This document shows, piece by piece, positions 1 through 64,000 of a DNA stretch of 64,000 nt. The stretch's first letter is position 1, and every line of letters begins with the position of its first letter. Source of the DNA: Naegleria lovaniensis (lineage: Eukaryota; Heterolobosea; Eutetramitea; Acrasida; Naegleriidae); contig NW_025407831.1 of NCBI RefSeq assembly GCF_003324165.1, positions 434,001 through 498,000 of the forward strand, read 5' to 3'. Both the position numbers and the translations under genes were made by a program. Under the pieces are notes generated by a model. It saw only the letters and a list, made by a program, of their open reading frames with translations, did not search any database and was not told where the DNA came from.

Positions 1-2052
1 TATTCTCGATGCCGATGAATATGAAATGAAATTCAGTTTTCCCATTTCATGCATTTATCGAGTGTGCATGAGTCGATACAATGATGGAATTCTCATCATT
101 TGCTTGAAACATTTTGGAGATTTAATTTTGGATGTAGAAAATAAGCAAAAGTTGTATCAAGAGATTTATTCAACATTCACATCGTTGATGGCAACTTCGA
201 TTGATGTGCTCATTGATTCCTCTTTTACATTGGAACCTTCTGTGTTTTTAGTCGAATCGAACGAGTTGGTTCAACTCGAAGAATATCAACGCTTGATGAA
301 GGAATTTAATTCTTTGACGAAATTCATTCATGTGAATGATCAGCAACGTCAAGCATCTACAAATGTCATGATCAAACGAAAACCGTTCACTGTTCAATTT
401 TTAAAAGACTTTACCATTTCAACCATAAAAATTGAACGAGTGAATCAAGGAATTATTGTTTATGTGAAACCAAACGAAGATATTTTTGGAGGTAAAAAAC
501 AGAGACGACACGGAAGTTTCTATCGACAATTTGTAGGTGACTCGTTACTCATGAAACATACAGATTTTATGAAGGATAAGATCGAACATGGAGAAGATAG
601 AGATGTTCTATTTTCTGATGAAGTGAGCAAGTATGACAAGACTTTTAAAAAGAGAAATCGTTTAATGATTATTACAGAGAGATCTGTGTATTTGATGCAC
701 ACAAATTTCTTTGCGCAAAGCTATGGAAACTATTTTTCGAAAACGAGAAGAATTCCACTCAGAAGAATTTACAAAATTTCAGTGTCTCCATTCTCAGACA
801 ATTTTTTCTTCATTCATGTCAGAGGTGAGAGTGATGTGGCCTTAGAGAGTGTGAAAAAAACCGAAATTATCAGTACTCTGAGTTCTATATCCAAGTCGAC
901 ACTTGCAAGAAGTTTTGAGGTTGATGTGACCTCGAAAATCAATCAAACTACAAAGAATCCAAGCATCACTCGATTGATTACCATTGAACAAGTTCCATCT
1001 CCACCAACAAGACGAATAGAATACAAGAAACCTGATGTGAAAATTTTTATTCACCAAGAGGAGGTTTTCGAAGAATATTCAAAGAGTATCATGGATGTTT
1101 ATTGTGGAAAGAAATCTCGAAGAGTCATGTCACTGGATCTCAAAGATGAACAAACAGAAGATCAAGGCGATTTATTGATTGTTAATGAAATTATTTCCAA
1201 AGATGACACTCCAAACTTTCTGACAGAAGTAGAATTGATTAATCCCTTTTCACTATCTTCTTCAAAGAAAAAGATGGCTATTACTTCCTCTACGATCTAC
1301 TTATTTGGAAAGAAGAACATTGACCAAGATAGTCTGTCCATCACAATTCAAGATATTGAAGCAATCTATTGTAGTTGCTTTTGTGACGACGTGTTTGTTG
1401 TGTATTGCCGTAATCGATCATTGGATCAAGAGGACATCATGACATCTTCTTCTAATCATTCAGTAATTGCATACATATTTAATTCTGATCACAAGACAAA
1501 GATTATTCAAGTATTGAAGGAGCAAGTGAATCCTGCCATTGAATTAATCATTCACTCGAAAATTGTCATTCCTTATCGATATATTTTTGCAAGATCAGAT
1601 ACTTTCAAGTCGTCTCAAAGTGATGATATGTTTGAACAAGCGCTATCACAGACCCCATCTATTGAGAGTTTGGATGCTACTGAAAATACCAATACTGCTA
1701 CAAGCATGACGGCCATGATGATGGAATGCTCATCTCCTGCTACTCCAAATATCTTGAATCACAGAATTATTGAGGAAACTCTACTTCCGAGAAGGGACGG
1801 AAATGGTACCTTAACAATCACTTTTGAAATTGACAGAACTCTCTCTGTGGTATGTTATATCTTCAATCATTTACAATAATTATATAATATTTGCATCTAT
1901 TCACACGATACATTCAGCCCACTATTACTTGCATTGATGAGGGCATTAATGGAATTATAGTCATTTGTATCAATGACCAAGAGCCAACGTTTCCCTTATA
2001 TCCACTTTTCAAAAACAGTAGATCTCGAATATCCTTCAAAACCTCAGCATAG
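1..2052 (+). CDS. Tandem myosin-tail (TH1-like) domain protein, 5' truncated by window edge
   Basis: The reading frame is already open at base 2, so the gene starts outside the window. Exons are 1-1849 and 1918-2052, joined in phase 0 across a 68-bp GTATGT...CAG intron. The product (about 660 residues visible) carries successive TH1-like blocks, the membrane-lipid-binding tail of class I myosins. Each block has a basic GKK-R segment near an S/G-D stretch (GGKKQRR, then CGKKSRR), a hydrophobic I/LxxT-S/R-xxYLM/F strand, and a closing KKTEI or KxxI-VL helix. A further block begins at the 3' exon (GINGIIVICIND). No motor domain is visible. TH1 modules bind acidic phospholipids, so membrane or cortex association is inferred. 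The C terminus at 2052 depends on the splice; without it the frame stops at 1879. Family call fairly sure, gene identity open. Confidence 0.6.
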
Positions 2053-2084
2053 ACCACATACATCATTTTCGGGTCTTCATTTCA

Positions 2085-2702
2085 CTAGGCATGAGATGGA
2101 AATTTGTAGCGTACAAGTGTGCTCAATACTTCATCCTTACTTGGTTTTTTGGATAATTCAGCAGATTTCTCTGCTAGTTTCATGCCATCGGACCATGAGG
2201 TTGCCCGTACTCGAGTGGTTGGTTTGAGAATAGCAGAAGGTGTCTTGGAAGTGAAGGAATGGTTGGAGGAGGAACGTGTACGTGTTGAGTACGAATCACG
2301 TCTAATACCACATACATCATTATCGAGGTAGGAGGGTCTTCGGGACAATACATTTGAGGCATACTCGACGAGTTCTGGAGTAATTGTAGCGGTCAAAAGT
2401 TGAGAAAGTCGATGAGGATAGGATGATGTCGATGAAGATGATGATGAAGGAATAGCCTCCGTTCTCTCAATACAAAGTAAGTTTTGATCATCAACCCGAA
2501 CTTGAGGTGTGGTCGATAATTTGGTACTGGGTTGAACCTTAAGATCATTGGAAGGTTTATCGTCGTGATGGGTTTTAATAAGGCGGTTGTTGTATTCATC
2601 GTTGTTGCCTTTCGTTGATTGGGTTGGTTGTGGCCATCGTATAATGACTAATAACCCCAAACACAGCAAACCGAGTACCAGCGTCCATTCAATCCACATC
2701 AT
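2085..2702 (-). CDS. Single-pass membrane-anchored orphan protein
   Basis: 205 residues starting with an ATG pair. Residues 4-22 form one strongly hydrophobic segment (IEWTLVLGLLCLGLLVII), which fits a signal anchor. The remainder is polar, Ser/Thr-rich and probably disordered, with basic phospho-site-like clusters (RRPSY, RATSWSD) and a Lys/Ser-rich tail. I recognise no domain. It lies tail-to-tail with the TH1 gene (33 bp between stops), so it is probably an independent small gene. The absence of interrupting stops over 618 bp in an AT-rich genome supports coding, but the function is unknown. Confidence 0.5.
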   Translation of the reverse strand: MMWIEWTLVLGLLCLGLLVIIRWPQPTQSTKGNNDEYNNRLIKTHHDDKPSNDLKVQPSTKLSTTPQVRVDDQNLLCIERTEAIPSSSSSSTSSYPHRLSQLLTATITPELVEYASNVLSRRPSYLDNDVCGIRRDSYSTRTRSSSNHSFTSKTPSAILKPTTRVRATSWSDGMKLAEKSAELSKKPSKDEVLSTLVRYKFPSHA

Positions 2703-2873
2703 GTTTGTTTTTTTAGAAAGCTCGTAGTATCAAGACTTGTTTGGCTCCTCAGCGAATAGACGCCATGATGCTCATTACAATATCGGTTGAGTTTGGTTTT
2801 GCGTAATTAAGGCAAAAAGTAAGTCCTTGTATGGATTGACTTTTTAAGATGTGGTTGCGTGGCATGGCACCAA

Positions 2874-3533
2874 CTAAAAGAAGTGGAAATCCAAGGTAGA
2901 GCAGTATCCCAATGCAGCAGTCACTTTAGGTCTGATCCATATGGATGAGAATAAATTATCCATGTTTGGGCTTGTTGGAACGTTCTGCATTTTCACCTCT
3001 CTTTGTTTCTCTCGTTCTATTTCCTGGTTTCTTAATTCCATGTAATACATTATTTGTTGACCTCGATCGTATGGAATTAAAACACATGGAATTCTTATTA
3101 AATTGCCTGCATCGGTTCCATCATCACTCATCAAATGCATTTCTCCATTCTCACTGTTAACAACAATCATTCCAGCTGCTCCTGCTTGCTCAACATAAAG
3201 AGCTTTTTGAATAAATGCACATTGTCCTCTGGTTACAAGCACAAGTTTGTCTTTGTAATGATTCTCACTATTTGACTCATCTACATAGGTGGAATGATTT
3301 TGAAGAGGTGAGCAGGCATCGATAGGATATGCTAAAACCACCTCCTTCGGAATTTTACAATTTGTGTTCACATAAAAGGCTCCGAATTGCGCCATCCTGA
3401 ACGTTGTTGGCTGAGCTGACAAATAATGAGGAGAAAATATTTGAAAAGCGAACACCAAGTGAGTTGATGATAACGCAGTGATCATCCAGCAGAGAAGCAA
3501 AATGTTGAAAGCAATCCCGCTTGTTTGCTGCAT
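2874..3533 (-). CDS. Secreted PA (protease-associated) domain protein
   Basis: 219 residues with an A-rich start context. The N terminus (about 1-30) is a typical signal peptide with a long leucine-rich core ending near VFAFQ. Residues 45-190 form a PA domain: the hallmark KLVLVTRGQCAFIQKA strand-helix, then QAGAAGMIVVNSEN, then the NLIRIPCVLIPYDRGQQI segment. This is the arrangement of small secreted PA proteins such as PRADC1 rather than a full protease, because no catalytic domain follows. PA domains serve as protein-interaction lids in the secretory pathway, so a lumenal or extracellular role is inferred. Four or more cysteines could form disulfides. Confidence 0.75.
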   Translation of the reverse strand: MQQTSGIAFNILLLCWMITALSSTHLVFAFQIFSPHYLSAQPTTFRMAQFGAFYVNTNCKIPKEVVLAYPIDACSPLQNHSTYVDESNSENHYKDKLVLVTRGQCAFIQKALYVEQAGAAGMIVVNSENGEMHLMSDDGTDAGNLIRIPCVLIPYDRGQQIMYYMELRNQEIEREKQREVKMQNVPTSPNMDNLFSSIWIRPKVTAALGYCSTLDFHFF

Positions 3534-3611
3534 TTTTTTTGAATTCCTCAGCCCGTTGTTGAAAGGACTGGCTTACCACAAACAATGAAGATTTACTGGA
3601 CTTTAAAATTC

Positions 3612-3670
3612 AATTTCTCTTGACAATATACACAAGAATTTTGGGAGAATTTCTCTTGACAATATACACA
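3612..3670. repeat. 23-bp direct repeat, two copies 36 bp apart
   Basis: The same 23 bases occur at 3612-3634 and 3648-3670, separated by 13 bp. They sit between the PA-domain gene on the minus strand and the orphan gene on the plus strand, in the shared promoter stretch. This could be a slippage duplication or a paired regulatory site. Confidence 0.8.
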
Positions 3671-3746
3671 GCTTGCCAAAGCACTTCCCTCGCAAAAGAT
3701 ACAGCCTCAGAATGCTTATTTCTCGCTAAGAAAGATTGAGTTTTGG

Positions 3747-5193
3747 ATGTTAACGTAAGAGGATATTGGAGTACTGATCGGGACCGTCTTCTATTAAGTT
3801 TTGAATTTGTAAAAGAGATTTCTTACTTAAAACAAATCACCACACATACTCGTTATCAATTGGCTGTAGAAATTGACCCACTCTCAACCAAACCTCTAGT
3901 GTCGTAACTACTTCTAAATGTCCTGCAGTTGTGGACCGTAGAGTTCACTGGTGATTATTCCGTTCATCACTTTGCCTCAAGGGACTTCTGCGCAAAGAGC
4001 AAGACAATTTTTTCGCTCCACGATTTTCCCCAAGCCATCTTTATAAGCAAAGGCTTTGAATATTTGGGAAAAGCATTTGAAAACATTGACCTTATCAACA
4101 TGCCCGATTTGAAACGAAAGAAAGAGAGTCCTTGTACACCTGTAATGAAGTCCAAGGCTTCCCCAGGTACCTATACCGCAACTCCTCCTTCATCTAGACC
4201 TAACTAGGAGCGTGAGGCCTCTAAGAGTTCCAAAAGGAGGTTCTTCGGAAAAACGTCCAAAGAAGAGAGTTGCTCGTCAAAGAAAGAAAATACCTCTGGT
4301 TCAACTTGAAACAAACAACTCGACCTTATCAAGCTATTTAGAGAGTCCAACTTATTTGGACGATGAAGGACAGAAGATCTCAATGTTTGAATGTATGAAA
4401 GCTACTTCGAATGACGACATGTTTAAAATTACAATGCCTCAGTCACGATGAAAGGAGTATTCCTGACTCGTATGATCAAGAACAAAAAGATGTTGCCCTT
4501 TTGATTCTTGACGCTTTTGACTGGAAACGAATGGGGTTGCCTTTTAGATTAAGTTCAAATGTCTTTACTGAGCTAGAACAAGCTTACAAGGAGGTTCATA
4601 TTGACACTGATGTAAGAGAAGTGATGAATGCTGCCCAAAACAACCAGAAGAATTGTGAGTATGACATGAGTGCAGGACTGAGTTACTTGGATTTTGTTTT
4701 CAAAACGGGACGAAATACGAAGACGTACCTTACTGAAATGGATCTCAATGTAATGAAAATAGGATGGATTCCGATGATTCTCCATGATTTTGGATTTCAA
4801 TACACCTTAGACAAATTGGTTATTATTATGTATGAGGTATATTATTTGAGAACTCGTCTAGACGTCAGTTGATAAGAGGTAGCTGTTATTGGAGAATACA
4901 AAAAGTTGGACATTTTGAAACATCGGAACGATATTCTCAAAGTAGTGCTGCTGTCCTTACAGTTTGCAAAACAGTCAGTGAAAGATGGAAAAGGCTTCGC
5001 TTTGGGATTTCTGAAAGATCAGGACAAAGGCCACCTTATTTTGGTATCACACCATTCGACAGACGATCAGCTCAACAATAACTCTCAGTTACAGGTGTTT
5101 AAAACTTTTGACATGACTCAAAGAGAAGAAGTTTATCAATTGTTCAGTGTGCTTTACACTTTCGTTAGATATAAAAAATTAACTAAGGTCTAA
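3747..5193 (+). CDS. Orphan multi-exon protein with micro-introns
   Basis: The region looks like broken ORFs in three frames, but removing five short GT-AG introns restores one phase-consistent frame of 392 residues. Exons: 3747-3754, 3799-3865, 3929-4166, 4228-4384, 4443-4836, 4879-5193; introns of 44, 63, 61, 58 and 42 bp. The middle carries a very basic, probably nuclear segment (EKRPKKRVARQRKK), and the C-terminal half is well-folded in composition (helical, regular hydrophobics). No domain recognised. Weak points are the first exon of only 8 nt (the true start may lie upstream) and the GTTTGA donor at 4385. If those joins are wrong the locus could be a pseudogene. It converges on the next gene with 23 bp between stops. 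Confidence 0.5.
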
Positions 5194-5216
5194 GCACTGT
5201 CACTCATTGTTGTTCG

Positions 5217-6205
5217 CTACCGAGATTGTTCTTCTTTCTCGTTTAGCTCATGATATCTACGTCTGACTGCCTTATTGTACATGGCATTGACCCCTTTCTT
5301 TCCAAGTTTTTTAAGAAGCGGTTCAATGGTTAACAAATATCTAACAGGGAGGGCTATATCAACGTCTTTAACAATTTTTTCATTACATGGGGTCCGATTA
5401 GCCAAACCAAGCAGCGTTCCGAAGAGAAAACAAAGGTCTGGAACGAAATTAGACTTCAACTGTTCATACAGATACAAAGTTCCATCATTCAAACGACATA
5501 TCACAAAGATATCCTCTTCATCCATCAACACTCCATCAGGATTTTTAGTCTCTGAAGAGAAACATAAAGCATAAACCATTTGTTGCATAGCTTGAATGTT
5601 GTTCTTGATGTTAGGTGCAACCATTACAATCAAACGCTTGGAGATAGATTTCGCAGTTCACACTTGGTATTTCCACCTTGGTGTTCATCGTAAAAGGGAG
5701 ACCCACGACTTCCTGATACATAGTTGGCAACCATGCCAAGCGTTCTTGAAAGAGGCGACTATAATCTCTTTTTCGATTTCTGTCTTTTCTTTTAGGAACG
5801 TTAAAATTTTGATCAATCACTAAATCCAAACAGCAGTTTCTAAACAGCTTCCATGATTCTGGATACAAGTGAGACCTGAGTTTATGTTCTTCTTTGAAAC
5901 GTTTTTCATCAGCAATGCAAAGATAATACAAGTATTTTATTGGGAGAATCTGCAAAATCTTCATCTTCCATCATATCTTCTTGATGGGTTGAGGGATTCA
6001 ATGTGGATTGAGCAATTCCTGCAGCAGAACTAGTCGACGATGATGCTGCTGCTTCTCATGCTCTGGCAGAACCTCTTTTCACTGCTGATATTTTACACCT
6101 TACTTTGGGAGTGGTACTTCCCTTCCTTCTCGTGGAAGTTGTTGTTGTTGTGTTAATGTCTCTATTGGTGGAAAAGTCACTCTCGGGAGGTGTTTGTTTG
6201 TTCAT
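5217..6205 (-). CDS. Orphan three-exon protein
   Basis: Three exons on the minus strand: 6205-6104, 5949-5677 and 5636-5217, joined across a 154-bp intron (GTAAGG...TTTTGCAG) and a 40-bp intron (GTGGAA...CCAAG). All joins are phase 0 and the product is 264 residues. The first exon is a low-complexity Thr-rich leader. The rest is folded in character (LPIKYLYYLCIADEKRF; RLIVMVAPNIKNN; VRYLLTIEPLLKKLGKKG) with a charged C terminus. No recognised family. Without the introns the frame is interrupted by stops, so the locus could be misread as a pseudogene. Shares with its convergent neighbour the use of minimal introns. Confidence 0.5.
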
Positions 6206-6355
6206 GGCGGGTGATGCAGAAGCAATTTTCAACAATTGGAAATCAAGAATGATAATATCTCATTCTTGTTTTCCAATTGTTGTTGATTAAGTGGAAGAGA
6301 ATACGTTTGATTCAATAGCGGACAAACATTCAACAACCTTAATATGAACAAAGTC

Positions 6356-8056
6356 TTAGTTAAGGGGAGGTTGATTGGAGGTTGCTAACTTCCATTCTTC
6401 TACGATTTGACGTACTCGAGCATTGGATCGTTTCAATCTCGTATAAACATCCAACAGATCGACCATGGCCATCACTTGTAATGAATCAAACAATGAAGGA
6501 GGTAAATTATCTCTTTCCAAGGTGTGAATTTTAAAAAGAATTTCCTCCCTCATGATGTCAATGTTAGGTACATTCAATTGATAGGGACTTCCTTCCGTAA
6601 TGTAACAATGCACAATATCGAGGGCCTTCTTCTTTCGTTTTTTGTTTCTTGACTTTTTGTACTGTTCGATTTCCTTATAAACTAAAATTCCTTCCGTACA
6701 AAAGCTTCTTCGAGCAAAATCTAATAACAATTCAAAGGTTTCCTTATTATTGAGAATCATTTCAAGCTCAGATTCATACAGGTTCATGGTTGATTTGGAA
6801 TCCTTCATGATAGCATACATCACAGGACAAAATATAGAGACAAATAACTCTACGGAAGCCAATGCCATAATGACTAAGCCTTGGGGAATGACATGCTCCA
6901 TAACATTCTTCATGAACGGTATTAAGGTAATTATGACATAAATACCAATGAAAAACAATTGACTTGCTAGCAAGAGTATGGTTTCTCCTCTAATGAACCA
7001 TGTGTCTCTATCGGTTCGAAACAACAATACGGTGCATACAATTTCAACCATTAAATAGCCAACATATATCAGTACCGAAATGATTGCAGGAACAGTGGTT
7101 CCATAGCAACCTCTCAGAGAAAGCATGCTCCGATCAACCATTAAAAATCGCCTGTCTGCATAGAACGCATCCTCAATCACTGCAACCACAAACCACTGAA
7201 CGATATGAAAGGAAAATAATCCAAACAATAATGAAATGAGAAAGAGATGACTCGACAATAGAGAATGTGCTTTGAAGAAGAGTTTCTCGGAAACAGTATG
7301 AAGTTTGTAATTGGAAAAATAATCTCTCACGTTGCTGTTGATTTCGAGTGGATAGCCCTGAGTGGATGTTCCTACTGAAGGGAAATTGATGACTGAGCTG
7401 GGTGAGGAGGGTATGGATTCCTTCTCGAACTCTGTATCATGAAATTTGGGCGTTGTTGGAGATGTTGGATCTATATTTCTTGGAGTATTGCTGGGTGATG
7501 AAACAGAAGAGACCTTGTTTGAATGAGAATTGTTGTATCCAGGTAACTCAGAAGCGACTGGAGAAGGGCAATCTGTTAGATCATCCATAGCTGGTAATTC
7601 CTGAAACCGATTCGCCTTATACAAGTTGACCTTATATTGAACATAGAGCCTCAACGAACGAAGAATGGATGGCATCGCGACACAAGTGGGCATGGTAAAG
7701 AAAATGATACTCAGTAATAAACACGGATATAACTCTCTTCCTAGAATGTATCGGAAAGCCAACAACAACTCAATACAAACGCTAAAGATAATAGTGACAA
7801 CCATACCCGACATGGTTCTAAACACAATAAAACCATTCTTTCGCTTCCAAGCAAGACCCAAAATACTCAGAACCAGAATAACGAGGTAAAAACACAGAAA
7901 GAGAGCCGGTAGAATAGGCACTGATATTACGTCTGGACAAGTCGATGTGACGTTTGCGACATGAGGAACCTGAGGCAAAGCTAAAACCCAATCAGGACAA
8001 GGAGGAAGAGAGGTACCATTGTTGTTGTTGGTCTGATTGTAGTTGTTGTTGTTCAT
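6356..8056 (-). CDS. Seven-transmembrane protein with C-terminal RGS domain
   Basis: 566 residues, single exon. An Asn-rich N terminus (extracellular, NNT/NGT glycosylation-like sites) is followed by hydrophobic spans near residues 47-67, 80-101, 108-130, then a long polar loop (about 150-250, Ser/Pro-rich), and spans near 270-292, 318-345, 355-380 and 390-410, about seven in all. Residues 425-545 fit an RGS box: a helical stretch (ESELEMILNNKETFELLLDFARRSF), a basic hinge, and the PPSLFDSLQVMAMVDLLDVYTR helix region. 7TM-RGS fusions accelerate GTP hydrolysis on G-alpha subunits at the plasma membrane and are typical of amoeboid protists. Ligand unknown. The loop and RGS placement imply the N terminus is outside and the RGS box cytosolic. 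Confidence 0.7.
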   Translation of the reverse strand: MNNNNYNQTNNNNGTSLPPCPDWVLALPQVPHVANVTSTCPDVISVPILPALFLCFYLVILVLSILGLAWKRKNGFIVFRTMSGMVVTIIFSVCIELLLAFRYILGRELYPCLLLSIIFFTMPTCVAMPSILRSLRLYVQYKVNLYKANRFQELPAMDDLTDCPSPVASELPGYNNSHSNKVSSVSSPSNTPRNIDPTSPTTPKFHDTEFEKESIPSSPSSVINFPSVGTSTQGYPLEINSNVRDYFSNYKLHTVSEKLFFKAHSLLSSHLFLISLLFGLFSFHIVQWFVVAVIEDAFYADRRFLMVDRSMLSLRGCYGTTVPAIISVLIYVGYLMVEIVCTVLLFRTDRDTWFIRGETILLLASQLFFIGIYVIITLIPFMKNVMEHVIPQGLVIMALASVELFVSIFCPVMYAIMKDSKSTMNLYESELEMILNNKETFELLLDFARRSFCTEGILVYKEIEQYKKSRNKKRKKKALDIVHCYITEGSPYQLNVPNIDIMREEILFKIHTLERDNLPPSLFDSLQVMAMVDLLDVYTRLKRSNARVRQIVEEWKLATSNQPPLN

Positions 8057-8524
8057 TAATTTGTTTTGATGTTGTGGGAGACATATGGAGAGTCTTGAGG
8101 TTTGTTGACAAGATCATTTACAGTCTGTTCTTTCCGAAGAGATAATGATCATGGATATAAGGATCATCATTTGTTTTAAAGAGGAAAGAAGTACATAATG
8201 ATGCATTGGTAATTGTAATTCTTCCGAATGCAGATTGTATGGCTTGTGGTTCCTTTCGGTTCGCTTTTAAAGAGGAGCAAGTACTTATTGACCTGCTATT
8301 TAGGCGCTAGACTGGATCAAGTTAGGGGGTGTTCACTTGGCAAAAAATTGATTTTTTCAAGCGACGGGAATCGTTGCAAAAGCGCTCCCTTCTTTTCAAA
8401 CTCGTTAAAAGTTGCGACGATAATACTGCGATTACTATTCACAAAAAAATTCAAATCAAGCCGTCATCATCGCCAAAATCATTTTGAATTACTACTCCTC
8501 GTTCCCCTCCTATTGATCATCATC
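8057..8524. other. Intergenic / 5' region, no gene seen
   Basis: About 470 bp between the divergent 7TM-RGS and NHL genes. The NHL frame stays open upstream to an ATG at 8228, but the extra 99 residues are hydrophobic and unlike the family. Nothing else structured was seen. Confidence 0.5.
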
Positions 8525-9645
8525 ATGACAAATTGTACCAAGTGTTTACAAGACGATGAAACTGTGGAAGCCACTCATCATTGCCCATTATGTAAGGCCG
8601 ATCTATGCGAACAACATTTGAGTTTGCACAATAATGCCAATAAGACCAAGGACCACACTCCTCAAGTACAATCCCTAGGACCAACTGAAATTCCTTTCTC
8701 ACTCAAGTTTGAGTATAGTGCTCTCGTGGGTGATGCTGAAGATTTGGCTTTTGAGTTTATGGATCCTCAAGGCTTGTTTGTCGATACCAAGAACAACACC
8801 TTGTTGGTTGCTGATAGAGCTCAGAAGAAGGTTTTCATTTTCGATATAAAAACTAGAAAACTCAAGAGCTCTTTCGAAGCTCCCTATCAACCATATCAAA
8901 TCTGTGTGGATTACAACGAAGATACTATTATCATTGCCGCAAAGGATGCGCATAAGGTCTGTAAAGTTTCCATGGATGGACAAGAGCTCATGTGGGCCTT
9001 TGGTGCTGGTCAAGGATATGATGAAACTACCATGGTGTACAATCCACAAGGCGTCAGAGTTGATCCAGTGGATGGAACTGTCTACGTTTGCAGCACAGAC
9101 CAACATCGAATTGTGTTGCTTTCAAAGGATGGTAAATATTTGAGATCCATCGGAGCTACCAACAGACTAGGTCCTGTGAAGTTTGAAAATCCTGTTGGCT
9201 TGGATTTGGATAAGGACGGAAATTTGCTTGTTACTGAGACCTTTGGAAAGGCTGTACGTCTCATCTCAAAGAAGGGCTCTGTCGTTAGGGATGTTGCAGT
9301 TGGTTATGGTTCTGCTCCAGGTCAAGTGAATTATCCAGAACATGCAATCTATGAAGCCTGTTCAGGCAATATTTACGTTGCAGGTAAGTCAAGATTTAAC
9401 ACGAAAATTCTTTTAAGGGCCGCCATCTCTCTGAAAAATTGTTAATAATATTACCATCTAAAGATGGGTACAACTATCGAATTCAAGTGATCAAACCAAC
9501 TGGAGCCATACGTTGCTATGGTCCTGGACAAAAGAGTAAGAAGCAAGGAGAATTTGGCAGCATTTACAATTTGGCAATTAGCAACTCCACTGGAGAACTT
9601 TTTGTCTCTGATCCAGAAAACAAACGAGTTCAAATTTTCAAATAA
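8525..9645 (+). CDS. B-box zinc finger / NHL-repeat protein
   Basis: Two exons, 8525-9383 and 9464-9645, joined in phase 1 across an 80-bp GTAAGT intron; 346 residues. I chose the ATG at 8525 because it directly precedes a B-box-type zinc-binding motif (CTKCLQDDETVEATHHCPLC, then CEQH-SLH). Five or six NHL-like blades follow, recognisable by repeated DPQGLFVD, NPQGVRVDPVDGTVYV and NPVGLDLDKDGNLLV motifs; the last blade is completed only by the second exon (DPENKRVQIF). NHL propellers bind protein or RNA. The arrangement resembles TRIM-NHL proteins without the RING. A cytosolic scaffold or RNA-binding role is inferred, not shown. Confidence 0.75.
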
Positions 9646-9709
9646 ACGTGTGGCATGTGTTATCTGTTCAAACTTCCCGTAAATCATAGTTCATCTTTTT
9701 CTAAAAAAA

Positions 9710-10442
9710 ATGACTTCTTTTAAAGAAAAGGTTTGCGACGCTTTAAAAAACAAGAATCAAGATCTTTTAATTGAGTTGCTTCAATCGGCCTCCAGTAATA
9801 ATTTTGATTTGAAACAAGAAATTTATCCAGATACACTCCGATTAATTCCTCATGAAGCTGCTGGATTTGGATTACTTCGAGTTGTTAAATTTATTATTTC
9901 CGATATGAAATTTCCTGTTAATTTCCAACAACCAACCACATTGTTGACTCTGTTACACATGGCTTGTCGGGAAGGACACCTTTCTGTTGTAAATTATTTG
10001 ATTGATTGTGGAGCTGATGTAAATATTACGGATCGAGAAAAGTATACTGCTCTTCATTATGCCGTTGGAGGAAATTATACTGAAATTGCTTCAAGTCTTG
10101 TTAGTGTCACTGGGATCAAGGTGAATGAAAAGGATTTTTTGTTTAGAACTCCACTTATGAGAGCTGTTGAAGCATGCAATTTCGATATTATTAAAGCATT
10201 GGTGGAAAAAGCACATGCCAGTGTCAATATTGTGAACGATTCAAATGGATGGACAGCTTTGCACTATGCTTCATACGCTGGTTTTCAAGGTATGTTTGAA
10301 TGTATGGTGTATGAATCCATAATTTTGGAACTATGCTTCAGAAATTTGTAAATATTTATTGAAACACGGAGCTGATAGCACCATCAAGGATAAAGATAAG
10401 AGATCGGCATTATATTATGGATATGGTCAATTTGATGACTAA
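9710..10442 (+). CDS. Ankyrin-repeat protein
   Basis: Exons 9710-10289 and 10342-10442, phase-1 join across a 52-bp GTATGT...TTCAG intron; 226 residues. About five ankyrin repeats run from residue 45: TLLHMACREGHLSVVNYLIDCGAD, YTALHYAVGGNYTEIASSL, RTPLMRAVEACNFDIIKALV, GWTALHYASYAGFQ(E)ICKYLLKHGAD and a final KDKRSALYYGYGQF. Without the splice the frame ends in unrelated residues at 10351. The annotated stop cuts the final repeat short; another frame continues to 10546 (see findings), so a one-base assembly error or a different 3' end is possible. Generic protein-protein interaction module; partner unknown. Confidence 0.7.
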
Positions 10443-10544
10443 AATGTGGTATTCAAGGATTTTAGTCCATCATGTCAAAATTGATGAAAGTAAAGACTAC
10501 AAGAAATCATTAATGAAATTAAGAGATGGATTTATTCAAAACTA

Positions 10545-12104
10545 TTAGAGAGATCTTTGTACATGAATATACTCCTTAATGTATCTAAGTTTTGGAGCGT
10601 TGTCACCCAATTGTTTTCGTTCTTGTTCAGAATATCCGTCACATGCAGGATTACTGCATGTAAAGACGCAAACACAGCCAAACTGCATACCCTCCGCAAC
10701 ATCACTTCTCACGTGCTTGTCACATTGTAGTTGATAAATCGTTGTAGGCAAAATTTCAAGCTCAAAAACTCTTGGAGCTCCACACTTGTCACATTTTGGT
10801 GCATAATCAGAAGGATTAGGCTCCAACTCGTTATAATTCTGTTCATCATCATCCTCTTCGTCATCGCTGTCATGTTTTGAACCTTTCAATGCTTCATTCT
10901 CTTTCTTCTTTTCCAATAAATTCTTCTTGATTTGCATGTACTTGGGAGGCATATCTGACGCATCATCGGACACCCATAAAGGCTTACCACCAAATTGCCA
11001 TCTAATCGATTGATGTGGACATGTGGCTAACACTGTCTGGAAGTGCACAAAAGCAAGACTGACTTTGTCTGATTCGGGAACAGCTGACTCTTGAACTTGC
11101 TCTTCCTCTTCGTCATTGTCTGCTAGTGCTTCATTGTTATGCTCATCTGTTGAAGTCGAGGATGTACCTGCCTCCGTAGAACTCTCTTCAACAACCTTAT
11201 CTTCCTTAAAAGTCACTCCTTTAATCTTTTCGCTCATAAACTTCTTTGCAAATGCTTCTGCTTCCTTAGAATCAAAAGCATTTTCCTCTCCCGTTTCCTT
11301 TGCCTCAGCTTGGAATTGCTTCAATAATTTCATTTCATGAGAATCTTCAGTAAACTCTTCGTCCATTTCTGGTTCTTCATAAATATCTAACGCATAACAG
11401 GGTAAATTTCCTTCTGAAACAACTTTTGATATTTTCTTCTTCTTTTTCTTTTTGGCATCCTTTTCTTGTTGCATCTTTTTGAGTTGAGCTTCTTGGCCCG
11501 AGAGTAAATCGGACAACTCTTTATCATCCACACTCTGTGTCCAATCATTGGTTGATTTTGTTTGTGAGGATGATGATGTTTCCTTTTTATCGGTCGTCGT
11601 TGTAGAGGGTGTTTCCGACAATGATGAAGTCTCGCTTTTTGGTTTGTTTTTTTGTTCTTCTACTTTCTTTGGATCTACCTTGAATTGAGTACGTAAACAA
11701 GTCCAAGCATTGTTCTTCTCACTACATGCTCCATTATTACATCCGAAAACGTATAAAAATCGATCATATGTACCCAGTGGAACATAACATTGAGTAACAA
11801 GTGATAATTTTCCTGAACAATTTCCACATTTCAATTTCGGAATTTGTGGTAAGAGGCTAGACAAGTCTTTACATTGCGTATTGGGAGGAAGTTGCATAAT
11901 TTGTAATTCACTCTCGGTAATCCAAGCTGGATTTCCTCCTAATTTGTTAAAATAGGGATCTTTATCGTCTACTGAATTTTCTTCAATTCTCTTCTCGGGT
12001 TCTCCAATCCAAGGATATTCCACAAAGTAATCCGATTGAAGTCCAAATTCTCGCAATTCGGCCTCGTCCTGTGCTGCTGATGATGAAGCTGCTGATGAAA
12101 TCAT
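10545..12104 (-). CDS. TSR4: PDCD2-like / TSR4 ribosome-biogenesis factor
   Basis: 519 residues; the ATG at 12104 has an A-rich context (a TTG five codons upstream is not a credible start). The N-terminal half has the TYPP/PDCD2 signature: KLGGNPAWI, a CGNCSGKLSLVTQCYVPL zinc motif, then RFLYVFGC--GACSEKNNAWTCLRTQ. The C-terminal PDCD2_C part has CDKCGAPRVFELEILPTTI and ends with the cysteine cluster CVCVFTCSNPAC. Between them is a 200-residue acidic, Lys/Ser-rich insert (KKKKKKK, EEEEQVQES). PDCD2/Tsr4 proteins are chaperones for ribosomal protein uS5 and act in 40S maturation. Starts divergently from the protease gene, 165 bp away. Confidence 0.85.
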   Translation of the reverse strand: MISSAASSSAAQDEAELREFGLQSDYFVEYPWIGEPEKRIEENSVDDKDPYFNKLGGNPAWITESELQIMQLPPNTQCKDLSSLLPQIPKLKCGNCSGKLSLVTQCYVPLGTYDRFLYVFGCNNGACSEKNNAWTCLRTQFKVDPKKVEEQKNKPKSETSSLSETPSTTTTDKKETSSSSQTKSTNDWTQSVDDKELSDLLSGQEAQLKKMQQEKDAKKKKKKKISKVVSEGNLPCYALDIYEEPEMDEEFTEDSHEMKLLKQFQAEAKETGEENAFDSKEAEAFAKKFMSEKIKGVTFKEDKVVEESSTEAGTSSTSTDEHNNEALADNDEEEEQVQESAVPESDKVSLAFVHFQTVLATCPHQSIRWQFGGKPLWVSDDASDMPPKYMQIKKNLLEKKKENEALKGSKHDSDDEEDDDEQNYNELEPNPSDYAPKCDKCGAPRVFELEILPTTIYQLQCDKHVRSDVAEGMQFGCVCVFTCSNPACDGYSEQERKQLGDNAPKLRYIKEYIHVQRSL

Positions 12105-12269
12105 TTTTTTAAAATTCAAGATAGGTCTTCAAATATTTGTTGAACCTTTCCATTCCTTCATGAGGACAAGCGTCATTCATGTTAGTACCAACACAAGCGC
12201 ACAATTACCAATTCTTAAAAGAAAGTCCTTTCGCTTGTTGATTCTAAACACACATCCAATAACAAAAAA

Positions 12270-13259
12270 ATGTTTTCACCAACTTCCCTCTCCCGTAATC
12301 AAGTGAGCCTTCCAAATCATCATGATTATCGGAAACGATTCAGAACCACTCTCACAACGATACCGATCATGTTCATTCTATTCCTTTCATTATTACTCTC
12401 TCCAATGATGGTTCAATCCAAGCCCATGATTAGTGGAGGCTCTCAAGTTGTACAATCCCACCAATTTCCCTTCTATGGAGGAATTACATTGCCAGGCATC
12501 GATAAGATTATTTGTAGCGGATTTTTCTACAAGGAAGAATATTTCATTTCACTTGCAAATTGTCAAGGAAATAATTATAAGGTGACTGATTTATTAATTT
12601 ATGCAGGATCCAATGATCGAAGATGTTGGGATAGCAATGTACCATGTGCTGTATTTAATGTAGTTTCTACAGTGACACATCCTGGATACAGTGCTAAATC
12701 GTTAGCTAATGACATTGGAATTTATAAATTGAAAGACTCCATTTCCACAGTTGTGAAAAATCGAAGTGATGTGGTGGTTTCAACATTGGACATTACTGAT
12801 GAATTGCCAGCATTTAATTCTACTTTTTATGACTTGATGGGATGGGGTAGATTGAATGTCAGTTCATCGAGTGGACCTTATTTACTTCGAACCATCCAAC
12901 AAACGATCGTTGCAGATACACTATGTGTGAATGCTGATACTAATGGAAAATATAATCCAGAAATTATGAAATGTGTGAATGGAGGTGGTCATGGAGGATG
13001 TCTAGGTGATGGTGGAAGTCCATTGATATTTAAAAACAATACTCGTTATGAAGCTGCAGCCATGTTCAGTTTTTCATTGGGAAATACTGACAAAATTTGT
13101 GATGAAGGAACCTATCATGCATATCTTCATCTTCCAAAATATAAGAAATGGATTGATGAAACTATTAACTCCCTTGAAAGCGATGGAGTGACACTATTCA
13201 AACACTTTTCACACATGGTTGTGCTTCTTTGGTGTCTGATTTTGCTTTTGAATTTTTAA
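12270..13259 (+). CDS. Inactive trypsin-like (S1) serine protease homologue, probably lipid-anchored
   Basis: 329 residues. A hydrophobic signal core lies at residues 34-50 (a second ATG at codon 34 would give a cleaner signal peptide). The mature part begins with the S1-style ISGG (54-57). Triad positions: the usual AAHC is LANC, so the catalytic His is Asn97; the Asp is kept in ANDIGIYKL (Asp148); the usual GDSGGP reads GDGGSP (246-251), so the catalytic Ser is Gly248. Conserved cysteines and the MGWG strand are present, so the fold should be intact while catalysis is lost. The last 20 residues are hydrophobic (MVVLLWCLILLLNF) after a small-residue region, as in a GPI-anchor signal or a tail TM. 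Likely a surface binding protein. Confidence 0.75.
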   Translation: MFSPTSLSRNQVSLPNHHDYRKRFRTTLTTIPIMFILFLSLLLSPMMVQSKPMISGGSQVVQSHQFPFYGGITLPGIDKIICSGFFYKEEYFISLANCQGNNYKVTDLLIYAGSNDRRCWDSNVPCAVFNVVSTVTHPGYSAKSLANDIGIYKLKDSISTVVKNRSDVVVSTLDITDELPAFNSTFYDLMGWGRLNVSSSSGPYLLRTIQQTIVADTLCVNADTNGKYNPEIMKCVNGGGHGGCLGDGGSPLIFKNNTRYEAAAMFSFSLGNTDKICDEGTYHAYLHLPKYKKWIDETINSLESDGVTLFKHFSHMVVLLWCLILLLNF

Positions 13260-13550
13260 ATTAGAATTTTTCATATTTAACTTATTTCCAAGCTCAATGT
13301 TCTTGATTTTTGCTTTTTAAGGTCATCGGAATCTTGACATGGGTTCCGAACCAGATTGAATCAACCACATGTTTATTTTTGGTCAACAAAAAAAATACAA
13401 GCACCTCAAAACACAATTTGCTTGTTCATTCGAAAAGAAGTCACAAATATCTCTAAAACACGTTTTTGTTAGAGAATATTTTACTAAAGAGTCGCGGAAT
13501 CACGTTTAATCATACAATCGCGCTTTGAAAAAAATTAAATTTTCATCATC

Positions 13551-14669
13551 ATGACCCCTTCCTTGTTCATTTGCCATGGTTGTAACGCACAGATGAATGC
13601 GATTTATAACAATGAAGGAAACTTAGCTTGCCCAATGTGTGGATCCGAATTTGTTGAGGAAATTGAAACAAACCCATCAACCCTACCCACCCACGAACGT
13701 CATCATCACGAGCCTCGCTCTGCCCATCATCTCCCATCTCAACAAATAATATTCGAGGATTTAGATGCCATGAATGATGACGATATTTTCTCGAGGGCTT
13801 TTAATAATGTCATTCATCAAACACCACCATCAAATAATAATCATTCTTCTACGGCTACAACACAAGCCACAACTACTACAAGAACTCGGTCATCGTCGTC
13901 GGGTGGATCAGCACCTCACACTCGTCGAACACAAACAATTTCAATTACATTCGGAGGCGGAGATGGAAACACACGAACGATCACGAGAACAACGAGTGGT
14001 GATCAACCTTTACCAAATTTTATGGATCTATTCAATGGTTTTTCTGGAGTGGGTGCATTAAGTCAACAACCAAATCAGCAGCAAGGAAATCAACAACCAA
14101 ATCCACAACAAGCACAGCAGCAAGGATCTCAACAACAAGGCAATAATCAACAAAATGCAACACCTCAACAAGATCCTATTTTCCAGATTTTTGACATGTT
14201 AAACAATGCTCATCAAAGACAACGTAACAACGTACCCAATAATTTCTTCAGAATTGGACTTGGAAATCCAGCAATGTTTGATTTTTCCAGCTTTATGCAA
14301 CACATTGGACAGCCATTCAATGGCATGACTTGGGGTGATTATGTCTTTTCCGACAATTTGGATGACATCATCACCAGAATGATGAATGCTATGCAAGGAC
14401 AAGGTGGTACTCCTCCTGCAACAGAAACGACAATTTCCAGTTTAAAAACAAGAAAAGCTACTGCTGCTGACTGCAAAGATTGTGCAGTTTGTCAAGATCA
14501 AATCAAAGAAGAGGAAGATGTCACAGAGCTGCCTTGTGGCCATATTTACCACAAAGATTGTGTCGTACCATGGCTTCAACGTCATGCCAATTGTCCAATT
14601 TGCAGATCAGAAATTGGAAGTAATGGTGAAGCTCTTCCTCCTCACTCCCACGAACACCAGCATCAATAA
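13551..14669 (+). CDS. RNF126/RNF115-type RING-H2 E3 ubiquitin ligase
   Basis: 372 residues. N-terminal zinc ribbon (CHGCNAQM ... CPMCGSEFVEEI, residues 9-37) as in the BCA2/RNF126 family, where it recognises ubiquitin or hydrophobic clients. A long Gln/Asn/Ser/Thr-rich linker follows (residues 40-300) with a short ordered patch (FSRAF, near 80-85) and the family-typical stretch before the RING (ENF/MTWGDYVFSDNLDDIITRMM). The C-terminal RING-H2 at 311-351 has all eight ligands: CAVC, LPCGHIYHKDC, CPICRSE. The protein should transfer ubiquitin to misfolded or mislocalised clients in the cytosol. A His-rich tail ends the protein. Confidence 0.85.
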   Translation: MTPSLFICHGCNAQMNAIYNNEGNLACPMCGSEFVEEIETNPSTLPTHERHHHEPRSAHHLPSQQIIFEDLDAMNDDDIFSRAFNNVIHQTPPSNNNHSSTATTQATTTTRTRSSSSGGSAPHTRRTQTISITFGGGDGNTRTITRTTSGDQPLPNFMDLFNGFSGVGALSQQPNQQQGNQQPNPQQAQQQGSQQQGNNQQNATPQQDPIFQIFDMLNNAHQRQRNNVPNNFFRIGLGNPAMFDFSSFMQHIGQPFNGMTWGDYVFSDNLDDIITRMMNAMQGQGGTPPATETTISSLKTRKATAADCKDCAVCQDQIKEEEDVTELPCGHIYHKDCVVPWLQRHANCPICRSEIGSNGEALPPHSHEHQHQ

Positions 14670-14815
14670 CTTGTTTTTCAAGTTTGCTCACCCGCCAAAA
14701 AAATTTTAAATTCAAAAATTAAACCGTTACACAAACAAAAAACTGCAACAGTAATAATAATATTTATTTCGTTCCATCTTGCGATTTTATCATCATCATC
14801 ACTACACGTGCAAAC

Positions 14816-17800
14816 ATGGTACAACGATTGAAACATCCCTCAGGAAAGAAATTTAAGCCACCACTGAAGAGTCTAGATCCCACCGATGTGAAAATTGATG
14901 AGATTTCAAAGATTCCTTCAAACAAGTCTTCAAACAACAACACTAATCATCATGCAACGTCGACCACCGATACAACGATTTCTCGACAACCATCTCACGG
15001 ATTGAAACAACAAACCCTCGATCATTCCTTTGCCAAATCATCATCCACCACTACAACTACTACGAGCACAGCACCCTTGATCAAGAAAACTCCTTTCAGA
15101 ACTCCATTCAAAACACCTTTCAAGACTCCTTTCAAAGAAGCAGGTACTTTAACGAACAAGACAACATCCACGACAACCACTTGCTCTTCATCCAACACGC
15201 ATTCCTCTTTGAAAAAGAAACAGCACGTCGTAGAGAATGAAGAAAGTCAAGATGATTCAATGGAGTCGACAACAAGTAGTGATACCGAGGACGAACAACC
15301 TTCCCCGAAATCAAAGGCAAAGCCATCATCCTCCAGTAAATCCCTCACAACAACAGCTACCACAACTTTACGAACCAAAACATCATCAATACAGAAAGAG
15401 AAATCCAACAATAACTTTTCAACCCCATTTCAGAAACAACCTTTGCCTATTGCACCATCCGATCGTCCTTTGAAAATTCCTACTGATAGTAGTACTATTA
15501 CTTATTTCAATGGTTCATCAGGTTCAGAAAAAGGATTAATTAAGAATTTAATATCCTTACCTCCAAAATCCCAATCTTTGGAAGAAGAACCTCAATCTTC
15601 CAAACCAAAATTATCTTCTCAACAACAAGATCAACCACCACATCCATCCAATTCCTCATCATCCTCTCATCCATCCAAATCCAGCCATTCAACAACCTCC
15701 ATTTCTCTTTCGTTAGAGGAAACTCAACAACATGAAGACTATGCCTCGACACACCCAAGTCCTCCACTCCAACAACAACGACAACAACCAGAAATTGTAA
15801 TTGTTGAGATTTCTGATTCATCTTCCTCATCACATTCACAATCGAGTTCTGGAACTTTATCAAACAGACACACGAGCTTTTCCAAAGTTAAAATTCCTGA
15901 TAAATTTATGTTTGAACCTCAAAAGCATGGGGCTACTGACACAACGAGCCTTTCTAACAAGGAGAATTTGGACACCAAACGATCCATAGGTTCACCTAAA
16001 AAGAAGAAGTATTCATTCAAATCGTTGGACTCTCCAGAAGAAGAAAAAGTTTCTGATGATATCTTGGCCATTGATTTATTTCCCTCACATCACGAGAAAC
16101 AACCACTTGCCTCACATCAAGAAAAGCAACCATTAATGAATACCAGCAGTGGTAGTGGTAGTATACTAGATGCAGCAATAACAACAACACCCTCGTCCTC
16201 TTTCAAATCTCCAAGTTTGGGAATCAAGTGGCAAACCAAACGGCGAGCGAAGGAAAAGCCCAAACGTATTCCTCAAGGTACACAATCGAAAATTTCCAAA
16301 TACTTTTCTAAAAACAAGAGAAGTTGTAATAATTCTCAGGGAGCATGCTCTTCTGGTTCCTCTTCTTCTGAGAATAGTCAAGAAGAAGTTTCCTCACACA
16401 GTAGAAAACGAAAACAAAAACCAAGTCCTGTGTCGTCACATCATCCACTGCCTTCTCCTTCAATGAATGGTCAGAACAATCGCTGTAATAGCAGTCCAAT
16501 GACTTGTGATGCTTTCACTAAAGCAACAACAACAGCAGTGATCACTGCTTCACCCTCAATCATGTCTCCAGAGATGAAAAAAGTGAAACATATTCCAACC
16601 TCAGCTCAAAAGAGTCCAATGCAAGTCGGTGGAGACATCATGATGGATTGTGCTGTAGTAACACCATTGAAAGGCGATGAAGAGAAATTGCAGTCCTCAG
16701 ATTTGAAACTTTTCCTGAACTCCAATTCGAATACTCCACTTCTTCTTTGCAATGCGAAAGATGAAGAACAAGCTCCACTGAAACTATTCGCTTGTGTGAT
16801 GGAAACATCGCCTGCCATGAAATTTACTCCTGTGAGCACAAAACATTCCACATCCATCCATCACAACACCAAAGGAATTGTATTACCAGATTCATTAGAA
16901 GATGAAAATGAGGAAACGAACAGTAGGGAATCTTTACTGAGCTGGCCTTCACAAACGTCATCATCGTGTCACGATGAAAGTCAAATGATGGCGTTTTCTC
17001 CTCACGAACCTGGGGCCCAGAATAGTAGTAATAGTGGCATGAATCGACTCTTGGAGAGCAGAAACGTCCATAACCATAGCATGGACGAATCTCCATTGCA
17101 TGTTCTTCTTCCTCCAAAACAAGTCAAGTCAAGTTTGTCACTTTCTCCTCTCATTGATATTCTGAATGACAAGACCTCTTATTTGAACCGAAAAAATCAT
17201 AACAACATGAACACAATGACGCCAATTATCATCGATATTGATGAAACTCAAATACCAGAAAATGAAATTTCTTCACCATTAGCTGATCCATTAACAGGTA
17301 TTGGAACATGCACGAATAAGACTAATATTACTTCCTTGACCCATAACCATAACAACAGTGTGAAACGGGAAGAATTCGACGAGGAAAGTACCTCTCTAGA
17401 TTTTGCAGAAAAAGTTTCACTCACCCCACCACTTCAAAAGAGTCCTCAAATTCCAAATGTTAAAAACTCGTCAACAACCACTACTGGTTTTCTGAATTAT
17501 TCATATAGTATTGATCTTGGAATGACTCCACAACTTGATACCTATTATTTCCCAATGGACTCGACGGGCAATAAGAATATGATAACTATGAATGAATGTT
17601 TAGAGGTCATGCATGACACTTGTGGAAAGTTGTCACACGCCACTACATCAGAGTTCTCAAAGCCAACCAAAACACCAATTAAGGCCAAAGCGTTTGGGAG
17701 AAGACCATTCCGACCACTACATCAGTACAATTCCACAGGACAGAAGAATAGCAATCGAAATGCAAACGGTGAGACCAAAGAAGACAATCCCACCGAACCA

Positions 17801-18010
17801 CCACCAATGAAGATCAAAGAAGAAACTATGTTAAATGTGATTGCCTCCAATATGTGTATGATGGAATCAGCAACATCGTCTGCTCGTGAAAACACATCTT
17901 CCTCTCCAAACAACGACAATGCATCAGACAGTATTGCCCTTTCCTTAATACCTCTTAATGGAAATTTGCGATCACCTCCATCGTTTAGCTCTTCTGAGAA
18001 TTCTCTTTGA
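14816..18010 (+). CDS. Large disordered Ser/Thr-rich protein with PCNA-interacting (PIP-box) motif
   Basis: 1064 residues in a single exon with no recognised folded domain; composition is Ser, Thr, Pro, Gln, Asn and His. Three sequence features stand out. Residues about 92-108 are four successive TPFK repeats (RTPFKTPFKTPFKTPFK). Residues 490-497 read QSKISKYF, an exact Q-x-x-I-x-x-Y-F PIP box, preceded by basic residues and followed by SKNKRS, as in PCNA-binding replication and repair factors. An earlier QQTLDHSF near residue 65 is a degenerate version. Near the C terminus a basic, conserved-looking patch (AFGRRPFRPLHQY) occurs. Many SP/TP sites suggest cell-cycle phosphorylation. A nuclear replication or repair adaptor is inferred from the PIP box alone. 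Confidence 0.55.
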   Translation: MVQRLKHPSGKKFKPPLKSLDPTDVKIDEISKIPSNKSSNNNTNHHATSTTDTTISRQPSHGLKQQTLDHSFAKSSSTTTTTTSTAPLIKKTPFRTPFKTPFKTPFKEAGTLTNKTTSTTTTCSSSNTHSSLKKKQHVVENEESQDDSMESTTSSDTEDEQPSPKSKAKPSSSSKSLTTTATTTLRTKTSSIQKEKSNNNFSTPFQKQPLPIAPSDRPLKIPTDSSTITYFNGSSGSEKGLIKNLISLPPKSQSLEEEPQSSKPKLSSQQQDQPPHPSNSSSSSHPSKSSHSTTSISLSLEETQQHEDYASTHPSPPLQQQRQQPEIVIVEISDSSSSSHSQSSSGTLSNRHTSFSKVKIPDKFMFEPQKHGATDTTSLSNKENLDTKRSIGSPKKKKYSFKSLDSPEEEKVSDDILAIDLFPSHHEKQPLASHQEKQPLMNTSSGSGSILDAAITTTPSSSFKSPSLGIKWQTKRRAKEKPKRIPQGTQSKISKYFSKNKRSCNNSQGACSSGSSSSENSQEEVSSHSRKRKQKPSPVSSHHPLPSPSMNGQNNRCNSSPMTCDAFTKATTTAVITASPSIMSPEMKKVKHIPTSAQKSPMQVGGDIMMDCAVVTPLKGDEEKLQSSDLKLFLNSNSNTPLLLCNAKDEEQAPLKLFACVMETSPAMKFTPVSTKHSTSIHHNTKGIVLPDSLEDENEETNSRESLLSWPSQTSSSCHDESQMMAFSPHEPGAQNSSNSGMNRLLESRNVHNHSMDESPLHVLLPPKQVKSSLSLSPLIDILNDKTSYLNRKNHNNMNTMTPIIIDIDETQIPENEISSPLADPLTGIGTCTNKTNITSLTHNHNNSVKREEFDEESTSLDFAEKVSLTPPLQKSPQIPNVKNSSTTTTGFLNYSYSIDLGMTPQLDTYYFPMDSTGNKNMITMNECLEVMHDTCGKLSHATTSEFSKPTKTPIKAKAFGRRPFRPLHQYNSTGQKNSNRNANGETKEDNPTEPPPMKIKEETMLNVIASNMCMMESATSSARENTSSSPNNDNASDSIALSLIPLNGNLRSPPSFSSSENSL

Positions 18011-18095
18011 GCAATTTTAATCATGATCTCAAAAGTATGAAAAAGTCCATTACATTATTATATGTAAATTTATTTTCTTCTTTCCGAATAAGATA

Positions 18096-19055
18096 CTATT
18101 CCTGTGCAGACGTCACAACAATATCGCACAATTGGAAATTTTGATACTTTTGAGAGAGTTTTGTTTTAAAAACCGTATCATCCCCTATCAAATATTCCAA
18201 CACCAAATATTTACAGAAGTACCGAACGAGGTCATGACAAAGTTGATTGCCATGCGAAAAGCCATACCAAGGTGTGAACATTACTCGTTCTGTTTTGTGA
18301 ATAAGCATACAGATCTTTTTACGTTCTTCTGCCGTTGCAAGAATGTTCCATTGTGAAAGATATATACAGTTTTCAACAGGAAGACCCCACTTATATGTTT
18401 GTGAAAGATCTACTGATTTTTGCTTCACATGTTGACTAAATAACTCTAGGTGTTTTGTTTTAAATTCTAATAATATAGAGCTGTTCATGCATATTTCATT
18501 CAGCCTTGAGACGTCAATTTCCATCATCGGTTGACTTGTACAATCTGCAAAGCCTGATTCCAGATTGTTCGAGATATAGCCAAGTCTACTAGGAACGCTG
18601 TATGCATTACTTCCTCTCAAGAATAATATTGCAACACGTTTTGATGAAATTAAATCTTTCATGATGCTCATAATTTCATTAAATACTGATTTTATAACTT
18701 CCGAGCTAATATTGAAACCAGCATACATTGGAAAAACCACAAAATCATAATCGAAATGAAATCGAAACCTTTCAACGTGTTCTGGTGTTAATTCTGCTTG
18801 GTCTAGAACATCTACACTGCATAAAAATGCAAAAGAATCATCGGGTTCATACGGAGAAAACACTCTAGTTCTCCAGTTCAGTAATTCTGGATTTTTTACG
18901 AAACCATTAAACTTCTCACAAATACATTTAAAAAAGTGATCGGGTTCTTGTCCTCGCACGATCAAAAGTTTTTTCAATTTTTTTGAATCAACAGGTGAAT
19001 CTTTTGTTTGTGCAATACGACGGAATGGGTTCTGTTGTTTGCGTTTCGAAAACAT
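18096..19055 (-). CDS. Orphan protein, lineage-specific
   Basis: 319 residues from the ATG at 19055, which has the A-rich context common here; the frame is open 27 codons further but only from a TTG. The N terminus is basic (FSKRKQQNPFRR). The rest is mixed alpha/beta in composition with strand-like segments (YDFVVFPMYAGFNI; RVAILFLRG) and several cysteines. I recognise no domain. It stops 85 bp from the stop of the PIP-box gene (convergent). Function unknown. Confidence 0.5.
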   Translation of the reverse strand: MFSKRKQQNPFRRIAQTKDSPVDSKKLKKLLIVRGQEPDHFFKCICEKFNGFVKNPELLNWRTRVFSPYEPDDSFAFLCSVDVLDQAELTPEHVERFRFHFDYDFVVFPMYAGFNISSEVIKSVFNEIMSIMKDLISSKRVAILFLRGSNAYSVPSRLGYISNNLESGFADCTSQPMMEIDVSRLNEICMNSSILLEFKTKHLELFSQHVKQKSVDLSQTYKWGLPVENCIYLSQWNILATAEERKKICMLIHKTERVMFTPWYGFSHGNQLCHDLVRYFCKYLVLEYLIGDDTVFKTKLSQKYQNFQLCDIVVTSAQE

Positions 19056-19212
19056 TTTTTTGTGTGTATTCCCTTTGTCAAAAAGATGAACTAAAGAAAA
19101 GTTAGAACCAAGCTGGATTTGATGTTTCTTAAACAAATAGTATTGAACTGTTTGGACTTGACTCGAATCCTTTTCCCGCCGGCGCCTTTAAGCATTGCAG
19201 AAAAAAATTAGG

Positions 19213-21060
19213 ATGGGATTTACGGCACATTCAAATTTGAACGAACACGACCATGAAGGTCAGCAACCACGTGTCGCCACGAAACGACATCCGATTATTC
19301 ACGGATTGATTGCCTTCTTGCAGAGTCCATTCTGGATCAATCCCATTCAGAGTTTTATTGATGAGAATTGTTTGTTTTTTGATGGAGAGGAAGAAAATTG
19401 TTTGGAATTAACCCAGGTTCATGAGAGGTTCCGAGAATTGATAGAGAACTTGTTGGAGTTTTTGCTCGGGGAGATGCATGTATCGCATGAGGAGGTGGGT
19501 ATTGAATTTTCAACGTATTATGATAACAATGGGAATAGTTTGTTAAAGTTCTAATGGCTGAAACCAATGACGCAACACTGGGTCAAGCATTGGAGCACAT
19601 CATGGCTATGGATGATTATTTGAGTTTCAGAAAAATTATGGAAAGAAGAAATCTTCAATTGGAGTGCGAAGCTTTAGAGTAAGTGAATCCGTGTTGATGG
19701 TTTTATTGATTGCCAGTTAGTACTCTGAAAAAGAAAGTCAACCCAACTGAGGAAGATGATGAGGAATTACGTAAAGTGTTGGAGCTATCTAAAAGAGAGC
19801 ACGAAGAACTCATGAACCAAAAGAAAACAGTTGCCGAAAAAGAGGAATATGATGTAGGTAGTTGTTCGAGCTAGTTGTAACAATCAAGCTTAATTTCAAC
19901 AGTTGGTTATTGGAGCATCTTTGTCTGAGCATGAAAGAGAACTTGCAGAAAGGCAACGACAATTGGAGCAAGCAGAGCTAGAGATGGCAATTGCAATTTC
20001 TTTGTCACTTCAAGAAGAACAAAAACGAGTAGGTTTCGCTTGAAAACCGTTCACATACCACTAACACAGCTTGTTAATATGAAACATAAAGAGAGAACTT
20101 GAAGAAGAGGAAAAGCACAACGAGGAATTACTAAGGAAGCAAGTGGAAGAAGACTCGAGAAGACAGATGGAAAAAGAGAAAGAACGCCTGGAACTGGAAG
20201 AAAGACAACGACAGGTTCAACAAGAACAAGAAAAAAGAAAGCTGTTGGAACGCCTGGAACAAGAAAAACAACGACAACAGAAAGAATTAGAGGAAAAGAG
20301 CAAAAGAGAAGAAGAGCGGTTGCATCTTCAGGCAGTGCAGCAAGCAGAAGAGCAAGACCTTCAGAAACAAAACGAAAAATCGCAACAGAAGCAGGAGGAT
20401 TTATTTAGGTTTAACTTTACTAGCCCAAGATCAGATGAAACCATTAAAGAAGAAATGCTCAGAATTCAAAAAGAAAGGGATGTGTTACAAAAATTGTTGG
20501 CTGAAAAAGAAAAACAAAAAGAAGAGGATATCACAAAAGAAAAGTCCACAATAGATGCTGTTCACACTACGAGGTAAGTTGCATCTGAGAATGAATATAG
20601 TTTATACAGTTTGTCACAAAAAAGAAAAAAGAAAAAGGAGGAACTAAAGGAGGCAAAAGAGAGACTTGTGGAAAAGAAAAAACAAGAACGAGAAGAAAAG
20701 TTGAGAGATTTCAAGTCCAAGCTTGTCCTTAAGAAGCAAGGTTCTTCAGACAGCCTCATGTCCACAACGTCCTCTTTGTCTTCCCCTAGTTCAAGCACTT
20801 CAAGTCCAAAGAATTCATCTGACGAAGAAGAGGTTGAATCAAGAAGAAGATTAATGAGAGAAGCGCTTTCAAGACGGGTTAAAGAAGACCTATTGCGGCA
20901 ATCTCAACCTCTCCCAGAAATTCCAACCAAAGAACAACCTAAACAATTTACAATGGTTGACACAGATGCAGCAACTCACCTCAGGTCGCTACTGCAAAAC
21001 GTAGTTCGAAATTTGAAAAATGAGGGAGAAGAGGACTATGTGTTCAGTGAGACTAAATAA
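19213..21060 (+). CDS. CFAP36: CFAP36 (CCDC104) ciliary BART-domain protein
   Basis: Six exons (19213-19494, 19539-19678, 19721-19853, 19903-20028, 20092-20573, 20610-21060), introns of 44, 42, 49, 63 and 36 bp, all phase-consistent; 537 residues. The N-terminal 110 residues are a BART domain: PIIHGLIAFLQSPFWINPI, SFIDENCLFFDGEEEN, and after the first splice EEFVKVLMAE and AMDDYLSFRKIMERRN. This is the CFAP36 signature, a module that binds the ARL3 GTPase at the ciliary base. The rest is a long Glu/Lys/Gln-rich coiled coil with a Ser-rich tail, longer than the animal proteins (about 340 residues). Presence of this gene implies a flagellate stage. The first intron has a GTGGGT donor, and the last is very short. 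Confidence 0.8.
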
Positions 21061-21146
21061 AAGGTCATCACAACACCTGCTTTTTATGTTGCTTTCCTTT
21101 GAAGTTGATCGTCAACATTGCTTTTCCTGATTTAAACTCAAGCTGT

Positions 21147-21932
21147 TTATTTCCTGGATCCGTAAACGATGGAAACAATTAACAACGTGACCAAAATGGT
21201 GGTCAGCAACATGTTGAAAAAGAGTGTCAATAAAAATCCAATGAATGCGAACCTTCCTGTTTTGTTAATCTTTGCATCTTCGCTTTTACGGTATTTCAAT
21301 AAAGGATAAAAAGGCATACATGATAAAAATCCAAGGCCTGTAAAATAGAATACAATACAAACAATGATTGAGATTAAAAAATTGCTTTCTGCTTCTTTTC
21401 GTGCTTGCTGTTTTTTGACCGCTTGTTGAAATTCACTTTCGATACCTTGATTTTTAAGCTCATTTTCTCCTGAGGGAGACCATATAGGTTTTTCGTCAAC
21501 TGTTGTGAGTCGTGGATTATCGATTTGCAATGTTGAAGGAAGAGAAAACCTTCTTTTAATTCTAGAAGATGCATAGCCATCGACCACTGAAGCATTCGAT
21601 GGTCGTGCTCCATAATAATTAGAAGTGGTCGTTAATCTAAATTGCAAATTGGAATAATCCATGCGAGGTTGAAATGGCGCAGTAGAATCCGCTGTTGTGG
21701 TCGTTGATGAGCTTGCTGAAAATTGAAAGTTATTTCTCTGTTCCCCTAAAAACATGGGTTCATAATAAATACTGTTAGGAACGTGCTTGTGAGCATGGGA
21801 CGAAAATGTTTCACGATTAAAACCAGTTGGGATACCCGAATAGTAAGGCTGGTTTGTAGCATCAAGTTGTAAGTGATTGACCGATTGAAGTTCAATAGGT
21901 TGAGGTTGTGTGGGTGTTTGTGGTTGCATCAT
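21147..21932 (-). CDS. C-terminal two-span membrane protein, orphan
   Basis: 261 residues. Residues 1-180 are polar and probably disordered (Gln/Pro/Ser/Thr-rich, cytosolic-looking). Two hydrophobic spans lie near 187-210 (LISIIVCIVFYFTGLGFLSCM) and 226-256 (FAFIGFLLTLFFNMLLTTILVTLLIVSIV), separated by a short basic loop (LLKYRKSEDAKINKTG). The layout recalls small two-TM tail proteins in which both termini face the cytosol. No family recognised. Convergent with CFAP36, 86 bp between stops. Confidence 0.55.
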   Translation of the reverse strand: MMQPQTPTQPQPIELQSVNHLQLDATNQPYYSGIPTGFNRETFSSHAHKHVPNSIYYEPMFLGEQRNNFQFSASSSTTTTADSTAPFQPRMDYSNLQFRLTTTSNYYGARPSNASVVDGYASSRIKRRFSLPSTLQIDNPRLTTVDEKPIWSPSGENELKNQGIESEFQQAVKKQQARKEAESNFLISIIVCIVFYFTGLGFLSCMPFYPLLKYRKSEDAKINKTGRFAFIGFLLTLFFNMLLTTILVTLLIVSIVYGSRK

Positions 21933-22277
21933 TTTCTTCTCAAACGTTCATCATTAGTTTCGAATCATTCCATCTGTCGGCATTCTTCAATAAGGAAAAA
22001 CTCATCATTCGGGCGAGAATGTAGAAAAGCTTTGGAATAGGTGCTCATCAATTTTCATCCCAATACTAAATGAAGATTGAATTTGGGATAATTCCAAACT
22101 TGTATTTTGGTAGAGCAACTAAAGGTGGACCATGCTCACGATCGCGATCCGTAATACTAGCTACTCATGGGATCATGACCTTCCGATAGCAACAGCATCT
22201 GGGTTTTCTGAACAACAAATACCCAAAGCTGCGTTTTGTGAGTTGAACCACCAATTTAATTTTTTTTTTAAATAAAA
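21933..22277. other. Divergent intergenic region, no gene seen
   Basis: About 345 bp separating the two-span membrane protein and the exonuclease. It ends in a T/A run just before the exonuclease ATG. No structured element noticed. Confidence 0.5.
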
Positions 22278-24413
22278 ATGACACAAAACAAACCTTCGCA
22301 TTTGTTGGTGGAGACGAGGGAGCGATCAAATTCTGAAGTTTCTAATGATGATGATGAAGAGGAGGAGGAAGAGGAGGTTGTGGATCATCATGGACTTAAA
22401 CAGGAAGATGATGATATGAAATCGGAGTTGAAATCTCTGGTTTCCGAAGTGATAGAGCACTCAAAAGAAGATCAAAATCATTTGGAAGAACCTCCTATGG
22501 AGATTGGTTCGGTTTCTAATGATACCACCATTAGAGGCAAATTGACCATGTTTTCAAATTGTCTCGTGAACGACTTTGTCACCGTATTTAAAGATAATCC
22601 CGAACAACGAGAATTGGTGTATGACTCCTTGTTCTATCCGCATCATATCCGATCTGTTGTGCTACAAGAAAAGAGAAAGAAAAAGTCAACTCCATCAAAT
22701 CCTTTGAGCTCTCCAACTGGAATGCCTGGTATCATAGACTTGGACAGCCCAGATAACGACATGACAGCGATTCATTTATATTACTTGATTGCAATTCTGA
22801 AAGAACGCCAAAGATATCAAATCAAACAATATTTAAATAACCCAAACGTGCGAATAATCCTATCATCTCAAGTTGAGGAATATCCTATTATCAATGATGA
22901 CAGCATCCAGCTTCATTACAATGATTTTGGTGTCTCCATTGATACCTTGTGTTATTGTCTGGAAAGTAACAGATACATTGAACTTTCTGACGAAGGAAAG
23001 TTGATTAAGACGTTAAGAAACTCATTTTTGAAACCTATAGTTATCACAAAGAAGAAGCTTGTTGCATTTTTGAGTCTATATCCGGATTTGTTTGAAATCA
23101 CCAAACCACGTAAACAACTAGACGTGATTTCTCTAAAATTTTTGTGCTTTTCATTCGATGAAAATTATCAGCTTGTTGACCGATTACGTTTAGAATTATC
23201 TGGAAATGTTGTGAGGCTAGTTGGGCGTGCTTCTGGAGAAATTGAGTGTTGTTCCATAGACTTCCGTAATCTTCCAGAAAAAAAGATTTTAGACGTGAAC
23301 AACGAAGAACATATCAAGTTGATTTTAAAGATACTATCAGAGGACTTTCCAAAAAATAGAACTGCTTTCAAGCTCAGCGTATTGAGAAAAGTAATCTTCA
23401 ACAAGTACGACTATAAGCCCTTCAATCTTGTTTCTTTCCTATGCTGCTTTCCTCAACATTTCCAAATTAATCCAAAAGCAAACAAGAAAGTGAAAAGAAT
23501 TTTACCAGCAGTGGATGACTACAAACCAAGAATTGAAAATCTCATGTTTGGTAGTGGTGTTGAGTCTAAAAAGTCACAGTCTTCAAATGTCGTAGATTCA
23601 GCTCTTACAAAACCTTTATTTGAGTTACCAGCAAGCGATCAATACACAGTAGTATTTGCTACTAATCCATCCGACGTTGATGACTGGATCGAGAAATATA
23701 TTTATCAAGCTCTTGAAGTTGGAGGTGAAGACACTGTAGTTGTTGGAATGGATACTGAATTTGATTTATTTAAACTCAACAAGAATTATCAATTGAATCC
23801 AGTACTTCACGAAAAATTGTGGAAATTATTCAAAAAACAGAAGCAATTTTGCTCTACAACTGGAATATCTATTTACAACAATGCTGAATCAGAATATCTC
23901 AAAACACAATATTTCAAAGAATTTGAACAGACTGCATTTCCTGACCTCATTCAATTGTCAACTGGAAGTTCTTGTTTGCTCTATGGAGGCTGTGAAGGTA
24001 TCCATGCACCATCACCACTTTTTGTTCAACTAATGTACGACAAGAGAGTACTGAAAACATGGTGCTCTTATGGCGAGGATGTCAAGCTGATCAAGTTATG
24101 GTTTCAACATTTTGAGATGGCTCCTCAAGGAAAAGAATTTGAAAGCTTGATCGAGTTAGATGCCTCTCAGAAAGGTGCATCTTATTTATGTGAACAGCTA
24201 CTTGGAATGAAAATGGCCAAAGAACGCTCTGTACAAGTTTCCAGATGGTCTCGGTTGAACTTGTCTACCATACAGAAAAAGTATGCTGCGCAAGATAGTT
24301 ATTTGAATTGGTTGCTCTTTTCGAAAATGGAATCAGAAAGAAAAGACTATTCTACTCTTGAGGACACGGAAGATATTTCCTTCTCTTTGTTTGACCCAAC
24401 CACACAACTTTAA
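22278..24413 (+). CDS. DEDDy 3'-5' exonuclease-domain protein (Egalitarian/EXD-like layout)
   Basis: 711 residues, single exon. C-terminal exonuclease (about 470-700) retains all catalytic acids: GMDTEF (Asp492, Glu494), GEDVKLI (Asp601) and YAAQDSY (Tyr669, Asp673), the Tyr marking the DEDDy subclass (WRN-exo, Rrp6, EXD1). There is a long insertion between motifs I and II. Upstream, after an acidic leader, the region 190-420 has three spaced segments of the same type (a helix, then a FLSLYPDLFEI or FLCCFPQHFQI motif, then a strand), which look like repeated winged-helix folds as in Egalitarian. The likely substrate is RNA, or the domain may serve RNA binding. Nuclear or perinuclear location not shown. 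Confidence 0.65.
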   Translation: MTQNKPSHLLVETRERSNSEVSNDDDEEEEEEEVVDHHGLKQEDDDMKSELKSLVSEVIEHSKEDQNHLEEPPMEIGSVSNDTTIRGKLTMFSNCLVNDFVTVFKDNPEQRELVYDSLFYPHHIRSVVLQEKRKKKSTPSNPLSSPTGMPGIIDLDSPDNDMTAIHLYYLIAILKERQRYQIKQYLNNPNVRIILSSQVEEYPIINDDSIQLHYNDFGVSIDTLCYCLESNRYIELSDEGKLIKTLRNSFLKPIVITKKKLVAFLSLYPDLFEITKPRKQLDVISLKFLCFSFDENYQLVDRLRLELSGNVVRLVGRASGEIECCSIDFRNLPEKKILDVNNEEHIKLILKILSEDFPKNRTAFKLSVLRKVIFNKYDYKPFNLVSFLCCFPQHFQINPKANKKVKRILPAVDDYKPRIENLMFGSGVESKKSQSSNVVDSALTKPLFELPASDQYTVVFATNPSDVDDWIEKYIYQALEVGGEDTVVVGMDTEFDLFKLNKNYQLNPVLHEKLWKLFKKQKQFCSTTGISIYNNAESEYLKTQYFKEFEQTAFPDLIQLSTGSSCLLYGGCEGIHAPSPLFVQLMYDKRVLKTWCSYGEDVKLIKLWFQHFEMAPQGKEFESLIELDASQKGASYLCEQLLGMKMAKERSVQVSRWSRLNLSTIQKKYAAQDSYLNWLLFSKMESERKDYSTLEDTEDISFSLFDPTTQL

Positions 24414-24461
24414 AGTGTAAATTTTAATGATGTAATAACACCATAAATTAATATCAACTAT

Positions 24462-25940
24462 TTACTTAGTTTTCATTTTCTTTCTCATTTCACGTTCTTT
24501 TCTTCTCTGCTTTTCTAATCGTTCTTCTCTCTCATCTTCCAATCGAGCAATTCTTTCAGCCTCAGCTTCCTCGTCTGCAATATCGTCATACCGTGCTTCC
24601 TCAATGTCATCATCGTCGTCATAGTCTCCATAATTTTGATAACATCTTTGATTTGGACGTAAGAAAAGTCTAGCAATGGATCCAGGTCTATAAGTGTCGT
24701 TGCCTCGTAATCGATCAAAAGCAAATGGATCATATGGATTTGGAGGTGGAATATATCTGTCGTGGGAAGGCGCCTCATCTTCGTCGTCACTATATTCGTA
24801 TTCATCCTCTTCATCTTCCTCTTCTTCATCATCCAGCACTTCTGCCTTTCTCTTTGGTACAGGAGGCTTTGCAATTGAGGCAGAGTTTGGTTTGGGACGA
24901 TTTGCTATGGCCTGTTTTGCTACACCTCCAGATATCCTTACTTGATTGCTACTCACAGATTTAACAGGAATATTGGATTGGCGTGCCGTAGCATTGGATT
25001 TAATTTTTGACGATGCTTGAGAGGAAGTTGAAGCACGTGGAAGGGCTGCATTCGAGGATGATTTTTGTACGGATGTTTTTTGTTGAGCTCTTTGAGGAGG
25101 AGGTGGGGCTTGTGAAGCTTTTGGTTTGGAAGGTGTAATGGTTTGGGACTTGCTCGATGAAATAGTGCCATTACTCATTGAGGTTGCGCCACTTTTTTTT
25201 GGAATTTTAAATGAAGAGGAAGTATTTGAAGCTCTTTGGTCAAGTGAAGAGTTGCTACTGCTACTAGAATTCTTTTTTTTGATTGTTGGAAGATCCAATG
25301 ATTGTGTACCAAGCATGGTACTGTCACGATTCAGAGTGGTGTGTGTCGATTTCTTATTTACATTTTGATTTCGCATTGTTGAATGATCATTTGTGGATGA
25401 TTTCTTTTTAGTTTGTTGTGATGAGGAACTTGTGGATGCTATTTTGGAGCTGCCATTACTGGATGATGATTTTTGTTGTTGCTGATTGGATGCCTTCTCT
25501 TCGATGGCGTGTTTTCTTTTTTCTTCGGATTTTAATCTTTTTTGCTGCTCAATGTAAGAAGCTTGTAATTCGGGAGGAATTACAATTTCGTCATAAATCA
25601 TGTGTTTAGCAAGAGCTTGTAAATCAAATTTCTTCGGAGGTTCCTCTTTTCGTTTTTGAGAGGGTTTTTTAGTTGTAGGATTTTCCTTCTGAAGTCTCAT
25701 ATCTAAATAATCAGCGCTTGTTATTTTTGGCATGTTTTGTCTATTGCTCTCTTCTAACTCTCGTAAAAATTCGTAACTTTTTCTGTGCTCGTCTTCATAA
25801 TCGTTCCGCGATGATGAATAAGTCCATTGATGATTATTACTTGTTATTGATGATGATCCATTATTCCTCACAGCTGTATTTCGGGAGCCATTTGATGATG
25901 ATGATGCAGGAGGCCGAGGTGGTCGGATGGCTGTTTGCAT
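24462..25940 (-). CDS. SPT2: SPT2 chromatin protein (histone H3-H4 chaperone)
   Basis: 492 residues from the ATG at 25940, which has the local A-rich context (an upstream in-frame ATG at 26066 adds an unrelated hydrophobic stretch and is rejected). The C terminus (about 400-492) shows the SPT2 signature: FDRLRGNDTYRPGSIARLF, NYGDYDDDDDIEEARYDDI, ADEEAEAERIARLEDERE, then a basic K/R tail (RRKEREMRKKMK). The rest is Ser/Lys-rich and disordered; a helical PKKFDLQALAKHMI near 120 is conserved-looking. SPT2 binds H3-H4 tetramers and prevents spurious transcription behind RNA polymerases. Confidence 0.8.
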   Translation of the reverse strand: MQTAIRPPRPPASSSSNGSRNTAVRNNGSSSITSNNHQWTYSSSRNDYEDEHRKSYEFLRELEESNRQNMPKITSADYLDMRLQKENPTTKKPSQKRKEEPPKKFDLQALAKHMIYDEIVIPPELQASYIEQQKRLKSEEKRKHAIEEKASNQQQQKSSSSNGSSKIASTSSSSQQTKKKSSTNDHSTMRNQNVNKKSTHTTLNRDSTMLGTQSLDLPTIKKKNSSSSSNSSLDQRASNTSSSFKIPKKSGATSMSNGTISSSKSQTITPSKPKASQAPPPPQRAQQKTSVQKSSSNAALPRASTSSQASSKIKSNATARQSNIPVKSVSSNQVRISGGVAKQAIANRPKPNSASIAKPPVPKRKAEVLDDEEEEDEEDEYEYSDDEDEAPSHDRYIPPPNPYDPFAFDRLRGNDTYRPGSIARLFLRPNQRCYQNYGDYDDDDDIEEARYDDIADEEAEAERIARLEDEREERLEKQRRKEREMRKKMKTK

Positions 25941-26177
25941 TTTTTTAAATTGGTTTGGAATTTGCAAAATCCAAAAATACATTTGTCTGCTTTGACCCGA
26001 AATCTCGATTATTATTAAAAGTTGTAAACGAAAGCCAGGCAGATTGATTTCATTACCTCTTTCCATTGATCACTGATTAGCCTTTTTCTTCAGGAGTTAT
26101 CGGAGGTAACTGTGCACACACGTTCGGCTAAAAACAGAAATTGTAAATACTGAACGACACTCCATCAACAGAGAAAA

Positions 26178-28217
26178 ATGAGCAAAACCCTCTTCAGCGG
26201 TCTTGTGTTCTGCATGTCAGGCACACTCTCAAAAGGAAGAAGCGAGATTGAGAAAATCATTAAAAATCATGGCGGAAAGGTATCATCATCAATTACAAAG
26301 GCCACGACTCATTTGATAACGACTCAGAATGAATTTGATAGTCCTACCGGTAAAGTTTCCAAAGCTTTGGAAGATCCCGAACGTGTATCTATTGTAAATG
26401 AAGACTTTTTGTGGGATTCTATTTCTCAATCAACGGTCGTTCCTGTAAAGAAATATTTATTTGGAAATGATGATGGCGATGATGAAGATGATAAGGATGA
26501 CGAGGAAGAGGAAGAAGATAACGCACAAGATGATGTCAATTTTGAACCCAAACAAAAGAAGAGAAAGCTCACACAAACTACTGATGTTGTCGAACCATTG
26601 GTCAAGTTTGAAAACTTTTCTCTCTTGAATGATGACTTGTTGTTTGTCATTTTCAAATATTTGAATGTTGAGGAGCTCATTAGATTGTGTTATGTCAATT
26701 CCAAGTTTTACTCATTGATTTCTGATGAGAGCAATGAAGAAACTGTGACATTCTTAATCAACGTGAGAAATAACTATCTCAACTCTCGTGTTGCATCTAT
26801 GAAACCATCCAAATTCTTTCAAACAATCCACAATTGTGAGTATGATGAAGATGATGAAGATGAGCGTCGACGCAGATATATGACTCCTGAAGAGGTTGAA
26901 GAAGAATCCAAAAAAGAAAAACCAGTTGTTCAAAGCTTGGTAAAGTCACAAAATAGAATGACACTTTCTTTAGAAAAGTGGAAGACATGGAAGAACAAGC
27001 ATGTAAAAGCCATAAAGGCCTATCAGACCTCCCACAAGAATGCAAAAAGAAGTGACTACAAGTATAGTTTATTGGAGTCCATCAAGTTCAGAAGATTTAT
27101 GGACAGATTCTTTGATTGTGATTTCATTTATGCAAGAGTGTCAGAGTGTGACGATGATGTTGACACCGACGAACCAGTTGATGGCCAAGAAGAAGAAAGA
27201 ACCAACACTTTCAAAGGAGGCCTTAAAAGTCAACTCAGAAAAATCCTTAACCACATTGAAAAATTTGAAGAAATTAGCTTTGGTCGTCACGAGGAAGAAA
27301 TGTACGAGAATTATCCAAAAATTTATTATGAATGGATCAAGACCAACGCTGCCAAGTTACAAAACATTAAGAGCATTTACATGATGGAGGTAAGTTTCTG
27401 AAATACATGTATTACAGAAATCGTCAAACACGACAACACGACCATTCGTCTTATGAAAATGATTAGGTTCCCCAGAGTGACTGTGAAGTCTCATGGCTGC
27501 ATCATAATGACATCACCGAGATTTTGAACAGCTTACCCAAGTTGAGCATTTGGCAATCAAAAGGTTCTATTGATTTGCAACTTCAACCAAACATCTCACA
27601 TGTTTCTTTAAGATCCATCATTTTGGTTTCCACTGGATTGTCTGCACCACTGTTGACCAATTTATTCACGGCGTATTTGCCAAATCTTCATCACTTGGAA
27701 CTGTTTTTGGGAACGAGTGACCAAGGTGGTGATTTCCCGCCTGGTAAGTGTTCAAAAGCTTTGCGTGTTTTTTCAAATAATCATTCTCCACTTTTTGTTA
27801 GAATTACTCGAAACAACCTTGTTGAAGAAAGAGGAGACTGGAATTTTCCCATCATTAACCTATCTTGGACTACGAAATTATGAACATATCAACAAGATCA
27901 GTAAGGCAATTTTTGAAAGTGCTGTTGCCAAGCGTGTAAGCACAATTGACATTTCATTGGGCAATCTATACGACAAAGGTGTCAAGTCATTTATTGAAAT
28001 CTTGGAAAATGGTATCAACACAGACTTTATGTGTCTTGAAGTGCTTGACGTACATCGCAATTATATTTCCAAGGAAATGAGAGCTCGTTTGCTCGAGTTG
28101 CCTGTTGTTGTGAACTGTGTGCCATCGAGCGACAACTATGCCGATGACGACAACCAGGAAGAGGAAAACGAAGATGGGGATGATTATGGTGATAGATATA
28201 TCGCTCTGAGTGAATAA
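26178..28217 (+). CDS. BRCT + F-box + leucine-rich protein
   Basis: Exons 26178-27389, 27467-27743 and 27802-28217 (introns 77 and 58 bp, phases 0 and 1), 634 residues. Residues 1-92 are a BRCT domain of PARP1/RFC type (LFSGLVFCMSGTL, HGGKVSSSITKATTHLI, VSIVNEDFLWDSI). An acidic stretch (98-120) and a basic NLS-like KQKKRKL follow. Residues 146-182 form an F-box (FSLLNDDLLFVIFKYLNVEELIRLCYVN). The C-terminal half has irregular leucine-rich repeat character (LVSTGLSAPLLTNLF, LPNLHHLELFLG, YLGLRN, LEVLDVHRNYIS) and ends acidic. F-box proteins link substrates to SCF ubiquitin ligases, while BRCT binds phospho-peptides or DNA ends, so a damage-directed substrate receptor is inferred. Confidence 0.7.
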
Positions 28218-28285
28218 GGAGTTTTGAGGGTTCGGTTCTAATGATGAATTAATCCATTGTAATGCATTTATTAAAATCAAGTTGG

Positions 28286-30181
28286 TTATCGTCTTGCATT
28301 GGAGGTGTTAGGGCAAATATGATTATATCTTTGTGCATGTCCTCTGTTATGGGACATGGTTCGACATTCCATACCATACCAACAATTAGGACGAGACGTC
28401 ACAGATTGTGGTAGTTCCGAGTTGGGAATCGCTGCTCTGTATTGATAAATCAAGTCAGAAAACACCTTAATTGCGCATTGTTTGCAAACTCGTGTTTCAG
28501 TAGTAACAGAAGTGTATGTTGGATTCGTAAAGGTTCCATTTTCCAAGCTGGTCATGCAAGTATTGTAGACATCTTGTGGAGATATGGACTTGCTTTGAAT
28601 GTAATTAATTAAAATATCTCTTTCGTGTTGATTGTTGCTGAGACACGTAGGAGGAATGGCAATAATAGCTGAGTGCTCTTTGAGCTTGTGAATTCCGTTC
28701 ATAAAGCACATGTCTGCAGTATTGGTCGTTTGTTTGTACAAGTTACAATGAACAGCATGACACAATTCACAAGTGAGTCTTCGATCTTGTGAAAGAGTGG
28801 TATCGTGAACTCGATGCGGCAATGTGCAATGACAAAAAGAGCACAAGCAATGCAAAGCATTGGCTGGACATTGAAATCCATCAATTGTGCTCGCTTGTAA
28901 ACATTCTGGACATCTTGGGGCAACAATGGTCGCTGGTTGAGAGTCGTCTGAAGAAGAATCGTCAGAAACTTCTCGCTCTTCGTCATCGCTGTCTGATGAA
29001 TCGTCATGATTGCTGCTACTACCATTTCTTTTGTATAAAACTAAATCTGTTTTTCCCAAGAAACGATCTTTCGAGTCCATAGATTCTTTTTCTTCTTTCG
29101 ATCGATCTTTTTTAGGATTGTTCTTGAGAAATGATTCTGTTAAATTGTTCATTTGTGGATTTTTCCTTACTTCATGCACTTCTGCTCGACAGGTTGGGCA
29201 ATTAAGGGTTTGGCCCCAATATAAATTTCTACTTGGATCCACCCATGCTGAAAGACATGAGGAACAAAAATTATGAAGACATGGAATCACAGATACTGGC
29301 TTGTAAAATACGGCTGAACAAATTGGGCATGTTAATTCTCTCAACATGTCGCTCTCTTCTTCTTGACTCTCTTCCATGTCACTATCGGTGGCACCCATTA
29401 GGGCCAGTAGTTGTTTTTCCTTCTCAGTTAAAGACTTTTTCTGTTTTTTTGTTTCACTTTTTGGTTCATTTTCCGTTTCTTTAGGCTGGGCATCTTCATA
29501 ATTGTCACGATTTCTCTTTTTTTCATTGTCATCATTAGATGCAGAAGCGGTGGTATTCGTAGTACTGCTATTGAGATCCTCTTTGGATGAAGCTACAGCC
29601 ACATTAGTATTTGTCATTGTTGCAGCGACATTTGAATCTTCCTCATCAACCACAAGCTCTTGAGTATGCTGAGATGTTGCGCTCGTGGTATCAACAGCAG
29701 CTTCACGATGATTTTCCAACTCTACACGATAAATGGGAAGTTCCGAGCTCAACTTGTGATTGACAGATGGCACCACAAGTCCAAGCACATCTCCATGATT
29801 CAAAATCACTTCATTATTCTTTCCCAATTTCTTTCCATTCACAAAACATCCATTGATACTGGTATCTTTACATTTCAAAGAAAATTTCAAAGATTCTTCC
29901 ATTTGAAAATCTTCAATACTCAACACACAATGAGTAGTAGAAATTCTTCCATCATTTACAATACATTCGGAACGATGTTGGGATTTACGGCCAAATTCAA
30001 TCACCTTATCCGTCGAATAAATTTCAACAAGTCCATATTTTGATTGCGGAATGGCCGGGACCAATTTGGCCAACAAAATCTTATTGGAGCCTGTTTCTTT
30101 CATAGTATCATCATCATCTTCGGGAAGAACAATTTCTTCTGTGGTAACATCCAACGTGGATTGTGTTTGAGTGGTGGCCAT
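28286..30181 (-). CDS. CHFR: CHFR-like FHA-RING-PBZ E3 ubiquitin ligase
   Basis: 631 residues. FHA domain about 36-155 (EFGRKSQHRSECIV, GRISTTHCVLSI, DTSINGCFVNGKKL), a low-complexity linker, RING finger 285-331 (CPICSAVF, PCLHNFCSSCL, LNCPTCRAE), an acidic segment, a cysteine-rich region (CPECLQ, CPANALHCLCSFCHC, CELCHAVHC), and a C-terminal PBZ zinc finger (CWYGMEC-RTMSHNRGHAQRYNH, about 600-622) that binds poly(ADP-ribose). This order is that of CHFR, the mitotic-stress checkpoint ligase. A run of N abuts the ATG at one base, so the 5' UTR and any upstream exon are uncertain; the local start agrees with the family. Confidence 0.85.
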   Translation of the reverse strand: MATTQTQSTLDVTTEEIVLPEDDDDTMKETGSNKILLAKLVPAIPQSKYGLVEIYSTDKVIEFGRKSQHRSECIVNDGRISTTHCVLSIEDFQMEESLKFSLKCKDTSINGCFVNGKKLGKNNEVILNHGDVLGLVVPSVNHKLSSELPIYRVELENHREAAVDTTSATSQHTQELVVDEEDSNVAATMTNTNVAVASSKEDLNSSTTNTTASASNDDNEKKRNRDNYEDAQPKETENEPKSETKKQKKSLTEKEKQLLALMGATDSDMEESQEEESDMLRELTCPICSAVFYKPVSVIPCLHNFCSSCLSAWVDPSRNLYWGQTLNCPTCRAEVHEVRKNPQMNNLTESFLKNNPKKDRSKEEKESMDSKDRFLGKTDLVLYKRNGSSSNHDDSSDSDDEEREVSDDSSSDDSQPATIVAPRCPECLQASTIDGFQCPANALHCLCSFCHCTLPHRVHDTTLSQDRRLTCELCHAVHCNLYKQTTNTADMCFMNGIHKLKEHSAIIAIPPTCLSNNQHERDILINYIQSKSISPQDVYNTCMTSLENGTFTNPTYTSVTTETRVCKQCAIKVFSDLIYQYRAAIPNSELPQSVTSRPNCWYGMECRTMSHNRGHAQRYNHICPNTSNARR

Positions 30182-30182
30182 T

Positions 30183-30192
30183 NNNNNNNNNN
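30183..30192. other. Assembly gap (10 N)
   Basis: Ten ambiguous bases directly upstream of the CHFR-like ATG. Ten is a conventional placeholder size, so the true gap length is unknown and the CHFR promoter may be incomplete. Confidence 0.95.
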
Positions 30193-30480
30193 TTTTTAAT
30201 AAAAATTTTAAAGACTTGAAAATTCCAATCCGAAGAGGATTTTCCAAAAAGGCATTTGGCTGAATTCATGGAAATTGTAAATTATTGACATACAACCCAT
30301 CTCATGTTTCGTCGCATTAGTGTCTTCATGTACCATCCTTGAATGTTAGCTCTCCAACACCCAACCAATCGTGCACGGATCATGAACCGATCCTCAATTT
30401 CAAAAAAAAAATCATCATTCTTGTGATCTCTGTCTTCGATTCCGATCATCAAATAATCCTAAACAAATTCCAACAACACC

Positions 30481-31305
30481 ATGTCACAACCATCCACACA
30501 TTCCCACCTCTCTGATTCTCAAAAATCTCAAATTAAAACAAAATGGAATCAAGCATTTAAAATTGCATCCCACATGACAAGTTCAGAAGCTTTGAACGAT
30601 GGTACTTTTACACATCACGGAACCAAGGAAGAAATTGATATTTATTATAAAAAGACAGATACGACGACTATTATTCGAGGAGATACCATTTGTGAACAAA
30701 TTAAACCAGATGAGTTTTTGGAAGCGTTTGTTTCATTGGATTTGTCAGTGAAGCATCAATTGGATAGTAATTCAAAGAGAATTGAAGTGGTTGAGAAATG
30801 GGAGGATGAAGATGGAATTTGGAAGCTCATGTATTATGTGATCAGTACAGGACGTAAGTGTGTTGGTTCCATGTATGAATATTCGTGTGAACAAATACAA
30901 ATTTCGAAAATTAATGACCACTGACATCATCGATAACTGAAAACAATCGATTCAGCATTTGTTTCCGACAGAGACTTTGTTTACATTACCAAAACATTCA
31001 AAAAAGATAATGTCACGTTCTTTGCATCCACAAGTTGTCACGACGTCGTCGAATTGCCTTCACATGTGACACCTCAAAAAGGTGCAGTAAGAGCCACAAA
31101 CGTTTTCGTTTGCATGAGAATGGAAGAGTTAGAAAATGGTGATTTACATGTTACGTATTCCACTCAGGCTGATCCTAATGGATGGGTTCCTCACAGTATT
31201 GTCAATGCTGTCATTTACTCGGTACCATTAACACTCGCAAAGAATGCAAAATTCAAACAAAGAAAACTTAGAAAGGTACCAAATTCACCTTCTCATCATG
31301 ATTAA
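30481..31305 (+). CDS. START-domain lipid-binding protein
   Basis: Exons 30481-30853 and 30956-31305, phase-1 join across a 102-bp GTAAGT...TTCAG intron; 240 residues. The protein consists of one START-like fold: strands SSEALNDGTFTHHG and DIYYKKTDTTTIIRGDTI, a helix DEFLEAF, then KRIEVVEKWED, and after the splice PFVSDRDFVYITK, CMRMEELENGDLHVTYSTQADPNGWVPHSIVNAV and a C-terminal helix. The RDFV and GWVP motifs with the final amphipathic helix are family hallmarks. No signal or TM, so a cytosolic lipid-transfer role is inferred; the lipid is unknown. Confidence 0.75.
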
Positions 31306-31522
31306 TTTGTGGCATTGTTGTAGCCATTATCATGATTTATGGATCTATGGATTGACCACTGATCCTTAAATTGTTCACCTCAATATTATTTATGTGTTGT
31401 GTGAATTACAAGATGCAATGTCAAAAACGCATCAAGAGGTGATGATGAATTAAAAAGTGTAATTACGAACAATTTATTGTCAATTATGCAAAATGATAAT
31501 TTTTTTTTGTGGATCTGACACT

Positions 31523-31987
31523 CTATGAAGTTCCATAACTAAAGTAATACACATGTCCAAGTGCCTTTCCGACGATACATTTAGAATTTCCATCACTTCG
31601 AATGGTCACACATTCTGTGAACTGTTCAGGCAATCCTCCAAAGGTCTTGAAAGGAGGCTCCACAGCTTTATCATTCTCCACAAAGTAAATATTCAAACGA
31701 TCCATCAACGACAAATTCTCTCCATTTTCATTGGATTCAATTGGGGAAAAATCATCACTCAGTTGATCTTGACAAAATTTCATCACAAAATCTTGAAGGG
31801 TGTGAATTTGCAATTTCGGATCATTTAATTTGGCTCTGTAAATGGTTAAATCCCAATCGCCATAGCTGGAAATTTCATAAGGTGGTCGTGCCTGTGAGCC
31901 AATGGTGTAGTGGGCAAGACACAAGTTTTCGAGAGTGACTTCTTGTGTAACGGTGGTCGTGGGGAGTTTGTTCTTTTTTTTTGGCAT
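31523..31987 (-). CDS. Small orphan protein
   Basis: 154 residues, ATG after an A-rich run, starting PKKKNK. The composition is that of a folded protein (SYGDWDLTIYRAKLNDPKLQIHTLQDFVMKFCQD; PPFKTFGGLPEQFTEC; ALGHVYYFSYG). I do not recognise it. No membrane segment or signal. It is convergent with the START gene (217 bp) and divergent from the next orphan (248 bp). Confidence 0.55.
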   Translation of the reverse strand: MPKKKNKLPTTTVTQEVTLENLCLAHYTIGSQARPPYEISSYGDWDLTIYRAKLNDPKLQIHTLQDFVMKFCQDQLSDDFSPIESNENGENLSLMDRLNIYFVENDKAVEPPFKTFGGLPEQFTECVTIRSDGNSKCIVGKALGHVYYFSYGTS

Positions 31988-32235
31988 TTTGTGTCTTTTT
32001 CAAGTGTTCCATAATTGTTCTGATGCAATCTCTGAATGGACTCAAGTGGTTAGGAGGAACACAAAGAGACATGTCTGAGAATTATCATTTGTTAATTACA
32101 AGATCTTAACAACATCTGTTTTTGAGTTACGATTTATGTTTTAAGGTGATTGATCGTGCGAGCGGTGAGAACCCAATTAAGAGAAAACTAGGCATTGTGT
32201 TTTTTCATTCAACTTTACAAAAAAAATAGAAACAC

Positions 32236-33372
32236 ATGTCGCACACAATTCCAACACCCGCTGTCTTTTCATCTTCACTTCATCGTTTGCTGGATTCGGA
32301 TGTTGTGGATGAATACGATGATGTAGGATGGATGCGATTAGAAATTATTTATACCTTGTACATTGAAAGAACATTTGAAGAGGAGATTGAAAGAAGAAAT
32401 AATAATCCCATAGAATCCGAGAGTCATAAATGTAATCCATATCGAAACAGTGCGGTTTTATCAATTTCCGATGAGTGGTTACAAAATATTAATATTGATG
32501 ATTTACGTCGTCAACCCGATTTGTACAATGTGATTCTTCCCATCATCAATAGCGGAATCATGCGATCTTGTGCAAATCCTGTGATTATTGCTCAGAAATT
32601 ATTTACGGAAGGAAAAGATGGTATTCATAAATTTGTTGCCAAGGAACTGGTTAGAGAATTTCCAGCAATGAAACAATTGTACAAAAAGCTGAAAGAAAAA
32701 CCACCTAAAAGTACTGTTCTGTATGAATTACCGTTAGATATTGGAAAGAGCCACTTTGATATGGTATCATGGGGATTGATGTTTCAATTGCTTGATCAAG
32801 TGTTTTCTGAAGTCATCAGTGAAAAGAGTACATTTTTAATTTGGCACACAGTTGTGAATGATGAAAGGATGAAGAATCACAAACTCTTCTACAAGCTGGA
32901 AACGTTTTTAGATTTATTTAAGGTCAAACCATTTTCTAATGGCTATCACTCATACCGACATCCTTTTTCACAGTACGCAATTGACAGCAGTGCACAGAAA
33001 AAAAGAATGCGAGAGGATCAATCGTTTTCAGAATTGGCAACTGCATCCTCTAGCGTGTCTTTGGAGAGAGCTCTTGTACATCAAACTGTAAATGGAACTG
33101 AAATTGTACATTCACTTGGATTTACAGCAGGAAAAGTTTTTCTATTTCTCTTGTATTTTACAGAACCTCATAGTGACAGTGAAATTAGAACGGTTGCTGA
33201 AAGATATTTTGATGAGCTTACTCGATACATGGAAGATATCGACATGTTACTATTCCTCTTTTACGCCTTGCATCATGCATTTGGTCTATTCAGACACAAC
33301 CCCAATGCTCTCGAATTTATTGTAAATAAGCTTGCTCTTGGAATTGCTAAAAACATTTATGAAATGAAGTAA
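32236..33372 (+). CDS. Orphan all-helical protein
   Basis: 378 residues, single exon after an A run. Secondary structure looks mostly helical throughout (GWMRLEIIYTLYIERTFEEEI; VIIAQKLF; FVAKELVREFPAMKQLYKKL; GLMFQLLDQVFSEVI; VAERYFDELTRYMEDIDMLLFLFYALHHAFGLF). No TM prediction beyond a moderately hydrophobic C-terminal helix. No family recognised. Confidence 0.5.
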   Translation: MSHTIPTPAVFSSSLHRLLDSDVVDEYDDVGWMRLEIIYTLYIERTFEEEIERRNNNPIESESHKCNPYRNSAVLSISDEWLQNINIDDLRRQPDLYNVILPIINSGIMRSCANPVIIAQKLFTEGKDGIHKFVAKELVREFPAMKQLYKKLKEKPPKSTVLYELPLDIGKSHFDMVSWGLMFQLLDQVFSEVISEKSTFLIWHTVVNDERMKNHKLFYKLETFLDLFKVKPFSNGYHSYRHPFSQYAIDSSAQKKRMREDQSFSELATASSSVSLERALVHQTVNGTEIVHSLGFTAGKVFLFLLYFTEPHSDSEIRTVAERYFDELTRYMEDIDMLLFLFYALHHAFGLFRHNPNALEFIVNKLALGIAKNIYEMK

Positions 33373-33467
33373 GACAACTATGAGTAGCCTTTGAAGATTG
33401 TCTTGTGATGGCGAACTTTCATGAAAGTGAATTGTTAAATATGAATTTTATTGTCAATTGTTAAAAA

Positions 33468-35293
33468 ATGTCTCAACCTTTCCTTACCACAGGCTTTATG
33501 CTTGCTTCGACTCTTCTCGGACATTTTTGTGTGAAACAACAGAAACATGAGAATCAAATTCCTTCCGAAAGAAAGTATGTTGATTTTCAATCATTCTCCA
33601 TTCTAGAATTTTTATGGATTATGATGAAATGTCATTCCGAAATGTTATTTCATTCATCTATAAATCCATTCTTATTAACTCATGAAACTCCAGAACCATC
33701 GTCTCTGCTCCAGGAAAAGTTTTAATTACAGGAGGCTATCTAGTTTTAGATCCCAATTATTCGGGATTAGTCTTGTCGACTTCATCTCGCTTTTACACGA
33801 CCATCACAGAGTCCGAGGTTTATTCCGCAACCACAGCAACATTGAATTATCCGTTAAGAACTCCACTTGTCATTGAACTCAACTCTCCACAATTTCATTT
33901 CACCACTCGATATGAATTTGTGAAAAATTCTGTGGACGGCTCGTTTGAATTAAAATCAAACAGTGAAAAACGAAATCCTTATATTGAAAATTCAATTTTG
34001 TATGCATTGTGTGTGGCAGAACAAGCAGCAGGAGCTAAAACTGAAAATAGAAGAATTTCAATCAAGCTTCAAGCTGACAATGATTTTTATTCACAACGTC
34101 AAAATGTAGGGCTATTTAAATTTTCTTTACATTCTTTTTGTAATTCTGTACTTTATTATATTCATTAATGGTGACTATGACCATGTAAGTTAATTGATTT
34201 GGGACGAGAAGTGAATTTGGAAAATTTAGAAGCTCTTGAAAAATGTTACGTCTGTCCCGATGCATCAAAACCAATTCACAAGACAGGACTAGGAAGCAGC
34301 GCTGCTATGGTGACCTCATTAACATCTGCTCTAATTCTTCACTTTACAAATTTAGATTCTTCCAATGAAAATGTTAGAGAATTAATTCATAGAGTGGCTC
34401 AGTTTTGTCATTGCTTGGCACAAGGTAAAATTGGAAGTGGTTTTGATGTGTCAGCTGCCACATTTGGCTCACAGAGATATAAGAGATTTGACACAAGTAT
34501 TTTGGAGCCAATCATGAAACAAGTAGATCAATCTGTAATGATTTGCTCGAAAACTGTTGCTGAAAATATTATTCAAGTGGTAGATCCACGTGTGCAAAAT
34601 AGTGTGAAATGGGACAATGAGCACTCTACTTTTGAATTACCACCAAATTTCCATCTCTTTGTTGCAGATGTTGAACAAGGTTCTAATACCCCTAGTATGG
34701 TGAGATGTGTGTTGAAATGGAAATCTGAAAAGCCAACCGAATCTAATGAATTATGGAATTCCATTCGAGATTTAAATAGTCAAGTGGAAGAACATTTCAA
34801 AATTCTCTCAAAGCTAGCAAAAGAACATTCACTCGAATATGAACAAACACTCGAAAAACTCTATCAACAACCAGCTTCTGAATGGAAACACGTATTTTCG
34901 AATGCATCCACCCATTCAATTCATCATTCCATTATTGAATCCATGCTCACCATTCGAACCTCGTTTAATGACATTCGTTCCAAACTCAAGTACATGGGAG
35001 AACAAGCAGAAAATGTTCCAATTGAACCCAATCCACAAACGAAACTTCTCAACGAGACCATGAATGCCAATGGATGTCTGATTGCAGGAGTTCCTGGTGC
35101 TGGTGGCTACGATGCTGTGTTTTCAGTTCTATTTGCTCCCAATGGAGAAGCATTGAAAATTGTCAAGACGAATGTGGAACAAGTGTGGAAAAATTTCAAA
35201 CCCACAGAGAATGATCAAGATGCACAGTGTAGAGTCACTCCTCTCATTTTGAATGAATCAAAAACAAAAGGTATAGATGTTGTATTTCAATAA
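33468..35293 (+). CDS. ERG8: Phosphomevalonate kinase, ERG8 type
   Basis: Exons 33468-33574, 33694-34105 and 34190-35293 (introns 119 and 84 bp; phases 2 and 0), 540 residues. The first exon supplies the start; the second opens with the GHMP-kinase N-terminal strand APGKVLITGGYLVL. The ATP-binding motif KTGLGSSAAMVTSLTSALI lies early in exon 3, followed by GKIGSGFDVSAATFGSQRY and, near the C terminus, the glycine-rich GVPGAGGYDAVFSVL. The enzyme phosphorylates mevalonate-5-phosphate to the diphosphate in the cytosolic or peroxisomal mevalonate pathway to isoprenoids and sterols. ERG8-type enzymes are found in fungi, plants and protists, unlike the unrelated animal enzyme. The exon 2/3 acceptor (GTAAG) is the weakest join. 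Confidence 0.8.
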
Positions 35294-35389
35294 GCAAGTT
35301 TAATAAGGAGAACCTTCCAGTAATATCCAAGTAAAAAGTTAATGGGTGGACATTATCATGCTAGATGAACCTTTTACTGAACCAAATGT

Positions 35390-36274
35390 TTATTGAATCT
35401 CTTCATGATTGTTTACAGTCATAGTGAATTTGGTTTTTTTTGGTGGAAGGGTGTTCATGACCGCATCCTCCATATCCTTTTCAAAATCTTTCGAAACTGC
35501 AAATTCACAAAACTCATCTCCCAAACTCAGAACTCTACTTCGTCTGAATTTGAGTCCCACTCGAGGCGAATGGAAAGCACTCGACCATGTGCAATCGAAA
35601 GAACACATGGCAGGCAAGATATGTCCCATGCCGTGAGCCTTAAAGAAGGCATGTATGACACAATAATGCACTTTCATTTTGACCAATGAGATTGTTGTAG
35701 AGGATGATGACGATAATTGTTGATGTTGCTGCTGAGAAGGAATTCCTTTTTGAGCTTCTTCATGTTCAATTTGAGTGGACATGTCAAACCCTGGAAACTT
35801 GTTATAATTTTCTTCCATGAATTCTTTCACTCGCTCCAAATGTTGTGCATCATGTATGGTTGCTTTCTTTTTCACCAAATAAGGTATCACATGTGTTTCA
35901 TTATATTCTTCTGGAGCGAGCGTACAAATGGCTTCACTCAGAAGCGACATGGCTTGGTCATGATCCAGGATACGCAATTCATGGACCAACACTTTATAAG
36001 AAGAAATGAAACTTGCACTCAATGGAATCCAAGTATTGGGATATGGATTGTTTCTTTTCATCTTTTCTTGTTCCAAGAATTGACTGGTGACTGAGGAAGA
36101 GAGAATTTCCTTTTTTCCTTCCTGAATGTTGCTCATGATATTTGAAAGGGATTGATTCATTTGTGAGATCTCAACACAATGACTCAATTGTTGCTTCACA
36201 CCATTCATGAATTGGGAGGGAGATCCATGTTGAATCCCAAGTTGAATCAATCTCGAAGAGAAGTATTTGAACAT
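35390..36274 (-). CDS. Possible L-2-amino-thiazoline-4-carboxylate hydrolase-like protein
   Basis: 294 residues from the ATG at 36274 (an upstream in-frame start is TTG). The C-terminal 100 residues (MKVHYCVIHAFFKAHGMGHILPAMCSFDCTWSSAF ... LGDEFCEFAVSKDFEKDM) have the layout of the ATC_hydrolase family: a helix with Y/F-x-A-G-x-x-x-L, a cysteine-containing C-S-F-D-x-x segment, and a G-D-x-x-C-x-F strand. The N-terminal half is helical (MNQSLSNIMSNIQEGKKEIL). Similarity is by eye and moderate. A His/Ser-rich stretch with QQQHQQ interrupts the middle. Confidence 0.4.
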   Translation of the reverse strand: MFKYFSSRLIQLGIQHGSPSQFMNGVKQQLSHCVEISQMNQSLSNIMSNIQEGKKEILSSSVTSQFLEQEKMKRNNPYPNTWIPLSASFISSYKVLVHELRILDHDQAMSLLSEAICTLAPEEYNETHVIPYLVKKKATIHDAQHLERVKEFMEENYNKFPGFDMSTQIEHEEAQKGIPSQQQHQQLSSSSSTTISLVKMKVHYCVIHAFFKAHGMGHILPAMCSFDCTWSSAFHSPRVGLKFRRSRVLSLGDEFCEFAVSKDFEKDMEDAVMNTLPPKKTKFTMTVNNHEEIQ

Positions 36275-36411
36275 TTTTTGAAAGTGAGGAAATTTCAATT
36301 ACTTGTATTTTGATTGTTTTGAAAGATCGATCATTTAGGACCACAAACGCTTCGCCGCGGGATTTGACATGAGCGAGGACATCAACGCATTTCCAGCTTC
36401 TTTTTGAAAAA

Positions 36412-37380
36412 ATGAAACTCAACAAATCCACAGTTCAGCCTCAGTACACCCGAACGTTGAAAAAGATCAAGAAATCACTCAATGATGACGATCGGAAAGA
36501 AGGTATAAATCACACGACCATTTTAGAGTTACCTTTTGAGCTCTTGAGTTGCATTATGGATTTTATTAAAAACCCGAGAGATGGTTTTCACTTCTCAATG
36601 ATGTTCAAGCAATGGTATTATGAATTGTATGCAACCCATGAATTATTTATCGGACCTCGCATCCTTTCCGAATTAAACAAGATGAAATATGATCCACAGC
36701 CCAGGTTCTCTTTGGAAAAGCCAACTCCGCCACCTTCCACTAAAAACAAGCGTATCTTGAAGATGTTATCAACGATTGCTTCCAAAGTAACACAACAGCA
36801 AGAACAACTCGACTCCATTCAAACAAAACATGAGAAAATGGACAGTTGGAAGAAGTACATTGGTAAAATTAAGAAAAAACGAGGCTCCCAAGTGGCACAA
36901 CTCGTATCCCAACAAATTTTCGAGAAGGTTGAATTTCAAAAGATGCGTGTATGGGAAATGGATTATCGAAAGAATTTTGGAGCAACAATCACTATTGGAG
37001 AGTTGACTTTTAGGCATGAAGCATACGACGAGAGAGACTGCAGCACCCAGTGGACATTAAGTGAAGTGATTGGTTCTGGGACCAACCACGATGATCAATC
37101 TGATATTACATTGATGGTTGCGAAACGTGAGGAAGAATTTACAAGCTATGACCCAAGAGTCGTGGATCGAATTCGACACAAGCTCGGATTGGGCTGTGTT
37201 GAAACACAGAATGTTGCATCAACATCATGCCTTACCGACAAACTAATTGTCAAGTGTTTGTTGCGAGCTCTTCCATGGAGAGAACAAATGAACTGTGTGT
37301 TTGTGGACAGCCTGGCCAAGTATGAAGACAACAACCAAGTCTACTTGGAGCAATTAGAAAAGAAGAATGCCCAGAAATGA
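36412..37380 (+). CDS. F-box protein
   Basis: 322 residues, single exon after an A run. Residues about 37-75 read as an F-box (TILELPFELLSCIMDFIKNPRDGFHFSMMFKQWYYELYATHE), the Skp1-binding helix pair of SCF ligase receptors. A basic linker and an amphipathic helix follow, then a region with cysteines (CVETQNVASTSCLTDK). No WD40 or LRR repeats visible, so the substrate-recognition part is unclassified. Naegleria genomes hold large F-box families; this looks like one of them. Confidence 0.6.
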   Translation: MKLNKSTVQPQYTRTLKKIKKSLNDDDRKEGINHTTILELPFELLSCIMDFIKNPRDGFHFSMMFKQWYYELYATHELFIGPRILSELNKMKYDPQPRFSLEKPTPPPSTKNKRILKMLSTIASKVTQQQEQLDSIQTKHEKMDSWKKYIGKIKKKRGSQVAQLVSQQIFEKVEFQKMRVWEMDYRKNFGATITIGELTFRHEAYDERDCSTQWTLSEVIGSGTNHDDQSDITLMVAKREEEFTSYDPRVVDRIRHKLGLGCVETQNVASTSCLTDKLIVKCLLRALPWREQMNCVFVDSLAKYEDNNQVYLEQLEKKNAQK

Positions 37381-37500
37381 ATCCAGAATCATAATCCTCT
37401 GACACGTCATTCCGATTCAAAATATATTCCAAATACCCAATTTTTTCAGAACCACATTTTGTTTCCATTTCCCAAACACAACACTCTGGTATTCCCCTGT

Positions 37501-37800
37501 GCTTTCATTATTCTCAAGCTGGGTTAGGCTAGGGGTCTAACTGTCATGGTACTCTGCCACAGCGATGAGCAAGGGAATGGTTCTTTGGACTCATTCCATC
37601 ACTAGCAATAAGGTGACGATGTTCTGTCCGTTCCAACAACGGTGTGGCCAATCTGGTTCTACAGGAATGCGAGAGTCAGTTGGGTCCTAATTAGCGATGA
37701 ATCGGTTGAGGCAGGATAACTGAGCAAATCATAGTCGCAACACTGTAGGATGGGCGGATGGCAGAACTGAGCATGAGTTAGTGGTGGGTGAAATCCAAGA
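37501..37800. ncRNA. GC-rich intergenic island, candidate structured RNA
   Basis: Bases 37501-37800 are 48% G+C by hand count (145/300), against about 35% just downstream and similar background in other intergenic DNA. The island has stops in every frame and no ORF over 60 codons. At least two hairpins can be drawn: 37574-37597, ten-base arms with one mismatch and a G-U pair and a four-base loop; and 37628-37642, five-base arms around a five-base loop. No tRNA B-box, spliceosomal or snoRNA boxes recognised. The strand is undetermined. A long non-coding RNA or UTR is possible. Confidence 0.35.
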
Positions 37801-37939
37801 ACTGGACTTGAGTTTTTTGTTCCATCTACACACTTTTTGGATCAAATTATTCTCTTGGAATTTAAGAGGTTTTGAGGTCTTGAGAGGACATCATTTTGAA
37901 AAGAAAGTGAAGAACACAAGGCTAAGAATTGAAAATTGA

Positions 37940-38618
37940 ATGAAACAACGTATTCATAATTTTTTAAAAATGCAAACACCCAACCCCGACCATGACGAAT
38001 TAACTTCATCTTTGTCATCACTCGAGTATATTGTTCCGAGAATTAATTATTCAAGCAAACGAGAAGCTCACATTTCGGAGATGTGTACACAAATTTATGA
38101 GAAGGTTCAACGAGAATATAATTTGTATTTATCATCGGAGTTTCATGATATTCGTAATTTGTTGAGCCATAATAACAGAATGGCTCATGGAGATTGGAAC
38201 AAGACCAACCAAAACAAGGACATTTCAAGAAAATATGAAGATTATTCTCTTTCAGTGAGTTTTGAAGAATGACGATAATTTTGAATTTCATGATCAATTT
38301 TATTATGAAAATTGAAATCATTTGAAATAATACAACCAGCATCGAGATACATTTAATTGGAATCAAATTAAGCAAGCTCTTAAACATGATTATCCAAATT
38401 TCACACAGTTTCAAACCATCGAGGAGGCAAACGTGTTCAATCCTCCTTCTGAAGAGGACGAAACACTCTCACAAAGCTTACCTCTTACAGCAGAGTATTG
38501 GAGAAGAAGACAACAAGAACTGAGCACCACTGCTTCATCTGAAACCAACAAAACAGAAGATATTCCCAAGTTAAGAATCAAACACCGAATTAATGCACCA
38601 CCCAAGAAGAGAAAATAG
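37940..38618 (+). CDS. Small nuclear-looking orphan protein
   Basis: Exons 37940-38254 and 38340-38618 (85-bp GTGAGT...CCAG intron, phase 0), 197 residues. The N-terminal half is helical (REAHISEMCTQIYEKVQREYNLYL) with an MAHGDWNK turn. The second exon encodes a helical DTFNWNQIKQALKHDYPNFTQF segment and an acidic middle, and ends in a monopartite NLS-like PPKKRK. No family recognised. An ATG at codon 11 is an alternative start. Confidence 0.55.
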
Positions 38619-38766
38619 ATTTAAACTTCCAGTAATTGAGAATTTTCAAATTTTACTCTGATTTAACAAGGTGTGAAGAATGATCATGGTATATCTTCTT
38701 TTTACTCTTCTAAATGCAAGAAACACACGAATTAGTATACATGTTAAAACTATGATAATGTGGCAA

Positions 38767-39966
38767 TTAGATGACATCGTTGTTGGCTGGTTGGTTGGTA
38801 CTACTATCAACAGAACAACGCTTAAAATCAGGGAATCCACAACCTAACCAAATACCAATGAATGCAATGACGGCAAGAACTCCAATTAATATGAGGAAAA
38901 TTTTGATATTATTCCAAATCATGACATTTTTCAACCTTTTAGCTTGCTTTTGGAAATGATCAGAATTGTCCACCAATAGAGAAGTTCTATCGATTAATGA
39001 GTCCATTCTTTCATGATTTTGAAGAATTTTGTCAAGATTGTCAATCATTTTAGTTTTGTTCTTGGAGATTTCATATCCTAAATGAGTCAATTTGTCTTTC
39101 TGAATGATTTAAATGGTGATGCCCAATGACAATTTTGTGTGATGCACAATAACAATAAATACATACGTTCGGGTCGTTCCATTCTGTCATTTTCTGTTGA
39201 ATAAAAGATCTTAACATGGAATTCTTTTGATTTCGATTTCCTTTGGTATACTTTTGACGAACTTCTTTTTGGATGTCCTTGAAAAATCCACTCTAAATTT
39301 CAAGATGTGTAACGAGTCATTTGGTTTTTGTTAAAAATCATCACTCACCTTCAATCCAAAAACAACACGATAGGGTGTCATTTCATCTGTGACTGAGATC
39401 ACTGTAAAATAACGATGTGTTGGCTCTTTTTCATCCTCATCCGAACATTCATAGTGCACACGAAGAGATTTACTATTTGTGGAATAACAACATTATTCGG
39501 TATGCCATGTTGGTTGGCCATTCATTGATGGTCGTTACATATATTGTGACGTGTAGTATTGTACCATTCGTATCCGTTCAATTCCAACAACAATAATATT
39601 CAAATCAAATATTTACATAACAAATTCGAATAAATTCATCATTCTGTGCTGATTATGTTTCAAATCTTACCTCTCATAATTAAGTGATTTCTTGTGCTCA
39701 CGGTTAGGAATGTATTCCAGCAAATTGTTGATGAGTTGCATCATATCCTATTGTGTCATGACACACGACAGAGCGATATGTTGTTGGTTGGAATTAAATT
39801 GTTGAAATCCATGGATCGGGAGGTGTTTGTAATAATTTGAACAGCAATTGTATTACAGAAGAAGAATTCTAGTAATGATGAAGAAATCAATTCGTACCTT
39901 CTTACCGGTCGGATACTCTGCAATGATCTTCCTATCCATCACCACACAAGTGTACAAAATAACCAT
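38767..39966 (-). CDS. VAMP7-type longin R-SNARE with unusual zero-layer residue
   Basis: Five exons on the minus strand: 39966-39898, 39747-39671, 39472-39349, 39292-39167 and 39099-38767 (introns 150, 198, 56 and 67 bp), 242 residues. The longin fold occupies the first 110 residues (MVILYTCVVMDRKIIAEYP ... RYFTVISVTDEMTPYRVVFGLK). The SNARE helix runs about 150-195 (NLDKILQNHERMDSLIDRTSLL) and a TM span follows (IFLILIGVLAVIAFIGIWL). Relative to VAMP7 or synaptobrevin, the zero-layer arginine (the R in V/I-L-E/Q-R) is Asn160 here, codon AAT at 39018-39016. The protein should drive endosomal or late secretory membrane fusion. Confidence 0.75.
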
Positions 39967-40174
39967 TTTTTTTAATGAAGAATGACTTGTGACACGACTT
40001 GATAAATTACTTTTTTATGGAGTAGTCACTGATACGTGGATTTTGGGATCTTGCAGTGCATTAGTATTCGTGTTCATGGTATTTGATGATTAGTTGAGAG
40101 AGAAGAATGTGGTGTCTTTTCATTTGATATCCAAGATCGCTATAAATCTTCAAATTAACCATTCATAGAGATCT

Positions 40175-41602
40175 CTATTGGCTGTTTGCCATTAAATATT
40201 CGCCGAATGGCTTGGCTGCTTCCTTGATCTTGGCCACTACAGCAGAATCCTTAATGAATCTGGACTTTTTCTTTGACAACCATTCTTCCAAAACTTCCTT
40301 TGTCAATAAATCTGCTCTAAAGAATTCAAGTAATATCACAGATGTTTGGGCGACAAGATTAATATCTTTTACACCTACTAATTCTTCAGTGTATCCCAAA
40401 ATAAGTTTTTGGCCACTTGAAGAAATGAATGGCTTGAATAGAGGAGCTCTCTTTGGAATATCAGTCAAGATATTCTCAGGTGTAAATAGAGCTTCATAGA
40501 GCAAACAAACACAATCCTTATCAGTCAAATTATAATCATTCTTCAATTTTCTTGTAGCTTGATAGATTTGAACAGGAGTTGCATTAGGTTTAACCTCCAA
40601 GAATTGTTTCAAAATTGATACAGGTGATACTTCTTGTTCTTCTTCCTCTTCATCTTCATCCTCAACTCCTTTTGTCAATTCTCTAAATCTTTCTGAGAGA
40701 CCTTCCATTTCACGTCTCTTCTTGATAGCTTCTTGTGAAATATCTAGAGACCATGTACCATCATCGATTGCAGCCTTTTCAGTTGTTGCTCCGCTTTGTG
40801 ATTTTGTTGTTTTGGATGGCTTTTGAGATGCTTCAGGAGCCTCCTTTTCACCCTTGAATCCTCCTCTTGATGCCTTGGGTGGATGTTTAATAATTGTAGT
40901 ATAAAGCTTTTCAGTAGAATCAATTTGGCCATGATTACCACAGGCTCTGCATGTTGTTTGAACGGCGTCCTTGTTACTCTTGATTGTAAAATCCAATTCA
41001 GGAAGATGGCACTTGGAGCACAACAAGAATTTAGCGATAAAGTTCTCAAGAACCTCTTCTACTTGTGTAAAATCGTATTTACCATTGATGACGGCTTTAT
41101 CATTCTTAGTACTACCGAGTGCTCCCAATTCAAGTCCGAAGTATTTGATTGGCCCTATTTGAAGTAATAAAATTAATCATTACAATAGAATGATGATGAT
41201 ATGGTTCAACAAAGTGATTAAACGGAAAATGATATAATCCAAATGATGGTGTGATGATGAGAAAATTGGTAATAAAAATTGTTGCCGAGTGTTGATTCAA
41301 TCATGATGATGATGATGCGATGATGAGAAAATTGGTAATATCCAGTGATGATTTGTTCATCCATAACAACAATATAACAATACAAAAGATGAAAGGTTAA
41401 AATTACATATTAACAAACAACATTCCGTATCATCAAACGACTTACATTCTATTGGTACGTTCAACGAATCTGATACTTCCTTCATGTTAGGAATCACGGT
41501 TTTGATACCGTTTCCTTTACCTTCAATCTTCAACTCGAGAGTTTGTCTCTTGTATCTGTAGTGTTGGTCTTGCTTGCTCTTTGGAATGTTTACTATTGGC
41601 AT
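40175..41602 (-). CDS. EIF5: Translation initiation factor eIF5
   Basis: Two exons, 41602-41446 and 41154-40175, joined in phase 1 across a 291-bp intron; 378 residues. The N terminus has the eIF5 core: VNIPKSKQDQHYRYK, EGKGNGIKTVIPNM, then PIKYFGLELGAL across the splice. A four-cysteine zinc site follows (CSKCHLPE ... CRACG). An acidic linker leads to the W2 HEAT domain at the C terminus (SVILLEFFRADLLTKEVLEEWLSKKKS). eIF5 is the GTPase-activating protein for eIF2 on the 43S/48S complex and contacts eIF2-beta and eIF3 through W2. The intron contains a 22-bp direct repeat (41253-41274 and 41319-41340). Confidence 0.9.
41253..41340. repeat. 22-bp direct repeat within the eIF5 intron
   Basis: Identical 22-bp copies at 41253-41274 and 41319-41340 (GATGATGAG...GGTAATA), 66 bp apart, in a GAT-rich intron. 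Probably a local duplication; no function inferred. Confidence 0.8.
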
Positions 41603-41926
41603 ATTTTTTTTTCAATTTCAAAATTATCAACAATTACAACGTTGTTATTGACCCGGTGCTGATGAAGAATAAGGGAAAGATAACATGAGGTTTGGGTTTT
41701 AATTGAAGGGAGCTCTGTGAGTGATCGTTTGATTCCACAGACGTTGTTATTTTTGGATATTGCATTTTGGGATTGAATTGTTTCTTTTTCTGAGAATTTC
41801 ATTCCAACCTTTTTGTCATTCCTCATATCCTGATTATTTACTTCTAAGACATGATGAAATTCACCCCACACGAAACTGTTCCAATATTAAGAACTCGTTC
41901 ATCATTAAATTTGCACAAAGAAAAAA

Positions 41927-42772
41927 ATGAATAGAAACATTCCGAGCGGACGACAACAACGAACGAATCATTATTCAACTCGAGGAGGAAGAGGCTCTTC
42001 ATCTCATCCTCAACAACAATTCTCAAATCGTGAGAATAATGAATATTCAGCAAAGATTCAACGAGGAAGCGGTGGAATGAAGAGAAAATTGGAATCGGAA
42101 CAACCTCAGCCTTCTTCCAATTCTCACCATCAGAATGAAAATAATGATGATGAAATTATTCTTCATCCAGTGGTTGAGTTTATAGATAATTGGAAGAATG
42201 ACAAAGAAAATTGGACATTTGACGGTACTAAACAACGAGCATTGATAAATCAATGTCTCAACGCTCAAATTATTGATAGCAAAAGGTTCAAATATTTTCT
42301 TGAATATATTGCTCCTATGGTTGGATTTGATCGTGTGAAACTGTATGAAACCTGTGCAGAGTATGTGAAAACACAGAGACGAAATGCTCAAAAGAGTGCT
42401 CTTCATGAATTATCTTCTAAGGAGAGAAAATCAATTTTGACAGATCCAAAAATTAGAACAAAATGTACCAAAGCAATGAAGGACATTTTGAGTGATAATA
42501 AGAGATATAAAAGAGCAAAAACCATCATGCTTGTATTGAAGGCAACTGACAAAGACAGTGGCTCAAGGTATAACTTGGAAGAGCAACCTGAACTTGCAGA
42601 TACTGATTATGATGAACATTCAGAAACTGTGGTGACAGAAGAGAAGAACGAGGAGTATGACAACAAGACGTTAAATAAGACTTCACAGCAGAAATTATCT
42701 TGTAAAAAGAATAACGACGAAAGTGATAGTAGCAGTGACAGCAGCAGCGACAGCAGTAGTGATGACGAATAA
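41927..42772 (+). CDS. WKF-domain protein (C7orf50-like)
   Basis: 281 residues. The N-terminal 80 are Gln/Arg/Gly/Ser-rich. The central region (about 85-150) matches the WKF domain of C7orf50/YBL028-type nucleolar proteins: VVEFIDNWKNDKENWTFDGTKQRALINQCL, then FKYFLEYIAPMVGFDRVKLYETCAEYVKTQ. A basic-acidic C-terminal tail ends in serine/aspartate repeats (SDSSSDSSSDSS), as in nucleolar Nopp140-type tails. Inferred location is the nucleolus and role ribosome or rRNA biology; the exact function of the family is not established. Confidence 0.7.
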   Translation: MNRNIPSGRQQRTNHYSTRGGRGSSSHPQQQFSNRENNEYSAKIQRGSGGMKRKLESEQPQPSSNSHHQNENNDDEIILHPVVEFIDNWKNDKENWTFDGTKQRALINQCLNAQIIDSKRFKYFLEYIAPMVGFDRVKLYETCAEYVKTQRRNAQKSALHELSSKERKSILTDPKIRTKCTKAMKDILSDNKRYKRAKTIMLVLKATDKDSGSRYNLEEQPELADTDYDEHSETVVTEEKNEEYDNKTLNKTSQQKLSCKKNNDESDSSSDSSSDSSSDDE

Positions 42773-42832
42773 AAGCAAACTACTTGAAATTAAGGTATAA
42801 AATTACAAAATGAAAAATAATTGTTATTGTGT

Positions 42833-43480
42833 TTAATCAAAGTCAATTTCAAGTTCATTGACGTGCCAGTCCTCATAGGATTTGTCAGGTAAATATCTTC
42901 TAATAATCATTGGAATCTTCTTTTGTTGAAGTTCTTTTCTGGCAATTTGGAGTGGGTCTGTCTCTCCTTGCAATTCGACAGTGACAGGAGCGTTCATGGA
43001 AATTTGAAGAGCTCGTGTACCTAAAACTCTAGCCTTTTCAAATTTAGTCATCTTTCTAGTGGTTTTTCTGTCTTCCTTTGGAACTTTATGTTTATCAACT
43101 GGAATGTATGGAGCATTTGCATCTTCAGTTTCTTCTAAAACTGCATCATCTTCGGGAAGAATTTCTGATTCTTCTTCTTGTGGTTGATAATCTTCTTCTC
43201 CGATGTCTTCAAATTGTTCAAGACTGATTTCATAATAATTTGAGAATAAATAGTTCCAATGTTTGTCAATAGTAATAATCATGAATCGGAGTTTCCATAA
43301 TTAATAACAATCATATTAATTTCATCAAACGATCCCATCATCCGAATTTGCAACATTATTATGGACATGGTTGAATATATCAGTTCCCAGTTATAATTTG
43401 TATTAATAATTCCGTTATCAAGGATGATCACACAGGTATGATATCCAGAAAAATAATACCTACACATTCTCGTCTTCCAT
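42833..43480 (-). CDS. RPB6: RNA polymerase common subunit RPB6 (RPABC2)
   Basis: Two exons, 43480-43464 (only 17 nt) and 43223-42833, joined in phase 2 across a 240-bp intron with a GTAGGT donor; 135 residues starting [17 protein letters not shown]. The C-terminal core is diagnostic: [22 protein letters not shown], then [26 protein letters not shown] and the DWHVNEL end. RPB6 is shared by RNA polymerases I, II and III and corresponds to bacterial omega. The unspliced alternative start at 43282 would add residues unlike the acidic N terminus normal for this subunit, which supports the tiny first exon. Confidence 0.85.
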
Positions 43481-43642
43481 TTTTTTTGTGAACGTTACAA
43501 ATTGAATTTTGTGAAGTTTTTCCGAGCTGGCCAATTCAATAACAAAATTAATTGTCTTATGCGAACCAATTCAATAGATAAATCATCCTCTCCTCATGGA
43601 ATTGTGAAATGTTTAATATTTAATATATAAAAACAAAAAAAA

Positions 43643-43888
43643 ATGGCTAGAGCTGGAACGTTTTGGAAAGTATTTGTCCTGACTGCTGCTGTAGTGGTTG
43701 GAGGTCTTATCGGAATGAAACATCAATATGAAATGGAAGAGAAATGGGCCAAAAAGTTCTCAGCTAGAGTGAGGTTGGAGTTGGAGAAGGAGATTGAGGA
43801 GGAGGGACTTATTGAAAAGATGTTAGAGATGGAAAAAAAGAATTCCATGATGAAAAGCAATGTGGATGACAGCAGCAAAACCAAATGA
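43643..43888 (+). CDS. Small single-span protein with charged helix
   Basis: 81 residues after an A run. One N-terminal hydrophobic span (about residues 8-24, WKVFVLTAAVVVGGLIGM) after a short basic leader, then a long charged helix (RVRLELEKEIEEEGLIEKMLEMEKK). The architecture suits a small mitochondrial inner-membrane or other organelle assembly factor, but I do not recognise a family. Divergent from RPB6, 163 bp between starts. Confidence 0.5.
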   Translation: MARAGTFWKVFVLTAAVVVGGLIGMKHQYEMEEKWAKKFSARVRLELEKEIEEEGLIEKMLEMEKKNSMMKSNVDDSSKTK

Positions 43889-44002
43889 GAATATGAACGG
43901 CATCATCATCAATAATCATCAAATTACAAAATTTGTTTTGGAATAATTATGTCATCAACGCTTATTTGAACAGCAAATAATTCATGCTTTTGTAATTCCA
44001 AT

Positions 44003-45055
44003 TTATTCAGAACCACCACCCGTAAACATGGAGCTAAGAAGGATGAGACCTGCTGGAACCAAAAGATACCACTATTGTTAAGATGGAACCATTTAAAAGT
44101 AAATTTTGATTAGTTTAACATTAACGCATTGTGTTTCAAAGAATGGTTTTCAAGATTGTTTGTCACTGGAAGACCAATCAGTACTTACGTATTTTCGGAA
44201 GAAACCTGGTTCATTAGCTTGTTCCAATTCCTTTTTCTTGTCTTCAGGTGTTTTAATTCCAGCAAAGCTTACTTTTTCTGATGTTTTTGGAGCATTGTGA
44301 GTCACAATTCTAACACTCTCTCTGACACCATTTTGGAGAAGGCCGTTCTTCAACTTTTGCAGTGAAGAAATTACCTCTTCAGAACAAGTTCTTGAATGAT
44401 ATGGAATGGCAGGAACATTTTCAGCATGGAGAGAAACAGAAATAAGATGTTCTTTAACATTATATTGTAAATGCCAAACTTCTTTAAATTTTGAGCTTAT
44501 CAATGAACACTGTGTGGTGGTGTTAAATTGATAGCGATTCAAAAGTGATAATCCGTGCGAACATGTTCAATAAAATTTTCATCCACAAAAACGTGAATAT
44601 TTTCATAATATTAAATTGGAATAATAAATCATTGGATATCATTTTAAAATAAAACCAACCATAGAAATAGAATTCATTGCTAGAATTTCTCCATTGGTAG
44701 GTGAACGAAAGCGTAATTGATAAATTAAATTCTCAGCTTTCTTACTCAAAATTCTATCGGAAATAATTTGAATTAAATCCTTTGGCCATTTGGCATCGGT
44801 GGTGAGAGATGAACGGAATTGCAAACGATTTAATCTGCTACTAGGATCTTGTACAACCATTCCACGCTGTTTCCATGTTTTGCCTCCATCCACAGAAAAT
44901 TCAACTTGATATTTATCCTCCAGTGATTGTTGTGCCTGGCATCCCGATGAAGTGAAGCAAATTATTACATATATAATAAATAATATCATCAAGCAGACAT
45001 TCGTTGATCGTCCCATCATCACGGATAGCGATGTTTGATGATCCAAAATTTTCAT
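44003..45055 (-). CDS. EMC10: ER membrane complex subunit 10 (EMC10)
   Basis: Three exons on the minus strand: 45055-44660, 44509-44189 and 44071-44003 (introns 150 and 117 bp, all phase 0), 261 residues, close to animal EMC10. A signal peptide (MILFIIYVIICF) precedes the lumenal domain: VEFSVDGGKTWKQRG, FRSSLTTDAKWPKDL, YQLRFRSPTNGEILAMNSISMCSLISS. The C-terminal part has KTPEDKKKELEQANEPGFFRKYWYLLVPAGLILLSSMF, the single TM that anchors EMC10. The complex inserts tail-anchored and multipass proteins into the ER membrane. The first donor is GTTGGT. The last exon carries only the TM and is missed without the splice. Confidence 0.85.
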
Positions 45056-45393
45056 TTTTTTGTGGGTCAGGTTGTTTTAAAAAGCAGAAAAAAACTTAGA
45101 ATTTCAAAATTAATATCCACATCAAAACGTGATATCGAAACTTTTATTAAGCTTGTGGCAAATCTGGTGAAACATGAGAATTTGTCTAAAGAATGTTTTG
45201 GAAAATAAGCATTGGGAAGGAAATTATGTGACATTTGTTAAACGTTTATGGACAAGATAAAGTATGAGTTGTTGATGCTTTTCTTTGACACAGTGTGTTG
45301 AGATTGGAAGCAAATCAGATAACAAGAGTCAACGCCATTGTGTTTAAAAATTAGAATACATTATTTAAAGGTTTTAAATTTAGTCATTGGACT
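45056..45393. other. Intergenic region, no gene seen
   Basis: 338 bp between EMC10 and the ACF1-like gene, both minus strand. It must contain the EMC10 promoter and the ACF1-like 3' end. Nothing else noticed. Confidence 0.5.
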
Positions 45394-48300
45394 TTATTCG
45401 TCTTCATCCTCTTCTTCTGTCTCTACAATGAAACATTCAGAGTCTTGAGGAATGACCTCTTCCAAAGTATTCTTGTAGAAAAGGAACGCATCAGGAGCAA
45501 AAGATTGAGAGGAAGGAATGAATACTTTGATATTCTTTGCTTGTTCTGAGAGGGTTTGTTCTGTTTTGGTTTTCTTAGTATTTGGTTGAGCTGAGCTTGA
45601 AGATACTTCGCTCATGTCTGATTGACTGTCATCCATATGTTTTCGCTTTTTTGAGGATGGCGAATCTGTAGAGTCAGCATCAACAGCCATCTTGTTTTCA
45701 ACAAACTCTGTGTCATGATCAGTCACAGAAATGGTAGAAGTGTTGGTTGTTGCATCCGTGGATGGAGGTACCAACGCAGTTGCTTCTTCATCCTTCATGG
45801 CATTCTCAGAGGCTTCGGTTGAGGCTGAGAGCTTGGAAACAATGGCATGTCTCAATTCTACTTGTTTGTATATTTCTTCCTTGTTTTTAAGGAGACTGTT
45901 CAAGAGTTTCTTTTCACGGAAGCCAGCTGGATCAAGTACAGAAATAAGTTTTTCAATTTCCTTCTTGGACGAATAAAATCCCCATGGGCGTGTGTCCACA
46001 GGATCTTCAGCATAGTTGTTAGCGAACACTCTGAAAGGAGAGCATGGCTCTACAAAAAGTAATCCTGTGAAAGAAGGGAAAAACCAATATCTGTTGAAGA
46101 ATCTATCAAAACCTAGTTGTTTTGCTCGTATGATATGCTGATTTACCAGTACTTGATAGTTTTTCTCTCGTTCCACCTTTCGTGTTCTGACCTCTTCACT
46201 TGTAAATCGTCGATTGTTATTAGATGATTCATCAGCCTCTTGTTTGGATGCTTCTTCTTTTTGTCTCTCAATGTCATCATTGTTTTCAATGTTTCGTTGT
46301 CGTTTGAGTCTCCGCATTTGCTCTATATTTTCATCAATGTATTCTCTAACAGTTGCGCTTAGGATGCACTGTTCAGTAAGCTTACTCAAAATATAAATTT
46401 TAGCATTGGATTCCAAATCTGTGAAAAAGTTAATCTCATTCTCATTGTGATAATTGTCATCTTTGATAAATTTCATGACTGAGGCTATCAAGTTTGGAGG
46501 TTTTGTAACAGTCTTTTGTGAATCCGTCGTTTCTTGTTTGACGCCGCTTTCTGTTTTCTCCTCTTTGACATTTGTAGTAGTGTGGTTATTTTCATGATTG
46601 TGATTGGACATTGTGTTCTCTGGAGGGTTAGTGGTATTGGAGGTGGTGGCTGAGGAAGCTGTTGTTGATTCAACTTCAGCAGCAGAGTCTTTCTGTTGTT
46701 CGGCTGGGTGTGGTTCTTGCTTTGATTCTTCTACTTGCATGGCGGGATTAATTGTTGAGACGTCAGTGTTGTCATTTTGTTTGATGGTTTCTTGTTTAGA
46801 GTCTTCTGGAGTATGTGAAGTGGATTGATCAGCAGTAGCTCCTTCAGCGGGTGCTTCTGTAGTGCCATTGCTTTCTGAGGTGGTTGTGGTAGTGGTTTCC
46901 TCCTCATCAGGAATGTCAATCATTTCATGGGACATGAATACTCTCCAATACTCTCTTAGTAAAATAACAGGCATGGCTTGAGAAATATAAACGGTGGCTT
47001 CTCGATTAATAACTTGTTTTCTTGATGGAAGATTAATGATTCGTTGTTCCTTTGTTCTCACTTGGTTGTATAACTTTTTCATCTTGTAAATTGAACGATT
47101 AACGTCCTGTTTGTTTGTGCCCTTGTCGAAAAATAAGAATAGTAGCATTGCGCTTAGTATTGATCGAAGAAGAGGATTGTTTTCGGATTTGCATTCGAGA
47201 GAATGTTGGAATTCGTCAAAGGTGAACGGTAAAATTTTCAATGAATCTCTGAATACGTTCAAAAAGTTAAAAACATTTAAAGCTTCGGGAATGGCTTCCA
47301 CATGTGTTATAATATACTCATAATGAGGTTTCGGAAAGTGACTGTCCGATTTTGATTTGCTCCTAGATGTGATATATTCGTCCAGTATTGTACCGTCTGG
47401 TGATAATGTTAGAGGTAGTGTTAGAGAATGTTAATATTAATCGTGGGCATAAATTTACATACCTTCTTTTGGTAATAATAATGGATTAACCGCGGGCTGA
47501 ATAATCTTTGTTTCGGTTCCGTTCATTCCTATATGTACATGATTCTTTTGGGAGACGTTATTGTGACTAGGTTCAAAATTAGATGAGGAGGATGCTCTAA
47601 GAGATTGTTCAATTTCCTTAATATCAGTCATGATTTTCCCAAGTTTGTCAACATGATGATATTTCAAATCGTTCACAGATCGAACTAACCCTTTTTTGAA
47701 TTTGTAAATGTCTTCCATCTCTTCTTCCAAATTCTTTTGAAATGTTGGAATTTTATCTGCTTTAGATTGATGTGGCTCTAATTTGAAATGATCCACAAAC
47801 TCCTGCTTCAATCGAATGCAATCTGATGATTCATCATAATACGTATTCTCCATAATCCATTGTGTAAGCTTATCCTGCGTTTCGATTAAAGAGACTTGTT
47901 TTCTCAGGAGCACTGAATAATAAACAACAATTACTCGATTTTCAAATGGAGAGTTGTTGGATAAAACTTCTACTTCATAAAGTTTTCCTTGAGTTCCAAA
48001 ACCGATATTTTGTGGATCATAGTCATAATAATGTTCTTGTGCTTTTGTTTGATGGAAAACTTCAATTTGATTTTGGTCAGCATCCGTTATATACAAAGGA
48101 GTAGGGAAGGGAGGGAAATTTGGATCTTCGATGTAATATTTAGCTTTTTTCAAGAGAATTCTTCTTAAGACAACAGATATACTTTTGTTGTGAAAATTAT
48201 AATGATAAGGTGACAATTGCAATGAGAGTGTGAACGTTACGGATGGGCAAAGTGACAAAACTTACGTGGTATCTAATTCACAAAAAAGTTCTTCTCCTTC

Positions 48301-48777
48301 AACAAAGTTGTACTCAAAAAACTTAGATATCCGGTACACCAAATCTTTCACTGTCTCTCCTCTTCTACAGTTATGAATCATGTAGCAAATATGACGGAGT
48401 ATGTATCTCGGATAGAACTTGAAAAGATGCTTGATTTTTTGTTCTTTTTCACATTCAAGAGCTTGCTCGTATGTCATGTTGTCTTTTCCGCTGTATTGAC
48501 AACTCCAAATTTGGAGTTTATACATGATTGCTCTATTAACATATTCTCTGTTTGATTTGATGATGATGATTTGATGAGAACCCATCGTCGGATGATGTCA
48601 TGACAAATTATCATTAATGCTATGTGTCGTATGCATAACTACTTACTCGTAATCATCAAACACTTCATTAGTGATAGCTATATGGTAAATTGGCTTGTTC
48701 CCTGACCACCCTTTTTCAAGGGCTTGCCCAAAACCTCGTTTTTGAAGAGGCTTTTTTGGTGTTCCAAACAATGGCAT
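45394..48777 (-). CDS. ACF1/BAZ1-like ISWI remodeller subunit (WAC-DDT-WHIM)
   Basis: Four exons on the minus strand: 48777-48647, 48547-48266, 48181-47463 and 47396-45394 (introns 99, 84 and 66 bp), phase-consistent, 1044 residues. The N terminus is a WAC domain (MPLFGTPKKP, then YEEYVNRAIMYKLQIWSCQYSGKDNMTYEQALECE). A middle region follows, then DDT (FNFLNVFRDSLKILPFTFDEFQHSL), a WHIM1-type segment (AMPVILLREYWRVF) and a WHIM3 segment (RAKQLGFDRFFNRYWFFPS). In animals and yeast these proteins pair with ISWI ATPases for nucleosome spacing. No PHD finger or bromodomain is present at the C terminus, unlike ACF1. The C-terminal 250 residues are acidic and Ser/Thr-rich. Confidence 0.8.
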
Positions 48778-50346
48778 CTGATGTTGTGTAAGGATGTTCT
48801 ATGATAAAGGAATGTTGTGGGTAATATTGATGGTGATGATGGTACACCAATACGATATCCGATATGTAGGTAAATAATTCAATAAATAGTTTGTTTGATT
48901 CGGGACAGTAGTTTCCAATGATCTGTCCTCAATAAATTACTCCAAATTGAATGGATTAATGAATGGTAAATTTCTCAATACCGATGCTACAAATGATGAT
49001 GACTCTGATTTAATCTTGCCTCTTAAAACCGAGAAGACGAATAACAAAAAACTCGGCAATACGAAGTTTTGAAGAAACTTTACAATGCGCTGCTGCACAC
49101 TAATTCTAGCGTTTGTATTTTTTCGAAACGGCAAAAATTGGCTGACGTGCGATTTTTGTGCTCACAACTCAAAAATTCCACGAGGTGCTGCAACTCAAGG
49201 GATTTGGATTTGTTTGAAACACACACGAGATGTTGGCGGGTTGTGTTTTGAATTTTTTTTGTAATACGTATTGAAATTTGATTGGGCATGGGCAGCAAAG
49301 GAATGGTTTGTCACTCGACATGAGAACTGTAAGACTGAGGATGACATTAAGGGAGTATGAAGAGGAAAGATCATTAATTCCACAGTAGATCCATTCAATG
49401 CAATTTAGTCTTTGATTTTGAAGTGCCGGCTAGAAAGTGCTTTTCACCGCTCATTGAATTCTGTATAACATGGCAAAATTTAAAACCAGTATGCATTTGT
49501 GGTCCTCCTACTTGAAGGAACGATAATTGGTTGATCTCTAGTTCACAATTTCCATCGATTATCGAATTGTTGAATTTCTCAAGTTGTGGTAAAGATGTTG
49601 ATCACAACAATCACATGTGATCGCTCAAGAAATATGAGCCTTGTTCAATGACGGAACACGTCTAGCCTGAAAAAGAAGAGTTGTCACTCTCAGTTTCTTC
49701 TCGCACATTCAATAACACTATCATGGTGTTCGTCGTACAACCTTTGTAAAAATTAAATACTTCACGCTTCAAGAACAAGTCGAAAAACCCTTCCATAACA
49801 TTGTTGTTGATTGCAAAGATAAAGATGTAAAACACACAATCCAACTCAAAAACACACCACATACGTTTGCAATCAATTGTAAAATACCAACATATCATTG
49901 ATTTGGATCGTTTCGTACCTTCTTGTAACTGTAAATTTCTCATTACAGTTCGCTTCCAAGTGGATATGGCAGAAAACAATTTGAATGACCACTCATCTCA
50001 CAATTCCGTTTTTCCTCTAACTAGGAGCTTTGGGAACTAGTTGAAAGCACAATTGTGGACCGATTTTTCTAAATCTTGAAAAAACCATCTTCTCATTGGT
50101 TCAACATCATGCCAAGTTCCAACGTAATCCTGCCGCAATCAACACCTACTCCTCAAATATCGACTTTGCACCATTCGGAGATTGCTCTGATTTTTTCAAG
50201 GATAATAATAGCTTCCGACACATTTCCAACAATATGGGGAATGCAGACACTGTCGTTTTGATCTTGAAGAAAACAATCTTTGTCGTTCACACCAAGACTT
50301 CTCTCTTGTTGTTTTTTGTCAAAAAGAAAAATCCAACCAATCTCTC
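48778..50346. other. 1.57-kb gene-poor intergenic region
   Basis: No complete gene recognised. Stops are frequent in all frames. One plus-strand stretch near 49717-49911 is open for about 64 codons and looks coding-like (TFVKIKYFTLQEQVEKPFHN) but has no start, splice partner or known family. The last few hundred bases presumably hold the promoter of the Zn2Cys6 gene. Confidence 0.5.
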
Positions 50347-52170
50347 ATGACCACGTCAAACTCCAACTCACCCAAACAGGAATCAGAGCAAGGTTCAAAA
50401 AATAATTTGCAAGAAGACTTTTCGCCCACCAATATCAGCAGTTATTCATTTACTACCAATTCTACCAATACCACTACATCATCGAATGATGAAAGTCAAT
50501 TAATGTCAGATGCCAACACATCATGTTTAACGCCCACAACAAATTCCTCAACAACCAAGAAAAAGAGAAGATCCCACTCAAAAAAAGGTATTTAATTCAT
50601 TCAAATGTCATCTCGATAATAATTTTTCCGCAATTCTTAACACCAAACAGCTGCATGCACCAATTGTCATAAAGCTCATGCTCGATGTGATGAAGGAAGA
50701 CCCTGTGCTCGATGTATTCGTCTAGGCTTACAATGTATTGAACCCATGAAACGAAAAACCACTCGAGAAGAACGTGCGCAACTGGTTGAAGAACATCGAA
50801 GGCTTACCACCAGTATGAAATTATTACCGAGACCTTCTTCATCGACCACACGATCGAATGCTTCCTTGTCGCCTCCTTCCGTGTCTTCCTCCTTCACACC
50901 CACTCTTGCTGCGAATCATTCGTGTGATATTCAAAGGTCTACTGGTGACATTCATGCAATGCATTCGTCTTCAGTTCCGACGTCGGTGTTATCTTTGGGT
51001 GGATCTGCTCCTTCTTCTTCTTCTTCGTCGGTATTAACCATGTTGCATGCATCTTGTTTTCAAAACAATCCTCCTCCTCAGTATCATCAACATGGGAATG
51101 CTCCACAACCTGTGAGCATGTTTTGTTCGAATCTGGATGCAACAGGAATGCGAGGTGTTTCATCAATTCATTCCACGATTGGCTTATTCCATCCACATGT
51201 ACGTGGTCATCATCAACAACAACAACAACAACAACAAACAACGCAACATAGAGAAGTACATCCTGCAAGGTTGTTTTCAAACAACTCAACAGCTAATCCT
51301 TCCATGAATGAACAAATGCGACAATCCATGGATGAGCATTCGCCTGCTGTTGTTGTCAGCCAATATCCATTACTAGTAGAAACAACAAGTACTCCGACAC
51401 AGAATAGTAGTGACAATGTTGTGTCGGCATCTCCATCGGTCATTGGCAATCCTCAATTGAACATTGCAAATCAAATCAACACCTTTCCATACATGTCGAA
51501 TGCTGGCGACACGATTTCGCAAACCATGTCGCTTTTATCACTCTTGCAGCGTGTATCGACCCCACTTTCATCGTTTTCAACACAAAACCAACAACAACAA
51601 CCACAGCAGCAATCGACACCTCTTTCATCCTATCCATCAAACACTAGCTCGTTAAATGACCATCCTATTTCCACTCTTGAACAGCTCTTACTTCAACTCC
51701 AAACCATGTTATTATCTCAACAACAACCATTCATGCAGAATTTATTCATGCAACAGCAGCAGCCTTCTCGTCAACAACAAGCACCTGATCCATTTCCACC
51801 GCAACAAATGTTATCTCTATTGTTGCATCAACCATCAGTGTCTACGGTTGAATTATTGAATACCTTGTCCTCTCCTTCCATTGGTGTTGTTTCCGAAAGG
51901 AATCTTCCCAACTCACACAGTGTGTACAGTTCTTCTTCGCTTCCCTTAAATCCAAATTCCTTTCTTAATACATTGACCGTTCCATCCTCAACAACAACAA
52001 CATCACTCGAATATGATCCCTCCCCAAATTTTGTTTGTTCTTCTTCTCAACCACCAAATACATCTTCCTCAACGTACCTTTATGAAGAATCATCGAAACA
52101 GAGCTCAAGTTCTGAACAGACTGATCCTTATTCTTCGCAACTTGAGAATAAAAAGTCTTCATCACAATAA
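50347..52170 (+). CDS. Zn2Cys6 binuclear-cluster transcription factor
   Basis: Exons 50347-50587 and 50651-52170 (63-bp GTATTT...ACAG intron, phase 1), 586 residues. The zinc cluster straddles just after the splice: ACTNCHKAHARCDEGRP, CARCIRLGLQC, i.e. C-x2-C-x6-C-x5-C-x2-C-x6-C, preceded by a basic KKKRRSHSKK stretch. Such clusters bind CGG-type DNA sites. A short basic helix follows (KRKTTREERAQLVEEHRRL), then about 450 residues of Ser/Gln/Asn/Pro-rich activation-domain-like sequence with a pure poly-Gln run near 51211-51240. No fungal middle homology region is visible. Target genes unknown. Confidence 0.8.
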
Positions 52171-52879
52171 ATCACGATTCAAGCAAATAAACTCAAATCA
52201 AATCATAAACAACAATACGATTTTAATCCCTTGTTAGACGGCCAGTCCACATGGAAGCCCTTAGCTTGACTTCAAACAAATCGGAACAAGTAGTATTAAA
52301 CCCTCAGTCATTCATGCCACCAGCTGCTTCCAGAGTAGCTCATAGTCAAAAGCCCCAAACACAGACACCAGGTCAATTATACCACTGCCAATCTAACAAG
52401 ACGATAAATGAGACAACAGAAAAACAAGCCAACTATAGTCAATGATTGTTGGTGATTAAGATGTAGGACCAACGATGACAAGGATGGGCACTTCAACACT
52501 CCCCTGTTGAGTTCTGTTTGGTCAAAACCCCTGTCAACTCTAGCACCAACAAAATAGGTACAGACACCATCATTCATTTTAGCCTTGATTTTTCGATAAT
52601 ATCGAGAAAATCATAATAAAATTCTTGTGCTACTGTTGCATGGACATATCTTGCTAGAATAGTTTTAGCTGTATCTAGATGAGTGCGACATCGATGGGTA
52701 TAATCCTGCCGAGTCAGTCTTTTCTTTGGCATTTTCAAACAAATGTTTCAACAGATTTCTGAAGCGCCAGCAAGAATTCACAGAAAATCTCAGGTGTGAA
52801 TACAAAATTAAAATAACACAGAAGTTTAACTCGAGTTTCGGAATGTGGAAATAATAATGAAATGAGGTGGCGGTGGTGT
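52171..52879. other. Gene-poor region with possible kinase-gene debris
   Basis: Between the Zn2Cys6 stop and the recognisable kinase remnant. A 52-codon minus-strand open frame around 52580-52735 (ending DFLDIIEKSRLK) could be a 3' remnant but cannot be assigned. Slightly higher G+C near 52321-52380. No gene called. Confidence 0.4.
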
Positions 52880-54004
52880 CAAGTATGATTCGAAACGACG
52901 ATCTTAAGAATCGTGATAGGAATTTTCCAAATGGAATTGTTGAAACTTTTTCGAATGTTGACACATACGACTTTGTTCAAAAAATAATTCCCGCATAATT
53001 GTACAATTATCAATAAGACGATCCAAATTTCCCATACGTAAATATTCCACAACCATACACTTGGTAGAGTCCGAATTGCTAATTCCATAAAATTGACAAT
53101 ATTTGGATGACGAAGAGTGCTCAACAATGCTGATTCTTTTTGAAATACTGTTCACTGAAACTGATCTCGCCTCTGATCTTGAAATGCGCACTTCTCAATG
53201 CGTAGACTTTGTCCTCCAACGACTCTAACAATCTTTTCCTTTTTTGATAACGAAATGTTTTCAAACTTGGATGATCAATGAGAAAACTCCTCCTGACATT
53301 ACAAACGAATTTTCAATAAAGGTGCATCCATGAGTTTCCACAAAATTTGAAGAGGCAATTTTGGAAAAGCTTGACAAAAACTACGAGTTGTTAAGTGTGA
53401 CCTGTGAATTTGATATGGTAAAATTTGAATGAATAATAGTGCTATTCGTGATGGAAAAGTGAGCACTGATGGGTTGATATTCTATATCAGAAATCCAACT
53501 CGAGTCAAACATGAAATTTTCTAATATTGAATCTGAAACTGTCCAATCTTGTATCTCTAAACTCGAAGAATGTTTAAATTGACTATTGATGATTTTTGAA
53601 CGAATGATTGTCTTTTGAGAACGAAAACTCCATTGATTGTTTTGAATCACACTATCCACGACTGTGACTCTTGTATCTCTAATGTCAATGGCCACATTTC
53701 TTAATAGACATTCATAACAAATAAAGTGTGCATTCAACAACATGTCAACATTCAACTCCAAATTTCGAACTATAAATTCTGAAGGATATTTCTTTTCATT
53801 TTCACTCAGATCCATCCAATAAGATGCCTTACTATTGGAAAAATCCACAATTTCATCATTGCCTTCCACAAAAATAGTGTCACTCGAATAAGTTCCTTTA
53901 GCAACATGAATATAAAGTGTGCTGACGTTCATTTCCGGGTAGAGACTAGAAATAATATTTGAAAAATGTTGACATGGATTTTGATGCATTGCTCCGAGCG
54001 TCAA
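52880..54004 (-). pseudogene. Decayed receptor-like protein kinase (beta-helix ectodomain + kinase fragment)
   Basis: Reading on the minus strand, 54004-53381 encodes a pectin-lyase-like right-handed beta-helix ectodomain (NPCQHFSNIISSLYP, then repeated ITNSTI, VDSVIQN, IRSKIINSQF turns). About 200 bp later comes a kinase N-lobe in two frames: FQKESALLSTLRHPNIV (53140-53090) in one and FYGISNSDSTKCMVVEYLRMGNLDRLIDN in the next, separated by a one-base loss. No TM segment, HRD or DFG motif survives. This matches the receptor tyrosine-kinase-like families with parallel beta-helix ectodomains known in amoeboid protists. Start codon and signal peptide are not identifiable. Clearly non-functional as it stands. 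Confidence 0.65.
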
Positions 54005-54500
54005 AAAAAAGAAGAGAAAATTTGTAGAGTTGATCGAGTCAATGATGAGTGAACGGATGGGAGGAGGGATTGGCCGTTCACCAGGAAAAAAGTCGTGTGA
54101 TGGTTGATTGAAATAGGGTTGCGAAGGATCAAGTCAATGATGCACCCAAGCATCAAGAAACTGACAACTGTCACGGATTGTAGCGTTTTTAAACATTTGT
54201 ACTTGTTACCAACAGCAAGAAATGTTAATGAGAAATGACCATGAGAAGAACTTGTTGCAGAGCTGAAAGAAGTAAATTCTTGTAAAATTACAAAAAAAAA
54301 TGTCAAAAGAAATAACAATTGATTTGGATCTAAACACTACAGAAAATACATTGATTGATTTAAATGATGACGATGATCATCATCGGAAATTGAATTCTCA
54401 TCGTGAAAAACAAACAAACAAAAAATACAGAAAAGAGAATTAAAATATGATAAATTCTTTCCGATCGAGTTTTTGAATGATGAAACGTTTGTTTTAAATC

Positions 54501-54710
54501 ATGTCAAAACGTATGGCTTTGGACTACAATTCGCCTGAGATGCAACAAGTGTTTGTTTTGCAACTTGTTCCGCAACAGGGTTCACAACTTGAGTTTGTAG
54601 ATTTTGAGTTGCAAAATGACAACGAAGTAGTATTGGCTGCCATCCAACAATTCCATGAGGCACTTCAGTTCGCCTCTGAAGAGTATCATCAAGACCGAGA
54701 GAACTTCTAG
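54501..54710 (+). CDS. Small acidic/Gln-rich orphan ORF
   Basis: 69 residues from an ATG at 54501 (SKRMALDYNSPEMQQVFVLQLVP ... LQNDNEVVLAAIQQFHEALQFASEEYHQDRENF). Helical and acidic, no known family. It converges with the Crinkler-like gene and could be a short gene, an N-terminal exon whose partner I cannot find, or chance. Confidence 0.3.
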   Translation: MSKRMALDYNSPEMQQVFVLQLVPQQGSQLEFVDFELQNDNEVVLAAIQQFHEALQFASEEYHQDRENF

Positions 54711-54762
54711 GAAATGTGGGGTTGTTGAAAACAGCTACAAACTTAAGGTGGAAAGCTTGGGG

Positions 54763-57700
54763 TTATTTTCTGAGAATGTTAGCAATGAATGGATGGAAAA
54801 AGTCATCAAAGCAGTCTCCGGAAACCAAAATTAGTTTAGGACATGGTGTTTGTTTTGATTCGGCTGAAATTACTCCATTGTTGACATTGTTGGCTGTGTT
54901 GTCAGAGACTTTTTTTCTTGAGAAAATTATTACATAAACATCATAACCTTCAATATCCAATAGTGCATTCTTATAATGATTGCATAATTGTTTGGGTTCA
55001 AGTGTCCTTATTTGTGATTCATCTTTCAAAAACTTATTTTGGACTACAAATAGCACTTTCTTTTCGTTTTCTAAACTAAAGGCTGGTAAAAATCCATCAA
55101 TTCCTTGCTGATTAGGTTTTGCCTTTGTGATTAAATTATCATCCGTGTTTTTCTTTACGAGTGATGTAGAAATTGATTGTGAAACTTCGGCATAATGGAA
55201 GTAGGCCTTTGAATCAATGTTGGTCATCAAAGTCTGTTGAGAAAGCTTGTGTGGCATATGTGCCCCTTGAAAAAGCTCACCAATAGTAAAAGTAGACTTA
55301 GGTTTAGTATGTTGTAGCTTAAGAATATAGTTCAGTTTGCAGGTAATTGTTTTCAAACATAGCTCTTCGAATTTTTCCCAATCAGGTTTTGCTGAAGTAT
55401 AAATAAAATCGTTGAATAACCTTTTTGGGATTTCTGTATAGAATTCTGAAAGCTTGTCAATAGCAGGAAGTGGTAATCCAATATGGTTATTGGATTTGTA
55501 AATTCTACCTTCGCTAGCTAGTACTTCAATATTCTTTTCATATTTGAGAGATTTGTGAGTGCTATATGAAAACCCTGAAAGAGTAAGTAAGGAGAGATAT
55601 CGATAGATATCATCTGGTGCGTCGTTTGGTTGATATATCAAATACATTTCTTTCACAACATTGCAGTAAATATAGCTTATTTTTGTTTCTAATGGAATGG
55701 TCGTGTTGTTTGTAATCTCTTTGGCATATTTAACTGCCCATTCTAAATGTCTAGGCACAACACCAATGATACTCCAAAAAATCTGATATTTTGAAACATA
55801 AAATTCTGTCAAATTTTGCATTATCAAAATTTTTTCAATATCCTCCTTTCGCAGTGTTGGTAATGGGAGCGTTGTTATTTTGTAGTCGGTTGGTTCAAAT
55901 TTGGCATCAGAGTCCAATAATGTTCCTGAGAACGTTGGAAATAATACTAATCCTTGTCGTTTCTGACAGTTTCTCATATACCATCCAATTTTATGTTGCA
56001 ATTGGGTATTTAGATCTTTGTTGATTCTGGTGACACGTTGATACTCGTCAAATGCCAGAATAAGAGGTATAGGTACTGATTGCTCGACCTTCAATTGCTC
56101 GTGTAATTTTGAGCTAATAATACGTAGAAGTTCATACAGAAAATAATCGTTATCTATTTTTGGTAACCGTCTTGAAATTCCTTGATCTTCAAAAGCAGAG
56201 TAAATAATTCTCGCTGATATTAATGATATAATAGCGGTATCTCTTGCAACATCATTTTGCAAAACAAATCCATTTGTAAAGTTGAAATAAATGACTGATG
56301 AATTCTTAAAAATATGTTGTGGTTCGGCCTTCGAAAGAATTTTGACAGCCTCAGACACAATACGAGTCTTTCCACTCCCACTTCCGCCTTTGACAATCAA
56401 AAAAGTCAAGTCTTGTTTGTTAATTTTTTCTAGTTGACTAGCTTTGTATTGTGTTGTACCTAAATCTATAATTGATTGTATTGCTTGTTCTCTATTCATC
56501 ATATCGAAAATCAGACGATCCAAGTTATAATGAACATGTGATAAATCTCTCAATGTTAGCTCATTGATCTTTTGCAACAACAACAATTCTTCATCAGAAA
56601 AATCTGAAGTATCATTTGTGTATTTGTCTGGAATGTAGTTTGAGGCTACAAATTTCATTATGTACTTTATGTGATTCATTAATGCAAAATACTTACATTT
56701 CGTATGCTCAAACTTTAACAATGGAACTTGTATGCTGTTTTGTAGAAACTGTGTGACCCATTTGCCAACTGTTGTACCTAAATTCAAGTCAAGATTTCCA
56801 ACGGCCACAGATTCACCTGTGGATCCATAGACTACATCTTTTGCAATAGAGTAAAGAGTTTTGCCATCTAATGAAGAAACTTGATCAAGACTCAAATCAG
56901 CACCTCCTTTTGCAATTGGTTCGCCCAATTTTTGTTTGATTTGTTTACTCACCGGCTCCAATTGCCATAGTGAATATTGTCTGGTCATTAATTGATCGAG
57001 CACCCAAAATACAACAGTTTTGCAAGTACTTTCGGAGATATGAGTAAAGTCTTTGCTTCCAGTCATGGCTTTGATGGCAAAATATTCATCCTTCTTCATG
57101 ATATCCTCAACAATGTTGTGGAGAGATGAGCCATCAAAACCAGCCTCATACAAAGGCTTCACCTTTTCAACCGACAAACCAGCACCACCCAAAGATTCAT
57201 CAGATGTCAATACTGATGCTACCTGTTGCGCGTTCCATTTCTTGTAATCCATCAAATTGAGAGTGATTGGTTCGGAGAATGAAGATGCTGACGTAACATC
57301 ATTGTCATTTGTTGATGCTTCTTTCTCCTTCAACCAATTTGTGGTGGTGTAAGAACGTATTTGGCCAAATGCTGTTGTTGTTGGATAATACAACAATTTG
57401 GTGTTCGGAACAATTAATTGATCGAGCACCCAAAATACAACAGTTTTGCAAGTACTTTCGGAGATATGAGTAAAGTCTTTGCTTCCAGTCATGGCTTTGA
57501 TGGCAAAATATTCATCCTTCTTCATGATATCCTCAACAATGTTGTGGAGAGATGAGCCATCAAAACCAGCCTCATACAAAGGCTTCACCTTTTCAACCGA
57601 CAAACCAGCACCACCCAAAGATTTAGGAGAAGTTAGCAGTTGTACTACTTGTTGCGCGTTCCAACTCTCGTAATCAGTAAAATTGAGAGTGATTGGTTTC

Positions 57701-58023
57701 TGTGATTTTTGGTGAGGTTCTTCAACAATAGTGGTTGTTCCGGATAATGAAGAGGTTATAGCACCCATTGATACATCAGAATCATTAATACTAGAGCTTG
57801 AAACATTGGTTGTATTGGTGGATAGAGTTTGCTTTTGCTTCTTCGTGTTAGGCTCAATTGTGTTGATTGGGGTTTCTTCATCATCGTCATGCTGTACGGA
57901 AGTGTGGTTTGTAGTATCCATCTTTCTCTTTCCTTGGGATGATGAATCATCACAAGCATGTTCTATTTCGGGGCAATTGCTGGTTTGAGATTGAGAAATG
58001 TTGGTGTGTGCTTTTGGTGCCAT
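54763..58023 (-). CDS. Crinkler-like protein: tandem SAM-like headers, P-loop NTPase, REase-fold nuclease
   Basis: 1086 residues, single exon. The leader (1-107) is acidic and Ser/Thr-rich with two basic nuclear-localisation-like patches (GKRKMD, TKKQKQ). Residues 108-203 and 250-345 are two near-identical SAM-like helical modules (WNAQQV, GGAGLSVEKVKPLYEAGFDGSSL); 365-440 is a degenerate third. A P-loop NTPase follows with Walker A GGSGSGKT (546-553) and Walker B LILAFDEYQ (Asp659-Glu660). Near the C terminus GIDGF (Asp976) and VVQNKF (Gln995, Lys997) fit the D...QxK active site of a PD-(D/E)xK nuclease. SAM-type header, NTPase and nuclease is the layout of Crinkler/CR effectors used in inter-organism or self-element conflict. 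The family call is by architecture, not by search. Confidence 0.6.
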   Translation of the reverse strand: MAPKAHTNISQSQTSNCPEIEHACDDSSSQGKRKMDTTNHTSVQHDDDEETPINTIEPNTKKQKQTLSTNTTNVSSSSINDSDVSMGAITSSLSGTTTIVEEPHQKSQKPITLNFTDYESWNAQQVVQLLTSPKSLGGAGLSVEKVKPLYEAGFDGSSLHNIVEDIMKKDEYFAIKAMTGSKDFTHISESTCKTVVFWVLDQLIVPNTKLLYYPTTTAFGQIRSYTTTNWLKEKEASTNDNDVTSASSFSEPITLNLMDYKKWNAQQVASVLTSDESLGGAGLSVEKVKPLYEAGFDGSSLHNIVEDIMKKDEYFAIKAMTGSKDFTHISESTCKTVVFWVLDQLMTRQYSLWQLEPVSKQIKQKLGEPIAKGGADLSLDQVSSLDGKTLYSIAKDVVYGSTGESVAVGNLDLNLGTTVGKWVTQFLQNSIQVPLLKFEHTKCKYFALMNHIKYIMKFVASNYIPDKYTNDTSDFSDEELLLLQKINELTLRDLSHVHYNLDRLIFDMMNREQAIQSIIDLGTTQYKASQLEKINKQDLTFLIVKGGSGSGKTRIVSEAVKILSKAEPQHIFKNSSVIYFNFTNGFVLQNDVARDTAIISLISARIIYSAFEDQGISRRLPKIDNDYFLYELLRIISSKLHEQLKVEQSVPIPLILAFDEYQRVTRINKDLNTQLQHKIGWYMRNCQKRQGLVLFPTFSGTLLDSDAKFEPTDYKITTLPLPTLRKEDIEKILIMQNLTEFYVSKYQIFWSIIGVVPRHLEWAVKYAKEITNNTTIPLETKISYIYCNVVKEMYLIYQPNDAPDDIYRYLSLLTLSGFSYSTHKSLKYEKNIEVLASEGRIYKSNNHIGLPLPAIDKLSEFYTEIPKRLFNDFIYTSAKPDWEKFEELCLKTITCKLNYILKLQHTKPKSTFTIGELFQGAHMPHKLSQQTLMTNIDSKAYFHYAEVSQSISTSLVKKNTDDNLITKAKPNQQGIDGFLPAFSLENEKKVLFVVQNKFLKDESQIRTLEPKQLCNHYKNALLDIEGYDVYVIIFSRKKVSDNTANNVNNGVISAESKQTPCPKLILVSGDCFDDFFHPFIANILRK
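56987..57197 (-). repeat. 211-bp exact repeat, copy A (within Crinkler-like gene)
   Basis: Identical base for base to 57413-57623, offset 426 bp (142 codons, so frame is kept). It encodes 70 residues of the second SAM-like header. The flanking parts of the module differ, so identity is limited to this block, as in recent gene conversion or segment duplication. Confidence 0.9.
57413..57623 (-). repeat. 211-bp exact repeat, copy B (within Crinkler-like gene)
   Basis: Partner of 56987-57197 in the first SAM-like header of the same gene. No mismatch seen over 211 bp, which is unusual between domains whose flanks have diverged. Confidence 0.9.
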
Positions 58024-58103
58024 GATGATTTTAATTTTTGGTTTTTTCTTTTGTATTTTATGTTACAATTCTTTACAGCGGTTACTATTAATAGAGACAA
58101 AAC

Positions 58104-58150
58104 GAGCGAGTTTGTTGGTGTGCACACCATGAGCGAGTTTGTTGGTGTGC
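58104..58150. repeat. 20-bp direct repeat, two copies with 7-bp spacer
   Basis: GAGCGAGTTTGTTGGTGTGC occurs at 58104-58123 and 58131-58150, 81 bp upstream of the Crinkler-like ATG on its minus strand. Possibly paired regulator sites or a local duplication in the 5' UTR. Confidence 0.85.
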
Positions 58151-59318
58151 GTCATTGGTTGCGTCTCCTCTGAAAAGGAACAACAGTGTTGATGTCAGGA
58201 ATAGAAGACTACTGTATCCAGAGTGAGGTTGGTATTGAATGAAGCACAAATCTTGAACACTATCATGCTAACTGCGCACTATGCAGGAATTTTGAGAAAT
58301 CGATTTATCTTCGACTTGTTTGTGTGGATATGAGCCAGATCGAAGGTATCGTTTGTGACGCAACGTCGACGAGTGAATCGAGGCAAAAATAGGGTTTCAA
58401 CTTCCCTTACTCCGCAAATAATTAATCGCACTAAACACCACCCCACTGCATTTGAAATTTTTTCGATCACTCTTGGAAACTCATATATCAACACGAAATT
58501 TGCAATAATGCTTTCCAATGCGTATTCACAAATGTTTCATTGGGAGCAGTAGAAATTATTCCACAGCATGGAATGTCTTCTCTTGATATTTGTTGTTTAT
58601 TGTTGTGGGCTATTTAAATTGTTAAATTTCTTGGTTTAGAAATTTTGGCTTGTCTTCCAAGTTGTGGGTAGCTTCAATGCTTCCTATTAATTAATAAACA
58701 GTTGCATTCTTCAGAACACACAAATAGAAAAATCACTACCTAGCCAATGTTATAACCATCCCAAAAGAATGTGGGGAACCCTGTTCAAAGATGAACAAAA
58801 TGACCATTCTGAAGGAAGATGGGTCTATGGGAAGGAAAATGAATGAATCCGTTTTGTTAAATAGTATGGAAAGAGAGAACATGAGAGCAAAAAACCCAAC
58901 CGTTGTCAGTGATTTTTTCAGCGGTGGCTGAAGCAACATTTGAGAGCTGTTGTCGACCAAACCAGGTTCCTTTGAAACTCCACAATCTCATAGAAATGAA
59001 AAACATTTGGGATGGACCAATTCCAGCCAGCCAAAATTTGGGATGATTCAAAGCCAATCAACTAAGAAGGATCGCTAAACAAGTACCAGTTTGCGGATAC
59101 TGCATTTAACACGTTCAGCAAAGAAAATATTTTGTAATGATTACAACTTCAACAGTTTCTCAAGAGCAAATGGAACAGTTAAAGAAACACAAGCACTTTC
59201 AAAGGACTGTATTAATTAGTGATCACCTTTCAAGTGAGAACTATTTCACTGTAAATTTGTTACCTTATTACAAATCATTCCTGTTTTACAAAAACCAACA
59301 CCCACACGAGGGGTGGAA

Positions 59319-59348
59319 GAAATCGCCCATCCTAGCACACAGCTAATA
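59319..59348 (+). repeat. Inverted repeat, left arm (30 bp)
   Basis: Reverse complement of 61362-61391 with no mismatch. Outward similarity continues at lower identity (both sides share an AAATCATT-CTGTT segment), so this is the conserved core of a longer inverted duplication. Together the arms bracket the 339-residue ORF. Confidence 0.85.
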
Positions 59349-59481
59349 ATTTGATTGCATCTGGATAGTAATTTCCAGAGCGTTTTGGAAATGAGGATTT
59401 CTTGGGCGGGCTGGACTCGCTGAAGCGGCTGATTGCTAATAAAAAAATTTTTATTTTAAAAAAATCTAATTAGTTTATTGT

Positions 59482-59498
59482 TAGCACCATTGGTGCTG
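59482..59498. promoter_or_regulatory. Small palindrome downstream of orphan ORF
   Basis: Seven-base arms AGCACCA/TGGTGCT around a single T (59483-59497), 22 bp beyond the ORF stop, next to A/T runs. Could be a 3' stem-loop or a binding site. Confidence 0.4.
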
Positions 59499-59519
59499 GT
59501 AAAACTATTAAACGCACGT

Positions 59520-60539
59520 TCATGCGGTTGACTTTGGCTTGAACTGTCTTGAAATTGGTTTCAATTCTGTGGAGCAAATAAATCTTGTTGAGGTTAGTCT
59601 ATTCAATTCATTGATGTCATTAAGCTTGTATTCAACAATTAGGTATGAGTAGGTATCTTTTACCTTTTTCTTAATACTGAGTCTCTCTTTTTCGAATTTG
59701 ATGGTTGTGTTCTTGCATAGTGTTTTAATTGCTTTGGTAATTGCGAGTTCACTTGTTGATTCGGGAAGTATGCAATTTGCTATGTGCGTTTCTTGCTTTC
59801 TTTTGATAATTTCAAATCCTTGTTCAATCAATTCAGTGTTGGGATTCTTGGAATCAAAGTTAATTTTAAGTTTGTACAAGGTTTCTCGAGGATTGAATGT
59901 TAGGCACATTTGTTCAATTCTACATTTCTTTTGATTGATTGAGTACTTGATGAGAGTTTGGATGTTCGAAATTGATTTTTCTTTGGCTATTAATGTTGTT
60001 GGAGCTGATGTAAAAATCATTGGTGAAGCGAAATATTTTGTTTGTGTTTTTTCTGTCATGGCTGGTGAATTAAGTTTCTTTAGTATTTGTTGTTGAGTTT
60101 CGGCATTTTGAATGACTAAATTGAGAGTGTTGGTCTTACTGTCTGGGATGTACCAGTGTTCAATGACTGATTCAAATCTTTTTAGAATAAATTTAACAAA
60201 TGAGGATGAGATATTGCTGTCCGAGTAGATTGAGATTGAATTAGTTTTGTTCTTGGGTTGACCAGTATGTTCAATTTTGAGTTGAGGAGTTTCTAAATGT
60301 TTAGTTTCCTGTTTTGGTTGTTGGGTTGGTTCAGGTTGAGGGTGAATTTTTTGCGCTTCATTTTGAGCTTGAGAAATTTTGATGGTTGGTTCAGGTTTTG
60401 GTTGAGTTGGTTTTGTAACTTCAATTAATTGCTGTACTGTTTGTGTGAGCGTCTTAACAGCGTCTTGCAGTTCTTTGATTTGTTGTTGTTGTTGTTCTAG
60501 GTGGTTTATGAGTTCTTTGATGGTTTGTTGTTGAGTCAT
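59520..60539 (-). CDS. Orphan coiled-coil ORF, ORF1-like, in candidate mobile element
   Basis: 339 residues, single exon after an A/T run. Residues 1-42 form a Gln/Leu coiled coil (ELINHLEQQQQQIKELQDAVKTL), 43-90 a Pro/Gln/Lys-rich linker, and 100-339 a Lys/Asn/Thr-rich domain with strand-helix alternation (FVKFILKRFESVIEHWYIP; MCLTFNPRETLYKLKINFDS; YSYLIVEYKL). The layout (coiled coil, linker, basic nucleic-acid-like domain) recalls ORF1/gag proteins of retroelements, but no zinc knuckle is present and no transposase or reverse transcriptase lies nearby. Bracketed by a perfect 30-bp inverted repeat. Function unknown. Confidence 0.45.
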   Translation of the reverse strand: MTQQQTIKELINHLEQQQQQIKELQDAVKTLTQTVQQLIEVTKPTQPKPEPTIKISQAQNEAQKIHPQPEPTQQPKQETKHLETPQLKIEHTGQPKNKTNSISIYSDSNISSSFVKFILKRFESVIEHWYIPDSKTNTLNLVIQNAETQQQILKKLNSPAMTEKTQTKYFASPMIFTSAPTTLIAKEKSISNIQTLIKYSINQKKCRIEQMCLTFNPRETLYKLKINFDSKNPNTELIEQGFEIIKRKQETHIANCILPESTSELAITKAIKTLCKNTTIKFEKERLSIKKKVKDTYSYLIVEYKLNDINELNRLTSTRFICSTELKPISRQFKPKSTA

Positions 60540-61810
60540 TTTTTTCGCGTCGTTTTATTTTAAAAAAATGAAAAGCATACACCAACAACAACATGGCCAC
60601 TAACACTCGTGGCGATAGTAAACATGCTGCACGGCATTTCATTACCTCACACAAGCCGAAGAACTGTTCATATCAATTTGATTAATTTTCGAAATGTGAT
60701 TAATTTTTGGATTTGAAACTCAGGTGAAGGTCGATGATGTCAAAGATTGGACCAAGTTTTGGACTGCTGTGAAGAGTTGAGAGTTGGTTTGGACGACGAT
60801 TGGGAGAAAATATTTTCGGTGATGGCCCGTCTAATTCCAAAATCAACGTACACCTCGAATAATACACGTGAGTGGATAAATAAGAACATCAAGAAAAAGT
60901 TGTTTATTCGTGGCTCCATAGTTGTACACTGTGATCTACAATTTGAAAATTGCAGGATTCGATGCATTGTTGAATTCAGATTGTGAAACTCCTTAGAATT
61001 GGAAAAAATTGGAGAATGAAGAAGATTTCAAAGCTTGCACTAGAAGACAACAACGAAACGTAGATGATCATTAATATTCCATCTGGGCAAAAGATACTGA
61101 ATGCGAAGAATATGCGTTCATGCAACTAAAGCCACCAACAATGATCATTCAGAACTATATTATGTTGAACGCAACAACATTGTGGTCGATATTGCCACAA
61201 GTCACTTGTTGTGAATAAAGTTTGGCCAGATCTTGCATGTATTTCAAGCAACAATAAATCAATCAATTACTGGAATAAAAAAATTTCGGGATTGTTTGGT
61301 GGCTGTTGTTGCTGGAGTTGCTGCGATTGAGCAGTATTTTTGCAATCATCCCCATCCGGGCTATTAGCTGTGTGCTAGGATGGGCGATTTCGCCCTCACC
61401 CACACCCACAATACTATAACGAACAGAAAATGATTTACAAACGTCTGTAGTTACAAGCTTTCGTCTGAAGAATACCACTTAGAACTTGTGCAGCCAAACC
61501 CTCTCGAGCAACAAATTGAATGGGTTTGCTTGACGAAAAGTCCTCAGATGAACATCGTTGCAACTGTCACCGTTGGGCCCCGATAAGCAAGGCCCTCTCC
61601 ATCAATGCCATAGTTACTTTGTAATATCACGTGTGATCATCAAATGCCATTGATGGAGCATCAAAATAATCAAACGTTCGTTGGTGAAATGCTGTTTCCA
61701 ATAAGAAGAAAATACATCATGATGCGAGATCTCGTGTGCATTTTCTGATTTGAACTTTTCCCTTATTGCAGTCTGTCTCAGCACGAATGAACAAATTGCA
61801 TCATTAAAAA
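60540..61810. other. Gene-poor region right of orphan ORF
   Basis: 1.27 kb with no convincing gene. A 79-codon plus frame at 60747-60986 (ends CDLQFENCRIRCIVEFRL) has no family or splice support. The right inverted-repeat arm lies inside. The end must hold the RNA-ligase promoter. Confidence 0.5.
61362..61391 (-). repeat. Inverted repeat, right arm (30 bp)
   Basis: Perfect reverse complement of 59319-59348, 2.07 kb from its partner (outer-to-outer). Lies in a diverged coding-like stretch (minus frame KLVTTDVCKSFS). Confidence 0.85.
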
Positions 61811-63138
61811 ATGTTCAAATCCTATTCGAGCATTCAGAACCACTACATGAAGGGAGTGTTAGACTTTCAATTTGAACCCAATTTCTCTCGGAATGTGGAG
61901 TGGGTTGTAACTGAGAAAGTTCATGGCAGTAATTTTAGGTGAGTCATCATCCATCTTTATGAATTGTTATTGGCACTGAAAGGCTATCTCACAATAATTT
62001 TCGGAATGATGATGATGATTGGTGCTCATGAAATATTTACACCGTGCTTTAAATGATTATCATAAATGATGATGGATCTTGTATAGTTATGTGGTTTCTA
62101 TGAGTGATAACGCAGAGTTGGATATTCAAGTTGCAAAACGAACTGAAATACTCGTTACCAACGATCCTTCCTATTATCCAATTGCAGTTCAAAAAGTGAG
62201 AGAAATTTATGACAAGAAAATACCCATTCTATTCAAACGTGTGGTTGAAATTGTGGATGAAAATTTCAACATTAATGTGAATAGAATGCATGCGTTTGGA
62301 GAGTTATTTGGTGGTCACTATCCTCACAAGGACGTTAAAAACGTGAGTGGAAGAGTTCCAATCCAACGGCATGTGTACTACCACACAGAGTTTGATTTTT
62401 ATATTTTTGATATTTATTTCTCAGGAGTTGAAAAGGAAACCATGAAAGAAAAACAATTCTTTCTTCCTTTCGATTTATTTGTGAAAGCTCTTTCTGAGTG
62501 TGAATTCAATTGCTATGCAAAAGAATTATTCAGAGGAAAATTTGAGGATTGTTTGAACTTTGATTCTGTTTTTGACTCTGTGATTCCTTCGTATTATGAG
62601 CTTCCTACAATGCCGCATCATACCAATATCTGTGAAGGTAGGTTTTTGTGTGACTTGATATCTTAATACTCAATGTTTTAACAAACAACCTTAAAAAGGA
62701 ATTATTATTAAACCGGTGAAGGACATGTATACTCAAAAACGAGAACGAATGATTATTAAAAAGAAGAATGAAGCATTTAATGAAAAGATTGGCCAAGCTA
62801 AAAAGCCAAAACAAAAAACCACCACCATCACCGAAGTGAGCAGATTCACACACGAAAAGGGAGAACAAGTTATGGAAGATGTCAATAATTACATCAATGA
62901 AAATAGATTGGAGGCTACCATTTCCAAGTTAGGAGACATTTTTAAGTTTAACAAATTAAGGGAGCAAGCTATTTATTTATTGGCTCAAGATGCACTGAAG
63001 GACTACAAGGAGGAAAATTCAGAGCTGTGGAACGAGCTGCCTAAAGAGGATCAAAAGACCATCTCAAGAGCCCTTCCAAAAATTTCACAAAAATTTGTGG
63101 AAACCTATGTGAAGGAGAGAATTGAAGACAATCAATGA
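61811..63138 (+). CDS. T4 Rnl2-type RNA ligase
   Basis: Exons 61811-61938, 62087-62637 and 62699-63138 (introns 148 and 61 bp; phases 2 and 1), 372 residues. Nucleotidyltransferase motif I is TEKVHGSNF with adenylated lysine Lys36, close to the N terminus as in Rnl2 proteins. Motif III is GELFGG, followed by DFYIFDIYF (IIIa-like), motif IV EGIIIKP across the last splice (Glu226-Lys231) and a lysine-rich motif V segment (ERMIIKKK). The C-terminal domain (about 270-372) has VSRFTHEKGEQVMEDVNNYINENRLE, similar to the Rnl2 C-terminal helical domain. The enzyme seals 3'-OH/5'-PO4 nicks in duplex RNA using ATP. Distinct from the OB-fold Rnl5 type known in Naegleria. Confidence 0.85.
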
Positions 63139-63202
63139 AAATTAAGAGAAAAACATTTTGACCTACTACATTTTCAAACACGTGAATATTGTGCTGACAC
63201 GA

Positions 63203-63901
63203 CTACTCTATAGTATTGTCATTCATTTTTCTGTTACTCTTCTTTGCATTCTTTTTAATTTCCTCATTTCCCTTCTCCCATTTGTAAACAATAATTTTCA
63301 ATTGAGGCATGTCACTAAATAATTCCATAATCATTGGTTGTACCTTGTCCCATTCTAACTGATCAAGTCCACATCCAAGTAAGGGCATGGCAAGTTCAGT
63401 GACATTATGTTGTGATAGGTGTGTCTTCATCGCCTCAAGACTTGATTTGAGTGAGTCATAGGTTGGTACATGGAAATATCTTTCCTTTGTAACTAGATAA
63501 CTGATCATTTGAATCATGTTTGAACATGTGTTTCATTCATTCAAAAAGGATCATTTCATACGTGAAAGGTGTGAAATTCCCGAATATTCATTGTTAATTT
63601 CATTCCTACAGTCTGCAACAAATAATACTCACTAAATATACATATTTTCATCATGCAAATACAGAGTTGCCACTTGTCCTATTTGTGCTTGTTGATCTTT
63701 TAATTCTTGAACTCGACCAAATCGTCTTTTAAATATGGTAGCAATTCCTGCTCCCATATTTAAATCCACACTCACACAATGACACATACTCCTCACCCGA
63801 TGATGATGATGAGAATGATTGCTCATGGAAGACTCGCCCCTCACTGTGGAATCCAAATAGCTGAATAAATCACCTCCTTCAATGATTTCCATATGACACA
63901 T
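63203..63901 (-). CDS. OARD1: TARG1/OARD1-type macrodomain ADP-ribose hydrolase
   Basis: Exons 63901-63633 and 63500-63203 (132-bp GTGAGT...TCAG intron, phase 2), 188 residues. The fold reads: [32 protein letters not shown], then across the splice [37 protein letters not shown] and IIVYKW. Conserved residues include the Lys/Asp pair region (GCGLD) typical of TARG1. An insertion with a His run (SNHSHHHH) lies before HCVS. The enzyme removes ADP-ribose from glutamate/aspartate or from nucleic-acid phosphates. It converges on the RNA ligase with 64 bp between stops. Confidence 0.8.
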
Positions 63902-64000
63902 TTTTTTTAATTATGCATTTCAAAAACGAAGGAATGAGGATTTGATCCTTCATTTCCGAGGTTGTTACGTCAAATGAGGATTGGAGTCGATATGTTGTTT
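63902..64000. other. Promoter-proximal sequence of the macrodomain gene
   Basis: Remaining 99 bp upstream of the OARD1-like ATG. T-run next to the start (A-run on the coding strand), otherwise nothing seen. Confidence 0.4.

What the first reader, a model, noticed from the sequence alone, without database searches (positions are those of the whole stretch)
54763..58023. Crinkler-like NTPase-nuclease with duplicated SAM-type headers in an amoeba genome
Sequence shows two plus one degenerate SAM-like helical modules, a Walker A (GGSGSGKT, 546-553), Walker B (FDE, 658-660) and a C-terminal D976...Q995-x-K997 pattern that fits a PD-(D/E)xK nuclease. Published surveys of the Crinkler/CR effector class describe header + NTPase + REase-type nuclease as conflict proteins acting inter-organism or against selfish elements. 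The nuclear-localisation-like leader and a gene-poor, repeat-rich neighbourhood fit such a role. Inference: this is a lineage-specific conflict effector with a novel SAM-type header.
Basis: partly seen in the sequence, partly recalled or inferred. Interest (0 to 1): 0.8.

Follow-up and report, generated by a model that had tools for sequence, protein, structure and literature searches.

The report
Modular SAM-headed ATPase-nuclease family in Naegleria
A free-living amoeba carries a large, shuffling family of genes that join protein-clustering (SAM-fold) modules and nucleus- or mitochondrion-type address tags to an ATPase and a probable DNA/RNA-cutting end, which looks like a home-grown counterpart of the Crinkler/RHS conflict proteins.

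The parts
54763..58023 (-). whole ORF, 1086 codons incl. a 51-nt annotated intron (deposited protein 1069 aa, C9374_000249)
57679..58023 (-). leader, residues 1-115, acidic with KRK and KKQK clusters (nuclear-localisation-like)
   Evidence: 65% identical over 113 aa to the leader of P0027, which carries another C-terminal class
57412..57678 (-). SAM-like unit 1, residues 116-204
   Evidence: unit HMM
57253..57417 (-). buried remnant of a mitochondrial-type leader, residues 203-257 (contains FGQIRSYTTTNW)
   Evidence: the same motif lies in the leaders of many paralogues; DNA similarity to other loci ends at 57415-57420 in 10 of 48 rows
56986..57252 (-). SAM-like unit 2, residues 258-346
   Evidence: predicted SAM fold
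56743..56982 (-). degenerate SAM-like unit 3, residues 348-427
   Evidence: 55.2 bits
56646..56696 (-). 51-nt in-frame intron of the deposited gene model
55897..56538 (-). P-loop NTPase core, about residues 496-709: Walker A 546-553, FDE 658-660
   Evidence: (model residues 27-240)
55417..55896 (-). mostly helical region with a VPRHLEW motif, residues about 710-869; possibly winged-helix-like, as some ORC5 alignments run to model residue about 400
   Evidence: low confidence
54766..55431 (-). probable PD-(D/E)xK-type nuclease, residues 865-1086: E883/E886 helix, D976, Q995-x-K997

Best explanation
This is one member of a heterolobosean family of modular conflict proteins: leader (address) + one to three SAM-fold units (clustering) + AAA+/STAND-like NTPase (switch) + C-terminal nuclease-like domain (effector). 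I propose that the protein stays inside the amoeba; the leader sends it to the nucleus (this gene) or, in paralogues, to the mitochondrion; on sensing foreign or selfish nucleic acid the NTPase changes state, the SAM units drive assembly, and the clustered nuclease cuts DNA or RNA. Shown by calculation: the modules, their shuffling, the two leader types by composition and motif, the SAM fold (predicted), and overall constraint relative to one paralogue. Inferred: nuclease activity, sensing, localisation, clustering and target. It works like a Crinkler/RHS (CR) NTPase-nuclease; whether it is one by descent is open.
Confidence: 0.55

Rival explanations
1. Secreted or injected effector acting on other organisms, as in oomycete Crinklers.
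For: Architecture resembles CR proteins, which the review PMC5289972 describes as header + C terminus, commonly NTPase + HTH + REase in Phytophthora (passages); repeat-rich flank.
Against: Leaders look nuclear or mitochondrial and none looked secretory by eye; the family also occurs in Willaertia. The review itself notes CR proteins in free-living eukaryotes.
Confidence: 0.15
2. Nuclear chromatin or gene-expression factor family, as proposed for trypanosome RHS proteins, with the nuclease domain no longer catalytic.
For: Nuclear-type leader here; T. cruzi RHS proteins are nuclear, mosaic and recombining, with a proposed chromatin role (PMC7563717, passages); some classes lack a clear Q-x-K.
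Against: D976 and K997 are invariant in the window's class; many paralogues carry mitochondrial-type leaders, which chromatin work does not explain.
Confidence: 0.15
3. Domesticated or still mobile selfish element: the genes spread themselves, or are cargo of transposons near contig ends.
For: 14 of the 28 loci with a contig length known to me lie within 30 kb of a contig end, against at most 19% expected (binomial 2e-4; 5 of 33 loci dropped for unknown contig length). A copy at C34 with many stops. Transposon-like repeats next to the gene.
Against: Similarity to the C62 copy ends near the stop codon and at residue 203, inside the gene, not at outer boundaries. I did not run a dedicated search for terminal repeats or target-site duplications around the gene. 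Contig ends may simply be where repeats broke the assembly.
Confidence: 0.1
4. Organelle or nuclear DNA maintenance (replication, repair) family, amplified in this lineage.
For: ORC/Cdc6-like NTPase and nuclease-like parts; mitochondrial-type leaders.
Against: Named relatives only in Naegleria and Willaertia, and no row named N. gruberi in three protein searches (that genome itself was not searched); module shuffling.
Confidence: 0.05

Closest known systems
Crinkler-RHS-type (CR) proteins with NTPase + HTH + REase C termini
   Same: Modular header on an NTPase and a probable REase-type nuclease; expansion; headers found on different C termini (passages of PMC5289972; here).
   Different: Header is SAM-fold by prediction, not the ubiquitin-like header; no Pfam Crinkler or RHSP match over cut-off; leaders of nuclear or mitochondrial type.
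Trypanosome RHS (retrotransposon hot spot) proteins
   Same: P-loop motif, large mosaic family shaped by recombination and conversion, nuclear (passages of PMC7563717).
   Different: In T. brucei RHS the P-loop lies in the conserved N-terminal part and the C terminus varies; here the SAM header is shared and the NTPase itself differs between classes.
STAND/AAA+ immune NTPases (Avs, plant NLR) and BREX BrxC
SAM-domain oligomers such as Polyhomeotic/PHC, Scm and the tandem SAM of SARM1
   Different: No Pfam SAM match at E up to 10 for 6 units; unit about 20 residues longer; different C-terminal part.

Membership tests
Crinkler/RHS-type (CR) proteins | variable header joined to a C-terminal NTPase plus nuclease | tested here: met
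   the nuclease by motif and element order only
Crinkler/RHS-type (CR) proteins | REase-superfamily nuclease domain | tested here: inconclusive
   E883/E886, D976, Q995-x-K997 and core order fit; no profile match
Crinkler/RHS-type (CR) proteins | expanded family in which headers and C termini are shuffled | tested here: met
   33 header loci by my grouping, 7 C-terminal BLAST classes, leaders shared between classes
Canonical oomycete Crinkler (CRN) | ubiquitin-like LXLFLAK header (Pfam Crinkler) | tested here: not met
   no such hit in this protein at E up to 1; best in the genome 17.4 bits against a cut-off of 24.6, on C50; header models as SAM
Trypanosome RHS | Pfam RHSP domain | tested here: inconclusive
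   no match in the genome, but no control genome rang
Crinkler/RHS-type (CR) proteins | effector action in a conflict | not testable with these tools
   no functional data
SAM domain | helical SAM fold | tested here: met
SAM domain | Pfam SAM sequence profile | tested here: not met
   no SAM model at E up to 10 for 6 units
AAA+/STAND P-loop NTPase | Walker A, acidic Walker B, comparable fold | tested here: met
PD-(D/E)xK nuclease | core fold with D and (E/Q)xK in one active site | tested here: inconclusive
   conserved residues and element order only; nuclease part not modelled or searched alone

The most novel reading that the evidence does not exclude
A cell-autonomous immune system of heterolobosean amoebae in which SAM-scaffolded NTPase-nucleases are re-addressed between nucleus and mitochondrion by swapping leaders, so that one effector repertoire guards both genomes against invading nucleic acid such as giant-virus or mobile DNA. 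A Pithovirus protein is the best structural match to the whole NTPase-nuclease half in the viral library.
Probability: 0.2. Interest if true: 0.85.

Novelty: new variant of a known kind. Interest (0 to 1): 0.62.

Why it matters
If right, it adds a SAM-type, probably clustering header to the CR class, places a large CR-like repertoire in a free-living relative of the trypanosomes that carry RHS genes (kinship recalled), and gives a case where the same effector classes occur with nuclear-type and mitochondrial-type leaders. That makes the open question 'what do CR proteins do in organisms that infect nothing' testable in a harmless laboratory amoeba. I found no earlier description in these searches, judged by title and start of abstract: Naegleria with Crinkler (3 of 3 papers listed), Naegleria with RHS or retrotransposon hot spot (15 of 92 listed), sterile alpha motif with Crinkler (1 of 1), Naegleria with P-loop NTPase, restriction endonuclease and gene family expansion, three of four terms (7 of 7). 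In the N. lovaniensis genome paper 'SAM domain' does not occur, nor do 'SAM domain', 'NTPase' or 'nuclease' in the Naegleria pangenome paper. The 2016 survey that defines the CR class is not held, so it may already list Naegleria members.

Tried and rejected
Sequence routes to a known family. Pfam on the whole protein, on 20 family sequences (19 open frames of this genome and P0008), on nine deposited relatives plus the window's nuclease part and on six header units: mostly weak P-loop hits and scattered chance-like hits, lowest E 8.3e-5 (AAA_22 in L048), 1.1e-4 (DAP3 in L043, class c3) and 2.8e-4 (T2SSE in this protein); none reached its curated cut-off. PADLOC: none. PDB by single sequence: one row at E 0.44, imidazolonepropionase; by two profiles: none. 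Profile search for distant relatives: only Naegleria and Willaertia among named rows, one row unnamed; only the 7994 candidates sharing most words were scored. No relative in viral contigs with five class alignments nor in one scan of prokaryote genome contigs; each such scan rests on two short peptide patterns, so absence is weak. The 50 rows printed for the NTPase-nuclease model held no nuclease, but the tool says that mainly residues 27-400 were tested. Foldseek on the header found nothing below E 2; the SAM result comes from the second-look aligner.

The housekeeping AAA+ reading is disfavoured for lack of any named relative outside Naegleria and Willaertia. Corrections made on re-checking: the mitochondrial controls are 2 of 4 loci read, not 2 of 2; the SAM row counts and the identity range of the NTPase matches were recounted.

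Full report
What is there. The frame 54763-58023 on the minus strand is open for 1086 codons from ATG. It is the N. lovaniensis gene C9374_000249: P0001 is 100% identical over the searched part, residues 470-1086, and equals the frame minus a 51-nt GT...AG intron at 56646-56696. A unit HMM trained on the family finds three header copies, 116-204, 258-346 and 348-427.

NTPase. Walker A and FDE are invariant or nearly so in the class. The model of residues 470-1086 is modest (pLDDT 58.7). Its residues 27-240 align with AAA+/STAND-like NTPases: BrxC 8.8, ORC subunits 8.6, Avs3 7.7, NRC4 7.6. Some ORC5 alignments run on to residue about 400, which hints at a winged-helix-like part between NTPase and nuclease.

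Nuclease. In the 10-sequence alignment of the window's class, E883, D976, G977 and K997 are invariant and Q995 at least 90%. Class c4, found only through its shared header and not joined to c1 by my BLAST criterion, aligns with it nearly end to end (97.9%, E 3.5e-13, 589 columns) with D and Q-x-K in register. Adding a third, unrelated-looking member (L033) leaves just Q995 and K997 invariant over 7 sequences, L033 having a gap at D976. The predicted order of elements around D976 and Q995-x-K997 is that of a PD-(D/E)xK core (the core order is recalled knowledge). Against: no Pfam or PDB profile match, and the nuclease part was not modelled or searched alone. In classes c3, c5 and c6 I could not see a clear Q-x-K by eye.

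Family. In this genome 49 tblastn rows fall, by my grouping, in 33 loci that match the header half (listed), plus one short nuclease fragment on C40. The protein search with the header returned 30 proteins: 18 N. lovaniensis, 10 N. fowleri and 2 Willaertia magna. The C-terminal parts of P0001-P0037 form seven BLAST classes; four of these 37 (P0006, P0007, P0009, P0037) showed no header unit by the HMM. Profile comparison links c1 with c4 and, less strongly (89.8%), the first parts of c5 and c6; c2 splits into two halves linked at 99.7%; all other pairs stayed below 13%. So one header type serves several quite different NTPase C termini. Searches with the NTPase-nuclease half found only Naegleria and Willaertia among named rows, one further row being unnamed. 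No row is named N. gruberi; I did not search that genome itself.

Leaders. By inspection and composition there are two main leader types. One is acidic with K/R clusters, like the window's. The other has few or no acidic residues and carries a motif such as QIRSYTT or VRSFHT. As a control I read four loci of this genome found with mitochondrial-type families. A citrate synthase (L056) shows QRFYSAE and ATP synthase beta (L053) shows KRCYSAS; a second citrate synthase (L055) shows no such motif in the 120 residues printed, nor does L054, a below-cut-off relative of ATP synthase beta. Under a simple rule, classes c1, c2 and c4 contain both types: c1 2 nuclear-like and 2 mitochondrial-like of 10; c2 2 and 5 of 9; c4 2 and 1 of 4; the rest were headerless, short or undecided. 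The rule put c3's P0017 and c5's P0019 and P0030 where I would not by eye, so I do not rest on c3, c5, c6 and c7. Leaders of one group also occur on different C-terminal classes: window c1 with P0027 c4 (65% over 113 aa), P0003 c1 with P0034 c2 (81% over 111), P0008 c1 with P0031 c2 and P0036 c4 (70% and 53%).

The window gene is a chimera. DNA similarity to other loci stops at 57415-57420 in 10 of the 48 rows, i.e. at residue 203. From there on it is 93% identical to the C62 gene (P0002), starting inside a mitochondrial-type leader now buried between two SAM units; upstream it carries a nuclear-type leader of the P0027 kind. Units 1 and 2 share a 211-nt identical run, which points to recent duplication or conversion. 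Against C62, Ka/Ks is 0.386 over residues 461-1086, 0.29 for residues 470-869, 0.69 for the nuclease part, 0.69 and 0.49 for units 2 and 3, and 0.99 for residues 203-257.

Genome setting. 14 of 28 loci with a contig length known to me lie within 30 kb of a contig end, against at most 19% expected (2e-4); 5 of 33 loci were dropped for unknown length. Ends of contigs may be subtelomeres or merely places where repeats broke the assembly; the window gene itself is 260 kb from an end. Upstream of the gene lies an element with 30-bp inverted ends, 59308-61391, into which a 1.1-kb ORF-bearing element (59458-60570) has inserted; other copies show the site without the insert.

Viruses. The best structural match among viral proteins is a 624-aa Pithovirus LCPAC104 protein, E 2.9e-8, 643 alignment columns, 16% identity; a giant-virus Mrr-type REase appears far down at E 0.15. 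TM-scores are low (0.24), perhaps because the domains are placed differently, and the query model is of modest quality. No viral contig encodes a sequence relative by our scans.

Comparison with the known. The review PMC5289972 (passages) describes CR proteins as header + C terminus, with NTPase + HTH + REase the commonest layout in Phytophthora, various helical headers, presence in free-living eukaryotes, and trypanosome RHS as relatives. Our family matches that description in layout and behaviour. It lacks the canonical ubiquitin-like header; Pfam Crinkler and RHSP do not reach their cut-offs in the genome, with no positive control for either. I therefore say it works like a CR protein and is a likely but unproven member. 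T. cruzi RHS proteins are also mosaic, recombining and nuclear (PMC7563717, passages).

Verdict. The better reading of function is cell-autonomous, because the leaders seem to aim at the amoeba's own compartments. The leader exchange between compartments is the most interesting new point.

Noticed in passing
window 59308-61391 and 59458-60570: An element with 30-bp inverted ends holds a nested 1.1-kb element with a 339-aa ORF (59520-60539, -); near-identical ORF copies on C68 (99%) and C15 (97%), a partial one on C16, and sites without the insert elsewhere (C26, C40). ATTTTAAAAAAAT on both sides looks like a target-site duplication.
   Followed up: partly
window 53300-54415: This stretch downstream of the gene recurs on C22 (84%) and, over most of its length, on C37 (83%), as part of another repeated family.
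   Followed up: no
L034 (C46) and L046 (C34): A second, divergent lineage of the window's class: open on C46 (42-50% identity) but its C-terminal part is interrupted by many stops on C34.
   Followed up: no
P0026, P0027, P0035 C-terminal ends: After the nuclease-like part, class c4 ends in a stretch that looks to me like a helix-hairpin-helix DNA-binding motif (recalled; P0027 has a weak DUF655 hit there at E 0.1).
   Followed up: no
model m01b9618abe96 (residues 470-1086) against BFVD: Best structural match is an uncharacterised Pithovirus LCPAC104 protein (A0A481Z7L9, E 2.9e-8, 643 columns), possibly an exchange between giant viruses and amoebae.
   Followed up: partly
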